Shown one piece after another: positions 1 through 64,000 of a DNA stretch of 64,000 nucleotides (positions are counted from its first letter, which is position 1; every line of letters begins with the position of its first letter). The stretch is from Enterococcus mundtii. Lineage in GTDB: Bacteria; Bacillota; Bacilli; Lactobacillales; Enterococcaceae. The translations under genes were made by a program, and so were the position numbers. The stretch is taken from the NCBI RefSeq assembly GCF_003957375.1, contig NZ_CP025473.1, positions 1,637,501-1,701,500 on the forward strand, given 5' to 3'. The notes beneath the pieces are model-generated. The model saw only the letters and a list, made by a program, of their open reading frames with translations, ran no database searches and was not told the origin of the DNA.

Positions 1-40
1 CTTGAATATATTTGTTTTTTTGCGGAAAAAAACGTAACAT
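1..40 (-). CDS. 5' end of a gene leaving the window, probably isoprenyl transferase (UppS-like)
   Basis: An ATG at 38-40 on the minus strand sits 7 bases after a perfect GGGAGG ribosome binding site (48-53), and the frame stays open to the window edge (starts MLRFFPQKNK). Only 13 codons are visible, so identity rests on context: in many Firmicutes frr is followed by the undecaprenyl diphosphate synthase gene uppS, and those proteins often begin with a short basic, Phe-rich stretch like this. It is separated from frr by a terminator and has its own promoter. That it is a real start is fairly safe; the product is inference. Confidence 0.5.
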   Translation of the reverse strand, partial: MLRFFPQKNKYIQ

Positions 41-81
41 TCTTTTTCCTCCCATACTAAAAAATTACAACTATCTTTACC

Positions 82-110
82 ATTATAGCAATATCTATCG
101 TTATTTCCTA
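82..110 (-). promoter_or_regulatory. Promoter for the uppS-like gene (extended -10)
   Basis: The minus strand reads TGCTATAAT at 82-90, a perfect -10 hexamer with the TGn extension, about 40 bases before the start codon at 40. The -35 position 17 bases upstream (TAGGAA) is poor, as is common for extended -10 promoters. It lies after the frr terminator, so the next gene can be transcribed independently. Confidence 0.5.
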
Positions 111-170
111 TGGTATAGCCCTTTTTTTACGCAAATTCAAAGGATTTTTTAGTTTTTCTTAGTCAAAAAA

Positions 171-211
171 GTAAAAAACAGGAGACAGCACTTCACACTG
201 TCCACCTGTCT
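171..211 (-). terminator. Intrinsic terminator after frr
   Basis: On the minus strand the stem ACAGG-GACAG pairs with CTGTC-CTGT (two-base internal mismatch), followed by TTTTTTAC and a second T-rich run. It begins about ten bases beyond the frr stop codon. Confidence 0.75.
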
Positions 212-221
212 TTATTGATTC

Positions 222-779
222 TTATACTTCAAGCAATTCTTTTTCTTTGTCTGCAGCGATACGATCTACTTCTTTGATACTGTCATCTGTTAGAGTTTGC
301 ACTTCTTTTTCTAAGTCACGCAAATCATCTTCTGTAATATCGCCATTTTTTTGTTGTTTCTTGTACTCATCGATTGCATCGCGACGAATGTTACGGACAG
401 CGATTTTTGCATTTTCAGCTTCTTTTTTCACGTCTTTCGCTAATTCTTTCCGACGTTCTTCTGTTAACTGAGGAATGACTAAACGAATCACATTTCCGTC
501 ATTTGTTGGGCTGATACCGATGTCGCTTGCCATGATCGATTTTTCGATGTCTTGAAGCACACTTTTATCGAATGGTGTGATCATCAATACTCTTGCTTCT
601 GGGATCTGGATCGATGCTAGTTGGTTCAATGGTGTTGGTGCGCCATAATAATTAACAGTAATACGATCTAATAAGCTCGCATTCGCACGGCCGGCACGGA
701 TCTGTCCAAGTTCACGTTGTAGATTTTGTGCTGCTTTTTGCATCTTGTCTTTTGCTTCTGTCATAATTGCATCTGCCAT
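222..779 (-). CDS. frr: Ribosome recycling factor
   Basis: A 185-residue protein of the expected length for RRF, which together with EF-G splits the post-termination ribosome in the cytoplasm. The family signatures are visible: an N-terminal helix with the [10 protein letters not shown] segment (around residues 24-33), [16 protein letters not shown] (around 42-57), and the C-terminal helical hairpin rich in Glu/Lys ([11 protein letters not shown]). It starts at the ATG at 777-779, three bases after the pyrH stop, and the two are clearly co-transcribed. A terminator follows directly. Identification is secure. Confidence 0.97.
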
Positions 780-782
780 TGT

Positions 783-1628
<846 letters not shown>

Positions 1629-1738
1629 TCATTTCATTCAAATAAGCGATGGAATCGATGGGGCACAAAGAAAACGGAGAATGATCTTCATTTTCTTTGC
1701 ACCAAACATCGTCCCATTGATCAAGTCTATAAACCGGA

Positions 1739-2620
1739 TTATTTTTTCACTTGGTTCATTACTTCTTCTACAAAGTTATCTTCGCGTTTTTCGATACCTT
1801 CGCCGACTTCAAAGCGGACAAATGATTTCACAGTTGCGCCTTTAGAAGCAACAAATTTTTCAACAGTCATATCAGGATCTTTAACGAATGGTTGGTCAAC
1901 CAATGCGATTTCAGCTTTAAATTTGTTTAAGCGTCCTTCAACCATTTTTTCAACGATGTTCGCTGGTTTGCCTTCGTTCAATGCTTGTTCAGTCAAGACT
2001 GTACGTTCGTGATCTAATTCAGCTTCAGGAATTTGTGTTTCGTTTACATAACGAGGGTTGATCGCTGCTACGTGCATCGCTACGTCTCTAGCTACTGCTT
2101 CGTCAGTCGTACCTTCTAAAACAGCTAATACAGCAATACGTCCACCCATGTGTAGGTAACCGCCAAATGCAGCGTTGTCCTCTTTTTCGATTACTTCAAA
2201 ACGACGGAAGCTGATTTTTTCACCGATAACTTGTGTTGCTTCGATCAAGTCAGATTCAACTGTTCCTTTTGATGTTTTGATTTTCATTGCTGCGTCCATG
2301 TCAGCTGGTTTGTTTTCAGCAACTAGTTCAGCGATTTCTTTTACTAAGTCTTGGAACATTTCGTTTTTAGAAACGAAGTCTGTTTCTGAGTTGACTTCAA
2401 CGATTGCTGCAGTATTACCTTTCACTGCAACTGAAGCAAGACCTTCAGCGGCGATACGATCGTTTTTCTTCGCAGCTTTAGCCATTCCTTTTTCACGTAA
2501 AAGATCTACTGCTTTTTCGATGTCACCTTCAACTTCAACCAATGCTTTTTTCGCGTCCATCATTCCTACGCCAGTCATGTCGCGTAGTTCTTTTACCATT
2601 TTAGCTGTAACGTCTGCCAT
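1739..2620 (-). CDS. tsf: Translation elongation factor Ts
   Basis: A 293-residue guanine-nucleotide exchange factor for EF-Tu. The N-terminal UBA-like domain has the hallmark [13 protein letters not shown] (around residues 14-26). The core dimerisation domain carries [14 protein letters not shown] (around 76-89), the segment that contacts EF-Tu. The ATG at 2620 follows AGGAGG by 7 bases. It is downstream of rpsB in the classic rpsB-tsf arrangement, but a strong hairpin lies between the two, so tsf may be made at a lower level or from partial read-through. Identification is secure. Confidence 0.97.
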
Positions 2621-2652
2621 TTTTTCTTCCTCCTAGTTGTATGCTTTTTCTT

Positions 2653-2708
2653 TAAAAAAAGCTGTTTCAAAGGAGAGTGAGGCTTGTCGCCTAGCCTTTG
2701 AAACAGCT
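2653..2708 (-). terminator. Hairpin/terminator between rpsB and tsf
   Basis: Perfect 14-base inverted repeat: AGCTGTTTCAAAGG at 2660-2673 and its complement at 2695-2708, followed on the minus strand by seven Ts. It begins about 15 bases after the rpsB stop and ends about 30 bases before the tsf start, so it should act as a partial terminator or attenuator setting the S2 to EF-Ts ratio. Confidence 0.8.
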
Positions 2709-2722
2709 CCATCATTTAAAAA

Positions 2723-3505
2723 TTATTCTGCTGAAGAGTTGTCGCCTTCAACAACATCAACGATTTCTTCGATTGAAGTCGCTGTGTTTTCTGCTGAAAA
2801 ATCTTCTTCAACTACTTGATCTTCCCCTTGATTTCCTTCGATGAAAGCATCAGCCATTTTTGAAGTAATCAATTTAACGGCACGGATTGCGTCGTCGTTT
2901 GATGGGATAACTACGTCGATCTCATCTGGATCACAGTTTGTATCAACCATTGCTACGATTGGGATATTCAATTTGTGTGCTTCTTGAACGGCAATGCGTT
3001 CTTTACGTGGGTCAACGATGTACATTACATCTGGGATTCTTGGCATATCAGCGATACCACCTAAGAATTTTTCAAGACGTTCACGTTGTTTGTTCAAACC
3101 AGCAACTTCTTTTTTAGGTAGAACTGCAAAAGTTCCATCTTCTTCCATTGCATTGATTTGTTTCAAACGAGCGATACGTTTTTGGATCGTATCCCAGTTT
3201 GTCAATGTTCCACCTAACCAACGGTGGTTTACAAAGTATTGTCCAGCACGAGTAGCTTCATCTTTGATTGCTTCTTGTGCTTGTTTTTTTGTACCTACGA
3301 ATAAAGCAACGCCGCCTTCTTCTGCTACGCTCTTCATGTAATCGTAAGCTGCATCTACTAATTTAACTGTTTTTTGCAAGTCAATAATGTAGATTCCGTT
3401 TCTTTCTGTGAAGATGTATTTCTTCATTTTTGGGTTCCAGCGACGCGTTTGGTGACCAAAGTGTACACCGGCTTCTAGTAATTGTTTCATTGAAATTACT
3501 GCCAT
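2723..3505 (-). CDS. rpsB: 30S ribosomal protein S2
   Basis: Structural protein of the small subunit, 260 residues. It begins [20 protein letters not shown] and contains the family segments [11 protein letters not shown] and [20 protein letters not shown], with an acidic C-terminal tail ([13 protein letters not shown] onward) common in lactic acid bacteria. The open frame extends 27 codons further upstream, but the ATG at 3503-3505 has GGAGG at 3514-3518 with 8-base spacing and gives the conserved N-terminus. First gene of the rpsB-tsf unit. Secure. Confidence 0.97.
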
Positions 3506-3880
3506 GTTTGTTTCCTCCGATTTGGTTTTTATTTTCCCTCTTCTTGTCTTCCAACTCGCTAGCCAACTTTTACAAGCACCGACCAACGATCCAACAAGAA
3601 TGTGGATTTATTGAGTAGTGACGCAAGATACACCAAAGTGATCTTTTTCTGCTCAACATTCAATAGTTTAACTGAATTGGGCATAAAATTCAAGAAAAAA
3701 AAATCAACTTACTTAATTTTTTGTGTCTTCTTTTTCTCCCTCTCATTTTTTTATTTTATTTCTTTGTTTTTTTATAAGGAATTCGTGAAAAAATAAACAG
3801 GTAACTGGAAAATAAAGATGGGCAATTCAACGTTTTTTTGTTATGATACTTGTGAAAAGTTTCGTTAAAGGAGAACTAAA
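3506..3880. other. Gene-free region between divergent rpsB and argR
   Basis: 375 bases holding the rpsB leader and, on its right side, a long pyrimidine-rich stretch (about 3698-3780) with several T-runs. On the plus strand TGTTATGAT near 3839-3847 could serve as an extended -10 for argR. The small open frames here lack ribosome binding sites and I do not consider them genes. Confidence 0.5.
3665..3693 (-). promoter_or_regulatory. Possible rpsB promoter
   Basis: On the minus strand TTGAAT (3688-3693) is followed after exactly 17 bases by TAAACT (3665-3670). This would give an rpsB leader of roughly 150 bases, long enough for autogenous control by S2, although no leader structure was recognised. 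Confidence 0.35.
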
Positions 3881-4360
3881 ATGCGAAAAACTGAGCGACA
3901 CTTGTTGATTAAACAAATCATTGAAGATAATACGATCCGTACACAAGATGAAATGTTAGCTAAGCTGACTGAAATGGGTGTATCTGCGACTCAAGCGACG
4001 ATTTCAAGAGATATACGTGACTTAAAAATCGTCAAGGCGCCTGATGAAAATGGTGTTTCCCATTTTGTCCTGTTCAAAGAAAAGGAGACAGCTGAATCAA
4101 AAAGCGAAGATGAAAAACGTTTGATCCAGATGATTGAAGATATCGTGTTAAAAGTGGAACGAGTTCATTTTTTGACTATCGTCCACACCTTACCAGACAA
4201 CGCACCATTGTTCGCTGCTGTCTTAGATGAAATCAAACCGCCTCATATCGTTAGTACGATTGCTGGCTTTGATACAACGATCATTATTTCGAAAGATGAT
4301 GAAGATGCGCAGTTAGTTGAAAACTTCTTGCATCATCCCACTACAGCTACAATTTTTTAA
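3881..4360 (+). CDS. argR: ArgR/AhrC-family arginine repressor
   Basis: A 159-residue transcription factor. The N-terminal winged helix-turn-helix (about residues 1-70) has the family signature SATQATISRDIRDL (35-48). The C-terminal hexamerisation and arginine-binding domain (about 80-150) has LPDNAPLFAAVLDEI (104-118) and STIAGFDTTIII (125-136). Characterised ArgR proteins use two adjacent aspartates (GDDT) to bind arginine; here the first is Phe130 and only Asp131 remains. Enterococci and lactococci carry several ArgR paralogues that may work as mixed oligomers, so this one may sense arginine weakly or through a partner. AAAGGAGAA precedes the start by 7 bases. Nearby argS and arc genes suit a role in arginine metabolism. 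Confidence 0.9.
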   Translation: MRKTERHLLIKQIIEDNTIRTQDEMLAKLTEMGVSATQATISRDIRDLKIVKAPDENGVSHFVLFKEKETAESKSEDEKRLIQMIEDIVLKVERVHFLTIVHTLPDNAPLFAAVLDEIKPPHIVSTIAGFDTTIIISKDDEDAQLVENFLHHPTTATIF

Positions 4361-4396
4361 ATACCATAACAAATAGTAATTGTATCTATATTTTTT

Positions 4397-4428
4397 GATG
4401 TTGGTGAAATTTGCCAGCATCTTTTTTA
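4397..4428 (+). terminator. Terminator after argR
   Basis: GATGTTGG pairs with CCAGCATC (eight pairs, one G-U) around a TGAAATTTG loop, followed by TTTTTTATT on the plus strand. Confidence 0.8.
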
Positions 4429-4703
4429 TTTGAATCAATACTAGAGAAGAACCTTGAACCTCTCTCAAGTCGACTTAATCTTTCGTTGCTATGAAAGTTC
4501 CGGTATACCTCGTACTCAATTACCTCATAGAAACAACAATAGGAATGTCTTCCACTGGTAGAATACATACAAATATCATTGAGACACACAACAAGCGCTA
4601 AAAAATCATTTAAAGATTAGTTAACTTTTAATCAGGCAGGTTTTGCCAGTTTCATTTCAACATAAAACAACTATGAAACTGTATGCCTTACCAAAAATAC
4701 GTC

Positions 4704-4738
4704 AAAAAAGCCGGGATTTTTTCAAATCCCGACTTGGC
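4704..4738 (-). terminator. Terminator after argS
   Basis: On the minus strand GTCGGGATTT pairs with AAATCCCGGC (one G-U) and is followed by six Ts; the outer bases GCCAA/TTGGC may extend it. It lies about 120 bases after the argS stop. Confidence 0.75.
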
Positions 4739-4859
4739 TCGTTTCTTAAATAAACTCTTCTAGATAAAAATCAATTTAATTGTAAAATATGTCATGGATT
4801 ATTGACTGAAACATAACATTTAGATTTCTCTTCAGAAAATCTTTGAACAATGAAACTTT

Positions 4860-6551
4860 TTACATTTTATCTGGTGCATGTAATCCTAATAGACGTAAGT
4901 CTTCTTTTAGTAAAACAGTGACAGCATAAACTAACGCTAAGCGCGCATCTTTTTGGTCATCATCCGCTAAGATTTTTGTATGTGCATAGTACTTGTTGAA
5001 CGCTTGTGCCAATTTGATCGCATGTTTTGCAATGATCGATGGCTCATATTTTTCACCAGCTTGAAGCACTGTTTCAGGATATTTCTGTACAAGCTTCACG
5101 ACTTCCCAACTATTTTCGTCATTCAACGCATAAGCTTGATCTTCAGAAGGAACAAAACCTGCTTTGTCTAATAAACTCATCGCCCGAGCATGAGTATATT
5201 GGACATAAGGACCTGTCTCTCCTTCAAAACGAACCACTTCTTCTAAATTGAAGTCAAACGTATTTAAACGATCATTTTTTAAATCGTGGAAAATAACAGC
5301 ACCCACACCGACTTGTTTTGCGATGACATCTTTGTTTTCCAAATCAGGATTCTTTTCACTGATTTGTTGTTTCGCTGAGTCGATTGCTTCATTCAATACT
5401 TCTTCTAGTAAAACGATCTTTCCTTTACGTGTCGATAGTTTTTTACCACCTTGTGTGATCAAACCAAACGGGATATGGTGCATATCATCTGCCCAGTCAA
5501 AACCTAGTTCTTTCAAGACAGCTTTCAATTGTTTAAAGTGATAACTTTGTTCATTACCAACTACGTATAGTGATTGACTAAAATCATACGTACGTTTACG
5601 GTATAGTGCAGCTGCCAAATCACGCGTAATATAAAGTGTCGCACCATCTGATTTTTTGATCAAGGCAGGATTTAGATCATAAGCAGATAAGTCAACGATT
5701 TCTGCACCTTTGTCTTCTTGTAAGAGATGTTTTTCTTCTAGTAATTCGACGATTTCATCCATCTTGTCATTATAGAAAGCTTCCCCGTTCAATGAATCAA
5801 AACGAACTTCTAACAAGTCATAGATCTTGTTGAATTCTTTCATTGATTCGTCACGGAACCATTGCCATAACTCCATCGCTTCTTCGTCGCCTTCTTCTAG
5901 ACGCTTGAACCAAGAACGAGCTTCATCATTCAATTCAGGTTGTGTTTCAGCTTCTTCGTGGAATTGGACATATAGACGCAATAATTCATTGATTGGTTCA
6001 GCTTTAACAGATTCAGCAGATCCCCATTTTTTGTAGGCAACGATCAGTTTTCCAAATTGTGTGCCCCAGTCTCCTAAATGGTTGATACGTACTGGTTGGT
6101 AACCTAATTTTTCCATAATAAAGCCAATTGAGTTTCCGATTACTGTCGAACGTAAGTGACCCATTGAAATTGGTTTTGCAATATTTGGTGAAGACATATC
6201 GATCGGCACGCTTCCTTGGTTACCGATCGTGCTATCCCCATAGTGTTCTTTTTCTTTTACTACTGTAGCTAACACTTGCTTACTGATGATCTCTTTGTTC
6301 ATAAAGAAGTTCAAGTATGGTCCGACGACTTCGATTTTTTCAAAATTTGTTGCATCGATTTTCTCAGCAAGATCCGCTGCGATCTGTTGTGGTGCTTTGC
6401 GGAAGATCTTTGCTAAAGAGAACGTGGGAAATGCGACATCTCCATGATCCGCTGATTTTGGATTTTCAAGTAATTGTGCGACTTGCTCCAACGTCAAATC
6501 ATCTTGTACGACTTCATATAGTGCTTTTGCAACAACATCTTTGTTATTCAT
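4860..6551 (-). CDS. argS: Arginyl-tRNA synthetase
   Basis: Class I aminoacyl-tRNA synthetase charging tRNA-Arg, 563 residues as usual for Gram-positives. Seen: the N-terminal Add1-type domain (about 1-110), the HIGH-equivalent segment [16 protein letters not shown] (121-136), a KMSKS-like KLSTRKG (near 370), and the C-terminal DALR anticodon-binding domain (about 440-563, with [13 protein letters not shown] at its start). The ATG at 6549-6551 follows AGGAGG by 8 bases. Expression is controlled by the T-box leader immediately upstream. Transcription runs toward argR and ends at 4704-4738. Secure. Confidence 0.97.
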
Positions 6552-6592
6552 TTATTTTCCTCCTACATATTGTTTGCTGTAAAACAAAAAAA

Positions 6593-6836
6593 TCTCTAGC
6601 AAATCCATCTTTTCCATGAATTTACTAGAGACGAGAATTCCCGCGGTACCACTCCAATTGTCCTAAAAAAGGACCTGCTCAATCTGATATCGGTAGACGA
6701 CCGTCTGTCAAAGACAGAGTTCTCCAAGTGCGCTTCATTGGGATTTGTTCGTCCGGCTTCCACTCTACCCAGACTCGCTTTGAACGAAATGACACCAATT
6801 ACTCTCTTGTTCAGCAAACGTTGCTCTTATTTAACT
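6593..6836 (-). promoter_or_regulatory. T-box riboswitch (argS leader)
   Basis: The minus-strand transcript contains the invariant T-box core TGGTACCGCG at 6642-6651, which pairs with the acceptor end of uncharged tRNA. It is followed by a 12-pair terminator stem (arms 6620-6631 and 6593-6604, one G-U) and seven Ts just before the argS ribosome binding site. Upstream is about 180 bases that fit Stem I (near its 5' end GAGAGTAATTGG, then paired arms such as CTCTGTCTTTGACAGAC). A CGC triplet at 6730-6732, in the context GAAGCGCACTT, is a plausible arginine specifier. The specifier assignment is tentative; the T-box itself is clear. Confidence 0.92.
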
Positions 6837-6927
6837 TGATTTGAATTATAGCAGATATCCCATCTCCTGGCTAGAGTTTTCTTCATAAATAAACGGTGTT
6901 CGAAAAGCTGACCTTCAACAATAAGCT

Positions 6928-6975
6928 AAAATGTCCAGGAGGTCTAAAGGAGATTAAAAACCAACTGGACATTTT
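6928..6975. terminator. Inverted repeat after arcC
   Basis: Perfect 11-base arms AAAATGTCCAG (6928-6938) and CTGGACATTTT (6965-6975), 35 bases beyond the arcC stop. The T-content lies in the stem end (ATTTT), so it is a weak-tailed but likely terminator for the arc operon. Confidence 0.55.
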
Positions 6976-7010
6976 ATACACATGGTCATGGTAAAACGAT
7001 AAAAAGTTTC

Positions 7011-7964
7011 TTACGCTTCATCAGCAACAATGATTGTTCCTTCTTCTGAAGCTAATAGATTTTCAATATTTTCTAAGGAAGTAATAATTGCTTTCCCAGT
7101 AGGACGAGCCTCAACAAAGGCAATCGCTGCTTCCACTTTTGGCAACATGCTTCCTGGAGCAAATTGGTTTTCAGCAATATACTGTCTCATTTCTGAAACA
7201 CCAACTGTTTCTAATTTCTTTTGATCTGGTTTTTGATAATTTACGTAGACATTATCGACACCAGTCAACACGATCAATAGATCTGCACCAATGATCTCTG
7301 CTAATTTTTCAGAAGCAAAATCTTTATCGATAACAGCTTCTTTTCCGTCAAGACCAGTCGCAGTTTCCACTACTGGAATACCACCGCCACCTACAGAAAT
7401 CGTGATCACGCCTTGTTCGACTAATGTTTGGATCACACGAGCTTCTTTGATTGAGATTGGTTTTGGCGAAGCAACAACCTTACGCCAGCCACGACCAGCA
7501 TCTTCTTTGAATGTAACGGAAGAGTCTGCTTTCATCTGATCGTTCGCTTCTTCTTCTGTATAGAACGGTCCAACTGGTTTGCTTGGATTTTTGAACGATG
7601 GATCATTTTCATCAACGATGACTTGTGTCACTAAAGAAACGACATCTTTATCGATTCCTTTTTCCTTCAACACTTCGCCCATCGCATTTTGTAACCAGTA
7701 GCCAATGGAACCTTCCGTCATTGCCACACAAGTATCTAATGGCATAGCAGGCGTTTTTTCGGAATCAGCTGCTTGCTGTTGGATCAACAAGTTCCCAACT
7801 TGTGGCCCGTTCCCGTGTGAGATGATTAGTTCATCTCCTTGTTCAATGAATTTCACTAAGTATTTTGCTGTTTCCATCAACGCGTCTTGTTGCGCTTTTG
7901 CACTTGCATCTGTTGATAAAATTGCGTTTCCGCCCAATGCAACGACTACTTTTCTATTTGCCAT
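7011..7964 (-). CDS. arcC: Carbamate kinase (arginine deiminase pathway)
   Basis: Converts carbamoyl phosphate and ADP to ATP, CO2 and ammonia, the energy-yielding last step of the ADI pathway. 317 residues, amino-acid kinase fold. Seen: [10 protein letters not shown] near the N-terminus, [15 protein letters not shown] (around 49-63), [10 protein letters not shown] in the middle, and a C-terminal [28 protein letters not shown] precedes the ATG at 7964. A terminator-like hairpin (8010-8057) separates it from arcB, suggesting reduced read-through into arcC. Secure. Confidence 0.97.
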
Positions 7965-8009
7965 GTTTATCTCCCTTTCTTTCAGAACATTCTGAATTTT
8001 AACGATGAC

Positions 8010-8057
8010 AAAACAAGCCAGCGTTCCTCTCGAACGATCCCCACGCTGACTCGTTTT
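8010..8057 (-). terminator. Hairpin between arcB and arcC
   Basis: On the minus strand AAAACGAGTCAGCGT pairs with ACGCTGGCTTGTTTT (G-U wobbles at two positions), ending in GTTTTGTC. A second small palindrome, TTCAGA/TCTGAA, follows at 7981-7996, just before the arcC ribosome binding site. It probably gives partial termination or an RNA-processing point inside the operon. Confidence 0.6.
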
Positions 8058-8077
8058 GATTACTTACTTGTTAGTTG

Positions 8078-9097
8078 TTACACACGAGGAATGAATAAGT
8101 TTCCTAGTGTTGCTGCCATGATTGCTTTGATTGAGTGCATACGATTTTCTGCTTGCTCAAATTGACGTGCATATTTACTGCGGAATACTTCGTCTGTTAC
8201 TTCCATTTCAGTGATACCAAAGCGTTCTTTCATTTGTTCACCGTAAACTGTCTTCGTATCATGGAATGCTGGTAAGCAGTGTAAGAAGATCAAACGATCT
8301 GTGTTGTTTGTTTTTTCGATCATATCCATATTGATTTGGTAAGGTTTCAATAATTTGATACGTTCTTCGAATTTATCCTCTTCACCCATTGATACCCAAA
8401 CGTCTGAATAAAGAACGTCTACTCCGTCTACCCCTTTAGCAACATCGTCAGTAATCATTAATTGTGCACCTGATTTCGCTGCAAACTCTTCAGCCATTTT
8501 CACGATTTCTTCTTCAGGTTGTAATTCTTTTGGTGCAACGATACGCATGTTTGTTCCTAAGATCGCACCTGTTACTAACAATGAGTTAGCCATGTTGTTA
8601 CGTCCATCGCCACAATAAGCAACTGTGATGCCTTCTACTTTACCGAAGTTTTCTTGGATCGTTAAGAAGTCAGCGATCATTTGAGTTGGATGCCATTCAT
8701 CAGTTAAACCATTCCATACAGGTACGCCTGAGAATTCAGCTAACTCCTCCACCATTTTTTGGCTGAAACCACGGAACTCGATGCCGTCAAACATACTACC
8801 TAATACTTTCGCTGTATCTTCAGTCGATTCTTTTTTACCTAATTGGATGTCATTTGCACCTAAATACTCTGGATGCGCACCAAGATCGATTGCTGCAGTT
8901 GTAAATGCTGCACGTGTACGTGTTGATGTTTTTTCAAATAGTAATGCAATGTTTTTTCCTTCTAAGTAATGATGTGGGATGCCACGTTTTTTCAAATCTT
9001 TCAAGTGTTGAGAAAAGTCGATCAAATATTGTAACTCTTCCTTTGTAAAATCTTTTTCTGCTAATAAACTTCTTCCTTGAAATACTGATTCTTTCAT
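8078..9097 (-). CDS. arcB: Ornithine carbamoyltransferase, catabolic
   Basis: Splits citrulline with phosphate to ornithine and carbamoyl phosphate in the ADI pathway (reversible). 339 residues. Carbamoyl-phosphate site STRTR at 58-62, second domain HPTQ in [13 protein letters not shown], and ornithine-site HCLPAFHDT near residue 275. It lies between arcA and arcC, which together with the arc order marks the catabolic rather than biosynthetic enzyme. AAAGGAGAA precedes the start by about 9 bases. Secure as an OTC. Confidence 0.96.
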
Positions 9098-9167
9098 ATG
9101 AACATTCTCCTTTAAAATTGTATTCTATTTGATAGTACATAAAGCACTTGGTATTAAGAGGAAATCC

Positions 9168-9193
9168 GATGGCAGCTGACAGTGACTGCCATC
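9168..9193 (-). other. Hairpin between arcA and arcB
   Basis: GATGGCAG (9168-9175) and CTGCCATC (9186-9193) form an 8-pair stem with a 10-base loop. No T-run follows on either strand, so it is more likely an mRNA-stability or processing hairpin than a terminator. Confidence 0.5.
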
Positions 9194-9202
9194 AGGAATA
9201 AA

Positions 9203-10432
9203 CTATTTTAAATCTTCACGAACTAATGGTTGGCTCATGCAACGAGGGCCACCACGACCGCGTGACAATTCACTTGATGTGATTTCCAAGACTTTGATGC
9301 CGTAGCTTCTCAATAATTCGTTTGATACATAGTTACGATTGTAAGTAACTACAACCCCTGGAGCAATCGCTAATGTGTTTGAGCCATCATTCCATTGTTC
9401 ACGAGGTGCAACGATCGCATCGCCATTACCTGTTGGGATCAATACAAGATCATCTAACCCTAAAACTGATTTCAATGACTCTTGTAAATCATCTGAATGA
9501 GAAATTTTGATATCATCGCCAGCTTGTTCAATTGTAAAGACGTCCATTTTTCCTTCTTTACTTTGGATCGCTGGATGGATTGTGAATTTATCATGATCAA
9601 CCATAGTAAATACTGTATCTAAATGCATCATAGCACGATTATTCGGGATCTTGATTGCCAAGACTTTTTCAAATCCTGCATTTTTCGCAAATAAGTGACG
9701 TGCTAAACGCTCGATTGCTTTTGCATTTGTTCGTTGTGAGATACCAACAGCGACAACTGTGTCACTAAGGATCAATTCATCCCCACCTTCGATATGATCT
9801 GGATTTTCGCGATCCAACCATACGTCAACCCCTTTATTTGCAAAACGTGGGTGGTGGTTCAAAATGTATTCTGTGAACATTGACTCACGACGACGTGCTT
9901 CAAATGCCATTTTATTGATTGTCATCCCATTCCCCATTGATGCGGAAGGGTCCCTTGTAAAGTATAGGTTTGGCATTGGATCCATGTAGAAAGGATAGTC
10001 GTCATCAGATGATAAATCGTATAAACTACGTGATTTCACATCGATATCTTTTGTACGGACACCCGCCATGATCTTATCTACCATATCTTGAGTTTCCATT
10101 GATAGAAGGAACTCATGAAGACCATCTCTAACAGCATTAGATGCAATAAAAGATTCATCTAACATTTTATTTAAAAATTCCTCTTTGACATTACCTGCAT
10201 CGATTGCTTCAGCCGCTAATTTTTCTAAATATAATGTTTCAGCGCCTTCACTTTGGAGCACTTGTGCAAATTCATCATGCTCAGCTTGTGCAATCGGTAG
10301 ATACGGAATGTCGTCGAACAACAAACGATCCATAATATCAGGCGTTAGATTTTCCACTTCTTGACCAGGTCGTTTTAATAATACTGTCTTTAACTTTCCT
10401 ATCTCAGAGAAAACGTGAATCGGTTTATCCAT
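9203..10432 (-). CDS. arcA: Arginine deiminase
   Basis: Hydrolyses arginine to citrulline and ammonia, the first ADI-pathway step. 409 residues. Family motifs seen: [29 protein letters not shown] (catalytic His), and the C-terminal catalytic cysteine Cys398 in [14 protein letters not shown]. It is first in the arcA-arcB-arcC operon, transcribed away from the Crp/Fnr-type regulator. The arginine/ornithine antiporter arcD, often in the same operon, is not in this window. The 450-base upstream region presumably carries ArcR and ArgR sites. Secure. Confidence 0.97.
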
Positions 10433-10885
10433 GTTGTGTTGCCTCCTTCGTTTTGATTACATACTTAGAATAAACTGCTTTTGTAATCACTTTCATGCTT
10501 TTCTCGCATTTAAAAAGAGAAGAATCTCTCATTATTAAAGCATAATTAAATAATTACACATTTTTGCATCTTTTATTAATAATTTCTCTTTTTTTTATAC
10601 TGAAAACTCTCTTAAAAAAATTTTTATTCATTAAAAAAATTTTTCTGTATATTTTTAAATCCCATTTAAATTAAGGTTGTTAGCGTTTACTTTATGTATA
10701 TTATTTGTTTTTTATACACTTTTATAATCAGTCATCAAATTATATTCATCTGTTCTGTATAAATCCTACATAATAACAAACGCAATTAATATTTTACAAA
10801 ATATAGCTTTTCTCGGAATGTATTATGGCTTTACAAAAGAAATAAAAGAAGTCACAATAGAAGGAGAGAATTATAGGAAGCAGGG
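10433..10885. promoter_or_regulatory. AT-rich divergent control region between arcA and the Crp/Fnr regulator
   Basis: 453 bases with no gene. It contains a 14-base direct repeat, TTAAAAAAATTTTT at 10612-10625 and 10631-10644, that should give phased bent DNA. It also has three TGTATA boxes (10646-10651, 10695-10700, 10756-10761), two in the context TTCTGTATA. One pair forms an interrupted inverted repeat with TTATACA near 10712-10718. These are candidate sites for ArgR or the Crp/Fnr-type regulator. I could not fix the promoters with confidence, although TTTAATAAT near 10532-10540 on the minus strand could be an arcA -10 region. Confidence 0.4.
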
Positions 10886-11593
10886 ATGTTCATGCGTGTA
10901 AATAAAATTGATTATCATTTTTCTAAACTCAGATATCAACCTGATTTTGAACACTTTACTGATGAGGAATTTGAAGAAATCAAAGAGCAGACTGTCCTAC
11001 GTTCATATAAGAAAGGACAAGTGCTTTTTGATGAAGGAGATGAGCGGCAACGTTTCTATGTCTTAACAGAAGGATTGATCCGTTTAGAGCGTTATGACGA
11101 AAGTGCTACTTATTACTACTATGATTATGTCACAGCCAATAATCTCTTTCCAATGTCTGGTATTTTTGAAGAAGAACCTTATACGTATACAGCACAAGCC
11201 ATGACAGATATCGAGACTTTTTATTTTCCTGTAGCTTGTTATGAAAAAATCGTCAAAAACAACCCCAATCAATTGATTTACATGATCCAGAAGTTAGGAA
11301 AAGTTGTTCAGATGCACGAACTACGCATCCAAATCGGCTTGACCTCCAGTGCATTTGACCGAGTGAAACAAAACTTATTTGTTTTAAAAGAAGAATTAGG
11401 AATCCCTACAGAAGACGGTCATATATCGATCCCCTATCCCATCACGTTGAAAGAACTAGCAGTCAATAGCGGGACCACTCGTGAAACCGCCGGACAGGTG
11501 ATCAAACAGCTGAAAGATTCCGGCTTGGTGAATTATGACAAGAAGCGGTTCACGTTTTGTAAGGAGGCAGTGACGCCGGGATGGCGGGAGTGA
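10886..11593 (+). CDS. Crp/Fnr-family regulator, probably ArcR
   Basis: A 235-residue regulator with an N-terminal cyclic-nucleotide-binding-like beta barrel (about 25-140, e.g. KGQVLFDEGDERQRFYVL) and a C-terminal winged HTH (about 150-225: ITLKELAVNSGTTRETAGQV). Cysteines of Fnr-type iron-sulfur clusters are absent from the N-terminus. Divergent position next to arcA matches ArcR, the Crp/Fnr-type activator of arc operons in enterococci and other Firmicutes; the name is inferred from position. The start is unsure: ATG at 10886 has AGGAAG with 5-base spacing, and ATG at 10892 (MRVNKIDYH) has AGGG with 6-base spacing. A strong terminator follows. Confidence 0.88.
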   Translation: MFMRVNKIDYHFSKLRYQPDFEHFTDEEFEEIKEQTVLRSYKKGQVLFDEGDERQRFYVLTEGLIRLERYDESATYYYYDYVTANNLFPMSGIFEEEPYTYTAQAMTDIETFYFPVACYEKIVKNNPNQLIYMIQKLGKVVQMHELRIQIGLTSSAFDRVKQNLFVLKEELGIPTEDGHISIPYPITLKELAVNSGTTRETAGQVIKQLKDSGLVNYDKKRFTFCKEAVTPGWRE

Positions 11594-11626
11594 TTCTTTG
11601 CCATCCTCTGCTATAAATATTAATAA

Positions 11627-11675
11627 ATGAGCCAAAGGTATTGGAAGATATCCACTACCTTTGGCTCATTTTTTG
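11627..11675. terminator. Bidirectional terminator between the arc regulator and the polysaccharide operon
   Basis: Perfect 14-base arms ATGAGCCAAAGGTA (11627-11640) and complement (11656-11669), followed by six Ts on the plus strand. On the minus strand the tail is TTTATTAATATTT, weaker but probably still effective for the wzx end at 11704. Confidence 0.85.
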
Positions 11676-11703
11676 ATAAATAAAAAAGAAGTAAGTAAAT
11701 CAT

Positions 11704-13122
11704 TCACTTACTTCTTCTCTCTTGAATAAATGAAACAATAGGATTTGTTCTCATTACTACTGTAAAGATAAAATACAGGGTAATAGCAATCAAACCTTGG
11801 ACGATATTAGTGATTAAACTTGCTTGCATAGAATTAGTCAATATTCTGGTAATCATCATCATTGCAAGTGCTGAAATAAAATAAATACTTATTCGCCGAA
11901 AATTAAAAGAAAAGTTAGTAGATTTGAGAAACGAACGCACTCTTACTGCAGTAACAAAGAATTCAGCCAATAAATTAGAAATGACAACTCCAAAAAAACC
12001 AACAGTTGGTAGTAAGATTAGATTACTGATAATGTTTATACCTGCACCAATAATCACAGATTTATTATATTCTCTAACTTTACCTATAGGAATAAGGTAC
12101 TGTCTTGAAACAGCCATACCTAGCGGAATAATTACTATTAAAGGAGTAAAAAACGGGATAACATTATTAATAAATAAGAACTTTTCCCCAAAAAACCATG
12201 GAACAAGCTTATCATATACAGTTAACATCCCAAACATAATCGGTAAACTAAAAAACAACTGTAAATCAATCGTTTTATCCATCAGCTCTACAATTCGCTC
12301 AACATTTTTTTTAGCAAACAAACCACTCATATGTGGAAGTAAAACAATATCAAGTGTAGTGATGATTGTTATAAAGACTGTATTTAATGTGAGTGAGTTT
12401 GTATAAAATCCAACTGCTGAAGCCCCTATGAATAATCCTAATAAGGTCTTATTTAAATTCGTATATAAGGTAATCGCTACTTGGGGTATAAAGAATTCAA
12501 AAGAGCCTTTGATGTGACTAAAACTTTTTTTTAGATTTATTTTTTGAAATGTTATATAAGGTTTGATAAAGAACCAAACTAACACTTGTGAAACAAATAT
12601 ACCAGCTGTTTGGATCAAAATATAGATACCTACATCATTTGAATCTTTAATAAAAAGCAGTATCAACACAAAAGTAATTATTTGAACGAATAAACTTGAT
12701 ACACTAGTTAACTTAAAATCTTCAATTCCCATAAAGAACCATGATATATCAAAAAGCACTGCTAAAATGGTTAAACTTTGAAAATAAAAATAATTACTGT
12801 TAGGTAAGAAACTGACAACAGCAATGTAGATAAAAAATACTGCTAATGTCAATATCGCTTTAAATACAACAATTTCCCAAAATAATTTAGAAATGTCCTC
12901 TTGTCGATTATACGCAAGTGCGATTTCTCTGTTCCCATACATAGCCACACCTACGCTAGCAACTAGTACAAAATATTGTGCAATTGAATTGGTATAGTTG
13001 AAGATCCCTATTCCAGCAGGACCTAACGCCATAGAAACTATAGGTATGGTTATAATTGGAATAACTATTTTCATTATCTGGAAGATGGATTGATAAATGA
13101 AATTACGAGCTATGTTTTTCAC
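11704..13122 (-). CDS. Polysaccharide flippase (Wzx-type, MOP superfamily)
   Basis: A 472-residue integral membrane protein with 12-14 hydrophobic segments and the Polysacc_synt N-terminal pattern (FIYQSIFQIMKIVIPIITIP and GPAGIGIFNYTNSIAQYF). This family moves undecaprenyl-linked oligosaccharide repeat units across the membrane before polymerisation. It is the last gene of the operon, four bases after the ugd stop, and pairs with the EpsG-like polymerase at 15121. Its DNA is noticeably more AT-rich than the arc genes, as is usual for serotype-specific genes. Flippase is safe; substrate is unknown. Confidence 0.9.
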   Translation of the reverse strand: MKNIARNFIYQSIFQIMKIVIPIITIPIVSMALGPAGIGIFNYTNSIAQYFVLVASVGVAMYGNREIALAYNRQEDISKLFWEIVVFKAILTLAVFFIYIAVVSFLPNSNYFYFQSLTILAVLFDISWFFMGIEDFKLTSVSSLFVQIITFVLILLFIKDSNDVGIYILIQTAGIFVSQVLVWFFIKPYITFQKINLKKSFSHIKGSFEFFIPQVAITLYTNLNKTLLGLFIGASAVGFYTNSLTLNTVFITIITTLDIVLLPHMSGLFAKKNVERIVELMDKTIDLQLFFSLPIMFGMLTVYDKLVPWFFGEKFLFINNVIPFFTPLIVIIPLGMAVSRQYLIPIGKVREYNKSVIIGAGINIISNLILLPTVGFFGVVISNLLAEFFVTAVRVRSFLKSTNFSFNFRRISIYFISALAMMMITRILTNSMQASLITNIVQGLIAITLYFIFTVVMRTNPIVSFIQERRSK

Positions 13123-13126
13123 TCAA

Positions 13127-14293
13127 TCAATCCCTTCTAAAAATATCTCTAGTATAAACTTTTTCTTCAACGTCATTCAATTCTTCATCAAATCGATTGG
13201 AGATGATTACATCACTTAGATTTTTAAAATCTGCTAGTTCAGGTATCACCGGAAACCCTGAAAATTCCTTCTCATCTACAGTAGGTTCATAAACAATAAC
13301 AGAAATACCTCTCGCCTTCAGTCTTTTCATTACTCCTTGAATTGAAGAATAACGAAAATTATCTGAAGCAGCTTTCATAGTCAAGCGATAAATCCCTACA
13401 ACTTTGGGACTTCTAGCTAAAATTTGTTCAGTGATAAAATCTTTTCTCGTCGCATTTGCATCAACGATTGCACCAATCAAATTACTTGGGACACCACTAT
13501 AATTTGCACGTAATTGCTTAGTATCCTTTGGTAAACAATACCCTCCATAGCCAAATGATGGGTTATTATAATGTGAACCAATTCTAGGATCTAGTCCGAC
13601 ACCTTCGATAATTTGCTTACTGTCTAAACCATTCGATTCAGCATACGTATCAAGTTCATTGAAATAAGCAACTCTTAAAGCTAAGTAGGTATTTGAGAAC
13701 AATTTGATTGCTTCCGCTTCTGTTGAATTCGTCAATAGTATCGGGACATCATTATCATGAGCATTTTTCTTAAAAAGATTAGCAATTTCTTGTCCCCTAA
13801 CTGAGTTTTCGCCAATCACGATTCTTGATGGGTGAAGGTTATCGTATAGGGCTTTACCCTCACGCAGAAATTCTGGTGAGAATATTATCCGCTCCGTTCC
13901 ATACTTTTTCTTTAACTCTTCTGTGTACCCTACTGGAACAGTTGATTTGATTATAAAAGTAGCATCCGTTCGAATTGCTAAAGCTTGTTCGATGACTTTT
14001 TCAACTGATGAAGTGTTAAAATAATTCTTTTTTTCATCGTAATCTGTTGGGGTTGCAATAATTAAGTAGTCACCGAAAATCACAGCTTCTTCAAAGTCTT
14101 TGATAAAATTAATTTTTAGATTATCCTTTATTAAAAATTCACTAATTTCTTTATCCTCTATAGGAGAAATTCTTTGATTCAACTGGTCTATTTTATCTTT
14201 AACAATATCATATGCTTTGACTTCAACGCTTTGGCTTAGAAGTAGTGCATTTGCTAGGCCAACATAACCTAAACCGAATACTGAGATATTCAA
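13127..14293 (-). CDS. UDP-glucose/UDP-sugar 6-dehydrogenase
   Basis: Oxidises the C6 of a UDP-hexose to a uronic acid with NAD, supplying an acidic sugar for the polymer. 388 residues. N-terminal Rossmann motif [12 protein letters not shown] (7-18), [20 protein letters not shown], and the catalytic cysteine in [12 protein letters not shown] (near 250). The C-terminal domain is present (to residue 388). The ATG at 14293 overlaps the stop of the upstream glycosyltransferase by 4 bases, so translation is coupled. UDP-glucose is the commonest substrate, but UDP-ManNAc/GlcNAc-type relatives exist. Family assignment is firm; substrate is inferred. Confidence 0.9.
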
Positions 14294-15081
14294 GCTCTAT
14301 TCCTCCTTGATTGTTTCAATGATAAGATTTTTCTTGGTACGATTAATGCAACTAAAGGTTTGATAATATAAATATATTGTGTTGGTGATAGCTTGAGTTT
14401 TTTAAAATTTCTATATCTAAATTTGAATTCACCAATTCTATTTTCCCAAGAAATCTTATTATAGTAATTCTTATCTTGATAATAATAAACAAGCTTTTCT
14501 TGTATATTGAATCCCCTAAGTCCATTTACATACAATCGCAAGTATAAGTCATAGTCCTGACCTCTCACAGTTTCTTTAGAAACCCTATAGCCTTGAACAC
14601 TCTCTAGGGCTTCCTTTCTAAACATGACTGATGGATTAATAAATGGACTAGTTTTTAGCAAGTCATTAATTTCAGGTTTATCTTTTATTATCAACTCACC
14701 ATATATACCATCTTGATCCCAAAGATAAGCATTACTTCCAACAAAATCATATTCAGGATGATTATCTAAAAATAGAACTTGCTTTTCCATTCTTTCCTCA
14801 TGACAATAGTCATCATCATCTAGTTGCATGATATACTTTCCAGAAGATTTATTTATTGCTTTATTACGCGTATAGGCACTTTTAAAATTTTTTTCATTTT
14901 GATAAATTTGAATTCTTGAATCTGTTTCTTCCAGTTCCTTTAATATTTCCCATGTACCGTCTGTTGAACAATCATCACAAATTATGATTTCAAAATTCTG
15001 ATAAGTTTGATTTAAAATCGATTTTACTGCTCTTTTAATAGATTTTTCTGCATTAAATGTTGGTACTATTACGCTTATCAT
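14290..15081 (-). CDS. Glycosyltransferase family 2
   Basis: A 263-residue cytoplasmic or membrane-associated GT-A enzyme adding one sugar to the lipid-linked repeat unit. Seen: [18 protein letters not shown] at the N-terminus, [15 protein letters not shown] (acidic nucleotide-binding site), and [13 protein letters not shown] (the DxD-type metal-binding motif near residue 97). The C-terminus is basic with no clear membrane span. The stop overlaps the ugd start. The donor and acceptor sugars cannot be read from sequence. Confidence 0.9.
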
Positions 15082-15120
15082 AGATATCCTCCTTCACTAT
15101 TATTGAACTATATTTTGTCG

Positions 15121-16191
15121 CTATACTCCTATATAAAAAGGAAAAAAACCAGAAAATCTTAATACCACATAGAACAAAATAAAGTATACAATCGAAAAAA
15201 TGTATAAAATAAAAATTGCTATATATCTATTGTCCTTTGAAAATGCCAGTATACCAACTTGAGGGATTAAAAAAATTTGAACTATATCAAAAAAGATAGC
15301 GATTCTTTTAATGAATGGAGATATGAAACCGCTTAGTCCTAGTATGACTCCTAGTATTATTAAGGAAAAATAAAACAAATAAATTTTATTTAATTTTTTT
15401 ATTATATTTAAATTTAATAAGAAAAATAATAGCAAGAAAAAATTAAAGTAAAACAAATTATTATTTGCATTTAAAGTGGACAAAGCGTATTGTTCATAAC
15501 GATCATTATTTAAAATATGGCTGATTCCTAAAAAAATCGATTGGTAATTAATCATGCTAATTAGAGTTATGCCAGCAATAAGTAACACTACTTTCCATCT
15601 GATATTTTTATCTTTATTTATTACAAAATAAATTGGAAGTATTACTATACTACTAATATGAAACTGACAAGCTAAAATAGTTAGCATAAAGAATTTCAGA
15701 AAATCCCTTTTCATTACATATTTATATGAAAAAACAATAATAGCTACAGCTAAACTTTGACGCATAGTGTTTAAACTAATCGGAAAATATAAACAAAGAT
15801 ATAGAAAAAAAGTTATACCTACTAAATCTCTGCGAGATACTTTTATAATAGTATGACTAATAAATAATGTAGTGAATAAACCATATAACAATATATATAT
15901 ATTAAATGAATTAAAAAAGTTAGCTATATATATAAATATAGAATCTCCAATTTCAAAATAACCACGAGTATATAATATTTCTGAAAAACTATAACCCTCC
16001 ATCGAATGAAATATGGATCTATAAACATTTATATCAGTACCACTATTTCTAAATGATGACAAAGTAATTGGTATAGAGATTGAAAATAGAAAAAAAACTA
16101 GCTTTGTATATTTTTGTTGATATACAGCTATTTGAAGCAAAAAGGCAGATAAAGTGAACAAGCTTATTAGTATTATAAAATTTATCTCCAC
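15121..16191 (-). CDS. EpsG-family O-antigen/EPS polymerase (Wzy-like)
   Basis: A 356-residue membrane protein with about ten hydrophobic segments. The family cue is the periplasmic-loop segment SFRNSGTDINVYRSIF near residue 45-60, typical of EpsG/Wzy-type polymerases (FR...GTD..Y). This class joins flipped repeat units into polymer at the outer face of the membrane. It is the most AT-rich gene in the window by eye, with long A/T runs, typical of polymerase genes that differ between serotypes. ATG at 16191 follows GGAGAAGG. Function by family; linkage specificity unknown. Confidence 0.85.
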   Translation of the reverse strand: MEINFIILISLFTLSAFLLQIAVYQQKYTKLVFFLFSISIPITLSSFRNSGTDINVYRSIFHSMEGYSFSEILYTRGYFEIGDSIFIYIANFFNSFNIYILLYGLFTTLFISHTIIKVSRRDLVGITFFLYLCLYFPISLNTMRQSLAVAIIVFSYKYVMKRDFLKFFMLTILACQFHISSIVILPIYFVINKDKNIRWKVVLLIAGITLISMINYQSIFLGISHILNNDRYEQYALSTLNANNNLFYFNFFLLLFFLLNLNIIKKLNKIYLFYFSLIILGVILGLSGFISPFIKRIAIFFDIVQIFLIPQVGILAFSKDNRYIAIFILYIFSIVYFILFYVVLRFSGFFPFYIGV

Positions 16192-16248
16192 AGCCTTCTC
16201 CTTTCTTTCATAAACCTATTGTTCTGCTAATTTTTTATTAAAATTTTA

Positions 16249-17352
16249 TTATGTTACTCTGTTATATATATGTTTCATTTGATTTAACACTCTCGTAATA
16301 GAATAATTTGCAACTTTATCAAGACTCTTCTCTCTGTACTCCTCGATCAACATCTTTTTTTCAAAAAAAACATATAGCTTTCCCTTTAGTTCATTTAATT
16401 CAAAGTAATGGAACAACTCACCATTAATTTTATTTTCTATTAAATCTCGATTTCCTCGGATATCAGAAGCCACAACTGGTACTCCATTAGCCATTGCTTC
16501 CATAACTGAAACAGGAAGCCCTTCTCTTTTTGAAGGAAATACAAATAAATCGCTAATTTTCATTATTTCAATAACGTCATTCCTATATCCTAGTAACTCA
16601 ATTTTTTTTGATAGACCAGCTTCGTTTATTTGACGGATCAAATCATTTTTTAGCGGGCCAATTCCGCAAATCAAATATTTGAAATTTTCATTTTTGAAAT
16701 CTCTCAATGCCTCAATTACAATTTTATGATTTTTATTATCATTAAGTTCTCCTACAGATAAAATAACTTTCGCTTCTCCATCAATCCCCAATTCTTCTCT
16801 TTTTTTCACTCGATCAATAGGTTTATTACATGCTTCAAGAGGTAACCCTACACCATTTACTAAATAGACGTTCTTAGCAAAAAAATGATCTGATGCACGT
16901 TGAAAATCCTCTTGATTTATAGTAATCAGCGTATCTGTATATCTAGACAAATATTTTTCAATTGGATAGTAAAAAAGCCAGTTTATTGTACTTGCACCTT
17001 TATAAAAATGAAAGCCATGAGCAGTATAAAATACTTTAGTTTTCAATTTTTTGCATGCTAATCGAGTAATCATAGATGCTATAGGTGTATGGGTGTGAAC
17101 GATGTCAAAATCTTTTTCATTAACAATACTCTTAAGACTTTGGTATGCAGATAAATTATATTTTGAAAATGGACTTCTACTAAACGGGATTTGATAAACT
17201 TCAATATCATAATCTTGAAAAAAAGGCTTTAGAGGTTGCTCGATTGAACAAGCAACGCTTACTTCATGCCCTTCATTAATTAACATTTCAATATGTGGGA
17301 TAAGAAATGCATTTAAAGTATTGGATATTGTCGTTACATATAAGATTTTCAG
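16249..17352 (-). CDS. Glycosyltransferase family 4 (EpsD/EpsF-like), possible CTG start
   Basis: A GT-B retaining glycosyltransferase: KVILSVGELNDNKNH and the EX7E-type FPSKREGLPVSVMEAMANG are plain. The first ATG (17284-17286) would begin MLINEGHEV and remove the first beta strand. The same frame continues upstream as LKILYVTTISNTLNAFLI PHIE, which is the normal N-terminus of this family, to a CTG at 17350-17352; the next codons upstream give TAC AAA then a TGA stop, and no ATG, GTG or TTG is available. I therefore place the start at the CTG, overlapping the upstream stop by 4 bases, with AAGGG about 11 bases before it (367 aa). Start codon is inference; enzyme family is firm. Confidence 0.85.
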   Translation of the reverse strand: MKILYVTTISNTLNAFLIPHIEMLINEGHEVSVACSIEQPLKPFFQDYDIEVYQIPFSRSPFSKYNLSAYQSLKSIVNEKDFDIVHTHTPIASMITRLACKKLKTKVFYTAHGFHFYKGASTINWLFYYPIEKYLSRYTDTLITINQEDFQRASDHFFAKNVYLVNGVGLPLEACNKPIDRVKKREELGIDGEAKVILSVGELNDNKNHKIVIEALRDFKNENFKYLICGIGPLKNDLIRQINEAGLSKKIELLGYRNDVIEIMKISDLFVFPSKREGLPVSVMEAMANGVPVVASDIRGNRDLIENKINGELFHYFELNELKGKLYVFFEKKMLIEEYREKSLDKVANYSITRVLNQMKHIYNRVT

Positions 17353-17975
17353 TTTGTATCATTCCCTTCAAACTTCTCTATCGTTACGCTAGAATTTGAG
17401 CTAATACCTTCGTGTCTAATAACTTTATTGATTGTTAAAAAAAAGATTATAATATCATGCATAAATGTACAGTTTTCTACATAGTAGCAATCATGCTCAA
17501 ACTTCTCTGCCCAACTAATCGCATTCCTACCCTTGACTTGGGCTAATCCCGTTAATCCTGGGCGGACGCTATGACGTTTCCGTTGTTCCTCATTATATAA
17601 TGGTAAATATTCAACTAATAATGGTCTTGGACCCACAAACGACATATCTCCTTTTAAGATATTCCAAAGTTCAGGGAGTTCATCCAAACTAGTTGCTCGT
17701 AGTAATTGTCCAAATTTCGTTAACCGAACATTATCAGGTAAGTCATTTCCATTTGCATCTTTTGCATCCCTCATTGTACGAAATTTATACATGGAAAAAA
17801 TGACTTCATCTTTTCCAGGTCGATCTTGCTTAAATATGATTGGAGAACCCAATTTAATTTTTACTAAAAGCGCTACGATTAAAAGAACAGGTGAGAAGAC
17901 GACAAGAGCAAGAGCTGAGAAACATATATCTAATGCTCTTTTTCCCCATTTCTGATATACGTTTTTATTATTCAT
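17349..17975 (-). CDS. Undecaprenyl-phosphate sugar phosphotransferase (PglC/EpsL-like)
   Basis: A 208-residue monotopic phosphoglycosyl transferase that starts the repeat unit by moving a sugar-1-phosphate from UDP-sugar to undecaprenyl phosphate. One N-terminal re-entrant hydrophobic helix (about 13-38), then KFRTMRDAKD, SLDELPELWNIL (catalytic Asp-Glu), GDMSFVGPRPLL and RPGLTGLAQVKGR. The short PglC-like form, together with the three upstream bacillosamine-pathway genes, suggests the sugar is N,N'-diacetylbacillosamine or a close relative. It overlaps its neighbours on both sides (8 bases with the aminotransferase), so translation is coupled. Confidence 0.9.
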   Translation of the reverse strand: MNNKNVYQKWGKRALDICFSALALVVFSPVLLIVALLVKIKLGSPIIFKQDRPGKDEVIFSMYKFRTMRDAKDANGNDLPDNVRLTKFGQLLRATSLDELPELWNILKGDMSFVGPRPLLVEYLPLYNEEQRKRHSVRPGLTGLAQVKGRNAISWAEKFEHDCYYVENCTFMHDIIIFFLTINKVIRHEGISSNSSVTIEKFEGNDTN

Positions 17976-19089
17976 GTTGCAACACTCGCTTGATTGTTTT
18001 CACGACTCGAGACAAATCTTCATCTGTCATTTTCGTATCTGATGGCAAACACACACCAGTATTAAATAATGTTTCAGCAACGTTATTTCCAACATAATCA
18101 TATTCTGCAAAAATTGGTTGTAGATGCATTGGTTTCCAGACAGGACGTGCTTCGATATTTGCTTTATCCAATTCATCCATAAGCTTATTCGTATCCACAT
18201 CTGAAAGCAAAATTACACTTAGCCAAAAATTCGGTTGATTCCATTCATTTTCAGGCATGAAGGAAATGGAAGGAATGTCAGATAGTTCACGTTTATAGTA
18301 ATTAAAAATATATCGTTTCTTGTTGATTCGGTCTGACAAGACTTTTAGCTGTCCTCTGCCAATCCCTGCTACAATATTGCTCATACGATAATTATAGCCT
18401 ATTTCATTATGTTGATAATGACGTGCTTGTTCCCGAGATTGTGTTGACCAAAATCGAATTTTTTCAATTCGTTCTGGATTATTTGAAACAGCCATTCCTC
18501 CACCAGATGTAGTGATTATTTTATTTCCATTAAAAGAATAGATACCATATTCCCCAAATGTGCCAGTATATTGACCTTTATATGTTGTACCTAGTGACTC
18601 TGCTGCATCTTCGATCAATGTCACTTGATATTCTTTACATATCTTGATGATTTCATCTAAATTTGCAGATAAACCGTACAAATGAACGACAACGACTGCT
18701 TTTGCTTCAGGATATTTCGCTAACGCGAGTCTAAGTTGTTCAGGGTCCATATTCCAAGTTTCATTATCACTATCTACAAATACTGGTTTTGCACCTTGAT
18801 AGATGATGGGGTTTACAGTAGCTGAAAATGTTAATGATTGACAAATCACAATATCATCTTTCCCTACACCAGCTGCTTTTAATGCTAGATGGATGGCGGC
18901 TGTGCCTGAAGTCAATGCAGCCGCATGGTCAATTCCAACATACTCAGCCAATTCTTTTTCAAAGTTATTCACATTCGCACCAAGCGGAGCAACCCAGTTG
19001 GTGTCGAATGCTTCTTTTACATATTCCTGTTCATATCCTTCATCACTCATATGAGGTGATGCTAATAGAATCCGTTCATTTTTCATCAT
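17968..19089 (-). CDS. DegT/DnrJ/EryC1 aminotransferase (PglE/EpsN-like)
   Basis: A PLP-dependent sugar aminotransferase of 373 residues. Seen: LTSGTAAIHLALKAAGV (PLP phosphate site, about 58-74), LIEDAAESLGTTYKG (Asp that holds the pyridine ring), and SFNGNKIITTSGGG (Schiff-base lysine, near 184). In the UDP-bacillosamine pathway this enzyme converts the 4-keto-6-deoxy sugar made by the dehydratase into a 4-amino sugar. It overlaps the acetyltransferase gene by 14 bases upstream and the phosphoglycosyl transferase by 8 downstream. Family is firm; exact product is inferred from the neighbours. Confidence 0.92.
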   Translation of the reverse strand: MMKNERILLASPHMSDEGYEQEYVKEAFDTNWVAPLGANVNNFEKELAEYVGIDHAAALTSGTAAIHLALKAAGVGKDDIVICQSLTFSATVNPIIYQGAKPVFVDSDNETWNMDPEQLRLALAKYPEAKAVVVVHLYGLSANLDEIIKICKEYQVTLIEDAAESLGTTYKGQYTGTFGEYGIYSFNGNKIITTSGGGMAVSNNPERIEKIRFWSTQSREQARHYQHNEIGYNYRMSNIVAGIGRGQLKVLSDRINKKRYIFNYYKRELSDIPSISFMPENEWNQPNFWLSVILLSDVDTNKLMDELDKANIEARPVWKPMHLQPIFAEYDYVGNNVAETLFNTGVCLPSDTKMTDEDLSRVVKTIKRVLQHE

Positions 19090-19717
19090 AGTCCCAACTT
19101 TCTATTATTTTTGCAGGTACCCCCACACTTTTTGTGTTGTTTTGAATATCTTTAACAATCACACTTCCTGCGCCTATAATATTCCCCTGGCCAATTGATA
19201 CCTCTGGTATCACTTTTGTTCCGACACCAATTTCATTTCGATTCCCCATTACTGTGTAACCAGACAGATTTACATTTGGATAGATTGAGTTATAGTTTCC
19301 TATCTTTGAATCATGCCCGATGGTTGAATGGATATTGAACATATTGAAATCACCTATTGTTATATCGGCTGTATAAGTTGTGTAAGGCATCAAAATATTC
19401 CCTACGCCTATTCGCACATTCAACCCTACTATAGCAGTAGCATCAATCAGATTTGGGAATGTCAAATGATTATTAGCTTTCAATTCCAAAAAAATTTTTT
19501 CCCTCATACGCGGAGAAGCAATTCCTATGAATACAGCAGTCTTTAGTTTCATTTTTTTTAATATGTCTATTTTCCCTAGTACTGGTATGCCAACAATCTT
19601 CTCATCTTTCATCTTCGCATCATCAACAAATCCAACTAAGTCATATACGGATTGTCTACTTAATAAAAAGGCGAGTTCTTTACCGAATCCTCCTGCACCA
19701 ATAATTATTGCTCTCAT
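19076..19717 (-). CDS. Sugar O/N-acetyltransferase (PglD/EpsM/NeuD-like)
   Basis: 213 residues: an N-terminal Rossmann-like UDP-sugar-binding part (IIGAGGFGKELAFLL) and a C-terminal left-handed beta helix of hexapeptide repeats (IGVGNILMPYTT onward). The segment FNIHSTIGHDSKIGNY holds the histidines expected for the catalytic base. In PglD the enzyme acetylates the 4-amino group, completing UDP-diacetylbacillosamine. It sits between the dehydratase and aminotransferase genes, exactly as the pathway would need. Confidence 0.9.
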   Translation of the reverse strand: MRAIIIGAGGFGKELAFLLSRQSVYDLVGFVDDAKMKDEKIVGIPVLGKIDILKKMKLKTAVFIGIASPRMREKIFLELKANNHLTFPNLIDATAIVGLNVRIGVGNILMPYTTYTADITIGDFNMFNIHSTIGHDSKIGNYNSIYPNVNLSGYTVMGNRNEIGVGTKVIPEVSIGQGNIIGAGSVIVKDIQNNTKSVGVPAKIIESWDYDEK

Positions 19718-19729
19718 GATACTCCCCCA

Positions 19730-21547
19730 CTATTTACTCGAAGCCTTTGCAAATGCTACGACTTCTTTTGCTAGTTGTTTGTCATCCTCGGATAAACCTG
19801 TTACGAATTCCATGACTTCTTGGATCGGGTACCCTTTGATATTCCCAACAAAAATCTTTTCATACACCTGTTCATCATTTCGTTCTTTGTCCAACAACAG
19901 TTCTTCATACAATTTTTCGCCCGGTCGGATGCCTGTTTCGACGATTTCGATTTCTTCTTCGGTGTAACCACTCAAGCGGATCATGTTTCGTGCAAGATCT
20001 AAAATTTTGACTGGTTCACTCATATCTAAGACAAAGATTTCGCCACCTTTGGCTAATGCACCCGATTGGATGACTAAACGGCTTGCTTCTGGGATCGTCA
20101 TAAAGTAACGAGTCATCCGAAAATCGGTGATCGTGATGGGTCCGCCTTTTGCGATCTGTTCTCGAAAAACAGGGATTACGCTTCCGCGAGAGCCCAACAC
20201 ATTCCCAAATCTTACGGCCGAAAACTTGGTATTGTTTTCTTCATTTAAGCCTGTGACGATCATTTCTGCGATTCGCTTCGTGGCTCCCATCACATTTGGT
20301 GGGTTATTGGCTTTATCGGTGGACACCATGACAAAGTTCTTGACATTGGCTTCTTTGGCAGCTTCTGCTACATTTTTTGTTCCTTTGATATTGTTTTTTA
20401 CTGCTTCTCTTGGGTTATATTCCATCAAGGGCACATGTTTATGTGCTGCTGCATGATAGACGATATCTGGCTGATGTTCTTTCATGATGTGGAAGATCTT
20501 TTCACGGTCTTGGATATCTGCAATAATTGGAATGATTTCTGTTTTATTATAAGAGGGATCTCCTGATAGTTCGCGATGAATCAAATAGATCGAGTTTTCA
20601 CCATGTCCTAATAAGAGTAATTTTTTTGGCGAAAAAGCAAGTACTTGACGACAAATCTCTGAACCAATAGAGCCTCCAGCTCCGGTAACAAGTATGACTT
20701 TTTCTGAGATGTGTGATTTTAGTTTGTCTAGATCTAATTTGACTTCTTCTCGTCCTAACAAGTCGACCACGTCGATTTCTTTCAGGCGAGAAACATTGAT
20801 TTTCCCTGATGCGATTTCTTCAATCGAAGGCATGGTATTCATCTTGACTTCTTTTGATTCGATAAGATGGAAAATTTCACGAATTCTTTTTCGTGGCAAA
20901 GAAGGTATCGCGATCGTTACCATATCGATCGACAATTCGTCGATCAATCTTGGTAAGTCCTTGGTATTCCCTACGACTTTTATCCCAGACAAATATGTTT
21001 TATATTTGTTCGGATCATCATCCACAAAGCCAATCACTTCCAAATCGTTGATTGCTTTTGAACTAAGAATACTATTACATAGAATACGTCCGCCTTCGCC
21101 AGCTCCGATGATCAGTGTTCTGTGTTTGTTTAGTGGCGATTCTTGACGCTGTGTTTTATGTTCGATATATATACGCCAGAATAAACGACTGCTGATGATA
21201 AGAAACATGGATAAGATGTAAGTTAATACTTGTAATCTAAGACTGATTTTTCGCATAAACAAATATTGGATGATAAATGATGAAATAACGGTACAAGTAA
21301 TGGCTGAAAAAATGGCTGCCATCTCATTTAAATTGGTATATCGATTGATTCGTGTGAATGTTTTGAACAACATACCATATCCAATGTAAAACATGAGTGA
21401 TACGCCTAAATTAACGGCTAAATAATCTTGATCGATACCAACAAATGGTGTCATAAAATAATAGCTTGATAAAATAGAGACGCCTAATAATAAACTATCA
21501 ACCAAAACTAAAATGATTACTTTTCTTTTTCTAGTAAGTTCAAACAA
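19730..21547 (-). CDS. UDP-GlcNAc 4,6-dehydratase, membrane-bound (CapD/EpsC/PglF-like)
   Basis: 605 residues: four N-terminal membrane helices (about 8-120), a CoA-binding-like first Rossmann domain (LIIGAGEGGRILCNSIL), and the catalytic short-chain dehydrogenase domain with GAGGSIGSEICRQ (around 293) and STDKANNPPNVMGATKR, where Ser-x-Asp-Lys and the Met replacing the usual Tyr mark this 4,6-dehydratase class. It removes water from UDP-GlcNAc to a 4-keto-6-deoxy sugar, the first step toward bacillosamine. The start codon is TTG at 21545-21547, after AGGGGG with 8-base spacing; no in-frame ATG gives the first helix. Confidence 0.93.
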   Translation of the reverse strand: MFELTRKRKVIILVLVDSLLLGVSILSSYYFMTPFVGIDQDYLAVNLGVSLMFYIGYGMLFKTFTRINRYTNLNEMAAIFSAITCTVISSFIIQYLFMRKISLRLQVLTYILSMFLIISSRLFWRIYIEHKTQRQESPLNKHRTLIIGAGEGGRILCNSILSSKAINDLEVIGFVDDDPNKYKTYLSGIKVVGNTKDLPRLIDELSIDMVTIAIPSLPRKRIREIFHLIESKEVKMNTMPSIEEIASGKINVSRLKEIDVVDLLGREEVKLDLDKLKSHISEKVILVTGAGGSIGSEICRQVLAFSPKKLLLLGHGENSIYLIHRELSGDPSYNKTEIIPIIADIQDREKIFHIMKEHQPDIVYHAAAHKHVPLMEYNPREAVKNNIKGTKNVAEAAKEANVKNFVMVSTDKANNPPNVMGATKRIAEMIVTGLNEENNTKFSAVRFGNVLGSRGSVIPVFREQIAKGGPITITDFRMTRYFMTIPEASRLVIQSGALAKGGEIFVLDMSEPVKILDLARNMIRLSGYTEEEIEIVETGIRPGEKLYEELLLDKERNDEQVYEKIFVGNIKGYPIQEVMEFVTGLSEDDKQLAKEVVAFAKASSK

Positions 21548-21568
21548 CCCTTGCGCCCCCTAAAACTT

Positions 21569-22309
21569 TTATACAATAGGTCGAAAATCCTTTGCGTGCA
21601 CTTGCTCCCCATTGATGATGTCTCTTGTTACTTGATCCATTTCTTCGATAACGGTCGATCCAAATTTTTTCTCTACGATACTATATGCTTTTTCCATATA
21701 AAAATCCCGATCTTTTCGACTATGGGCATCTGAGGCGATCATCTGGACAAGCCGATGTTGAACCAGTTCTTCACTTAACTTCTTGATCTGTTTGCCATAC
21801 ACACCTGCAATACTTGGTGCAGTCAACTGCGCCAAACAGCCCATATTCAAGTAGGGTAATAATAGATTAGGACTTTCTTGGAACCCGCGGTTCCGCTCAG
21901 GATGGACAATGATTGGTACGATCCCCATCTGACGTAATTCATAAAACAAACTTTCTGTGTATTCGGGAATGCTGTTTGTTGGTAGCTCAGCTAACAAATA
22001 GCGATCGGTGACATCTGCAAAAAGAATCTTGTCACTTTTAATTTCATCGATCAAATTACTTTTTATTCGAACTTCTTGTCCTTCAAATAAAGTTAGGGGG
22101 ATGGACTGTCGATCGAGTTCTTTTTGCAAGTCTTCGACAGCTAGTAATACATCTGCTTTTTCATTCGTGAAACGTTGATTGTGATGAGGAGTGCATAAAA
22201 TGTGGGTGATTCCTTGTCGAACAGCTTCTTCTGCCATGGCAATCGATTCTTTGACCGTTTTTGGTCCGTCATCTATACCTGGTAAAATATGACAATGTAA
22301 ATCAATCAA
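21569..22309 (-). CDS. CpsB/CapC-type tyrosine-protein phosphatase
   Basis: A manganese-dependent PHP-family phosphatase (246 residues) that removes phosphate from the CpsD-type tyrosine kinase and so tunes polymer length and output. Metal ligands are visible in DLHCHILPGIDDG (3-15), CTPHHNQ (39-45), VHPERN (near 138) and ASDAHSRKDR (near 193). It follows the kinase gene by 17 bases. Equivalent to CpsB of streptococci and EpsC-type phosphatases; family is firm. Confidence 0.93.
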   Translation of the reverse strand: MIDLHCHILPGIDDGPKTVKESIAMAEEAVRQGITHILCTPHHNQRFTNEKADVLLAVEDLQKELDRQSIPLTLFEGQEVRIKSNLIDEIKSDKILFADVTDRYLLAELPTNSIPEYTESLFYELRQMGIVPIIVHPERNRGFQESPNLLLPYLNMGCLAQLTAPSIAGVYGKQIKKLSEELVQHRLVQMIASDAHSRKDRDFYMEKAYSIVEKKFGSTVIEEMDQVTRDIINGEQVHAKDFRPIV

Positions 22310-22326
22310 TTTTGCTCACTTCCTCA

Positions 22327-23004
22327 TCAATAGTAATAATAATTAAAATCTGCATTCTTCTTCGCACCGTTGTAAACAACACCTAAAATCGTTGCTTGTG
22401 CAATGGCTAGCAGTTCTTTTGCTTTGACTAATTCTTGTTTCATTGTTTTACGTTCTCGGACGACTAAAAGTGTCCCATCTGTTTTTGCGGCTAAGATCTG
22501 AGCATCAGTGACTGTTGCAATGGGTGGTAAATCAAAAATGACCAGATCGAATGATGCTTTTAGTTGTTCGATCACTTCTTCCATTCGTTTCGAATCAAGT
22601 AGTTCGGATGGATTAGGTGGCTTCGGTCCACTTGTCATGATCCAAAGATTTTCGACGGAACTGGTATGATAATATGATTCCGGTCTTCCTTCACGATCGC
22701 CTAAGAAATTACTTAATCCATTGACATTTGGCAATTGAAAAGTCAATGCTACACTTGGTTTTCTCAAATCAGCATCAACCAGCAAAACTCTTTTGCCACT
22801 ATTTGCGAATACGACAGCTAAGTTAGCAGCAGTTGTTGATTTTCCTTCACCTGGTCCAGATGAAGTCACGACCATCGTCTTCAATTCACGATCGACAGAA
22901 GCAAATTGGATATTTGAACGAATTGCCCGATATTGTTCGGAAACCATGGCATTTTTATCGGTAATGCTGAGGAGTGAAACAGGTAAAATAGTGTTCTTCT
23001 TCAT
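22327..23004 (-). CDS. CpsD-type bacterial tyrosine kinase
   Basis: 225 residues. Walker A SSGPGEGKSTTAANLA (around 49-64), Walker A' VLLVDADLRKP (74-84) and Walker B LVIFDLPPIA are typical of BY-kinases. The C-terminus ends in a tyrosine cluster (ADFNYYYY), the autophosphorylation sites. It needs the membrane protein CpsC, encoded just upstream, as activator, and is dephosphorylated by the CpsB-type enzyme downstream. Together they regulate chain length and polymerisation at the membrane. Confidence 0.94.
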   Translation of the reverse strand: MKKNTILPVSLLSITDKNAMVSEQYRAIRSNIQFASVDRELKTMVVTSSGPGEGKSTTAANLAVVFANSGKRVLLVDADLRKPSVALTFQLPNVNGLSNFLGDREGRPESYYHTSSVENLWIMTSGPKPPNPSELLDSKRMEEVIEQLKASFDLVIFDLPPIATVTDAQILAAKTDGTLLVVRERKTMKQELVKAKELLAIAQATILGVVYNGAKKNADFNYYYY

Positions 23005-23016
23005 AAATACTTCTCC

Positions 23017-23793
23017 TTATACACGTTTTCGTGAACGACGGCTTTCTCTCTGCTCAGTCGTTTCAATCGTTTCGACTTCTGCTGGTTGAAACATACGGCC
23101 GTTTTCTAGTTCTTTCTTCGTCATTTCATTGACGTCTCCAAGAATCGGCAATCCTAATTCTTCTGTGACAAAACGTTCATCTTTGACTGTTTTATCTAAC
23201 AATTCTAGAAGAAAGGCTAATCCGACTCCAATCATCAAGCCAAGCAACCCACCGATAACTACGTTCAACATGTTATTTGGTGAAACAGGTGTAGGATTGC
23301 TTTGTGCTGCAGAAGTGATCGTCACTTTATTGACATTCAATACGTCCGTTGCTTTCGATTGGAATACTTGTGCTGTGACGTTGGCGATATCTGTCGCATG
23401 ATCTGGGTTATCGACAGTTGCAACGATTTGGAACATTTGTGAGTTTTGTGATTGATTGACACTGATTGCCGATTTCAACTCACCCTTTGTAAGACTTTGT
23501 CCATAATTTTGTTCAAGTTCTCGTTGAACATCATTGATGACAACATCACCTAATATCATATCTTTGTAGGTATTGATCAGCATAACATTCGCGTTGACAT
23601 CTTGTAGATTCGTATTCGTATTCTCTGCTTTTGACTGAACGATCATCTCAGCTGATGAACTGTATTTTGGTGTGATCAAAAAGAACGTAACTCCAGCAGC
23701 TAAAGCAAATCCGGCTAGCGTGGTCGCAAGAATCAGCAACCAACGCTTTCTTAAAATCTCAAATAATTCTCCTAGACTAATCGTTTCTTCCAT
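23017..23793 (-). CDS. CpsC/Wzz-type chain-length regulator and kinase activator
   Basis: 258 residues with the Wzz topology: helix 1 at about 17-40 (RWLLILATTLAGFALAAGV), an extracellular domain (about 41-175) and helix 2 (MLNVVIGGLLGLMIGVGLAF, about 178-198). The C-terminal cytoplasmic tail (LLELLDKTVKDERFVTEELGL) docks the CpsD-type kinase. It precedes cpsD by 12 bases. The tail is longer than usual, ending in a Glu-rich then Arg-rich stretch (ETTEQRESRRSRKRV). Confidence 0.92.
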   Translation of the reverse strand: MEETISLGELFEILRKRWLLILATTLAGFALAAGVTFFLITPKYSSSAEMIVQSKAENTNTNLQDVNANVMLINTYKDMILGDVVINDVQRELEQNYGQSLTKGELKSAISVNQSQNSQMFQIVATVDNPDHATDIANVTAQVFQSKATDVLNVNKVTITSAAQSNPTPVSPNNMLNVVIGGLLGLMIGVGLAFLLELLDKTVKDERFVTEELGLPILGDVNEMTKKELENGRMFQPAEVETIETTEQRESRRSRKRV

Positions 23794-23813
23794 GTTTTCT
23801 CCACTTTCTATCG

Positions 23814-24668
23814 TTAATATCTTTTCTTAACTTTTCGTCTTCTTAATAGTTCGCTCAACATCCAGATGATGAAACTACAAATAATGAGCACGATTCCCCA
23901 TTGGATAAATGTTACAATAAAATTGCTTAGATACGTAGTTAAAAAATGATAGAGCGACTTTGAATTGATGCCGATACGCTCGACCATTTTTGAAAGGTAC
24001 ACAAAAAGAGGTAACGCTAAAAGCATTAGACCAGCGCCACCCACTGCATAACTTAAATAGCGTAATGCACGATGGAAAAAACGTGTGTCGATTGCAATGA
24101 TCGCAATCACTAATAATGCAGAAACTGTCATTGTAAAGAAAATCAATAAGGTCAGTGTTCTTTTGTACCCCATCACTTGCTTCCCATAAGTCAAAAGATA
24201 AGGGATCTCAATATATTCAGTATAGGTTTCGATGGCAGATTTTTTTAGATTATCAATCGATTGTTGTGTTTCTGCATTGATTTCATAATTATTTTCTTTC
24301 GCATAGTCTTCGATTTTTTTCTGGATGATTTTGTCTACATCCTCTGTCCGTTCAATCAAAAAAGGAATGTCTGTATAAATGGTGCGAATATAGTGTTCAA
24401 CATTCGATCGTACATAAGCTTGAGGAACAGTGTCTGCCAAAACATCTGCAGGAATATTGCTTCCTCGACCTAGATCGCTGATTCTTTGATTGATCTCAGA
24501 GGTGATCGTTTCTGAATAATTGGCTTCTTCCATGGCTTTTTCCATAAACTGTTGGTTGAACAACGTTAGTCTTAATACGACTAACGTCATGCCGGCAAAC
24601 AAACTCACAGAACAAATAAATGTAAGTAGCCAACGGGACCCTTTTTGCATGAATTTTTGCGTACTCAT
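23814..24668 (-). CDS. Unknown four-helix membrane protein in the sortase/polysaccharide operon
   Basis: I do not recognise this family. 284 residues with one membrane helix near the N-terminus (about 14-34), a polar, mostly helical domain predicted outside the cell (about 36-170), then three helices (about 178-198, 205-225, 252-275) and a basic tail (LLRRRKVKKRY). AGGAGGAAATC precedes the ATG at 24668. It lies 9 bases after the sortase gene and 20 before cpsC, so it is co-transcribed with both. By position it might help assemble the sortase-anchored protein or link it to glycan export; this is inference only. Confidence 0.8.
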   Translation of the reverse strand: MSTQKFMQKGSRWLLTFICSVSLFAGMTLVVLRLTLFNQQFMEKAMEEANYSETITSEINQRISDLGRGSNIPADVLADTVPQAYVRSNVEHYIRTIYTDIPFLIERTEDVDKIIQKKIEDYAKENNYEINAETQQSIDNLKKSAIETYTEYIEIPYLLTYGKQVMGYKRTLTLLIFFTMTVSALLVIAIIAIDTRFFHRALRYLSYAVGGAGLMLLALPLFVYLSKMVERIGINSKSLYHFLTTYLSNFIVTFIQWGIVLIICSFIIWMLSELLRRRKVKKRY

Positions 24669-24677
24669 GATTTCCTC

Positions 24678-25364
24678 CTATTTATTAGGATTGATCAACG
24701 GACCTTCAACTAACTCACAGATAACAAAAAGTCGTTCATCCGTCATGCCTAAACTATCAACAGGATAGCATGTATAAAGAAGCAGTATTGGTTTATCTTT
24801 TTGACTGATCAATTCATTGATTTCCGGATCATCTTTATGACGAATCACCATTTCTTTTACTTGATAGCGGTAATTCGCATAGGTCGTCTTAGCTGTCACG
24901 ATATCATTTGTTTGAATACCGCTTAGCTTACCAAACCCATCAACATTGTGCCCACCGACAAGTGACGTTCCAGTCTCACCTATGTAGACAGAACCCATAT
25001 ATTGTCCGGCACCTTTTCTTAATATCTCATCGGTATCTCCAAAATACAAAGGCACATTCAGATCTAAAGAATCCACCATGATGTCACCATAGCGTTCGCC
25101 ACCTCTAGGGTAAGCGATACTGCTAGATGCCAGTTCATTGTTCTCATCTTTAGCGACATCTTCTTCTTTTACAGCTTCAAAGCTTTGTTCTTGTGTTTCG
25201 AATGTTGGGACATCTGAAAGTAAAAACAAATTTAAAGAAGAAGTGGCAAAATGAATGACAGGTCTTCCTATGACGTACATTAGAGAATAACCAGCTGCCA
25301 AAAAAAAGACAGGGACAAAAAGCATTGCCCCTAGTCTCTTAAGCAGCTTGCGCTTTTTACGCAA
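24678..25364 (-). CDS. Sortase, class D-like
   Basis: A 228-residue membrane-anchored transpeptidase: N-terminal basic stretch plus one membrane helix (about 14-34), then the sortase beta barrel. Catalytic residues are clear: His in SLVGGHNVDGFG (near 138), Cys in LLYTCYPVDSLG (near 200) and Arg in MTDERLFVICEL (near 212). The TCYP...G...R spacing and the GAGQYMGSV stretch resemble class D sortases. It overlaps by 8 bases the gene for a protein with a C-terminal sorting signal, so the pair are probably enzyme and substrate. Class assignment is by eye. Confidence 0.88.
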   Translation of the reverse strand: MRKKRKLLKRLGAMLFVPVFFLAAGYSLMYVIGRPVIHFATSSLNLFLLSDVPTFETQEQSFEAVKEEDVAKDENNELASSSIAYPRGGERYGDIMVDSLDLNVPLYFGDTDEILRKGAGQYMGSVYIGETGTSLVGGHNVDGFGKLSGIQTNDIVTAKTTYANYRYQVKEMVIRHKDDPEINELISQKDKPILLLYTCYPVDSLGMTDERLFVICELVEGPLINPNK

Positions 25365-25938
25365 CCTTTGTCTTTCTTCCTACTACAACCGCACCTGCTG
25401 CGACTAATAGTAATGAAGCAATTGCCATTGCACTAGCGGTATAATTACCACCTGTTTGTTTAATTGGAGAACTAGTGCTAAAAGCTGGTGAAGTTGTTCC
25501 ATCAGCATTTTTTGCACCGATTTGGATATCGCTACCATTCCAACTTAGTACAACTAATCCCAACGCGTCAGCAACTCTCGTTACCTCTTGTTGGATTTGC
25601 ATGATGATATCCCGCGGTAAAGCACGAATCAAATCATCAAGCGTGTTGATTCCTGTCATATCGATTGTTACTGAACCTAACAGATTACGCACATTTTGAA
25701 TACCTGTAACGGCAGTTTCTACTTGTGCATCCGTTAAATCATTTTGTTTCAAATGGTTTTCGGCTTGTGTAATGTAAGTATCAGGGACAGTGAATTCTTT
25801 TCCTTGAATACTTACTGGTGCTTTTAACAAGTCTAGGATCTGTTGCTCATTCGCAGAAATCGCGCCAGCGGCATCTACAGGAACAGTGAACAATAATGCA
25901 GTGAAAAATACAACTAAATATCCGACAAACTTTTTCAT
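25357..25938 (-). CDS. Secreted protein with a non-standard sortase signal (IKQTG)
   Basis: 193 residues: signal peptide (about 1-24, MKKFVGYLVVFFTALLFTVPVDA), a mainly helical body (25-130), a short spacer, and a C-terminal sorting signal made of SPIKQTGG (157-164), a hydrophobic helix and a positive tail (GRKTKVA). The usual LPXTG is replaced by IKQTG, suggesting a dedicated sortase, and the sortase gene overlaps it by 8 bases. First gene of the polysaccharide operon; AGGAGGTCG precedes the ATG at 25938. Function unknown; it could be a surface protein that carries or organises the glycan, which is speculation. Confidence 0.85.
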   Translation of the reverse strand: MKKFVGYLVVFFTALLFTVPVDAAGAISANEQQILDLLKAPVSIQGKEFTVPDTYITQAENHLKQNDLTDAQVETAVTGIQNVRNLLGSVTIDMTGINTLDDLIRALPRDIIMQIQQEVTRVADALGLVVLSWNGSDIQIGAKNADGTTSPAFSTSSPIKQTGGNYTASAMAIASLLLVAAGAVVVGRKTKVA

Positions 25939-26035
25939 CCATTCGACCTCCTTTGCATTTTATTGTGAAGGCTTTCAGCCTTCAGATAAAACATTATAGA
26001 AAATAACATTATTCATTTTATTTTCTACATTTCTT

Positions 26036-26064
26036 ATACTATCACATAGAGTTAGCTGACACAA
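26036..26064 (-). promoter_or_regulatory. Promoter of the polysaccharide operon
   Basis: Minus strand: TTGTGT (26059-26064), 17 bases, TGATAGTAT with -10 TAGTAT at 26036-26041 and a TGn extension. It is about 100 bases before the first gene (25938). The leader contains a GAAGGCT/AGCCTTC stem (about 25967-25983) shortly before the ribosome binding site, which could modulate translation. Confidence 0.6.
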
Positions 26065-26217
26065 TTTATATAACCTAAGTAAATTTATGTTTTTTTGGGC
26101 CTATCAGCCATGTTGATATTAAGTGTATAAAAAAGGATAAGATTCCCATTCCCTAGCAATTTTTATCACAGCATAGATTATATTCATATAATCTTTTTGT
26201 TTGCGAATATCTAGGTT

Positions 26218-26244
26218 AAATGTCAGGTGATTTACCTGACATTT
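26218..26244 (-). terminator. Hairpin overlapping the tsaD stop codon
   Basis: Perfect 11-base arms AAATGTCAGGT (26218-26228) and complement (26234-26244) with a 5-base loop. The tsaD stop (26232-26234) lies inside the hairpin. The tail on the minus strand has only TTT, so termination may be leaky. Confidence 0.5.
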
Positions 26245-27275
26245 TCCAAGGGCTCACCTAACACTAAACCTGGTTCTGCATTCAGTCGATAATCAGCAAG
26301 ATGCCCTTTTCGCCATTCGACAGATGCAGCGGCTCCGATCATTGCCGCATTGTCCCCACAAAGACGTAATGGTGGTACGATCAGTTCCAATTCAGGTAAT
26401 TCTGTGGCTAAATTTTTTCTCAAACTTTCTCTTAGTCCTTGATTAGCAGCAACACCGCCTGCAAGGATCAATTGCTTCACCGGATAACTTTTGCAAGCAC
26501 GTATCGTTTTTGTTACCAAGACTTCGACAACACTGGCTTGAAAACTCGCAGCAAGGTCTGCTCGATCTAATTCTTCCCCTCGTTGCTCCGCGTTGTGGAC
26601 TAAATTGATAAATGCACTTTTTAAGCCACTGAAACTAAAATCATAGTTATCTTCGCGAAGCATTGCCCGAGGAAAGTGGTAGGCATCTTTCCCTTGATGG
26701 GCTAATTCATCGATTTCTTTTCCACTTGGATAGCTCAATCCTAAAACACGTCCTACTTTGTCGTAGGCTTCTCCAGCGGCATCGTCTCTTGTTTCACCGA
26801 TGATCTCATAAGCGCCATCTTCTTCCATATAAACTAACTCCGTGTGCCCTCCACTGACCAACAACGCCATCAATGGAAATTCATACGCTTTTTCGAAGCG
26901 GGCGGAGTAAATATGTCCTGCCATATGATTGACTGGGATCAATGGCAGATGATTTGCCCAAGCAAAAGCCTTTGCTGCTGAAATACCGATGAGTAATGCC
27001 CCCACAAGACCTGGTCCTTCTGTGACAGCAACCGCGGTAAGTTGTTCGGCGGTCACGCCTGCTTCCACCAACGCTTCTTCAAGACATAAAGTAATTTGCT
27101 CTACATGATGGCGACTGGCCACTTCAGGTACGATCCCGCCAAAGCGTTTATGGCTGTTGATTTGAGAGGCAACGATATTCGATAAGATTTCTTGTCCATC
27201 TTTCACGACCGCAACGCTTGTTTCATCACAGCTTGACTCGATTGCTAAAATCAATTCTGTTTGTTTTTCATTCAT
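26232..27275 (-). CDS. tsaD: tRNA N6-adenosine threonylcarbamoyltransferase
   Basis: Transfers the threonylcarbamoyl group to A37 of ANN-reading tRNAs (t6A), working with TsaB and TsaE. ASKHA fold, 347 residues from the start I prefer. Seen: [14 protein letters not shown] near the N-terminus, the metal-binding histidines in [12 protein letters not shown] (near 110), [11 protein letters not shown] and the C-terminal [12 protein letters not shown]. The open frame extends to 27308, but the ATG at 27273-27275 overlaps the upstream rimI stop as ATGA and has GAGGTGAT 6-7 bases ahead, so that start is chosen. Confidence 0.95.
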
Positions 27276-27742
27276 GGTTTCATCACCTCTGTTTTTAGCT
27301 TTGTACACATGATGACCGCATCTTCGACCGGATCATGATAGTAGGCTTTTCGTTTACCTACTTGGCGGAATTTTTCTGATTCGTAAAGGTGTTGGGCAGC
27401 AATATTTGACTGTCGTACTTCTAAAAAAACACTATGCGCTTGGTTAGCTTTTTCTCGTTGCAGCATCTCTTGTAATAATTGTCTTGCTACACCTTTGTGT
27501 TGTTCAGCAGTCAGAACTGCAAGATTCGTCACTTCTACTTCATCAAGTACTTTGGCATATCCAATAAAGCCAATGATTTCCTCTGCTTGATGAATGACTA
27601 AATAATTGGTTTGTGGTTGTTGGATATCAGACAAAAATTGCTCTTTTGTCCAAGGTGACCCATTTAAAAAAGCATCGTCACTGACTTGCCAAAGCGCTTG
27701 GGCTAATTTTGTATCATTGAAAGCTGTTTTTTCTTCAATCAC
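27272..27742 (-). CDS. RimI-like N-acetyltransferase
   Basis: 156-residue GNAT enzyme. The acetyl-CoA loop is [15 protein letters not shown] (around 86-100), and the segment [19 protein letters not shown] is the RimI signature. RimI acetylates the N-terminal alanine of S18 in enterobacteria; in Firmicutes the target is less certain. It sits between another GNAT gene and tsaD, with a 4-base overlap into tsaD. Family firm, substrate open. Confidence 0.88.
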
Positions 27743-27748
27743 TTTATT

Positions 27749-28291
27749 TCACTCTTCTTTTAATAATTTTACCATATCTAAGGCATCTTCATTCGTTTCT
27801 GTATAATACCCTTTTTTTACTTTTCTCGATTGGAAGCCTAGTTTTCTGTATAAGCGTTGGGCATTCTGATTACTGATCCGTACTTCTAATGACATGGTCT
27901 CGCATTGATTCATCCGTGCGAATGTCTCGATCTCGTTGATTAAATAGGTACCGACACGCTGCCGTTGGTAACTCGGACTGACCGCAATGTTTGTGAGATG
28001 GCAATCGAGTCCTAATACTCTGGATCCAACAAAGCCGAATAATTCTTCTCGATCGAATATCCCTAAATATAAAGTCATGAATGGGGAAGTCAGCTCTGAG
28101 ATGAACGCACTTTTTGTCCAAGGTAATTCCCCCAAATAAACTTCCCGTTCGATACTTAACAACGACTTGACATCATCAACTGTCAGTTCCCGTATTTGAA
28201 ATTGCTTTTCGCCTACAGTGACCGTTTTCTCTGGATAATCTGCTTTTTCTTGAAGCATGGTCCGTAGATAGGCTTTAAATTTTTTCAACAT
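27749..28291 (-). CDS. Second RimI-like GNAT acetyltransferase
   Basis: 180 residues, longer than its downstream neighbour because of an N-terminal extension of about 35 residues (basic, LKKFKAYLRTML). The acetyl-CoA loop is VSPSYQRQRVGTYLI (near 109-123), followed by MSLEVRISNQNAQRLYRKLGF-type C-terminal motif. Its start overlaps the tsaB stop by 17 bases. Two adjacent rimI-like genes between tsaB and tsaD also occur in related lactic bacteria (from memory), so this is probably not a recent duplication; the two proteins are clearly diverged. Confidence 0.85.
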   Translation of the reverse strand: MLKKFKAYLRTMLQEKADYPEKTVTVGEKQFQIRELTVDDVKSLLSIEREVYLGELPWTKSAFISELTSPFMTLYLGIFDREELFGFVGSRVLGLDCHLTNIAVSPSYQRQRVGTYLINEIETFARMNQCETMSLEVRISNQNAQRLYRKLGFQSRKVKKGYYTETNEDALDMVKLLKEE

Positions 28292-28997
28292 AGCTTTCTT
28301 CTCCTGGCGTATGTGTCTCCAACCATTTTTCTTCTGCTTCCACTCGTTTTAAGTAACGTGGTAAAAAGGCTTGGATATCGTTAACCGGATTACTTGAAGC
28401 CCCTAATTGCGCGACGACAACTCCACTAGGAATATCCCAAAGTGGCAAGGAGTTACGCTTAGCATCAGGTATTGATTCAGCGATTTCTGAGTTGAATTTG
28501 TGGCAATCGTTACCGACAAAAGTGATCGATCCATCCATTTGTTTTAATTTTTCGGTTAATTCTACGAAAGCAATATGTCTGTCCTCTAGAACGTTTTCTA
28601 ATGTTCCATGATGCCAGCGATAGGCACCAGCATAAACATTTTTTCTTCTCGCATCAAACATCGGTACAATGATTCCTTCGATTCCTACGCAATTTGCTGC
28701 AAGTACAGCAAGACTGGAAACACCAACCAATTCTTTATTTAAAGTATATGCTAATGTCTTGGCAGTTGTGACACCGATTCTCAATCCTGTATAAGAGCCT
28801 GGACCACTTGACACAGCAATTCGATCGATTTGTTCTGGTGTGAGTTGGCAATCTGAGATCAATTGATCCAACGCTGGCATCAACGTCAGACTATGATTTT
28901 TCTTTCTATTGATTTGGATTTGACCTAACACTGTTTCGTCTTCCAATACGCCAACAGCTAAGGTTTGATTTGCTGTATCGATCCCTAATGTAATCAT
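28275..28997 (-). CDS. tsaB: tRNA t6A biosynthesis protein TsaB
   Basis: TsaD partner protein, ASKHA fold, 240 residues from the chosen start. Seen: LGIDTANQTLAVGV at the N-terminus and AVSSGPGSYTGLRIGV (around 68-83), the characteristic TsaB loop. The frame is open to 29036, but the ATG at 28995-28997 gives the conserved N-terminus and has GAAGGG 9 bases ahead. Heads the tsaB-GNAT-rimI-tsaD operon. Secure. Confidence 0.95.
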   Translation of the reverse strand: MITLGIDTANQTLAVGVLEDETVLGQIQINRKKNHSLTLMPALDQLISDCQLTPEQIDRIAVSSGPGSYTGLRIGVTTAKTLAYTLNKELVGVSSLAVLAANCVGIEGIIVPMFDARRKNVYAGAYRWHHGTLENVLEDRHIAFVELTEKLKQMDGSITFVGNDCHKFNSEIAESIPDAKRNSLPLWDIPSGVVVAQLGASSNPVNDIQAFLPRYLKRVEAEEKWLETHTPGEESYVEKI

Positions 28998-29053
28998 TTG
29001 ACCGTTCCCTTCTACTACTCTAATGTCGTTTATCATTGTAGCATACTTCGAGG

Positions 29054-29114
29054 TAAAAAAGGGGAGGAAAAATCAAGTTTGGCTCTCACCGCTGTTGAAA
29101 TTCCCACCCCTTTA
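29054..29114 (-). terminator. Terminator of the gal operon
   Basis: On the minus strand AAAGGGG-GG (about 29104-29114) pairs with CC-CCCCTTT (about 29056-29067) across a 35-base loop, followed by TTTACC. It lies 18 bases after the expected galR stop at 29132. Confidence 0.55.
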
Positions 29115-29131
29115 CTTAGGTTGATAATCGT

Positions 29132-31640
<2,509 letters not shown>

Positions 31641-31650
31641 TTTTTTCCAC

Positions 31651-32640
31651 CTACTTTTCATACCCGTTAGGATGGCTTTCATGCCATGCCCAAGCAGTTT
31701 TGATGATTTCTTTCACATCTGTATATTCAGGTGTCCAGCCAAGAACGGCGCTCGCTTTTTCACTTGAAGCTACTAAACGACTTGGATCACCCGCTCTTCG
31801 TGGTGCGATTTTCGCAGGGATATCACGGCCTGTCACTTCTCGTGCTGCTTCTAGCATCTCTGTGACTGAATAACCTTTGTTACTTCCTAAGTTGAAGAAG
31901 TTGCTTTCATTTCCGGCTTTTAAATATTCTAAAGCTAAAATATGCGCAGCAATCAGATCTTCCACTTGTACATAATCTCTGATACATGTTCCGTCTGGCG
32001 TATCATAATCATCCCCATAGATCGCTAATGACTCTCGTTGGCCTAAAGCTACTTGTAAAATGATCGGCACTAAATGAGTTTCAGGTGTATGATCTTCGCC
32101 GATTGACGCATCATTCTTAGCCCCTGCTACATTAAAATAGCGTAAAGCCACATAACGCATCCCATATGCTTCGTCACACCACTTCATCATTTTTTCCATC
32201 ATCAACTTGCTTTCGCCATAAGGATTTTTCGGATTCGTTGGTGACTCCTCTGTGATTGGCGATTCTTTTGGCTCACCGTACGTCGCAGCTGTTGAAGAAA
32301 AGACAATCCGTTTCACATCAAACTCGTGCATTACTTCTAATAATACTTGCATGCCATAAACGTTATTATTGAAGTAGACTAAAGGTTTTTCAACTGATTC
32401 ACCGACTAACGAACTCGCTGCAAAGTGCAAGACGCCGTCAATCGTTTCTTTTTGGAAAACTCCGCGTAAAAATTCTTTGTCACGAATATCTCCTTCATAA
32501 AAACGTGCATCAGTATGAACTGCTTGACGATGGCCCGTCAAAAGATTATCCACGACTGCTACATCATAGCCCTTTTCAATTAATTGATCGACGGCATGGG
32601 AACCAATATAGCCTGCTCCGCCTAATACTAAAATTGTCAT
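31651..32640 (-). CDS. galE: UDP-glucose 4-epimerase
   Basis: Interconverts UDP-glucose and UDP-galactose with bound NAD; serves both galactose use and glycan synthesis. 329 residues. [14 protein letters not shown] (7-20) is the NAD site, [11 protein letters not shown] carries the catalytic Ser/Thr, and YGESK (near 150) the Tyr-Lys pair. AAAGGAGTC precedes the ATG at 32640. First gene of the gal operon; promoter with paired palindromes lies 100 bases upstream. Secure. Confidence 0.96.
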
Positions 32641-32741
32641 GTTAAGACTCCTTTATCCATATAATTATATTCGTTATTTATTTTAACAAAAGTGATGACC
32701 AGAAAACAGGGACTTTTTTTGACAAAACCTTCTTTCATTTT

Positions 32742-32752
32742 ATTTAGTAAAT
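32742..32752. promoter_or_regulatory. Candidate GalR operator 1
   Basis: ATTTAGTAAAT, an odd-centred palindrome immediately downstream of the galE -10. LacI-family operators of lactic-acid-bacteria gal genes are commonly TTTAGTAAA-like. An identical copy lies 23 bases away. Confidence 0.55.
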
Positions 32753-32754
32753 TT

Positions 32755-32783
32755 ATAATAAAACATTTAGTAAATTTTTTCAA
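32755..32783 (-). promoter_or_regulatory. galE promoter
   Basis: Minus strand TTGAAA (32778-32783), 17 bases, TATTAT (32755-32760). One 11-base palindrome lies in the spacer and one just downstream of the -10, an arrangement expected for repression. Confidence 0.65.
32765..32775. promoter_or_regulatory. Candidate GalR operator 2
   Basis: Second identical ATTTAGTAAAT, in the spacer between the -35 and -10 of the galE promoter. Centre-to-centre distance to operator 1 is 23 bases, about two helical turns, so two dimers could sit on one face. Confidence 0.55.
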
Positions 32784-32791
32784 GATTTTAT

Positions 32792-32805
32792 TGTAAAGGG
32801 TTTCA
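32792..32805. promoter_or_regulatory. Possible CcpA (cre) site
   Basis: TGTAAAGGGTTTCA matches the cre consensus TGWAANCGNTNWCA at all but one defined position (C to G at the centre). It lies just upstream of the galE -35, fitting carbon catabolite control. Confidence 0.4.
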
Positions 32806-32886
32806 AATAAAAAAACGAAAGACTAGCGTTTTTCCTTGTTTTGCTTCATAATAGAAGTGTCAAATAGATAAACGAGGTGAATCATT

Positions 32887-33054
32887 ATGAAAAAATTTGT
32901 ATCAGGTATCTTAGTAGGTAGCTTGGCTACTGTAGCAGCTGTGGCTGGTTTAGTAACTTCTGTGAAGAAAACAGTCATCGACCCAATCGACGAAAAAGAA
33001 GCAATGATTGAAGAAAATCGTAAAAAAGCAATGAGAAAACGTGTATCACGTTAA
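32887..33054 (+). CDS. DUF3042-like small membrane-associated protein
   Basis: A 55-residue protein: one hydrophobic N-terminal helix (about 5-25, SGILVGSLATVAAVAGLV) and a charged tail ending RKKAMRKRVSR. It fits the short DUF3042 family known from Lactobacillales, function unknown (family call from memory). GAGGTGA precedes the ATG by 7 bases and a terminator follows at 33092, so it is a monocistronic gene. TGCTTCATAAT (about 32843-32853) is a possible extended -10. Confidence 0.85.
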   Translation: MKKFVSGILVGSLATVAAVAGLVTSVKKTVIDPIDEKEAMIEENRKKAMRKRVSR

Positions 33055-33091
33055 GAGCTAGTGATTGAAGCATTCAGCTTCAAAAACAAAA

Positions 33092-33127
33092 AACCCAAAA
33101 TTGTTCTTCAATTTTTTGGGTTTTTTT
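33092..33127 (+). terminator. Terminator after the DUF3042-like gene
   Basis: AACCCAAAATTG pairs with CAATTTTTTGGGTT (small bulge), followed by TTTTTG on the plus strand. Confidence 0.85.
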
Positions 33128-33230
33128 GTTTCTACCGAGTTTTTTTTTAAACTCACATTTTTAAGTTACGATAGAAATGGAAGCGGACGAATAGCACAGT
33201 TGTGTTTCCTCTATCTCCCTCATGCTATCC

Positions 33231-33371
33231 AAAAAGAACGTTCCTACAAGTGTCGGGACAGAAGTATTTAGCCTTATTTCCGAAGAGGTTACTTCTGTTC
33301 CCGCCGTTTATTCAGTTTTAGGTGGTGGGAGAGAACTAATGTCCCACTCTCCTGAAGGGACGTTCTTTTTA
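33231..33371 (+). repeat. Structured intergenic repeat, copy A (multi-stem RNA or MITE-like)
   Basis: A 140-base element closed by a 14-pair basal stem: AAAAAGAACGTTCC (33231-33244) with GGGACGTTCTTTTT (33357-33370), one G-U. Inside are two further stems: GGGACAGAAGTA (33255-33266) with TACTTCTGTTCCC (33289-33301, one bulge), and GTGGGA (33325-33330) with TCCCAC (33342-33347). The 3' end is a T-run, so it may also terminate transcription, convergently with the flavoprotein gene whose stop (33369-33371) lies in the last arm. A diverged copy is at 60217-60368 on the other strand. Confidence 0.7.
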
Positions 33372-35171
33372 TGATGTTTCTGCTAAAATCAGTTGTGCGA
33401 TACGATCAATTTGTCTAAGATTCCAAAAATCGACATGGGGTCTCGGAACGGAGGCTGTTAACCATTCTACCCCTTCAGTTGGGATGCCGATACAATACAA
33501 ATTGTTTTGTACTTCTCCATGGGCATCGATCACACGTGAACTTTCTCGTTCGATCGTTACCGCACCAGAAACGAAATCGCCACTTGGATCATGCAATTGG
33601 AATGGCTGAAGGATCTGGGCATCACGTAGACTGATCAAGGCTGGATTTCTTGTTGTTCGTAAGTCATTTTTGGGTAATCGTGCCTCAATTAGATAGCTAC
33701 TTGTAAGCCCTTCTGGTTCAAGTTGAAATCTCTTGTCCTTTCCTACAACAGTAAAAGGAGGTTCCACCAAATGGAAAATTCCTGCATCGATCAATGCTGC
33801 TAATTCCTGGGTTCTTCGCAAAGGCGGACCAATAGTAAAAAACGCATCAAACGTATTGAACCATTGCCACAAAACCTCTTTATACTCTTTTGCAGAAAAA
33901 ACTTCCCATAGCATCACTTGATGCACGATATTTCGCCAATCTTTCAATGCATCCAGCGTCGCAATCAATGGACCGCTCACATTGCCTTTTAACGCTTCAT
34001 TGATTTGATCTTCGATATACCTCCGACTCATTTGTTGATACGGCAACGTATGGTCGGTCAAGTGATCTAGTAAGTCCCATGACCACAAGTGGCTTGATAA
34101 TTCAGGATATTTTTGCAGCCATTTCTTTTCTGTCGCCCCAAGAAAGACTTCTTGAAATTCGCTGAGAGCAATCGACAACCCCTGTTCCTCGATCACTTTT
34201 TTGTAATAAAACAATTCGAGATCTTTTTTTAAATTAGCAAAAAAATCCTGCCCAGTCAGTTTTTTAGTACGATAGTACATATTTAATCGTTCTTGCGTCA
34301 GAATAACTGGTTGTGCCACTTCGCCAACTTTTTTCTGGTTGCGTCCGTGGGGATAGTAAGGTAAGCCTCGCCGAGAGCTGCAATAGACGACTGGCTCTTC
34401 TCCCGACGGACGATAAACCAATCGACCTGCCAATTCTTCAAAGCGACCGCCTCGTTGTTGTGTCAACAAACCGATATAATCAAAAAAACAAAGTCCTAAC
34501 CCCCGAATAAACACCGGTTCTTGGGCAGGGATCATCGATAAATCAACATCGGCTGGATTAGCAGGCCCTTGGTAAAATAAGTGATGTTCAGCAGCATATT
34601 CACTCAATCGGCTTTCTTCTGTCGATTGCTCATGTTCCCAATGACCTGTTGCTAGGATCAGTTGATCCACCACATAGGCTTCGTCTTTTGTTTGTAGAAT
34701 GAATTGTTTCTCTTTCTTGGTGGCTTCGAGGACTAATTCTTGTATATAATCGAAACGATCAGAAAATCGTTCTTGTAGTCGCGCGTAAAACCATTTTAGA
34801 TAGACGCCGAAGAAGCGACGACTTGTTGGTTGGTTTTCTAATAAATTAGCTGCTTCACACAAAAACGCTTCTTGTTCTTTGATCGTTGTCTTACTAAGAT
34901 AAGAAGGAGCAATTTCTTTCGCCCACCGATAAAGATTCACTCCGTTAGCGACCACGCCTCCACTACTTAATGTCTCATCCGTAAACATCGTCACTTGTGA
35001 CGCCAATGAATTCATCAGTACTTCTTTTGGCTGATCGACTCGCCAAACCTTGCCACCGATTCCACTTGGATCAAAAAGGAGGATCTCAATATCTTCTTGT
35101 TGTTGATTATAGAGTAAACGCTCTAACATGCTAAGTCCACGAGGTCCTGCCCCGATGATCGCAATTCTCAT
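33369..35171 (-). CDS. FAD/NAD(P)-binding protein (NAD_binding_9 type)
   Basis: A 600-residue putative oxidoreductase. N-terminal dinucleotide-binding motif IIGAGPRGLSMLERLL (4-19), then LILATGHWEHE (near 175, the second GxG-like ATG motif) and FIRGLGLCFFDYIGLL. This large family of uncharacterised flavoproteins includes proteins annotated as adenylate cyclase-like or hydroxyacylglutathione-type by mistake; I assign no reaction. GGTGG precedes the ATG at 35171. It stands alone: no operon partner, a long gene-free region upstream, and its stop in the copy A repeat. Confidence 0.8.
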   Translation of the reverse strand: MRIAIIGAGPRGLSMLERLLYNQQQEDIEILLFDPSGIGGKVWRVDQPKEVLMNSLASQVTMFTDETLSSGGVVANGVNLYRWAKEIAPSYLSKTTIKEQEAFLCEAANLLENQPTSRRFFGVYLKWFYARLQERFSDRFDYIQELVLEATKKEKQFILQTKDEAYVVDQLILATGHWEHEQSTEESRLSEYAAEHHLFYQGPANPADVDLSMIPAQEPVFIRGLGLCFFDYIGLLTQQRGGRFEELAGRLVYRPSGEEPVVYCSSRRGLPYYPHGRNQKKVGEVAQPVILTQERLNMYYRTKKLTGQDFFANLKKDLELFYYKKVIEEQGLSIALSEFQEVFLGATEKKWLQKYPELSSHLWSWDLLDHLTDHTLPYQQMSRRYIEDQINEALKGNVSGPLIATLDALKDWRNIVHQVMLWEVFSAKEYKEVLWQWFNTFDAFFTIGPPLRRTQELAALIDAGIFHLVEPPFTVVGKDKRFQLEPEGLTSSYLIEARLPKNDLRTTRNPALISLRDAQILQPFQLHDPSGDFVSGAVTIERESSRVIDAHGEVQNNLYCIGIPTEGVEWLTASVPRPHVDFWNLRQIDRIAQLILAETS

Positions 35172-35508
35172 CTATCCACCTACTTATATGTATTTGCTTG
35201 GTTGTCACGCATCTTTTCTCTTGAATTCACTCAATACGCGCTACAATGATTTACTTGGCTAACTCATTGAGGAGCAAAAGTTCTTCATGTTTTTCGTTTT
35301 GTGAACAACTGATTTCCTAATAACATCCGTAATAAAAAAAACGAATTCAGGAAAAAACTTGGTGCTGACTACCTTTGTCCTATCCTATCCTCTCATTCCA
35401 TCATAGCATAATTTTTCTGCAATAAGAAAAAACAACAAGAAAAAAGAGCGAATAACCGCTCTTATTCTTGTTGCTACTAAGGTAACATAAGAAGTACAAG
35501 ACTCTTCG
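35172..35508. other. Gene-free region upstream of the flavoprotein gene
   Basis: 337 bases. The right end holds the rhodanese-gene terminator (35427-35473). The rest has no coding potential I can support; an inverted pair of CGTTTT/AAAACG near 35300-35345 is weak. It presumably contains the flavoprotein promoter. Confidence 0.45.
35427..35473 (-). terminator. Terminator of the fthC-gluP-yqgQ-glcK-rhodanese operon
   Basis: On the minus strand CAACAAGAA-AAGAGCG pairs with CGCTCTT-TTCTTGTTG (one mismatch) around GTTATT, followed by TTTTTTC. One of the strongest terminators in the window. Confidence 0.9.
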
Positions 35509-35904
35509 TTAGATTTTTTTACTTTTGATTTTACCTGACCAACCATCATAGCCGCCTTTTAAGATATAGATATCTTGGTAGCCTGCTTTACGCAGTTGGT
35601 TAGCTGTACGAATACTCAAACTTTTCTTTTGATCATAAATATAAACCGGTTGGTCTTTACGAATCGAACCAAGTGAATTTTTTAGCACTGTATAAGGAAT
35701 ATTTCTAGCGCCTAAAATATGACCCGCATCAAAGACATCTTTTTCACGAACATCGATGACTTGTGCACGACGCATTCCTTCACGAAATTCTTCTTCTTCA
35801 AGCATTGTTGCAGAACGTTTAGCCATTACTCGTAAGTAAACTTCCCAAAATACGATAGCTAAGATGATCAGTAATAAAATGATATTAATAATCCATAAAA
35901 CCAT
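35509..35904 (-). CDS. Membrane-anchored rhodanese-like protein lacking the active cysteine
   Basis: 131 residues: one N-terminal membrane helix (about 3-24), then a rhodanese domain (about 40-128) with VIDVREKDVFDAGHILGARNIP. The active-site loop reads YIYDQKKSLSIRT, so the catalytic cysteine position is Asp91; sulfurtransferase activity is therefore unlikely and a binding or sensory role more plausible. It starts 14 bases after the glcK stop, with GTGGAGGC before the ATG. Relatives next to glcK are common in Bacilli. Confidence 0.88.
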   Translation of the reverse strand: MVLWIINIILLLIILAIVFWEVYLRVMAKRSATMLEEEEFREGMRRAQVIDVREKDVFDAGHILGARNIPYTVLKNSLGSIRKDQPVYIYDQKKSLSIRTANQLRKAGYQDIYILKGGYDGWSGKIKSKKI

Positions 35905-35918
35905 GTCGTGCCTCCACT

Positions 35919-36884
35919 TTATTCAGCATATTTCAAGGCTAATGAGGCAGCACCAATGACGCCTGCTTCATTTCCTAATTCAGCTAATTTGATTTTTGTT
36001 GATTCTCTTACTTGTGGGAAGGTAAATTCTTTGAAATATTTCTCCACACGACTGCGTAAAAATTCTCCCGCAGCAGATACGCCTCCACCGATGACAATAC
36101 TTGATGGATTCAACGTGTTTCCTAAATTCCCGCAAGCTAGTCCTAGATATAGACAGACACGATCGACCACCATCAAACCAAATGGATCATCTGCTTCTGC
36201 TAATTCAAAAACATCTTTACTTGTTACTTCTTCACCATTATCAAGCATCGCTTTCAAGCGTGAATCACCGGCATATTCTTCTGCCAAATGACGGGCCACT
36301 CGAACGACTCCTGTCGCACTTGAGACAGTTTCTAAACAGCCACGTTTGCCACAAGTACATTCGAATCCATTTGGATCGATCGTAATGTGTCCAATTTCTC
36401 CAGCGGCTCCAGTCACCCCATGAAGTAAATGACCATCTGCCACGATACCGCCACCAACACCTGTCCCTAGAGTGATGAATACGACATCAGGATCATTTTC
36501 GCCTGCACCTTTCCAACGTTCGCCTAGTGCTGCGACATTGGCGTCATTATCGATGGCAAATTTGATGCCCGTTCCTTCTTCAATCATTTTTTTGACAAAT
36601 TGAAGCTCACGCCAATTTAAATTGTAAGCACCAATCACTGTACCAGCTTCGCTGTCGACTGTTCCTGGTGTTCCCATGCCGATACCAATGAAATCTTCCG
36701 CTTTCATATGGTATAGATTTAAACGATGGTTGATAGACTCAATGATTTCAGGAATAATGTGTTTGCCATCATCCAAAATATTGGTATCGATACTCCATTT
36801 CTGTTGAATTTCTCCGTCAGGTGTCAAGATCGCAAATTTTGCTGTTGTTCCACCTAAATCAATCCCAATAATTTTTTTGTCCAT
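35919..36884 (-). CDS. glcK: Glucokinase (ROK family)
   Basis: Phosphorylates glucose with ATP. 321 residues from the chosen start. ATP site IGIDLGGTTAKFAI (6-19), ROK zinc motif CTCGKRGCLE (near 175-184), and FITLGTGVGGGIV. The frame is open upstream to 36944, but the ATG at 36882-36884 has AAAGGA 8 bases ahead and gives the family N-terminus. It starts 2 bases after the yqgQ stop. Order yqgQ-glcK-rhodanese matches other Bacilli. Confidence 0.95.
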   Translation of the reverse strand: MDKKIIGIDLGGTTAKFAILTPDGEIQQKWSIDTNILDDGKHIIPEIIESINHRLNLYHMKAEDFIGIGMGTPGTVDSEAGTVIGAYNLNWRELQFVKKMIEEGTGIKFAIDNDANVAALGERWKGAGENDPDVVFITLGTGVGGGIVADGHLLHGVTGAAGEIGHITIDPNGFECTCGKRGCLETVSSATGVVRVARHLAEEYAGDSRLKAMLDNGEEVTSKDVFELAEADDPFGLMVVDRVCLYLGLACGNLGNTLNPSSIVIGGGVSAAGEFLRSRVEKYFKEFTFPQVRESTKIKLAELGNEAGVIGAASLALKYAE

Positions 36885-36886
36885 GA

Positions 36887-37096
36887 TCAAATTCCTTTCT
36901 TTCTGCTCTCTTCGATTCGGTGTTCTCTTTTTAAGATGTGCCACGCAGTCATATATGTTTCGTGATCGATCAAATGATTATCATAAAGCTTACGTAATTC
37001 GATCGTCATCAATTCAATATCATAAATCCGTGCTCCCACATAAATAAAGATACCAAATCTCTTGAATAGCTGTTGTACGTCGTATAAGCTTTCCAT
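36887..37096 (-). CDS. yqgQ: YqgQ-family small protein (DUF910)
   Basis: A 69-residue protein with the YqgQ pattern: LFKRFGIFIYVGARIYDIELM, then helices ending HILKREHRIEESRKK. The B. subtilis relative is a small helical protein of unknown role, conserved between the rhomboid protease gene and glucokinase gene, as here. AAGGAAGTGC precedes the ATG. Identification by length, motif and neighbours. Confidence 0.9.
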   Translation of the reverse strand: MESLYDVQQLFKRFGIFIYVGARIYDIELMTIELRKLYDNHLIDHETYMTAWHILKREHRIEESRKKGI

Positions 37097-37115
37097 TTAA
37101 AGCACTTCCTTCACA

Positions 37116-37820
37116 TTATACAAGTATTCCATAATTTTTTAAACCCACTAAAACACATATTATAAAAAGAAAGAGAAAAACGATCGACGATATAATACGA
37201 TGATGGATCGAGTAATCATTGGATCGATTTGGTAATCCTAATAGATTCCCTATCAGGAAACCTCCGATCAAGCCACCAACATGTCCCCAGATATCTACTG
37301 AGGTATCTGATATACCGAATATAAAAGAAAAAACAATGAATATCATGTAACGGCGTACAAGCTGTTTCACCACATAATCATTTTTGTAATGAATACCTAG
37401 AACAAATAACGCACCAAATAAACCAAAAAGCGATGTACTTGCCCCACCAGATAATACGTTCATTTCATTGAAGGCGAAACTGGTCAAATTTCCCATGATA
37501 CCACTAAGTAAATAAATCAAGAAAAAGCGCCAATGACCGTATACCGTTTCGATTTGTGAACCCATAAAATACAAAACGACAGAGTTCAGTACAAAATGCA
37601 TCATCCCAAAATGGATAAATATTGGTGTGATCAAACGCCACCATTCATGTAGGTAGGCAATATGCTGGCCAGACATGCCTAGTTTAAAAGCCACGCTATT
37701 ACCAGGTAATACCTCCATTGCGAAAAAGATGATTGTTTGGATCACTAAAAAAATCCGTGTTAAAAATGGCCCATCGAGCCAAGATTTTAATTTGAATTGT
37801 TGCTGCTGTTTTACTTTCAT
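37116..37820 (-). CDS. Rhomboid-family intramembrane serine protease (GluP-like)
   Basis: 234 residues, seven predicted membrane helices. Catalytic Ser lies in GGASTSLFGLFGA (near 125) and catalytic His in WGHVGGLIGGFLIG (near 182), with the family loop HEWWRLITPIFIHFGMMHF. It is shorter than B. subtilis GluP, which has extra N- and C-terminal domains. The classic GxSG is GASTS here; the second Gly is replaced, which is seen in some family members. Located between fthC and yqgQ, the usual synteny. Confidence 0.9.
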   Translation of the reverse strand: MKVKQQQQFKLKSWLDGPFLTRIFLVIQTIIFFAMEVLPGNSVAFKLGMSGQHIAYLHEWWRLITPIFIHFGMMHFVLNSVVLYFMGSQIETVYGHWRFFLIYLLSGIMGNLTSFAFNEMNVLSGGASTSLFGLFGALFVLGIHYKNDYVVKQLVRRYMIFIVFSFIFGISDTSVDIWGHVGGLIGGFLIGNLLGLPNRSNDYSIHHRIISSIVFLFLFIICVLVGLKNYGILV

Positions 37821-37837
37821 ATATACCCCCTTATTTT

Positions 37838-38389
37838 TTAGTCATTCAATAAATGTTGGATTCTCTTATCAAAGTCTTCTGGTTCCCAATCATTATGAAT
37901 CATCTCTTTGAAAGTCAAGCTGCACGTTTGATGCGGATACTCTTCCAGATAGCGATCATAATACCCTCCACCAAAGCCGATTCTGTACCCCTCTGGATGA
38001 AAGATGATTCCTGGAACGATCAATAAATCGATCATCGTTGCCTCATAAGGGTGCGTTGAAACAGGTTCTAACACACCAAAACTTGAACGTTCCAATACTG
38101 TGTTCTCGGAGAACTCATAAAATGCCATTTGACGTTTTGGCAATGTTTTGGGAATCACAACGATTTTCCCTTCGGCTCTTGCTTGTTCGATCAACGGTCG
38201 TGTATCTATTTCAATTTCATTTGAAAGAGTTATACCGATGACTTTCGCCTGTTTCCAATACTCGGTTGCAAACAATTGCTTATAGATTTTTTGTTCTTTT
38301 TCTTTTTTATAGCCACTTGCAGCAATTTTTTTAAGTTCATTAATGCCAAATTGACGGAGCTGTTCTTTTTTCTGCTTTTCGTCCCCCAA
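37838..38389 (-). CDS. 5-formyltetrahydrofolate cyclo-ligase
   Basis: Converts 5-formyl-THF to 5,10-methenyl-THF with ATP. 183 residues. The signature RIGFGGGYYDRYLEEYP (near 138-154) and the substrate-site LIVPGIIF are present. First gene of a five-gene operon running to 35509; 17 bases separate it from the rhomboid gene. GGTGATTATTTGGGGG surrounds the start region, with AGGCAGGTG 12 bases upstream. Confidence 0.94.
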   Translation of the reverse strand: MGDEKQKKEQLRQFGINELKKIAASGYKKEKEQKIYKQLFATEYWKQAKVIGITLSNEIEIDTRPLIEQARAEGKIVVIPKTLPKRQMAFYEFSENTVLERSSFGVLEPVSTHPYEATMIDLLIVPGIIFHPEGYRIGFGGGYYDRYLEEYPHQTCSLTFKEMIHNDWEPEDFDKRIQHLLND

Positions 38390-38747
38390 ATAATCACCTG
38401 CCTACCTTTTGTTAAAATGGTAGCGGAAAATGATAAAAATAGCAATTTAACTTTTTAGATTTTTATATTTATTCTATCTTATTTTACTTAGAACATCGAT
38501 CAATTATAGCTTTACTGGTTTTACATTTATTGAACCATGGGCAGCCCACCGCTACGTCATGTAGTTATTGCCATCAGATTCTACAAAAAACATTCACAAA
38601 TTAGTTTGACTAATACCGTGAATGTTTTTTATTAACTATGTTTGCTATTCAGTTTCAAATTCATTATTTATGAATTGAATATTTTCAAGTATTTAAAAGT
38701 GTTTAATCTTAGCAACTCGATTTCTATTAACTCTTAGTTCACTTTCT
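38390..38747. other. Gene-free region between fthC and the toxin island
   Basis: 358 bases. Right part: a bipartite hairpin (38585-38630). Left part: presumed promoter region of fthC, AT-rich, with no clear hexamers. No gene supported. Confidence 0.45.
38585..38630. terminator. Terminator of the second toxin/immunity cassette
   Basis: AAAAAACATTCAC (38585-38597) and complement (38618-38630) enclose an inner TTAGT/ACTAA stem. T-runs exist on both strands, so it can stop transcription from either side. Its two-part form copies that of the hairpin at 39838-39883. Confidence 0.75.
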
Positions 38748-38930
38748 TCATTTTATAAAAATATATAATATATCTTTTTTTTTAATGAAAGATTTGGGAA
38801 TGACTTCTTCTAAATTCTCATTCCTAGCGGTCATGTATTCTTTCTCTTCTCCCTGAAGATTTGCTATTGCCCAGCTCTTCAATAAATCTAATTCTTCTAT
38901 GACAACGCCTAATTTAATATTTAAAAATCG
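38748..38930 (-). pseudogene. In-frame remnant following the second immunity gene
   Basis: Directly after the TAG stop of the 38931 gene the same frame stays open for 60 codons to a TGA at 38748-38750. The translation (RFLNIKLGVVIEELDLLKSW, then ANLQGEEKEYMTARNENLEE and PKSFIKKKD) has a protein-like composition with amphipathic helices. There is no start codon with a ribosome binding site before the middle. It is either the tail of a longer immunity protein cut by an amber codon or the fragment of another gene. Not recognised. Confidence 0.45.
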
Positions 38931-39320
38931 CTATTCAAAGTCTGTATGAACAATATTATTCACTTGGACAAGATCTTTTCTAGTGTACTTGTAACTTAAC
39001 ATTTTTTGTTTACTAAGAGACTCACTTGCAGAAATTTTATTCACATAATACCAATCTCCTTTTTTGTTTATAACTTCTGATAAAACTTTTCGCCCAACTG
39101 TAACATCTCTAATATATTGAAATTTTTCACCACTATCATCTAGTTCACCAAAAAGATAAATTTTACAATTATATTCTTCATTGATTTTCATAAAATCAAA
39201 ATTTTTAAAACTAGTAACAGCAGAATCATCAAAGCATACATCAATAGTAGCTGTATCTAAACTTTCCAATTCTAAGTTTCGTGTTGCTACTGATTCTTCT
39301 ATGGAAAGTAGTTTATACAT
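38931..39320 (-). CDS. Probable immunity protein of the orphan toxin cassette
   Basis: 129 residues, acidic, beta-rich, no signal or membrane span; not recognised by family. It follows the remnant toxin tail (39414-39782) in the way the 120-residue gene at 39945 follows the intact toxin. AAAGGAGGAAGTG precedes the ATG at 39320, so it should be translated. Orphan immunity genes kept after loss of the toxin are common in polymorphic toxin loci. Role by position only. Confidence 0.65.
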   Translation of the reverse strand: MYKLLSIEESVATRNLELESLDTATIDVCFDDSAVTSFKNFDFMKINEEYNCKIYLFGELDDSGEKFQYIRDVTVGRKVLSEVINKKGDWYYVNKISASESLSKQKMLSYKYTRKDLVQVNNIVHTDFE

Positions 39321-39413
39321 ACACTTCCTCCTTTTTAGTTATATGCTTGGATAAAAAGAAACTACAAAACCATTACTTTCATATACCAAAGTATATTTTT
39401 GTCCATCTATACT

Positions 39414-39782
39414 TTAAACCGAAAATGGTCTTTTAGGTCCGATTCCTTGTTTTATTGGTTTTATTTTCAATGTATCATGTAGAAAACTAGGAATATCTTG
39501 AACACCTTTAGCATTGAAATCCTCTATATGTCCATTGACAATATGCTTTAATACTGCTTTTTCTTTTCCTTTTTCAAACCAAAATAATTTATTTGAAGAA
39601 TCTTTTCCAATCATAATTACATGATCGGGGTTATACTATACATCGCTTTTCGAAAGTTCTTCTAATAAACTAGGTTCTAACAATTTATTTCCTTCCCGCC
39701 CTTTAATCTTACCATTCTCCACTTGCTTCACACCAGTGGTCGTTAATACTTTGTATAAGTTGGATGCATATTCTAGATCCAT
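39414..39782 (-). pseudogene. Orphan LXG toxin C-terminal cassette with an in-frame amber stop
   Basis: In one frame: MDLEYASNLYKVLTTTGVKQ (from ATG 39780-39782), further linker, a TAG at 39636-39638, then YNPDHVIMIGKDSSNKLFWF and a tail ending KIKPIKQGIGPKRPFSV (stop 39414). The stretch YKVLTTTGVKQVENGKI matches the pre-toxin junction of the intact toxin (residues 353-369), with about 40 of 45 bases alike at DNA level. The tail after it (LKHIVNGHIEDFNAKGV) is a different toxin domain. There is no ribosome binding site. This is a displaced or silent toxin module. Confidence 0.75.
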
Positions 39783-39837
39783 GCTTAAAATTTACTCACG
39801 TATTGGCTTTTCTATGTATAACTCAAAGCCCCAAGTA

Positions 39838-39883
39838 CAAAAATCATTCACAAACTAGATAAATCTAGTATATGAATGATTTT
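39838..39883 (-). terminator. Terminator of the LXG toxin operon
   Basis: AAAATCATTCA with TGAATGATTTT encloses an inner CTAGAT/ATCTAG stem; on the minus strand it ends in TTTTTG. It lies about 60 bases after the first immunity gene. Confidence 0.75.
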
Positions 39884-39944
39884 ATTTCAATTACCATGTT
39901 TATTAAGTTTTTCAATTTATATCTTCATTGGTTCAATAGATTTC

Positions 39945-40307
39945 TTAGTAAATATCAATTCTTGCAATATCAGCTTCTAAATATTCATGTTGTTTTATAT
40001 CCTTTGGAATATCTCCATCTGACAAATCTATTTTAAATTCTCCTATTTGAAGAATTTCGTTTTTCAAATCTATAAGCTCTCCCTGAACATGATAGTAATC
40101 ATTTTTTTTATCTATTATATATTCTTCATTTAAACTTTTAACAATGTGTTTGATGTTAAATCCATAAATTATATCTGTGAACATATCACCTTCTGATACA
40201 TCACAATCACTACAAAAACATTCAATGGAATATAAGCCATCTGAAAGTAAAATATCAGCTTCTCCTGAGTCTTCATCTATCCAGTTTACTTTTCTTATAT
40301 TAATCAT
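39945..40307 (-). CDS. Probable cognate immunity protein of the LXG toxin
   Basis: 120 residues, strongly acidic, beta-rich, with two cysteines in ECFCSDCDV (three in fact: C30, C32, C35). No family recognised. It starts 16 bases after the toxin stop, with GGGAGATG ahead of the ATG at 40307, the standard place for an antidote gene that must be made with its toxin. Strong acidity suits binding of a basic nuclease domain. Role inferred from position. Confidence 0.7.
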   Translation of the reverse strand: MINIRKVNWIDEDSGEADILLSDGLYSIECFCSDCDVSEGDMFTDIIYGFNIKHIVKSLNEEYIIDKKNDYYHVQGELIDLKNEILQIGEFKIDLSDGDIPKDIKQHEYLEADIARIDIY

Positions 40308-40323
40308 TTTATAACATCTCCCA

Positions 40324-41745
40324 TTATTTTAAACCTAAACTAGGTGCTTTTTTTATAAGTTCTTTTACAGATTTTAAGTGCAAGGTTGTTATGTTCCCAG
40401 TTGTTCTGTCTAATCCTACAAATGCATACTTTGCACTTCCTTCTCCACCAACCAGTTTGATATATCCGTTCATTTCAGGAACAAATTGTCCCTCTTTAAT
40501 CACATGATTTGCATCTCTTAAATACTCAACTATTGAATAGTGATTTTTATTTAAAGCTTGTTGTATTTCTGAACCATGTTTTGAAAAGTGAACTTCTAAT
40601 TTAGTTTTACTATTAAATTCAATTCCACTCACATCCTCAATCTTATCATTCTCCACCTGTTTCACACCAGTGGTCGTCAAGACTTTGTAAGACGCATACG
40701 TAAATGCTAAGATCATCAGGGCTTGACCGAGTTCAGATTCATTGATCCATGTGTAGCCGTCTTTGACGTATTGTGAGGTAGAGACGAGACTGCCTAAGAG
40801 TGGGTCTAGTTTTTCACCAGTTTCATAATTAACACCTTGGCGCCAAGCCACATTGACTTTTTCTTGGTAAGTATCGTACGTCATGAATTGGATCAGTTCA
40901 GGTTCTAAATAGTGACCTACTTTCGTGACATATTGATACAACTCAGGGTTCACGATGCCGTAGCCTGATTGCTTGTCTTCGATTTTCCAAAAGACAAGTG
41001 GATTCCCATCGCTATCGTGAATAATGAGGGTATAGACGTTGTACTTTTCTAGTTCTTTGTTTTTAGTTGGATCGATGCCTTTTTTCTCGTTTTCTGCTTG
41101 CTGCCATTTGTCTTGGATCGTAGTTATCCAGGACAAATCTTTTGGTATAGAGAATGTCTTCGTTTGGCTATTCCAAGCAGTTTTTGTTTGAGCAAGTCCT
41201 TGATTGACTGCTTGTTCGAGACTTTTGATTTCTGTAAAAAATAGCGCGGAGCTTTGGTTGTAGGCTAAGAGTTTTTGGAGTTTTTCTTCCAGTTTATGTT
41301 TCAAGTCATGATACATCGTGAGTAATAACGTATTTTGATTGAGTTGAAAGCTTTGATGTTCTTCTGGCATATGAGGTGAAAGAAGCAACTGCCGTATCCC
41401 TTCGGCTTGAGTGATATACTGATTCATTTGGCGAATCTGTGCTTCTAATTCGGATTGTTTCAAGCTAATGGAGTCGACTTGTTCTATGTACTGTTGTGGA
41501 AATCGTTTTGCTGCTTTTTCAACCGCTTTGGAGAGTAAGATTCCTCCTTGCACAAGTGGGTAAAGTACTTGGGAAAAATAGGCTTTCGCAGCGTCGTAGG
41601 TTTTCCCTTGGAGATTGGGCGTTTGTAAAGTAAATTGAGTGATGGCTTGTTGGAGATTTTGGTAATCAGTGACTTGTTTTTGGCAGAAGTGACGGGCGCT
41701 CGTAGCTTGTGTCAATGAGTCATTTAGGTACATGTCGATACTCAT
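40324..41745 (-). CDS. LXG-domain polymorphic toxin (type VII secretion substrate)
   Basis: 473 residues. N-terminal LXG domain (about 1-220): helical hairpin with LQGKTYDAAKAYFSQVLYPL near residue 45, the LxG segment. No signal peptide, as expected for type VII export. Middle linker 220-350, then a junction (TYASYKVLTTTGVKQVEN, 349-366) and a C-terminal domain (about 380-473) with VHFSKHG, GYIKLVGGEG and GNITTLHLKSVKEL. The FxKHG...NITTxH pattern resembles BECR-fold ribonuclease toxins; this is by eye. Its start overlaps the upstream gene by 4 bases (ATGA). Type VII apparatus genes are not in this window. Confidence 0.88.
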   Translation of the reverse strand: MSIDMYLNDSLTQATSARHFCQKQVTDYQNLQQAITQFTLQTPNLQGKTYDAAKAYFSQVLYPLVQGGILLSKAVEKAAKRFPQQYIEQVDSISLKQSELEAQIRQMNQYITQAEGIRQLLLSPHMPEEHQSFQLNQNTLLLTMYHDLKHKLEEKLQKLLAYNQSSALFFTEIKSLEQAVNQGLAQTKTAWNSQTKTFSIPKDLSWITTIQDKWQQAENEKKGIDPTKNKELEKYNVYTLIIHDSDGNPLVFWKIEDKQSGYGIVNPELYQYVTKVGHYLEPELIQFMTYDTYQEKVNVAWRQGVNYETGEKLDPLLGSLVSTSQYVKDGYTWINESELGQALMILAFTYASYKVLTTTGVKQVENDKIEDVSGIEFNSKTKLEVHFSKHGSEIQQALNKNHYSIVEYLRDANHVIKEGQFVPEMNGYIKLVGGEGSAKYAFVGLDRTTGNITTLHLKSVKELIKKAPSLGLK

Positions 41746-42089
41746 AGGTTTTGTTCCTCCGACATGTTTTTTCTTTTCTCAAAAGCAATTTCTTCGAGTT
41801 TATTCGTGATTTTTTGTTGGTGGATCATTTCGTGATGTTGGCATTCATCAAAGCCATTCATCAATCGCCTACTTTGATGTGAAAATTCTGTGGCGAATGT
41901 TTCGATAGATGTAGAGGTATTCGACTTCTGGTAGGATATGTGTAATAGAAATAAGAAGTTCCCCACTTCTTTTAAATGATCTTGGTAATCTGAACGGCAG
42001 GCATCAAGTTGTTTCATTTTTCTTTCATGTTCTTCTCTTTTTACGAGCAAACATGTTTCTTCTGTATGTAGATCGGTCATTCGATCCAT
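41742..42089 (-). CDS. LXG-associated helical helper protein (DUF3958-like)
   Basis: 115 residues, almost entirely alpha helical and charged, with heptad-like Leu spacing and three His in ECQHHEMIHQQ. This kind of protein precedes LXG toxins and pairs with the small WXG100-like partner to target the toxin to the type VII machine. It overlaps the upstream gene by one base (TAATG) and the toxin by four. Family call tentative; role from context. Confidence 0.75.
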   Translation of the reverse strand: MDRMTDLHTEETCLLVKREEHERKMKQLDACRSDYQDHLKEVGNFLFLLHISYQKSNTSTSIETFATEFSHQSRRLMNGFDECQHHEMIHQQKITNKLEEIAFEKRKNMSEEQNL

Positions 42090-42370
42090 TAGTGTCTCTC
42101 CTTAAAAAGATCTCGACTTAATTGAGTGTCTAGTGTAGAAAAACCTTGAGCAACAGTTTGCAATTGACTAGCTGCGCCTGCAATGGCTGAGGCGATTTGA
42201 TTGGCTGAGTTTTTGGCGGATGTTATGCTACTTTGAATGTCTTGATTACCAATTAGCGTGGTACGTGTATCATTTTGAAGCGATGATGCTTGGTTTAAAG
42301 GGGTGGTTGCACTGGTGATTCTTGAAGTGGACTGTTGGGCTTGTTGAGAATTACTGCTGAATGTGACCAT
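42089..42370 (-). CDS. Small WXG100-like partner of the LXG toxin
   Basis: 93 residues from the chosen start. Ser/Thr/Gln-rich N-terminus, then two helices with regular small residues (SAKNSANQIASAIAGAASQL), the form of TIGR04197-type LXG partners. The open frame reaches 42436, but ATG at 42368-42370 has GGAG 5 bases ahead. First gene of the toxin operon, with an extended -10 about 50 bases upstream. It should form a helical complex with the LXG domain for export. Confidence 0.75.
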   Translation of the reverse strand: MVTFSSNSQQAQQSTSRITSATTPLNQASSLQNDTRTTLIGNQDIQSSITSAKNSANQIASAIAGAASQLQTVAQGFSTLDTQLSRDLFKERH

Positions 42371-42418
42371 AGATCTCCTCCTCGATTTATATAGGCTGTA
42401 TAGAACGCTTACATATCC

Positions 42419-42430
42419 ATTATAACAATA
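42419..42430 (-). promoter_or_regulatory. Promoter of the LXG toxin operon
   Basis: Minus strand TGTTATAAT, a perfect -10 (42419-42424) with TGn extension, 49 bases before the first start. No good -35 at the expected place. Confidence 0.5.
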
Positions 42431-42517
42431 CATCACCTTTTGGTTGATAAGAATTGTATTAGATAGGTCTTGTTACTTTATTTCTTATCTGGTTGTTGAA
42501 GGTATTTCTCAATGTAC

Positions 42518-42553
42518 TAAAAAACACTGAAGACAAAATTGCCTTCAGTGTTT
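42518..42553 (-). terminator. Terminator of the siderophore uptake operon
   Basis: AAACACTGAAG (42543-42553 on minus) pairs with CTTCAGTGTTT (42522-42532), followed by TTTAGTAC. It lies 27 bases after the permease stop. Confidence 0.85.
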
Positions 42554-42579
42554 CCCTATACCAACATTCTGGTCTTATT

Positions 42580-43584
42580 TTATACAGATAGTTGTTTCTT
42601 TTGAATATAAAATAATAAATAAAGAAAATACGGCGCACCCAAGACAGCAATCAGAATTCCTGTAGGTACTTCTCCATCTGTCAAAATGACGCGTGCAAGA
42701 ATATCAGCAATGTTGACAAATAATCCTCCGAACAAACCACTGAATAGGAGTGCCCATTGATTTTCTTTACGTACAATGATTTTGGCAGCATGCGGTGCGA
42801 GTAAACCCACAAAGGACAAGCTGCCTGCCACAGCCACACTGCCACAGGCTAAACCAACAGCAAGCAGTAGTAAAATCGACTGACTTCGTGACACATTCAC
42901 CCCTAAGCTTTGCGCTCGATCTGGCCCAAAGGATAAAAGACCAATCCTACGACTATAGAAAAACGCTAAAGGGATCAGAATAAGTACCCATGGCAAAAAT
43001 GCAGTGACGTAAGGCCAACTAGCACCCCAGATCGAACCTGCTAACCAAGCGTTTACAAAACCATAATTTTCTTTTGATATCTTTATCGTACTTAATAACA
43101 TTGCCGCAGAGAAGCCCGCATTCACAGCGATACCTGAAAGGAGCAAACGATTCATCGCTACTTGTCCAGAACGCTGATAAGCAACAAAATAGACTAGACA
43201 TGCAGCAAGTGTGCCGCCTAGAAAAGCAACAAAAAGCAACAAGAAAGGTGATGCATGGCTAGTAAAAAAGCCTAAATATAGCATAACAAAAAAGCCTGCA
43301 CCGGAATTGATGCCTAAAATACTTGAATCGGCTAATGGGTTTCTAGTTACTCCTTGCAAAAGATAGCCAGCAATTCCTAGACAGGAACCTGCGAATAAAC
43401 TGATCAATAGGCGTGGCAAGCGAAATTCTTTCAGAACCAATTGTTGGACCTGTGTTCCTCTACCAACTGCGACATCGATCAATTGGTCAATATAAAGAAA
43501 CGGTGTACCAATCATTAAACTGATTCCGGCAGTCACAAGCCATAAAAATAGTAACAAGCCAATCCCCCAATATATTTTTTTCAC
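42580..43584 (-). CDS. FecCD-family siderophore ABC permease, second subunit
   Basis: 334 residues, about ten membrane helices, BtuC/FecCD family (RLPRLLISLFAGSCLGIAGYLLQ, and LADSSILGINSGAGFFVML). With its partner it forms the channel for Fe(III)-siderophore import. The ATG at 43582-43584 overlaps the upstream permease stop by 4 bases. Terminator after it. Which siderophore is carried cannot be told; hydroxamate or catechol uptake systems are both possible. Confidence 0.93.
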   Translation of the reverse strand: MKKIYWGIGLLLFLWLVTAGISLMIGTPFLYIDQLIDVAVGRGTQVQQLVLKEFRLPRLLISLFAGSCLGIAGYLLQGVTRNPLADSSILGINSGAGFFVMLYLGFFTSHASPFLLLFVAFLGGTLAACLVYFVAYQRSGQVAMNRLLLSGIAVNAGFSAAMLLSTIKISKENYGFVNAWLAGSIWGASWPYVTAFLPWVLILIPLAFFYSRRIGLLSFGPDRAQSLGVNVSRSQSILLLLAVGLACGSVAVAGSLSFVGLLAPHAAKIIVRKENQWALLFSGLFGGLFVNIADILARVILTDGEVPTGILIAVLGAPYFLYLLFYIQKKQLSV

Positions 43585-44573
43585 ACGCGTTCCCTCCTAA
43601 CTTGTACCAATAAAAAAGGAACCCCAATCAAGGAAATGACTAAGCCAAAAGGTGTTTCGAACGGTGGATTGACCATGCGTGCTACAAAATCTGCTAGCAT
43701 GACTAAGATTCCCCCAGCGATAAATGATGCTGGCAAGACATACCGATAATCCGTACCTACAAAGCCACGAACAACAGGTGGAACCATCAAACCAATAAAA
43801 GAGACGGGCCCAACTAAAGAAACAGCTAACGCTGCTAAGATCGAAACAAAGATGAAAACCAATACCCGTGTGCGCTGTGGATGTCCTCCTAAGGCGACCG
43901 CATGTGATTCACTCAAATGGATCAGGGAGATCGACTTCCCTAATAGAAAAGAGCAAATAACCGCCACTAGATAGATAGGTGAAAGAACGAGCAACTGTTG
44001 CCAAGTAATATTCGCCGCACCGCCAACAAACCAAAAAGTCAAATCTTGTTGTAGATTAAATAACTGGGTCAGTGCTTGGCTGATTGCGGTAAAAAAAGAA
44101 CTGATTGCCACACCGGCTAAAATCATCTGCATAGTACTGCGTCCTATTTTTGAAAAACTGAAAAAACCTAGAACGAGTATCGTCACGATCAACGAACCAA
44201 GTAATGAAAGCAGAAAAATTGAAAACGGCGAAGCTTTAGGTAAAAAAGCAAAGCTAAATGCCATGGCTAACGACGCACCAGCATTGATCCCTAACAGTCC
44301 TGAATCTGCCAAGTTGTTTCGCGTTACCCCTTGCATCAAAGCACCACTGAGGGCGAAACAGCTTCCCACAATAAATGCTCCGATGACCCGAGGCAGACGG
44401 ATATTACGAATGATCTGCTGGGCTTGATCAGTCGGATCGAACTGGAACAACGCCTGCCAAACTTCATTGCCTTTAACTGTAGAAGCACCATTATACAAAG
44501 CAAAAAAGAAGACAATGATTGCCAATAACAGAAGCAACCATAGGATATTTATTTTTTTCCCTTTCCTCATCAT
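43581..44573 (-). CDS. FecCD-family siderophore ABC permease, first subunit
   Basis: 330 residues with the same fold as the downstream subunit (IRNIRLPRVIGAFIVGSCFA; LADSGLLGINAGASLAMAF). The two permeases are homologous, as usual for heterodimeric FecCD systems. It overlaps the ATPase gene by 4 bases upstream and the second permease by 4 downstream. Confidence 0.93.
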   Translation of the reverse strand: MMRKGKKINILWLLLLLAIIVFFFALYNGASTVKGNEVWQALFQFDPTDQAQQIIRNIRLPRVIGAFIVGSCFALSGALMQGVTRNNLADSGLLGINAGASLAMAFSFAFLPKASPFSIFLLSLLGSLIVTILVLGFFSFSKIGRSTMQMILAGVAISSFFTAISQALTQLFNLQQDLTFWFVGGAANITWQQLLVLSPIYLVAVICSFLLGKSISLIHLSESHAVALGGHPQRTRVLVFIFVSILAALAVSLVGPVSFIGLMVPPVVRGFVGTDYRYVLPASFIAGGILVMLADFVARMVNPPFETPFGLVISLIGVPFLLVQVRRERV

Positions 44574-45370
44574 TTTCCCTCCGGTTTCTTGATGAGATCA
44601 TATGTTAAAAAGACAGGTTTATTTGTTTCTGGTAACTGGACGATTTGTGCTTCGATCTCAAAAATCTCTCTCATCCATTCTTTCGTGATGACTTGTTCTG
44701 GAGTCCCATTGACGATCAATCGACCTTCTTTCATTGCGATTAAATAATCGGAAAATCGGGAGGCATGATTGATGTCATGGATCGACATCAAAATCGTTGT
44801 TTTTTTCATTCGGTTGATTTCTTTCAGCAAATCTAAGATCTCCAGTTGATGCGCCGGATCTAAAAAAGTTGTTGGTTCATCAAGGATCAAGATATCTGCT
44901 TCTTGAGCTAACGCCATCGCGATCCAGACTCGTTGGGCTTGACCTCCGGATAAACTTGCTAAATCTCGATCTTTTAGCGAGATCAGATCCGTCGCTGTCA
45001 ATGCCCATTCAATGGCCTGTAGATCTTGATCATCCATGCCACTGAATAGTTTTTGATAGGGATATCTACCGTAAGAAACGACTTCTTCGACTGTCATTCC
45101 TAATGGGTATTCACTCGTTTGGGCTAGTAAGGCAAGTTTCCGAGCTAGTTCTTTCGAATGATAGGTCGTCAAGTCACGATCGTTGACTAATATTTTGCCA
45201 TTTTTTACAGGAAGTATGCGGGTAAAGCTTTTTAATAATGTAGACTTACCACTGCCGTTCGGACCAATCAAACTGGTGATTTTCCCTTCTGGTATAGCGA
45301 CAGACAAATTTTCAATTATCGTTTTGTTGGGGTAACCGGTAGTAATTTCAACTGCATTTAATCTAGACAT
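44570..45370 (-). CDS. Siderophore ABC transporter ATPase
   Basis: 266 residues: Walker A LIGPNGSGKSTLLK (35-48), Q-loop LAQTSEYPLG, signature LASLSGGQAQRVWIA (near 139), Walker B ADILILDEPT, and H-loop SIHDINHA. It powers uptake through the two FecCD subunits. First gene of the minus-strand unit; its promoter faces the binding-protein gene across a region with two Fur boxes. Confidence 0.94.
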   Translation of the reverse strand: MSRLNAVEITTGYPNKTIIENLSVAIPEGKITSLIGPNGSGKSTLLKSFTRILPVKNGKILVNDRDLTTYHSKELARKLALLAQTSEYPLGMTVEEVVSYGRYPYQKLFSGMDDQDLQAIEWALTATDLISLKDRDLASLSGGQAQRVWIAMALAQEADILILDEPTTFLDPAHQLEILDLLKEINRMKKTTILMSIHDINHASRFSDYLIAMKEGRLIVNGTPEQVITKEWMREIFEIEAQIVQLPETNKPVFLTYDLIKKPEGK

Positions 45371-45386
45371 ATACTTCCCCTCTCAT

Positions 45387-45401
45387 TGAAAATCATTCTC
45401 A
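45387..45401. promoter_or_regulatory. Fur box upstream of the ATPase-permease genes
   Basis: TGAAAATCATTCTCA matches the 7-1-7 Fur consensus TGATAATNATTATCA at 12 of 14 defined bases. 17 bases before the ATPase start (45370), so a bound repressor would block transcription under iron-replete conditions. Confidence 0.7.
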
Positions 45402-45464
45402 ATTATGACGGTACTTCACAAATTCGTCAAGCACAAATTTCGTCGTATACGCTAGTAAAAAGAG

Positions 45465-45493
45465 TTGACAGCGCACTTTTCTTGGGGAATAAT
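45465..45493 (+). promoter_or_regulatory. Promoter of the siderophore-binding lipoprotein gene
   Basis: TTGACA (45465-45470), 17 bases, AATAAT (45488-45493): near-consensus. The second Fur box begins 6 bases after the -10 and covers the likely start point. Confidence 0.8.
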
Positions 45494-45499
45494 AGCAAT

Positions 45500-45514
45500 T
45501 GAGAAACATTCTCA
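45500..45514. promoter_or_regulatory. Fur box at the binding-protein promoter
   Basis: TGAGAAACATTCTCA, a perfect TGAGAA/TTCTCA palindrome, 11 of 14 to the 7-1-7 Fur consensus, just downstream of the -10. Confidence 0.7.
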
Positions 45515-45534
45515 ATTACGTTTGGAGGAAAGAC

Positions 45535-46491
45535 ATGAGACTTAAAAATAAACTATTCACAATCTCTAGCGCATTACTTTTGGTGGGATTACTGAGTGCT
45601 TGCTCGCCAGGCTCATCCACAACCGAAGAGACAACCGCATCATCGACTACTGCTGATAACGGTACGCATACCTTGACAGATACATTAGGGCATTCAGTTG
45701 AAATACCTAACCAACCAAAACGGATCATCGGCAGTTACTTAGAGGATTATCTTGTTGCGTTAGGTGAAACCCCGGTTGCTCAATGGACAGTCGGCAGTGG
45801 TTCGATCCAAGATTATTTACAAGATGATCTGAAAGATGTCCCAACTATCTCCTATGATCTACCCTATGAAAATGTGTTAAGTTTTGAACCTGATTTATTA
45901 TTGATTTCTTCTTCAGCCACTGTCGAAGGTGGCAAATACGAGCAATATAATAAAATTGCTCCAACCTATGTTGTTAAAAATGGTACCGATGTCACATGGG
46001 AAGAACAGTTGCAAGACATTGGCAAAGTATTGAATAAAGAGAATAAAGCAGAGGAAATCATTCAAGATTATCAAGATTACGCGAAAGAAACACGAGAAGA
46101 ATTGAGTGATCAGATCGATGGGAAAACAGCTGCTGTCTTATGGGTCACGAACAACTCTGCCTTTATGGTCAGCCAGAATCGTTCAAGCGGTCGCATCGTT
46201 TATGAAGATCTACAATTCGGTGTGCCATCTTTAGTAGAAGAAGTATCAAAAGAGGCAACCTCTGATTGGTCAGCTGTTTCATCAGAAAAATTAGCTGAAT
46301 TAGACGCAGACTATATCATCTTAGTCAATAGTGACGAACAAGCTGCGATGTTCAACGAACCCACTTGGCAAAATCTGAAAGCAGTCAAAGCGGGGCAAGT
46401 ATTCGAATTTGGTCCAACTTCTAGCTGGTTATATAATGGACCAATCGCTAGTCGTCAAATGATCGATGATATCAAAGGCGAGCTAAAGTAA
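45535..46491 (+). CDS. Siderophore-binding lipoprotein
   Basis: 318 residues from the chosen start: type II signal peptide with lipobox LLSAC (Cys23 lipidated), a Ser/Thr-rich linker (24-45), then a class III solute-binding fold (TDTLGHSVEIPNQPKRIIGS; LSFEPDLLLIS). The open frame reaches back to 45499, but ATG at 45535 has GGAGG 7 bases ahead and produces the signal peptide. It faces the permease/ATPase genes across the Fur-boxed divergent promoter and delivers iron-siderophore to them at the outer face of the membrane. Confidence 0.94.
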   Translation: MRLKNKLFTISSALLLVGLLSACSPGSSTTEETTASSTTADNGTHTLTDTLGHSVEIPNQPKRIIGSYLEDYLVALGETPVAQWTVGSGSIQDYLQDDLKDVPTISYDLPYENVLSFEPDLLLISSSATVEGGKYEQYNKIAPTYVVKNGTDVTWEEQLQDIGKVLNKENKAEEIIQDYQDYAKETREELSDQIDGKTAAVLWVTNNSAFMVSQNRSSGRIVYEDLQFGVPSLVEEVSKEATSDWSAVSSEKLAELDADYIILVNSDEQAAMFNEPTWQNLKAVKAGQVFEFGPTSSWLYNGPIASRQMIDDIKGELK

Positions 46492-46568
46492 AAGCGTGAA
46501 AATCACATTTTGACTTGTGCTGTAAATAAAAAGAAGTGTTCAGTATGCTAGCTGGTAAACAGCACATC

Positions 46569-46620
46569 AAAAAACGACCATCACCAAGAGGTAAAATTCT
46601 TCGGTGATGATCGTTTTTTT
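46569..46620. terminator. Bidirectional terminator between the iron-binding protein and kdpE
   Basis: AAAACGACCATCACC pairs with GGTGATGATCGTTTT (one mismatch) around a 15-base loop, with T-runs on both strands; ends transcripts of the lipoprotein gene and of kdp. Confidence 0.88.
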
Positions 46621-46645
46621 CGATGTTCAATTTGTTTGTCGATTA

Positions 46646-47329
46646 CTAAGAATTTCGGTAATCACGTAACCGATAGCCAACGCCGATCTCAGTGATCAAA
46701 TATTCTGGACGAATGGTATTTTTCTCGATTTTTTTCCGAATGTTTGACATATTCACTCGCAACACTTGGGAATCTGTTCCATAAGGCCCCCAAACTTCTG
46801 ATGTTAATACGCGATAAGTAACGACCTTCCCAAGGTGTTGGAATAATACGAGCAAAATGCGATATTCATTCTTAGTGAGATGGATCGGTTCTCCTGCTTT
46901 GGTTAACAGCTGGCTTTCTGTATCCAAAGACAATTCCCCATTCGTGATGACTGAAGGTAACTCCTCTTGTTTACGATGACGAAAAGCGGTTCTGATCCTA
47001 GCAAGTAATTCATTCATCCCAAAAGGCTTAGTGACGTAATCATCCGCACCAAGATCAAGCGCTTTGACTTTTTCATGCTCGTTGTTTCGCGCAGAGATCA
47101 CGATCAACGGCGTAGCCAGTCGTTTACGAATGATTTTCAATAATTCGATGCCATCAATATCTGGCAAACCTAAATCGAGCAAAATCAAGTCAAAGGAATC
47201 TTCTTGGAACACATGCAAAGCTTCCATGCCAGTTATGGCAATCGTAACGTGATAATGTTCTTTTGCCAACACGACCTCCATAAAATCAGTGATCGTTGGA
47301 TCATCTTCAATCAATAGTACTTTCCTCAT
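46646..47329 (-). CDS. kdpE: KdpE response regulator
   Basis: OmpR-family regulator, 227 residues from the chosen start. Receiver domain with acidic pocket IEDD (7-10), phospho-acceptor Asp in LILLDLGLPD (near 52) and TKPF; C-terminal winged HTH (about 130-225, TKNEYRILLVLFQHLG; VNMSNIRKKIE). It activates kdp transcription on K+ limitation after phosphorylation by KdpD. ATG at 47327-47329 follows GAGGTGGGG and overlaps kdpD by 23 bases. The frame opens 6 codons earlier (47347). Confidence 0.94.
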   Translation of the reverse strand: MRKVLLIEDDPTITDFMEVVLAKEHYHVTIAITGMEALHVFQEDSFDLILLDLGLPDIDGIELLKIIRKRLATPLIVISARNNEHEKVKALDLGADDYVTKPFGMNELLARIRTAFRHRKQEELPSVITNGELSLDTESQLLTKAGEPIHLTKNEYRILLVLFQHLGKVVTYRVLTSEVWGPYGTDSQVLRVNMSNIRKKIEKNTIRPEYLITEIGVGYRLRDYRNS

Positions 47330-49931
47330 GTAACCCCACCTCCTCACTCTTGTTCAAATCGATGCGAACCACTGTTTTCCCTTCTGATACAGCCATCTCT
47401 AATTTCCCATTATGGGCATGGATAATGGTTTTTACAATACTTAATCCAATGCCAAGCCCATTTTTTGAATCGATTGGTACTTCTTCTTCATTGGATAGAT
47501 TCATCTGGATTTTTTCATATTGCTTCAATGAGATTTCACCCTCATTCTTCACTTCACAAATGACCTGTTGGCCCTCTTGAAACACGCTGACTTCTACTTG
47601 CCCTTGTGTTGCTCCATGACGAAACGCATTTTCCACCAGATTGAACATGGCTTGCTCAATCAAGATAGGGTCAACTTCGACAAATAAAACCGCTGTCGGT
47701 AAATGGACCAATAATTCCTTGTCAGGATAAACTTTTGTGACATGTTCATAGACTGCTTCAATGATTTCCTCAATCGGCTCTGTTGTTTTTTTCACTTGCA
47801 TCGTGTCCATATTGATCCGTGTGATCGACAACAGATTCTCCACCATTCGAATCAACCATTGGGATTCTGTCTGGATATCAGTCAGCAATTTTTGGCGCGT
47901 TGCTTGTTTCAGCTCTTCATCTGTTTGAAAGAGTGTTTCTGCAATCCCAGAAATCGCAGTCAATGGCGTACGCAAATCATGGGAGATCGCACGTAATAAA
48001 TTACTGCGAACTTTTTCACGTTCATTTTCTAACTCAATTTGTTCTTTTTCATTCTTGAGCTCTGTTTGTTCTAAGATAACAGCAAGCTGGGTCAACACTA
48101 ACCGTAAGTAGTTCAATTGACTATCCTCGATCGGAAGCCCGCGACTGCGACGAATCCCTAACACGGCTAGCGTCTTACCATTTGCGACAATCGGTAAATA
48201 AAAACCTTTTGCACCACTTAATGTATCCGTTCCATAACCAGAATCTTTTTGATTTTTAGCCGTCCAATAAGCCACTGCTGCTTCTTCTGGATGATCGAGT
48301 AAAAATAGGGAATCTTTTGGTGTATATTGACTTAGCTTGATGGCATGTTTATCAAAGAAAATCACTTCCCGATCCAATAGTCTGCCTAAATAAGTGGCAG
48401 ATAATTCAACGATTTGTTGCTGGTCTTCTGCTAAAACAAACTGCTTGTTCAGTTCATACAGAATTTCCATCTGTTGTTCTTTTTCTCTGGCATGGACAGC
48501 CTGTTTTTTCAAACGAACCATCAAATTACTGATCATCAGTGCAACAATCAGCATGATGACTAAAGTAATCGGATAGCCTTGTTTGTATACAGTCAAGGAA
48601 TACAGCGGCTCGACAAAAAACCAGTTGAAAGCCAAGACACTTAAAATTGAAGATAACGCGCTCCAAAAATAGCCGGAGGTCAGACGAGCAACGAGTAAAA
48701 TAAAGAAAATGTACACTAACATCAAGTTTTGATCTCCGAAGTGAAGATATTGCATCACCTCAGTCAAAAGCGTTGCTACGAATACACAAATCAATGAAAT
48801 TGCAAAATCTTTTCCTCCCCCTTCCACTAGTTTCTTGGAATGGGAAAGGAGGGTTGAACGTTTTTCTTTATAAGGAATCAAGTGAAGTTCAGTTTCTGGC
48901 AATCGTTTGAGCAGTCGAACATCCAGCTCTTCTGAAAATAATCGCTCCGTCCACGGTTTCGCCAAATTTTTACCGATGATCAAATCGGTTGCGCCAACCA
49001 GTTTAGCATACTCGACGATCGTTTCAAATGAATGATCCTCCTCGATCACCACGACTTCTGCGCCAAGTTTCTCCGCTAAGTCATTCGTCCCTTGTAAACG
49101 ATCATCGGAACGAATGTATAGCACGATCCATTCTGCCCCCAAGCCTTGCGCTAACCGAGCAGTCCACCGAATACTTTTCTCAGCCATTTTAGGGAAAGCA
49201 TCTTGAACGATTGTGATCAATTTACTTTGGACACCATTTGTTTTACCGATCACACGATTGATATGATCCGAAGCCCGTTGGATCGCTAGACCACGTAACT
49301 GCTCCAATTTTTTAGGAATAAAGAAGTGCTGCAAGGCGCGTTTTGCATTTTCATTAGCATAGATTTTCCCTTGCGCTAAACGATCGATCAATTCATCTGG
49401 TTCCACATCGATCACCTTCAATGTCGCCTGTTGGAAAAACGTATCCGGAACCGTTTCTTTTACTTCGATTCCAGTCACTTCTTCAACGATATCATTCAAG
49501 CTTTCAATATGTTGGACGTTGATCGTTGTATGGACATTGATTCCCGCGTTCAATAATTCTTCAATATCTTGATATCGCTTGCGATTTCTTGATCCTGGCG
49601 CATTACTATGGGCTAATTCATCGATCAAAACGATTTCTGGCTGACGTTTGATAATGGCATCAATATTAGGTTCACTCAAAGTCAGCCCCTTATACGTCAC
49701 TTCTTTTAAAGGGATCTGTGGTAACCCTTCTAATAATTGATTCGTATCCGGGCGATCATGCGGTTCGATGTAGCCTACCACAATGTCTTTACCTAGTAAG
49801 CTAAGCTCTTGTGCTTCCGCCAGCATCGCATAAGTCTTGCCGACTCCCGCCGCGAAACCAAAATACACGCGTAGACGTCCTCGGCTTTTTTCACGCTGGT
49901 GTAACATTTCTGAAACATCCTGTCTTTCCAT
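47307..49931 (-). CDS. kdpD: KdpD sensor histidine kinase
   Basis: 874 residues from the chosen start. N-terminal KdpD domain with Walker A GFAAGVGKTYAMLAEA (around 26-41) and LIDELAHSNAPGSRNRKRYQ-type region, a USP-like domain (about 240-370), four close membrane helices (about 390-490), a GAF-like segment, then HisKA (AISHDLRTPLTAISGIAE, near 655) and HATPase (VENAFRHGAT, GLGIGLSIVKTI). ATG at 49929-49931 has AGGAG 8 bases ahead; the longer frame from 49958 starts with GTG. Senses potassium limitation and c-di-AMP in relatives. Confidence 0.95.
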   Translation of the reverse strand: MERQDVSEMLHQREKSRGRLRVYFGFAAGVGKTYAMLAEAQELSLLGKDIVVGYIEPHDRPDTNQLLEGLPQIPLKEVTYKGLTLSEPNIDAIIKRQPEIVLIDELAHSNAPGSRNRKRYQDIEELLNAGINVHTTINVQHIESLNDIVEEVTGIEVKETVPDTFFQQATLKVIDVEPDELIDRLAQGKIYANENAKRALQHFFIPKKLEQLRGLAIQRASDHINRVIGKTNGVQSKLITIVQDAFPKMAEKSIRWTARLAQGLGAEWIVLYIRSDDRLQGTNDLAEKLGAEVVVIEEDHSFETIVEYAKLVGATDLIIGKNLAKPWTERLFSEELDVRLLKRLPETELHLIPYKEKRSTLLSHSKKLVEGGGKDFAISLICVFVATLLTEVMQYLHFGDQNLMLVYIFFILLVARLTSGYFWSALSSILSVLAFNWFFVEPLYSLTVYKQGYPITLVIMLIVALMISNLMVRLKKQAVHAREKEQQMEILYELNKQFVLAEDQQQIVELSATYLGRLLDREVIFFDKHAIKLSQYTPKDSLFLLDHPEEAAVAYWTAKNQKDSGYGTDTLSGAKGFYLPIVANGKTLAVLGIRRSRGLPIEDSQLNYLRLVLTQLAVILEQTELKNEKEQIELENEREKVRSNLLRAISHDLRTPLTAISGIAETLFQTDEELKQATRQKLLTDIQTESQWLIRMVENLLSITRINMDTMQVKKTTEPIEEIIEAVYEHVTKVYPDKELLVHLPTAVLFVEVDPILIEQAMFNLVENAFRHGATQGQVEVSVFQEGQQVICEVKNEGEISLKQYEKIQMNLSNEEEVPIDSKNGLGIGLSIVKTIIHAHNGKLEMAVSEGKTVVRIDLNKSEEVGLHEESTID

Positions 49932-49958
49932 CTTTGTTTCTCCTAACCCCTCTGCCAC

Positions 49959-50480
49959 CTACATGTTATCAAGTGACAGATTCAATTCAAGCACGTTGAC
50001 AAACATTCGATCTGAAAACCAATCCTTCTGTGCTTTTTCCTGTATTATAGCACGAATCTTAGTAACGTCTTCTCCCCGCTCTTTAGCGATACGAGACACT
50101 TGACTTTCTGCGGCTGCCACACTGATATGCGGATCAACACCGCTTGCAGAGTTTGTGACTAGATCGATTGGGATCTCCATAGTTTGATCGTTTTGTTGGG
50201 CCAATTTTGTTTTATTTTCTACTAATTTCTTTTGCTCCAATGAGGTTGGTGAAAGTTGGGTCACGTCTTGCCCTCTTCCATTAAAATAAGCTGCCTGTTG
50301 AAAGGATTGTCCAATCAACGAAGAGCCGACCATCTTCCCTGAAACAACTCTCTGACTGCCATTGGCTTGATGGGCAAAGAAAAGTTGACCGATACCAGTA
50401 ACAGCGACGGTGTATAGCCCGCCAAGGACTAGTATGCTGAGGAATAAAAAACTAAGCTGTGCTCTAAGGATCTTTTTCAT
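49959..50480 (-). CDS. kdpC: K+-transporting ATPase subunit C
   Basis: 173 residues: one N-terminal membrane helix (about 11-32), then an extracellular domain with GSSLIGQSF, YFNGRGQDVTQLSPTSL, and LVTNSASGVDPHIS, the KdpC signatures. It stabilises the KdpFABC complex. Its stop lies just before the kdpD start region. Secure. Confidence 0.95.
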   Translation of the reverse strand: MKKILRAQLSFLFLSILVLGGLYTVAVTGIGQLFFAHQANGSQRVVSGKMVGSSLIGQSFQQAAYFNGRGQDVTQLSPTSLEQKKLVENKTKLAQQNDQTMEIPIDLVTNSASGVDPHISVAAAESQVSRIAKERGEDVTKIRAIIQEKAQKDWFSDRMFVNVLELNLSLDNM

Positions 50481-50516
50481 AGGTGAATTCCTTCTTTCTG
50501 CAAAATGTCTTTCTTT

Positions 50517-52547
50517 TTATATTAAGAAAAAACTCAAAGCGAGATCGATCACTTTGATGAATATGAATGGGGCAATTAAACCACCTAATCCATAGACCAA
50601 TAAATTATGCCGCAAAATCTGACTAGCAGGTTTTTCTGTATACTTGACTCCTTTTAACGCTAAAGGAATCAATGCGACAATAATCACTGCATTATAGATA
50701 ACAGCCGATAAAATCGCTGTAAGAGGACTACCTAGTGCCATGATATTCAACTGGGCCAATTCGGGATAGATCCCATAAAACAAGACTGGGATCACAGCAA
50801 AATATTTTGCGACGTCATTTGCAATACTAAATGTGGTCAAGGCACCTCTAGTCATCAATAATTGTTTACCGATACGTACGACCTTCAATAGCTTCGTGGG
50901 ACTAGAATCTAAATCAATCATATTGCCTGCTTCTTTTGCTGCTTGTGTCCCTGTATTCATTGCCACTGCCACATCTGCTTGTGCTAATGCTGGCGCGTCG
51001 TTCGTTCCATCACCTGTCATTGCTACAAGATGTCCTTTTTCTTGATAGTCACGAATAAGATTCATTTTATTTTCAGGTGTTGCTTCTGCGAGAAAGTCGT
51101 CGACTCCCGCCTCAGCCGCAATCGCCGCTGCTGTCAAAGGATTATCTCCTGTGATCATGATAGTTTTGATCCCCATTTTACGCATATCTGCAAAGTTTTC
51201 CTGTACGCCATTTTTTACAATGTCTTTGAGATAAATGACCCCCATCACTTGATCATTTTTTACAACCACCAAAGGAGTTCCGCCAGCTTGGGCAACTTTT
51301 GCAACGATTTGATCACATTCTTCTGGGTATTGTCCACCACGTGCCTGCACATATTTCTTGATCGTATCGGCGGCACCTTTACGGATCTGATCGCCACGAT
51401 AATCCATGCCGCTCATGCGGGTTTGCGCACTAAAATCAATGAATTTCACTTCGGATTTTTCAAAAATACGTTCCCGCAAAGCAAATTTTTCTTTAGCTAA
51501 AATGACAATACTACGGCCTTCTGCCGTCTCATCTGCCAAAGATGAGAGTTGTGCTGCATCAGCTAATTGTTGTTCTGTGACGCCATTGACAGGTAAGAAT
51601 TCACTTGCCCGACGATTTCCTAAAGTAATCGTTCCTGTTTTATCTAACAGTAATACATCAACATCTCCCGCTGCTTCGATGGCACGACCACTCATTGCGA
51701 TCACGTTTTCTTTCGTTAACCGACTCATTCCAGCAATTCCGATCGATGAAATCAATGCACCGATCGTCGTTGGCGCTAAACATACGAATAAAGCAATGAC
51801 AACGATCGTCGCAATCGGCGCCCCTTTCCCTGACAGCTGACTACTGAATTCGGTAAAAGGAACTAAACTAACAGAGACCGCTAAAAAGATGATCGTTAAC
51901 GTGATCAAAAAGATTTGTAACCCGATCTCATTCGGGGTTTTCTTTCGTTGAGTTCCTTCCACCATCGAAATCATTTGATCTAAAAAGGAGTGTCCATTTT
52001 CGGATGTCACACGAATCACCAGGTAATCAGAAACCACCGTCGTCCCACCAGTAACGGCACTTCGATCGCCCCCTGATTCACGGATCACTGGCGCTGATTC
52101 CCCTGTGATGGCACTTTCGTCCACGGAAGCAGCTCCTTCGATCACATCACCATCCGCCGGAATTTGTTGACCCGATACTACGTATATCAGATCCCCTTTT
52201 TTGAGATCAGAAGATTTGATCTCAATAAATTCTTGGTTTTCAATATCTTCTAAGCGATTGATCTTATAAGTGATCACTTCTTTTTTCGCTTGCTTCAAGC
52301 TATTTGCCTGCGCTTTTCCGCGACCTTCTGCGACTGCTTCGGCAAAATTTGCAAACAACAAGGTAATCCATAACAAACAGGTGATCGTTATAGTAAACCA
52401 TAAAGGCACCGTTGTTTGCTCAAAGCAAAGGATCGTCGCTAAGATCGCTCCGATGTAGACCATGAACATCACTGGGTTTTTGATTTGTTGTCTTGGGTCT
52501 AATTTGACAAAGGCTTCTTTGATTGCCCATACATAAATAGTTTTCAT
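50517..52547 (-). CDS. kdpB: K+-transporting P-type ATPase subunit B
   Basis: 676-residue P-type ATPase. Phosphorylation motif DKTGTIT (near 303-309), actuator loop TGES in AITGESAP, and hinge [16 protein letters not shown] (near 510). Drives high-affinity K+ import with KdpA as the channel part. ATG at 52547, 15 bases after kdpA. Secure. Confidence 0.97.
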
Positions 52548-52562
52548 TTGATTTTACTCCTT

Positions 52563-54239
52563 CTAACTTAAGGTAAAATGATCAGCGATCGGACCTAACG
52601 CCAAGGCTGGTAAAAAGCTTAATGCTCCGACAATAAGGATAACAATCATCAACATAGAGATGAATGTACCGTTCGTTGTTGAAAGTGTTCCATCATTGAT
52701 CGCGATCGTTTTCTTTCTTCCCATGTTTTCAGCCAAAAACAAAATAGCAACGATCGGAATGTAGCGAGAGCACAACATCAAGACACTTCCTAAAAGATTT
52801 AGAAACGGTGTATCTGCCGACAACCCACCAAATGCACTCCCGTTATTATTTGCTAGAGAAGTCACATTATAAAGCAACTCACTAAATCCATGAGGCCCTT
52901 TATTGGTCAACCAAGTTAAAACATCAGGATGCAGCGAAACGGCCATCGTACCAAATAATGTCAATAATACCGGCGTCAAAATCACTAAACTAGCCATTTT
53001 GATATCAAAAGCCTCGATTTTCTTGCCTAAATATTCTGGCGTACGCCCGACAAGTAGCCCAGCGATAAAAACAGTCAGTAGTAGAAATGCCAACATGCCA
53101 TATAATCCACTACCCACACCACCAAAGATAATCTCCCCTAATTGCATCAAGAAAAGCGGGATACCACCACCGAGAGACGTAAAACTGTCCAACATCGCAT
53201 TGACGGATCCATTCGATGCTGCTGTTGTGCTAACAGCCCATAAACTTGACCATCCCACACCAAAACGTACTTCTTTTCCTTCCATATTCTGTGAACCCAG
53301 TACATCCGTAAAAACGAGTCCATGATATTCACTAATTGCTACACCTATAAAAGCTGCAAAAAGAAAAACAAACGAAACGATTAGAATCGTTCGACCTTGT
53401 TTCCATTCTTTGACCCAGTAACCAAAAGCAAAAATCAATGCTGTAGGGATCAACAAGATGGCGAGATTCTCGATGAAATTAGAAAAGATCGTCGGATTTT
53501 CAAATGGATAAGCGGAATTGGCACCAAAAAATCCACCACCATTGGTTCCTAATTGCTTGATGGCTACTTGACTGGCCACAGGTCCTAGATATAACCATAA
53601 AGATTCTCCAGATAAACCAGTGTAAGACATCCCATGACTAAACGTTTGAACCACGCCTTGGGAAATCAGAAGTACAGCGGTAATTAATGAAAGTGGTAAA
53701 AAAATGTAAAGCAAACTACGTATTAGATCTTGCCAAAAATTGCCCAATTGGCTTGATTTCCTTTGAACGATGCCGCGGATCAATGCACAAAGAACCGCTA
53801 AACCTACAGCTGCTGACAAGAAATTTTGAACAGTCAAACCAAGCATTTGCGTCGTATTCGACAGTGTCAATTCTCCCGCGTAGGCTTGCCAGTTGGTATT
53901 TGTCACAAAACTAACTGCTGTATTCACGGCTAAATCAAATGACAGATTTTCCACGCCATTATTGCCAGGAAGCCAACCTTGGACCATCAATAACCCGGTT
54001 AAAAATAGCAAAGAACAGATTCCAACACCCAACACATGCGCTAAATAACGCTTCGCCGTCATTTTCCTTTGACTCTCAGGACCTATCAATTGATAAAAAA
54101 AGCGTTCGATTGGTTGGATGAAACGTACATATTTTGGTGTTTCCCCTGTCATGATCAACTTGATGTACCACCCAAGAGGTGCGGCTAAAACAAGTAGAAT
54201 AAAAAAGAAAAACAACCCTTGAAATACTGCACTCATCAT
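52563..54239 (-). CDS. kdpA: K+-transporting ATPase subunit A
   Basis: 558-residue membrane protein of the SKT superfamily with four pore-loop repeats; GTNGGGFFGANSAYPFENPT (near 232-251) is the typical filter region. It selects and conducts K+. The start codon pair ATGATG at 54234-54239 overlaps the kdpF stop. Secure. Confidence 0.97.
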   Translation of the reverse strand: MMSAVFQGLFFFFILLVLAAPLGWYIKLIMTGETPKYVRFIQPIERFFYQLIGPESQRKMTAKRYLAHVLGVGICSLLFLTGLLMVQGWLPGNNGVENLSFDLAVNTAVSFVTNTNWQAYAGELTLSNTTQMLGLTVQNFLSAAVGLAVLCALIRGIVQRKSSQLGNFWQDLIRSLLYIFLPLSLITAVLLISQGVVQTFSHGMSYTGLSGESLWLYLGPVASQVAIKQLGTNGGGFFGANSAYPFENPTIFSNFIENLAILLIPTALIFAFGYWVKEWKQGRTILIVSFVFLFAAFIGVAISEYHGLVFTDVLGSQNMEGKEVRFGVGWSSLWAVSTTAASNGSVNAMLDSFTSLGGGIPLFLMQLGEIIFGGVGSGLYGMLAFLLLTVFIAGLLVGRTPEYLGKKIEAFDIKMASLVILTPVLLTLFGTMAVSLHPDVLTWLTNKGPHGFSELLYNVTSLANNNGSAFGGLSADTPFLNLLGSVLMLCSRYIPIVAILFLAENMGRKKTIAINDGTLSTTNGTFISMLMIVILIVGALSFLPALALGPIADHFTLS

Positions 54240-54316
54240 TGCTCTTCCCCCTTAAATAAAAACCAGAATAGATAAGCTAACAAAATAATACTGATACAAC
54301 CTAAAAATAAGATCAT
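54236..54316 (-). CDS. kdpF: KdpF small subunit (26 aa)
   Basis: A 26-residue single-helix peptide, MILFLGCISIILLAYLFWFL plus the short tail FKGEEQ. AAAGGAGAGG lies 5-6 bases before the ATG at 54314-54316, and the TGA overlaps the kdpA start. Size, hydrophobic helix and position before kdpA match KdpF, a lipid-like stabiliser of the complex. It is too short for most gene finders. Confidence 0.88.
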   Translation of the reverse strand: MILFLGCISIILLAYLFWFLFKGEEQ

Positions 54317-54408
54317 TTTCTTCCTCTCCTTTGTTTTCATCATAGACAAAGGACTATAAAGATAGTGTTAATATTCAAGAAATTTCTTTATATGTTCTTT
54401 ATACAACA

Positions 54409-54458
54409 TAAAAAACAGCTAAATCTTAAGGAGCAAAGCTCGCTTGACTTAGCTGTTT
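54409..54458 (-). terminator. Terminator between dfrA and kdpF
   Basis: Minus strand AAACAGCTAAGTC pairs with GATTTAGCTGTTT (one G-U) and is followed by TTTTATG. It ends dfrA transcription, so the kdp promoter must lie at about 54320-54405. Confidence 0.8.
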
Positions 54459-54543
54459 CTCTATAAAAAAAGATGCGCCCATGATCTTGAACATCTCCTT
54501 TTATTTCTTTCAATCATCCATTTTCTGCATCAATGATCAGAGC

Positions 54544-55035
54544 TTACTTTCTTACCCATTTTTGAAAACGATGGGCATAATGGTTTTCTTGATCCGTGAT
54601 ACCGATATGTTCTTCTGCTAGTTCAAAATCACTAAAGTCGATCTCTCCAATATACGTATCTCCCTCGAACTCACCATCGATCAGTGTTCGCCAAATAATC
54701 CCAGTCTGGGGCAAAAGTTCTTGAAAGATCCGACTTCCACCAGAAACATAAATATCTTCTGAAACAGTCTCAGCAAAAGCCAATAATTCATCGATCGAAT
54801 GCATGACTTCTGCATTTTCTTTGACCTCAAAATCTTTTTGGGTAGTCAACACGATGATGTGGCGATAAGGAAGAGATAGGTCGCCCATGCCTTCATATGT
54901 TTTACGCCCCATCACTAATAAACGATCCACCGTATGTTCTCTGAAAAAACGCATATCATTTGGCAAACGCCAAGGCAATAACCCATCTTTACCGATCAAT
55001 CCATTCTTGTCTTGGGCCCACATGGAAATAAACAT
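54544..55035 (-). CDS. Dihydrofolate reductase
   Basis: Reduces dihydrofolate with NADPH; the trimethoprim target. 163 residues, chromosomal type. Seen: ISMWAQDKNGLIGKDG at the N-terminus, LPWRLPNDMRFFREHT (folate site Asp27-like) and VMGRKTYEGMG (NADPH site). AAAGGAGCG precedes the ATG at 55035 by 7 bases. No sign that it is an acquired dfr resistance gene: composition is like its neighbours and no mobile element is near. Confidence 0.95.
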   Translation of the reverse strand: MFISMWAQDKNGLIGKDGLLPWRLPNDMRFFREHTVDRLLVMGRKTYEGMGDLSLPYRHIIVLTTQKDFEVKENAEVMHSIDELLAFAETVSEDIYVSGGSRIFQELLPQTGIIWRTLIDGEFEGDTYIGEIDFSDFELAEEHIGITDQENHYAHRFQKWVRK

Positions 55036-55064
55036 TTTGAATCGCTCCTTTCATCTACTACTTG

Positions 55065-55070
55065 ATTATA
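55065..55070 (-). promoter_or_regulatory. Likely -10 of the dihydrofolate reductase promoter
   Basis: A perfect TATAAT 30 bases before the start codon, right after the rpmG terminator. The -35 position is poor. Confidence 0.45.
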
Positions 55071-55072
55071 CT

Positions 55073-55110
55073 AAAAATAAAAAAGCTTGGGTACAGACCC
55101 AAACTTTTTT
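55073..55110 (-). terminator. Terminator after rpmG
   Basis: Minus strand AAGTTTGGGT pairs with ACCCAAGCTT (one G-U, CTGT loop) followed by TTTTATTTTT. It begins 8 bases after the rpmG stop. Confidence 0.85.
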
Positions 55111-55117
55111 AGACATA

Positions 55118-55267
55118 TTATTTTGTTTCGCGGTGCAAAGTAACTTTACGTTCGCGTGGGCAATATTTTTGCTTTTCCAAACGATCAGGATTGTTACGTT
55201 TGTTTTTGTTAGTTAGGTAGTTACGTTCTTTACAAGAAGTACACTCTAAAGTAATGTTTACGCGCAT
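55118..55267 (-). CDS. rpmG: 50S ribosomal protein L33
   Basis: 49 residues: [20 protein letters not shown] at the start and [16 protein letters not shown] at the end. Cys9, Cys12 and Cys36 remain of the zinc ribbon; the fourth position is Glu39, as in many Gram-positive L33 paralogues, so zinc binding is probably lost or altered. GGGAGGGAAAATC precedes the ATG. Missed by length cut-offs but certain. Confidence 0.95.
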
Positions 55268-55499
55268 GATTTTCCCTCCCATTTATACTAGAATCCTCTA
55301 AGATGACTCTCAGACTTGATTATCTTACCATGATTTTTATCAGATTACTAGCCTTTTTCACGATTTTGTTAAGTAGTTCTACTTGACGAGCAAAAAACAA
55401 GCACAGCAAAAATTGAAACAGATGATTTTTCTTTTTACCAAGTTGAGATTACACTTGTTATAGTAGTAAAATCAATTATTCTTTTAGGAGGACTTAGCT

Positions 55500-55946
55500 A
55501 TGCCTTGGAATATGAAAGATTTTCCACCAGCCATGAAGAACTTAGAAGAGTTGACTAAAAAGAAAGCAATCGATATCGGCAATGCGCTTTTAGATGAAGG
55601 TTATCCTGATGATCGAGCAATCCCGATTGCGATCAGTCAAGCGAAAGAATGGGTTGAAAGTGCAGATGAAAAAGAGAAGAAAGCTTTCTCAAAAGAGAAA
55701 AATCCACAAAAAAAGGACAAGCATGAGAGCAATCCGCGAGCGGCTAAATTATTAGACGCTACAGTCGAAGTCAAATTCGAAGAAGATCATTGGATCGTTC
55801 GCTCTAAAGGCGCTGAAAAAGCAAGCAATCACTTCGATCATAAAGAAGACGCCATTGAAAAAGGAAAAGAAGTAGCTCGTAATAAAGAAACATCCTTGAT
55901 GATCTATAAAAAAGATGGCACATTTGAGCGAGAAGTCCATTACTGA
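55500..55946 (+). CDS. DUF2188-containing protein (YdaT-like)
   Basis: 148 residues, soluble, very Lys/Glu-rich. N-terminal part (1-63) MPWNMKDFPPAMKNLEEL followed by a helix pair (IGNALLDEGYPDDRAI) resembles YdaT-type proteins. The C-terminal part (about 84-148) is a DUF2188 fold with HFDHKEDAIEKGKEVARNKE and IYKKDGTFEREV. In B. subtilis ydaT is a general stress gene; a stress role is only suggestion here. AGGAGG precedes the ATG by 8 bases. It has its own terminator shared with asnB. Confidence 0.85.
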   Translation: MPWNMKDFPPAMKNLEELTKKKAIDIGNALLDEGYPDDRAIPIAISQAKEWVESADEKEKKAFSKEKNPQKKDKHESNPRAAKLLDATVEVKFEEDHWIVRSKGAEKASNHFDHKEDAIEKGKEVARNKETSLMIYKKDGTFEREVHY

Positions 55947-55998
55947 TTGTATACTATCGTCCCTTTGAATAAAAAATCAACTCATTCCGATTGACGGC

Positions 55999-56044
55999 AA
56001 AAAACGAAGAGTCTGCCCATTATGGATCGGCACTCTTCGTTTTT
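55999..56044. terminator. Bidirectional terminator between the DUF2188 gene and asnB
   Basis: AAAAACGAAGAGT (56000-56012) and complement (56032-56044) around a 19-base loop; A/T runs on both flanks serve the two convergent genes. Confidence 0.88.
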
Positions 56045-56072
56045 GCGTTCAATAGAAACATTGTTGGATCGT

Positions 56073-57968
56073 CTAAACTGTTACATATTGGATTGGTTCA
56101 GCTTGGGGAATCGTTTCATCCACAAAATAAACTTTGTACCACGTCAAGAAACTGAAAATCGTCCAAATCTTACGTTGTTCTTCACTTCTACCTTCATGAT
56201 GATCATCAAGTAATTGGATGATTTTAGCTTGATCAAAGAACTCTGTCGCAAAATCAGCTTCAAATAATTCTTTTACTTGGTGATAGCCATGTTCTTCTTT
56301 CAGCCAAGCTTTGATCGGTACAGGGAAACCAAGTTTTACACGATTTGACCATTCTTCAGGCAGATGCTTGTTCGCAGCTTGTCTAAAGACATCTTTCGTA
56401 TTGTTTTGATTCAATAAATACTTACTTGGGATTTGTTGCGCTAATTTCATTACTTCGATATCAAGAAGTGGTACCCGCACTTCCAGTGAACTTGCCATTG
56501 AAAGTTTGTCGGCTTTTAACAAAATATCTTTTGGCATCCATTGGTGTAAGTCAACATATTGCATCTTGTTAATCTCGTCTTGGATTCCTTCAGTTTTTGC
56601 ATAATGTTCTGCCATGATTTCTTTAACTGTTGGGGCTTGTTGAAATTCTGGCGTCAACAGGTTGGCCGCTTCGTTTTCTTCAAAGATCCGTGCATGTCCG
56701 ATAAAATATTCTTTGGCAGGCGCTAATGATTCATATAAATGGATCCTACCATGGAAATTACGCATCTTGCCGATTTTTCTACCTAAGTTATAGCGAGTAC
56801 CTTTTGGTAATTTTTTCAATCCTTGAGCAATCACTCGGATAAATTTTGAATTTGTGTGGAAGCCATATGATTGATAGCCAGCAAATAATTCATCTGCCCC
56901 TTCGCCAGATTGAACGACTCGTACACTTTGTGCCGCAAGATTCGCTAAGAAATACAACGGTACACAAGATGGATTAGAATCTGGTTCATCTAAATGGTAT
57001 TGAATCAAAGGGAAAGCCTTAAAGGACATGTCTCCATCAATGACAGCTGCGGTGTTATCCAAGTCAAGCATTTCTGTTAATTTACGTGCCTCGATTGCTT
57101 CATTATAGGTTTTATCATCAAAGCCTATTGAGAAAGAATGGTCTGGTTTCAAAACAGAAGTCACATAACTTGAATCGACCCCACTTGATAAGAAAGAGCC
57201 AACTTCCACATCACTGATCGTGTGTGCTTCGATCGATGCTTTCACTGTTTCATCAATTTGATCGATCCATTCTTGACGGCTTTGTGTGCCTTTTTCTTCA
57301 AAGTTCGCATCCCAATACTGTTGGATATCCATGTGGCCATCTTTGTAAGTGAAATAATGACCTTCTGGTAAACGATAGACGCCTTTAAAGAATGTTTCCC
57401 CATTTAAAGGAGAATATTGAAACGTCATATATGGTTTCAATGCTTCCCGATTCAATTCTTTATTGAAATCTGGATGTGGTAAAAAACTCTTGATTTCAGA
57501 ACCAAACATCAAAGTTCCGTTCATTTCAGCATAGTAATATGGTTTGATCCCAAAATGGTCTCTTGCACCGAATAATTCTTTTTTCTCATTATCCCAAATC
57601 GCAAAAGCAAACATTCCACGTACTTTTTGCAATAACTCAGTTCCCCATTCTTCATAGCCATGTAATAAAACTTCTGTATCTGCATGGGTTTTAAAAATAT
57701 GACCTGCATCGATCAATTCTTTTCTAAGTGGTTGATAGTTGTAGATTTCTCCATTAAAAATAATGATTTTTGTTTGGTCTTCATTGTAAATGGGCTGTGT
57801 GCCCCCTTCTAAGTCAATAATACTTAGACGTCTGAAACCCAAAGCCACATCACGATCAATGTATTCACCGGAACTATTCGGTCCACGGTGAATGATGCGA
57901 TCCATCATGTCATTGATGATTGCTTTTTTATTATCTTTGTCATTAACAAATCCTACGATTCCGCACAT
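56073..57968 (-). CDS. asnB: Asparagine synthase, glutamine-hydrolysing
   Basis: Makes asparagine from aspartate, glutamine and ATP. 631 residues: N-terminal class II amidotransferase domain with nucleophile Cys2 (MCGIVGFVND) and LGFRRLSIIDL, then the synthetase domain with PP-loop LSSGVDSSYVTSV (near 262) and KADKLSMASSLEVRVPLLD. Monocistronic. Related proteins also amidate cell-wall precursors, but the length and motifs are those of AsnB. Secure as family. Confidence 0.94.
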   Translation of the reverse strand: MCGIVGFVNDKDNKKAIINDMMDRIIHRGPNSSGEYIDRDVALGFRRLSIIDLEGGTQPIYNEDQTKIIIFNGEIYNYQPLRKELIDAGHIFKTHADTEVLLHGYEEWGTELLQKVRGMFAFAIWDNEKKELFGARDHFGIKPYYYAEMNGTLMFGSEIKSFLPHPDFNKELNREALKPYMTFQYSPLNGETFFKGVYRLPEGHYFTYKDGHMDIQQYWDANFEEKGTQSRQEWIDQIDETVKASIEAHTISDVEVGSFLSSGVDSSYVTSVLKPDHSFSIGFDDKTYNEAIEARKLTEMLDLDNTAAVIDGDMSFKAFPLIQYHLDEPDSNPSCVPLYFLANLAAQSVRVVQSGEGADELFAGYQSYGFHTNSKFIRVIAQGLKKLPKGTRYNLGRKIGKMRNFHGRIHLYESLAPAKEYFIGHARIFEENEAANLLTPEFQQAPTVKEIMAEHYAKTEGIQDEINKMQYVDLHQWMPKDILLKADKLSMASSLEVRVPLLDIEVMKLAQQIPSKYLLNQNNTKDVFRQAANKHLPEEWSNRVKLGFPVPIKAWLKEEHGYHQVKELFEADFATEFFDQAKIIQLLDDHHEGRSEEQRKIWTIFSFLTWYKVYFVDETIPQAEPIQYVTV

Positions 57969-58621
57969 TTATTTCACATCCTACTAAAATTACTATTCCA
58001 TTATTATGTCCACATGAATCTTATCACAGGAAGGCATTCAGAATGAATGATTTTCACTCTTACAATTTCGTCACATGAAAACAAATAAAATGAAAACTCT
58101 CTATCTTTAAAAAAAGTAGACTCAACAATTAATTTAACATGTTTTATCCTAGGAAGCTACTGGATTCTTCTATAGTTTACAAATATTTCATGTTATTCAT
58201 AAATAGGGAGATTTTTGTAGACATATATCTTCAAAATAACAAGCGATTTCATTTTCTATTTCAATCTAAGATTTTCTTTGCTTGCGCTTTGATAGAAGGC
58301 TTTTTATCCATCTCTGTCTTTTACGTCCGCATGTAAGAAAATCATCATGCGTGAAAAAAAAAGTACGTTATTCTGTTTGGTAGAAGTGAGAACTACTTGG
58401 CATAATATTAAAAAAACTTTTTATTCGCCTCTTATTTCATTTGAAAATAACTAAGTATCTCTTTGCACTACCTGCTTCACTTTATAGAATAGGTAAATTT
58501 CAAGAAATAAAAACCAATATACAATAACTATAACCTGCTATCAAATCACTTGACGAAAAAACGAATTTCGGAGATGCTCAATCTAAGAACATATTTTATT
58601 TTAAAGTTAGGAAGGATGAAC
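57969..58621. other. Gene-free region between asnB and the membrane-anchored unknown
   Basis: 653 bases. Near its left end the minus strand has TGATAAGAT (about 58020-58028), an extended -10 for asnB. The rest is AT-rich; the 65-codon frame at 58139 has no ribosome binding site. I see no gene, RNA or clear repeat. Confidence 0.45.
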
Positions 58622-59182
58622 ATGAAAATCGGAAAAGTATTATTAGGGATATTGTTAGGGGTAACAACTATTATTGGGGCATTTATATTAGGTATCATGC
58701 TATTCCCGTTATTTGCACCAGAAATTCAAAACACGACAGTTCAAGAAACCACGAAAACTTCACAGACAAAAAGGACCGAACGTTCATTAACCACGACAGA
58801 AACAACAAGCCCAAATGATCAACAGCTAGTAAATCAAACAACTCCACAAGGACAAACCCAAGATCCAATTTTGGAAAAGGCATTAAACACACCTGCTACA
58901 CCATTGAGCGCCTTTAGCTCAGATCCTTATGATTGGGATTTAAATCAAGCGAATATTACGAACGGCACCGCTCAGTCTATCGGCTGGATTCAAGCAGAAG
59001 ACTCAACTGGAAGAATAGAAGTTGAATATCACTGCTTCGCTTGCGACACGAATTGGAACGGCAGAAATTACGCCTATGAATGGAATGGCCAAACAACGAC
59101 GACTAAAATAACTCCTTTTACAATCGTTGGAATACCTTGTGAACATCAAAAATCCTTAAAAAATCATGGCTATATTAGTTGA
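58622..59182 (+). CDS. Membrane-anchored extracellular protein, unknown
   Basis: 186 residues from the chosen start. One N-terminal hydrophobic segment (about 3-30, VLLGILLGVTTIIGAFILGI), then a Thr/Ser/Gln-rich linker (about 40-90) typical of wall-spanning stalks, then a small C-terminal domain (about 95-186) with Cys in HCFACDTNW and GIPCEHQKS that could form disulfides. No lipobox at the helix end. The frame extends to a TTG at 58550, but ATG 58622 has GGAAGG 6 bases ahead. Not recognised; family unknown. Confidence 0.75.
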   Translation: MKIGKVLLGILLGVTTIIGAFILGIMLFPLFAPEIQNTTVQETTKTSQTKRTERSLTTTETTSPNDQQLVNQTTPQGQTQDPILEKALNTPATPLSAFSSDPYDWDLNQANITNGTAQSIGWIQAEDSTGRIEVEYHCFACDTNWNGRNYAYEWNGQTTTTKITPFTIVGIPCEHQKSLKNHGYIS

Positions 59183-59231
59183 TTTCAGATAAATAGAAAA
59201 TCTATATAAAAAAGAGAACAGAATACTTGAA

Positions 59232-59301
59232 TACAAGAAAGCAAGCGCACAAACCAAAAAGACTACACCGTCGTTTAGATTTCTGCGCTTATCTTCTTGT
59301 A
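59232..59301 (+). terminator. Two-part stem-loop after the membrane-anchored unknown
   Basis: TACAAGAA-AAGCGCA (59232-59249) pairs with TGCGCTT-TTCTTGTA (59284-59301) across a 3-base internal loop, 34-base loop, then AATAAATTTTT. Distance from the gene's stop is 50 bases. Confidence 0.6.
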
Positions 59302-59336
59302 AATAAATTTTTATCGTTTACTAAAGTAATGGACTC

Positions 59337-59399
59337 GCCGATTTTCATATCGCAATAAAAAAAACCACTTGAAGCTCGATGATAAAAATCAAAATCGGC
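59337..59399. repeat. Interrupted palindrome, function unknown
   Basis: Outer arms GCCGATTTT and AAAATCGGC (9 perfect pairs), inner CATATCG/CGATGATAAAA partial pairing. No T-run. Could be an operator, an mRNA element or a decayed small mobile element. Confidence 0.4.
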
Positions 59400-59568
59400 A
59401 ATCACTACTTTTATACAATTTTTTCTTCTATCCTGCTTATTTCAAGAATTTTTTAAAACAACCTCTTCCATCCTAACGAAAAAATAATCCTCATGTTCAT
59501 TCAACCTTCCAGTATAATTTAAATATCAATGTGCAAGACATTGAAATAAATCAGGGTGGTAGATATAG

Positions 59569-59775
59569 ATGGCAATTTATTATTTTAACAAAAAAACAGA
59601 TGCGCGAGGAAATCACGAAGTCCACGTGATCTCATGTACGCATTGTCCAGAGGATGCACTTTTTATTGGCATATTTTCTACATGTGAAGAAGCCTTACAT
59701 AAAGCAAACACAACCCACTCATCTAAAAGTTTTGATGGTTGTTCTCATTGTTGCAAAGACTGTCATAGCGGTTGA
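59569..59775 (+). CDS. Small Cys/His-rich protein
   Basis: 68 residues, MAIYYFNKKTDARGNHEVHV at the start. Seven cysteines and several histidines: SCTHC, STCEEAL, GCSHCCKDCHSG. The pattern suggests zinc or other metal binding; similar short proteins with GNHEVH and DGCxxC...CH are known to me from many bacteria, but I cannot name a function. GGGTGG precedes the ATG by 7 bases, so it is well expressed at translation level. Stand-alone gene. Confidence 0.82.
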   Translation: MAIYYFNKKTDARGNHEVHVISCTHCPEDALFIGIFSTCEEALHKANTTHSSKSFDGCSHCCKDCHSG

Positions 59776-59927
59776 TTTTCAAGGGATAGCTAGGCTGTTC
59801 CTTATTGTTTCTTTCTTTTACAGAGAACTTTCTTTCTACATGAATCGGTCATATTTGAAAATTTGCAAATTACATAAAAGGAGTACCAAAAGGGGAGTCA
59901 AAAAATATTTCAGGGTAAAAAATCAAC

Positions 59928-59955
59928 AAAAAAGACACGACCTAAATCGTGTCTA
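59928..59955 (-). terminator. Terminator after tRNA-Ser
   Basis: Minus strand AGACACGA pairs with TCGTGTCT (TTTAGG loop) followed by TTTTTG. 16 bases after the tRNA 3' end. Confidence 0.88.
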
Positions 59956-59970
59956 AACGTTGGTATATAA

Positions 59971-60057
59971 GGAAGGTACGGGATTTGAACCCGTGCACCA
60001 CATTACTGCGGCTCGCCGGATTTCGAGTCCGGTGCATTACCACTCTGCCAACCTTCC
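59971..60057 (-). tRNA. tRNA-Ser (CGA)
   Basis: 87 bases on the minus strand. Acceptor stem GGAAGGT with ACCTTCC, D-arm, anticodon loop CTCGAAA (anticodon CGA, reads UCG), a long class II variable arm (GAGCCGCAGTAATGTGGTGC) and TTCAAAT T-loop. The CCA end is not encoded. tRNA genes are common integration sites, but no att repeat was noticed here. Confidence 0.95.
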
Positions 60058-60386
60058 ATGCCTACTATTTTTAATCTTTTTTCTAAAAATGTCAAGAGGT
60101 ATTATGCACTCCTGTTAATCTTATTTGTTTTGTAAACTGGTCATTTAAATACCGCAACAGTTATGTTTAAATCCGAAAACACTTTTCAAATTACATGATT
60201 GGAATAAAATAGCTTACGGGACATTCGTCCTCTCACCATCAAAAAACGAATAAACGGCGTTAACAGTAGAAGTAACCCCTTCGAAAGTTAAGACGCCATC
60301 CACTAAAATTTGAAGCACGTTTTTCGTGGATAGCGCCTTATTTCTCGAGGCTAAAAAACTTCTGTCTCAACCTCATGATGTTGTAA
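60058..60386. other. Gene-free region holding intergenic repeat copy B
   Basis: 329 bases between the tRNA and the TetR stop. The right half is the repeat (60217-60368). The left 150 bases (60058-60216) are AT-rich with no supported feature; the tRNA promoter is expected here. Confidence 0.5.
60217..60368 (-). repeat. Structured intergenic repeat, copy B
   Basis: Read on the minus strand, this shares blocks in the same order with copy A (33231-33371): GACAGAAGT, TTTAGCC, GGTTACTTCT (60268-60277), CGCCGTTTATTC (60248-60259) and AATGTCCC. It carries an extra stem-loop of about 45 bases, CGCTATCCAC with GTGGATGGCG (60294-60337), absent from copy A. It lies 18 bases after the tetR stop and may serve as its 3' end. 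It is too diverged to be a recent transposition product. Confidence 0.65.
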
Positions 60387-60953
60387 TTAGCGTATTTTTT
60401 CTGGATTTTCAATTGCAAGTACAGAATCGACCGTCGTTTTGATGATCGAAATGATTTGCTCTTCTGTAGGATGCATGATACTAGAAGACATCAATGAAGC
60501 AATACCAGTGATGGTTACCCAAGTACCAGTATGAAGCGCATCAATATACGCTTCCGATAAATCTTTATATCGGGCGTCCTCTTTTAATAACTTACGGAAA
60601 TAATTATAAGAAAAATCATGCATCTTTTGACCATTTCCATGTTCATCGATATATAAAGCCATGTAAAGGCTATGGTTTTTCTTAGCGAAATAAATATAAT
60701 TCAATCCTAAATCGATGATTTTATCTCCTGTACGCTCTACAGGAAACACTTCTTCTTCTAACTGTTGGAAGATGACATCTAATAGCGTATTTTTTAAATC
60801 TTCCATGTTTTTGAACTCTAAGTAAATCGGTTGGGTCGATATCCCCATCTTTTTCGCGATATTTCGTGCAGTGAAACCTTTAAATCCTTCTTTAGCAACC
60901 ACTTCATATGCAGCTTTCAGAATTTGATCCTTCGTATAGACTTTTCTTCTCAT
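60387..60953 (-). CDS. TetR/AcrR-family regulator
   Basis: 188 residues from the chosen start. N-terminal HTH (about 10-55): YTKDQILKAAYEVVAKEGFK and ARNIAKKMGISTQPIYLEF. C-terminal ligand domain of the WHG kind (YMALYIDEHGNGQ; LHTGTWVTITGIASL). It faces the DUF1576 gene divergently (254 bases between), so it may control that gene. ATG at 60951-60953 has GGGAG 7 bases ahead; the frame opens five codons earlier at 60968. Confidence 0.9.
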   Translation of the reverse strand: MRRKVYTKDQILKAAYEVVAKEGFKGFTARNIAKKMGISTQPIYLEFKNMEDLKNTLLDVIFQQLEEEVFPVERTGDKIIDLGLNYIYFAKKNHSLYMALYIDEHGNGQKMHDFSYNYFRKLLKEDARYKDLSEAYIDALHTGTWVTITGIASLMSSSIMHPTEEQIISIIKTTVDSVLAIENPEKIR

Positions 60954-61149
60954 AATAAACTCCCCCACTTCATGCTACAGTCTCTGTTCTTTTATTTTAA
61001 CCGATATTGATCAATTATTGCAAATAATATACCTAAATTGTTATATTTTAAAGCATATATGTGTTTTTTATTGGTTTTCTCAATTTTCTAAATATTTTTT
61101 TACGTAATTTGTTTCCCCTTACAATTTTTGATTTTGTGTTGAATTTAAG

Positions 61150-61179
61150 TTGACCTAAAGTTTTCTTTCAAGTTATAGT
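61150..61179 (+). promoter_or_regulatory. Promoter of the DUF1576 gene
   Basis: TTGACC (61150-61155), 18 bases, TATAGT (61174-61179), about 28 bases before the start codon. Faces the TetR gene, which may regulate it. Confidence 0.6.
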
Positions 61180-61206
61180 TAAATAAAAAGGAAAAGAAGG
61201 TGTGTA

Positions 61207-62541
61207 ATGAAGAATAAAAGTGACGTTATTTATATTCATCCCCAAAAAAGAATCATTTCTCAAAGAAAAAACTATTTTTACCTTATTTTTACAGGCGTGT
61301 TTTTTTTGATTATTGGCTTGCTTAGCGATTCTTTATCGAATAACCTCGTAGGATTAATGGTGATCATAACCTCCCCCAGTAATCTTTTGACCGACTATAT
61401 TGCTTTAGGTGGATTTGGAAGCGCATTTATGAATGTAGGACTCCTCACATTATCTTCTGTCTTACTAGCCTATCGCCATAAAGTCATGTTGAATGGTGCG
61501 ATGTTTGCTTCCATATTGACTGTCGCAGGTTTTTCATTCTTTGGGAAAAATCTATACAATTCCATCTCCATTATCCTCGGTGTTTATTTATATGCCTATT
61601 TTATGCACAAACCATTTTCTCAATATGTAATGATTGGCTTATTTGGTAGTGCACTCTCCCCTGTTGTCAGCTATATTACATTCGGAATGGGTTTACCAAT
61701 CCTTCAAGGTGCTTTCCTGGGTAATTTAGCCGGTTTGATCGCTGGCTTTTTATTGCCGATCCTAGCTGTTCAGACTCTGACCTTTCATCGTGGTTTTACA
61801 CTTTATAATATCGGTTTTACTTCAGGGTTGATTGCTATGTTGGTGACAGGTATCCTTCGGCAATTTAGTTATTCGATCGAAGTGCATTCGATTCTCTCGA
61901 CTGATTACCATCATGAATTGACTTGGATCATTTTTTTATTCTTTTTATTAACCGCTGTTTGTGGCTTCTTCTTTAATGCATTCAAATTGAAAGGATTACG
62001 TGAAATCTTTGAGTCTTCTGGAAAACTTACAACAGATTTCATCGGCACATCAGGTATCGGCGCCACCTTGATCAATATGGGCTTGGTTGGCTTGTTATTG
62101 ATGTCGTATGTCTTGCTGGTCGGTGGTGTGCTAAATGGACCTGTGGTGGGAGGAATCATCTCAGTAGCTGGTTTCAGCTCATTTGGAAGTCATGTTAAAA
62201 ATTGTTTTCCGATTTTGATTGGTATCTACATTGCCTCAATATTAGGAACAATGCATGATATGACCGAAACAACCATGCTCGTAGCTGCGATTTTCGGTAC
62301 AGGCCTTGCCCCGATCAGTGGATTTTATGGCGGCGTTTATGGAGTGATTGCAGGCTTTTTACATATTACTCTTGTCCATAATCTCAGCACATTACACGGA
62401 GGATTGAATCTATATAATAGTGGGTTTTCAACGGGATTTATTGCTGGTATACTAGTGCCTATCCTAGAAAATTTTACGTTTGCAGGGAAGGGAAAGAACG
62501 CACATGGAAATGGAAAAAGAACTATCAAAGAGGATCATTGA
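61207..62541 (+). CDS. DUF1576-type membrane protein
   Basis: 444 residues with about 11-12 membrane helices, family DUF1576 by recollection. The sequence looks internally doubled: GGFGSAFMNVGLL...LNGAMFA...VAGFSFFGKN in the first half and SGIGATLINMGLV...LNGPVVG...VAGFSSFGSH in the second, with LTFHRGFTLYNIGFTSG and LSTLHGGLNLYNSGFSTG also repeated. Such duplication suggests a transporter or channel with two inverted or parallel repeats. A small downstream gene overlaps by 38 bases. Substrate unknown. Confidence 0.88.
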   Translation: MKNKSDVIYIHPQKRIISQRKNYFYLIFTGVFFLIIGLLSDSLSNNLVGLMVIITSPSNLLTDYIALGGFGSAFMNVGLLTLSSVLLAYRHKVMLNGAMFASILTVAGFSFFGKNLYNSISIILGVYLYAYFMHKPFSQYVMIGLFGSALSPVVSYITFGMGLPILQGAFLGNLAGLIAGFLLPILAVQTLTFHRGFTLYNIGFTSGLIAMLVTGILRQFSYSIEVHSILSTDYHHELTWIIFLFFLLTAVCGFFFNAFKLKGLREIFESSGKLTTDFIGTSGIGATLINMGLVGLLLMSYVLLVGGVLNGPVVGGIISVAGFSSFGSHVKNCFPILIGIYIASILGTMHDMTETTMLVAAIFGTGLAPISGFYGGVYGVIAGFLHITLVHNLSTLHGGLNLYNSGFSTGFIAGILVPILENFTFAGKGKNAHGNGKRTIKEDH

Positions 62542-62845
62542 TGAATTTCTCACGTATTTTTACGAACATGAGATCAATGAGATTCGTATTGGCTTAGAAT
62601 ATACAGATGAAGGACTATATATCGAATTTCAAGGAACAACAAAAAATTCGCCAAAAGATTTGAATACATTGGCCTCACTGTTGAATACACCTAGAGATCC
62701 TAGTATGGAGATCTATTACCACGAATTGCTAGGTACCCCTTCCCATGGCCAAGAATCCTATCGATTACTTGGGAATCTGATCGATGATGTGGAAATCATG
62801 TATGATTCGCCAATTTTAAACATCAAGATTTTTCGCCGGATTTAA
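62504..62845 (+). CDS. Small acidic protein coupled to the DUF1576 gene
   Basis: 113 residues from ATG 62504 (next ATG 62510). Acidic, no membrane span, alpha/beta: EINEIRIGLEYTDEGLYIEF, SLLNTPRDPSMEIYYHELLG, and DDVEIMYDSPILNIKIFRRI. Not recognised. Translation overlaps the membrane protein by 38 bases, so they are probably co-expressed and may interact. AGGGAAAG precedes by about 8 bases. The frame opens upstream at a TTG (62480) but lacks a ribosome binding site there. Confidence 0.78.
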   Translation: MEMEKELSKRIIDEFLTYFYEHEINEIRIGLEYTDEGLYIEFQGTTKNSPKDLNTLASLLNTPRDPSMEIYYHELLGTPSHGQESYRLLGNLIDDVEIMYDSPILNIKIFRRI

Positions 62846-63049
62846 ATGTGAAATAGCCATGAAAGTTTTATAGATCATAAAATTAAGTAAATAAGACTCT
62901 AGATGGATGTTTTATTTTGTTTCATCCTCTATACTTGGTTTGAACTTACAAAATTGTTTGTTGTTTCTCACTTGAAATAGTGGCGCGCAGTTACGCTTTT
63001 CAGGTAAAATACAATTATCAGATGAAAACTTCGAAGGAGTTGACTAGGG

Positions 63050-63646
63050 ATGAACGTTGCAGTATCTCGTAAATTAATGAATATTATATCGATCATCGGT
63101 ATTGGTTTATCAATTGCACTCACGATTTATTTTATTAATCTAGGCGTCTTTAAAGATTTGAACGCATTAAGAGGTCTTGTAGGTGATTCAATTATTTTAG
63201 GACCGATAATCTTTATCTTGATCCAAATACTGCAAGTCGTTATACCGATCATTCCTGGAGGGATCAGCACCGCAGCAGGTGTCCTGATTTTTGGTCCTTA
63301 CGCTGGCTTTATCTATAATTATGTTGGTATTTGTATCGGTTCGATCATTATTTTCCTATTAGGTAGAAAATATGGAAAACCATTTATCCTGTCGATGATT
63401 AGTGATAAAACATATGACAAATATATTGGTTGGCTAGAAAACCAAAGTCGTTTTGAAAAGCTTTTTGCGCTAGCGATCTTTTTACCAGTAGCACCAGACG
63501 ATGCCTTGTGTTTAATGGCTGGCTTGACAAATATCTCAGTCAAAAAATACACGTTGATTATTTTGATTGCTAAACCCTTATCGATCTTTTTGTACAGCAT
63601 GGCATTGATTTATGGTGGTAACTTCCTGACTGGCTTGTTAGGATGA
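63050..63646 (+). CDS. TVP38/TMEM64-family membrane protein (DedA-like)
   Basis: 198 residues, five to six membrane helices. SNARE-associated/VTT domain markers: IPIIPGGISTAAGVLIFGPYAG (in two parts), ICIGSIIIFLLGRKYGK and FLPVAPDDALCLMAGL. Members of the wider DedA/VTT superfamily move lipids or support membrane homeostasis; function here is not fixed. AAGGAG precedes the ATG by 8 bases or so. A perfect 10-pair terminator follows. Confidence 0.9.
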   Translation: MNVAVSRKLMNIISIIGIGLSIALTIYFINLGVFKDLNALRGLVGDSIILGPIIFILIQILQVVIPIIPGGISTAAGVLIFGPYAGFIYNYVGICIGSIIIFLLGRKYGKPFILSMISDKTYDKYIGWLENQSRFEKLFALAIFLPVAPDDALCLMAGLTNISVKKYTLIILIAKPLSIFLYSMALIYGGNFLTGLLG

Positions 63647-63666
63647 TTTCTTAATAGATACACTGT

Positions 63667-63706
63667 GAGTACTGCAATGAAAGGTTCCTGCAGTACTCCT
63701 TTTTTA
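63667..63706 (+). terminator. Terminator after the TVP38-family gene
   Basis: GAGTACTGCA (63667-63676) and complement (63689-63698), 12-base loop, then CTTTTTTT. Confidence 0.92.
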
Positions 63707-63744
63707 TGTTTTTTGCGCTATAATGTTAGGAGTAGGTGATAATA

Positions 63745-64000
63745 ATGATCGTTTATTTAAAACGAAGTTTAGGAAATGCTTGGGATTTCTTGAAAGGAAC
63801 ACAAGCTTATTTTCGTGATGTAGTTCTAATGCATGGGTTTATTTTGTTTATTTGTTTGCCTTTGCTTGGTAGTATGACACGCTTGATTTTACAACGTGGG
63901 TCGATCGATTATCTTTCAACGGATAATATCCCCACACTGATTTCGCAACATCCAGGAGTTTTCTTCTCCTTGATTGCTGTCTTATTGTTGATTTTGCTCT
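63745..64000 (+). CDS. Membrane-domain glycerophosphodiester phosphodiesterase, N-terminal part
   Basis: The frame runs off the right edge (85 codons visible). It begins MIVYLKRSLGNAWDFLKGTQ, followed by YFRDVVLMHGFILFI and a hydrophobic helix, a polar stretch (YLSTDNIPTLISQHPGV) and a second helix. This matches the membrane domain at the start of large Gram-positive glycerophosphodiesterases (GPDPase_memb) by recollection. AGGTGAT precedes the ATG. The catalytic domain would lie outside the window, so the call is probable, not certain. Confidence 0.6.
   Translation, partial: MIVYLKRSLGNAWDFLKGTQAYFRDVVLMHGFILFICLPLLGSMTRLILQRGSIDYLSTDNIPTLISQHPGVFFSLIAVLLLILL

Follow-up and report, generated by a model that had tools for sequence, protein, structure and literature searches.

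What does a sortase do at the head of a polysaccharide operon? The attachment of Gram-positive capsules to the wall is usually ascribed to LCP ligases. In the window, the whole stretch of 64,000 nucleotides from Enterococcus mundtii that was analysed (contig NZ_CP025473.1, positions 1,637,501 to 1,701,500), no LCP gene was found; four LCP matches lie elsewhere in the genome. The polysaccharide operon of the window opens with genes for a small secreted protein (hereafter surf), a class D-like sortase and a membrane protein (hereafter mem). No description of this gene set was found in the literature searched.

The locus in the window

The genes run on the minus strand in the order surf, sortase, mem, cpsC, cpsD and cpsB. 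A preliminary description had covered positions 23814..25938, which span the trio only; the cps genes were named in its text and lie outside that range. The following features were recognized.

25357..25938, minus strand: surf, secreted protein of 193 aa with a helical domain, then IKQTG, a hydrophobic helix and a basic tail; no Pfam family
24678..25364, minus strand: class D-like sortase of 228 aa with a TTG start (PF04203, E 6e-18), overlapping surf by 8 bp
23814..24668, minus strand: mem, 284 aa, with one helix, a helical ectodomain and three helices; no Pfam family above cut-off
23017..23793, minus strand: cpsC/wzd chain-length protein (PF02706 above cut-off; TIGR01006 the best NCBIfam match)
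22327..23004, minus strand: cpsD/wze tyrosine autokinase (TIGR01007, 213.8 bits, cut-off 108)
21569..22309, minus strand: cpsB/wzh phosphatase (PF19567)
19730..21547, minus strand: nucleotide-sugar dehydratase, CapD/PglF-like (PF02719)
19076..19717, minus strand: PglD/NeuD-type sugar acetyltransferase (TIGR03570, 193.8 bits, cut-off 160.8)
17968..19089, minus strand: DegT-type sugar aminotransferase (PF01041)
17349..17975, minus strand: initiating sugar-phosphate transferase (PF02397)
15121..16191, minus strand: EpsG-family protein, likely the polymerase Wzy (PF14897)
11704..13122, minus strand: flippase Wzx (PF01943)

This layout bore out what had been described for the trio, namely a surface protein with a signal-peptide-like start, IKQTG, a hydrophobic stretch and a basic tail, a sortase gene overlapping it by 8 bases, and cpsC-cpsD-cpsB directly after the trio, across a gap of 20 bp between mem and cpsC. 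Glycosyltransferases and a UDP-sugar dehydrogenase are also encoded downstream of cpsB. The components of a Wzx/Wzy capsule system, namely CpsC, CpsD, CpsB, an initiating transferase, a flippase and a polymerase, were all found, the polymerase being assigned by EpsG family only, and by its gene content the locus is a Wzx/Wzy-type polysaccharide operon. The dehydratase, the PglD/NeuD-type acetyltransferase, the DegT aminotransferase and the sugar-phosphate transferase (17349-21547) presumably form a di-amino (bacillosamine-like) start-sugar pathway. A minus-strand terminator-like hairpin followed by a T-run lies at 25310-25333, near the 5' end of the sortase coding sequence; such sites numbered five against 2.2 (SD 1.6) expected, a weak signal.

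The catalytic residues His139, Cys199 and Arg211 of the sortase are invariant across 22 aligned homologues, and its best PDB match by sequence was 2ln7. Class D models scored best for it, although below the curated thresholds (82.3 bits against 165 and 86.5 against 140), and two further trio sortases likewise fell below the class D cut-offs; the label "class D-like" given earlier is therefore fair. The trio sortase resembles YhcS of Bacillus subtilis and SrtC of B. anthracis in its best-scoring class and in the catalytic residues kept, and differs from class D sortases in these subthreshold scores and in the motif beside it, which lacks the proline of class D substrate motifs (LPDTS, LPDTA and LPNTA in the available text of PMC12445088). 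No substrate of the LPxTA/LPxTS type was met beside trio sortases, the neighbouring motif being mostly hKxTG, where h is V, I, L or M. The genome of the window contains four sortase matches. At one locus (L103/L285), the sortase is split across two reading frames.

The AlphaFold model of mem reached a mean pLDDT of 93.1 and consisted of one long helix, a run of shorter helices and then three long helices, in agreement with the earlier four-helix reading. Comparison of mem with the PDB by sequence gave no convincing match, and the best fold match was Lit (7b0p). Lit, a lipoprotein intramolecular transacylase, uses His85 and His153 according to the accessible part of PMC8275575. The only histidine conserved at 90% in 44 mem sequences is H199, which sits between long helices 2 and 3, on the inside if the N-terminus is inside. 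A role of mem as a Lit enzyme was rejected because mem lacks the conserved histidine pair. Distant mem paralogues stand alone, apart from the trio, in the stretches read. One of them is in the genome of the window (G000:C1:317250-318035; L114:7224-8066), with 25% identity and with neither sortase nor surf, and in the relatives L117 and L120 the solo paralogue is near a gene with a start that appears Cas9-like by eye.

The sorting signal of surf

Judged by eye, surf has the layout of an LPXTG-type protein, with a signal peptide, a C-terminal hydrophobic helix and a basic tail; the LPXTG motif itself is absent, and the window protein has IKQTG. The fold model of surf had a mean pLDDT of 69.4, with residues 154-193 below 50. 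We counted motifs, taken as the five letters before the C-terminal helix, in 105 non-identical surf proteins with a sortase and mem nearby, leaving out identical proteins, an additional surf-like frame at L336 and surf genes with no sortase or mem close by (for example L364). The motif was placed by eye in ten proteins (L229, L281, L288, L290, L298, L299 and L352; also L297, L351 and L357), and the count of lysine at position 2 thereby rose from 87 by script to 90. The remaining residues at this position were N (4), A (3), T (2) and Q, R, H and V (1 each), and proline was found in none of the 103 readable proteins. The other two, L240 and L243, are unreadable, since reading ends before the TG. 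In these two related genomes of another family, surf ends at VK (L240:6615-7049 and L243:8234-8656), where the sister L239 continues to TG.

In nearly all surf proteins the motif begins with V, I, L or M, and it closes with TG, except for TD in L281 and TN in L298 and L299, giving a consensus that is mostly hKxTG. The motif lies about 30 residues ahead of the helix in L288 and L290, and two weak surf matches, L347 and L349 (E 5e-4 and 6e-3), have GTQTG and GVQTG. Immediately upstream of an ordinary trio, L336:5115-6656 encodes a protein of 513 aa whose start resembles surf (E 2e-6).

As judged from these sequences, surf with an adjacent sortase carries a proline-free motif. A proline-free motif is known from the LAXTG of class E sortases. 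Lysine at position 2 was not met in the parts of the sortase-motif literature that were searched. A DNA pattern for [IVM]K[QNKH]TG fits 28 sites in the genome of the window; on inspection by eye, a membrane helix and a basic end follow the motif in surf alone. That surf alone of these sites has the tail context supports the earlier proposal of a dedicated sortase handling a non-standard motif encoded next door, and we infer that surf may be the substrate of the adjacent sortase.

Distribution, cps linkage and natural fusions

Among 105 Enterococcaceae genomes, mem was found in 48 and surf in 47, the 48th (G027) having a stand-alone mem only. Surf and mem flank a sortase gene in the stretches read, and the trio was also found in Lactococcus, other Lactobacillales and Lachnospiraceae. 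The arrangement is not due to chance, because the tail motif and the gene order recur in many genomes; by this comparison, surf, sortase and mem are one conserved unit. Two complete trios lie in tandem in one genome (L224:5461-9888). A divergent trio beside a recombinase-like gene, perhaps in a mobile element, was seen at L116:5698-8811; that genome also has an ordinary trio, L093. The trio was rejected as a pilus unit: it has one small substrate, and no second substrate gene was noticed in the loci inspected gene by gene except L119, which lacks surf and continues with two LPxTG-type genes and another sortase.

Linkage to cps genes was scored as cpsB, cpsC or cpsD within 6 kb on the same strand. 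Linked loci made up 28 of the 52 Enterococcaceae loci with a trio or a sortase-mem pair (51 read plus the window), 35 of the 58 mem loci from a scan of named genomes and 24 of the 36 Lachnospiraceae stretches. These sets are not additive, since the named-genome set overlaps the Enterococcaceae loci, the E. villorum locus (L102, L262) and many Enterococcus loci are in two sets, and three Lachnospiraceae stretches (L288-L290) are also in the named set. The 36 stretches were read from 51 Lachnospiraceae genomes with a match. cpsB/C/D were not found beside the trio in the other 24 Enterococcaceae loci, 21 of which come from a single genus group (E. moraviensis, E. caccae, E. ureilyticus and kin, with a cpsC match elsewhere in their genomes), or in 12 Lachnospiraceae stretches, some of which stop at contig ends. 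Nor were they found beside any of the 15 copies that were examined in three further Lactobacillales families; of the 20 stretches read there, 14 contained a sortase (15 copies) and six (L233-L238) contained mem alone. Some stretches were short on one side (525 bp after mem in L225; 2.2 kb in L239). The preliminary description had counted it against its own reading if the surface protein or the sortase proved to lie mostly away from polysaccharide genes, and on this point the outcome was mixed, with linkage in 28/52 and 24/36 and its absence in 24/52 loci and 15/15 copies. A cpsC match was present in all 47 trio genomes and in 46 of the 58 others (Fisher p 5e-4, kinship ignored).

In most Lactobacillales cases, mem is separated from the next cps gene by -41 to 35 bp. 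The trio lies before cpsC in most linked Enterococcus loci and in Lactococcus hodotermopsidis (L265), between cpsD and cpsB in E. villorum (L102, identical to L262) and in L106, after cpsB in Lactococcus chungangensis (L276) and in L280 and L282, before cpsB in Lachnospiraceae L288, L289, L296 and L297, and after cpsD in L360 and L361. A rough tree of 119 mem sequences, in which 15 end branches are long and 31 of the 116 inner branches have weak support, requires a minimum of 12 changes of the linkage label, indicating that the linkage is not one inherited neighbourhood. The link to polysaccharide genes described earlier thus recurs in distant lineages and differing gene orders, and such repeated linkage speaks for a shared function over one inherited neighbourhood.

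In nine genomes of the Lachnospiraceae set, a single frame encodes a surf domain (E 5e-11 to 7e-18), a linker, a membrane helix and a mem domain, with cpsB/C/D alongside. No sortase was found near these fusions in stretches of 6-17 kb, which are parts of the genomes, and a hydrophobic-x-x-TG motif within 30 residues before the helix was absent from eight of the nine. The fusion L353 has APSTG 29 residues ahead of the helix, which its sister L358 lacks, and L356 differs very little from L359. A surf-sortase fusion with a separate mem is encoded at L343; in L364, surf and mem are separate, and neither a sortase nor a motif was found. Motif and sortase appear to be jointly retained or lost as a tendency. 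From the fusions, together with L343 and L364, we therefore conclude that surf and mem act together, in support of the role of assembly partner suggested earlier for mem.

The operon head and the role of the trio

We compared the trio loci with 40 trio-less cpsC loci of Enterococcaceae, a selection from a longer list. Half of these (20/40) have an LCP gene upstream, in 19 cases within 150 bp of cpsC; ten start with a protein that has a single N-terminal helix, grouped by eye, and ten have neither, contig ends included. No LCP gene lies within 150 bp of cpsC in any of 26 trio loci, in part because the trio lies in between, and four of the 26 (L080, L082, L084 and L086) have an LCP gene upstream of surf. 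Strict replacement of LCP by the trio was dropped, since these four loci carry both. In Enterococcaceae, the position of the trio in the cps operon is filled by an LCP ligase gene in half of the trio-less loci read. In the 36 Lachnospiraceae stretches, no LCP gene was seen with four enterococcal queries. The available text of PMC4076982 states that the E. mundtii eps locus lacks an LCP protein and names no trio. The Wzy-dependent loci of E. cecorum and E. faecium, as given in the accessible part of PMC4393107, share the core order cpsC-cpsD-cpsB with the window and are headed by LCP (wzg), whereas the window locus is headed by the trio. At L158:3313-4197, L172:4592-5431 and eight loci similar by eye, cps operons that lack both LCP and trio begin with a gene for another protein that has a single N-terminal helix, and relatives of the L158 protein were found on ten Enterococcus plasmids (nine of E. 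faecalis, one of E. hirae).

The preliminary description knew of no system with this exact gene order; none was found in the literature, but a functional precedent exists in srtB4 of Mediterraneibacter gnavus. According to the part of PMC13121745 (2026) that was available, deletion of srtB4 abolishes capsule display and was complemented, the gene lies in a CPS cluster with an LCP protein, a tyrosine phosphatase and a BY-kinase, and LCP and phosphatase mutants are also without capsule display. That text gives no sortase mechanism, says that candidate targets lie near sortase genes, and places most M. gnavus sortase B homologues, including RGna_12035 (from its number, probably srtB4), in a clade apart from known sortase B. 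The SrtB4 system and the trio both have a sortase inside a CPS cluster. Unlike the trio sortase, SrtB4 is called a sortase B, its cluster includes LCP, and the same text describes no partner or membrane protein. From locus-tag numbers alone, one might guess at a gene order like that of L360/L361 with LCP in the place of surf, and SrtB4 may be unrelated to the trio sortase. GspA of Actinomyces oris, in the available part of PMC6381275, is a wall-anchored protein glycosylated by the LCP enzyme LcpA; wall anchoring is likewise predicted for surf, but the GspA glycan comes from an LCP enzyme and the window locus has none.

Our preferred reading, held tentatively and at slightly less than even confidence, is that the trio is a conserved envelope module serving Wzx/Wzy-type polysaccharide assembly, with surf and mem acting in assembly or attachment and the sortase moving surf to the wall. 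We infer a probable surf-mem membrane complex, a hand-over by the sortase and a part in retaining the polymer or in its construction. With its C-terminal helix in the membrane, the surf precursor would sit with mem beside the CpsC/polymerase complex and would there bind or receive the outgoing polymer. The private sortase would then cut between T and G and transfer surf to peptidoglycan, and surf at the wall would retain or organise the capsule. In the surf-mem fusions this transfer to the wall would be absent, and surf would work from the membrane. The earlier proposal of a glycan linked to, or guided by, a sortase-anchored protein is supported in part by the dedicated sortase and the recurrent polysaccharide link, whereas the sortase-less fusions speak against the sortase itself joining glycan and wall.

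In an alternative that we consider unlikely, the polysaccharide would be covalently attached to surf and the sortase would anchor the glycoprotein to peptidoglycan as a protein-based substitute for LCP. The lack of an LCP gene in the window locus and at the head of trio loci is consistent with this, as are the amino-sugar genes and initiating transferase of the window operon, the GspA precedent (PMC6381275, in part) and the need for SrtB4 in M. gnavus capsule display; yet Pfam and NCBIfam recognized no ligase in the trio, the nine fusions lie beside cps genes without a sortase in the stretch, four trio loci keep LCP, and in M. gnavus the sortase and LCP share one cluster and are both needed (PMC13121745, in part). 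The adjacency of the trio to cpsC or cpsB, its nearest cps neighbours, would also fit a regulatory platform in which surf and mem sense wall or polymer and tune the CpsBCD kinase system or chain length, the sortase serving as an off-switch that removes surf from the membrane. The fusions hold surf at the membrane, and none of the trio, sortase-mem and fused forms read lacks mem (in loci found via mem or the sortase), but Pfam and NCBIfam gave no known sensor or kinase-binding domain and many trio loci have no adjacent cps genes, and we regard such a platform as quite improbable. Least credible to us is a free-standing surface-protein module unrelated to glycans, whose frequent presence in cps operons would reflect the variability of these loci, as the unlinked copies of the E. 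moraviensis group and of the three other families and the tandem pair in L224 might suggest, since the repeated linkage on the mem tree, the overlapping or closely spaced genes and the positions inside the cps core argue against it.

Returning to the envelope module, its sortase, with a likely substrate that lacks the usual proline, is relevant to enzyme specificity and to protein ligation tools, and the natural fusions tell which parts of the trio belong together. The trio might also account for the need for a sortase in capsule display by M. gnavus. It could represent a further way, besides LCP, of holding a capsule, in which surf and mem capture or carry the polymer at the membrane, a sortase with a proline-free signal hands it to the wall, and lineages without the sortase do with one membrane protein; we think this specific form rather unlikely. 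Found together repeatedly in the cps operons of both Bacilli and Clostridia, the sortase, surf and mem would offer a testable second answer to the question of capsule retention.
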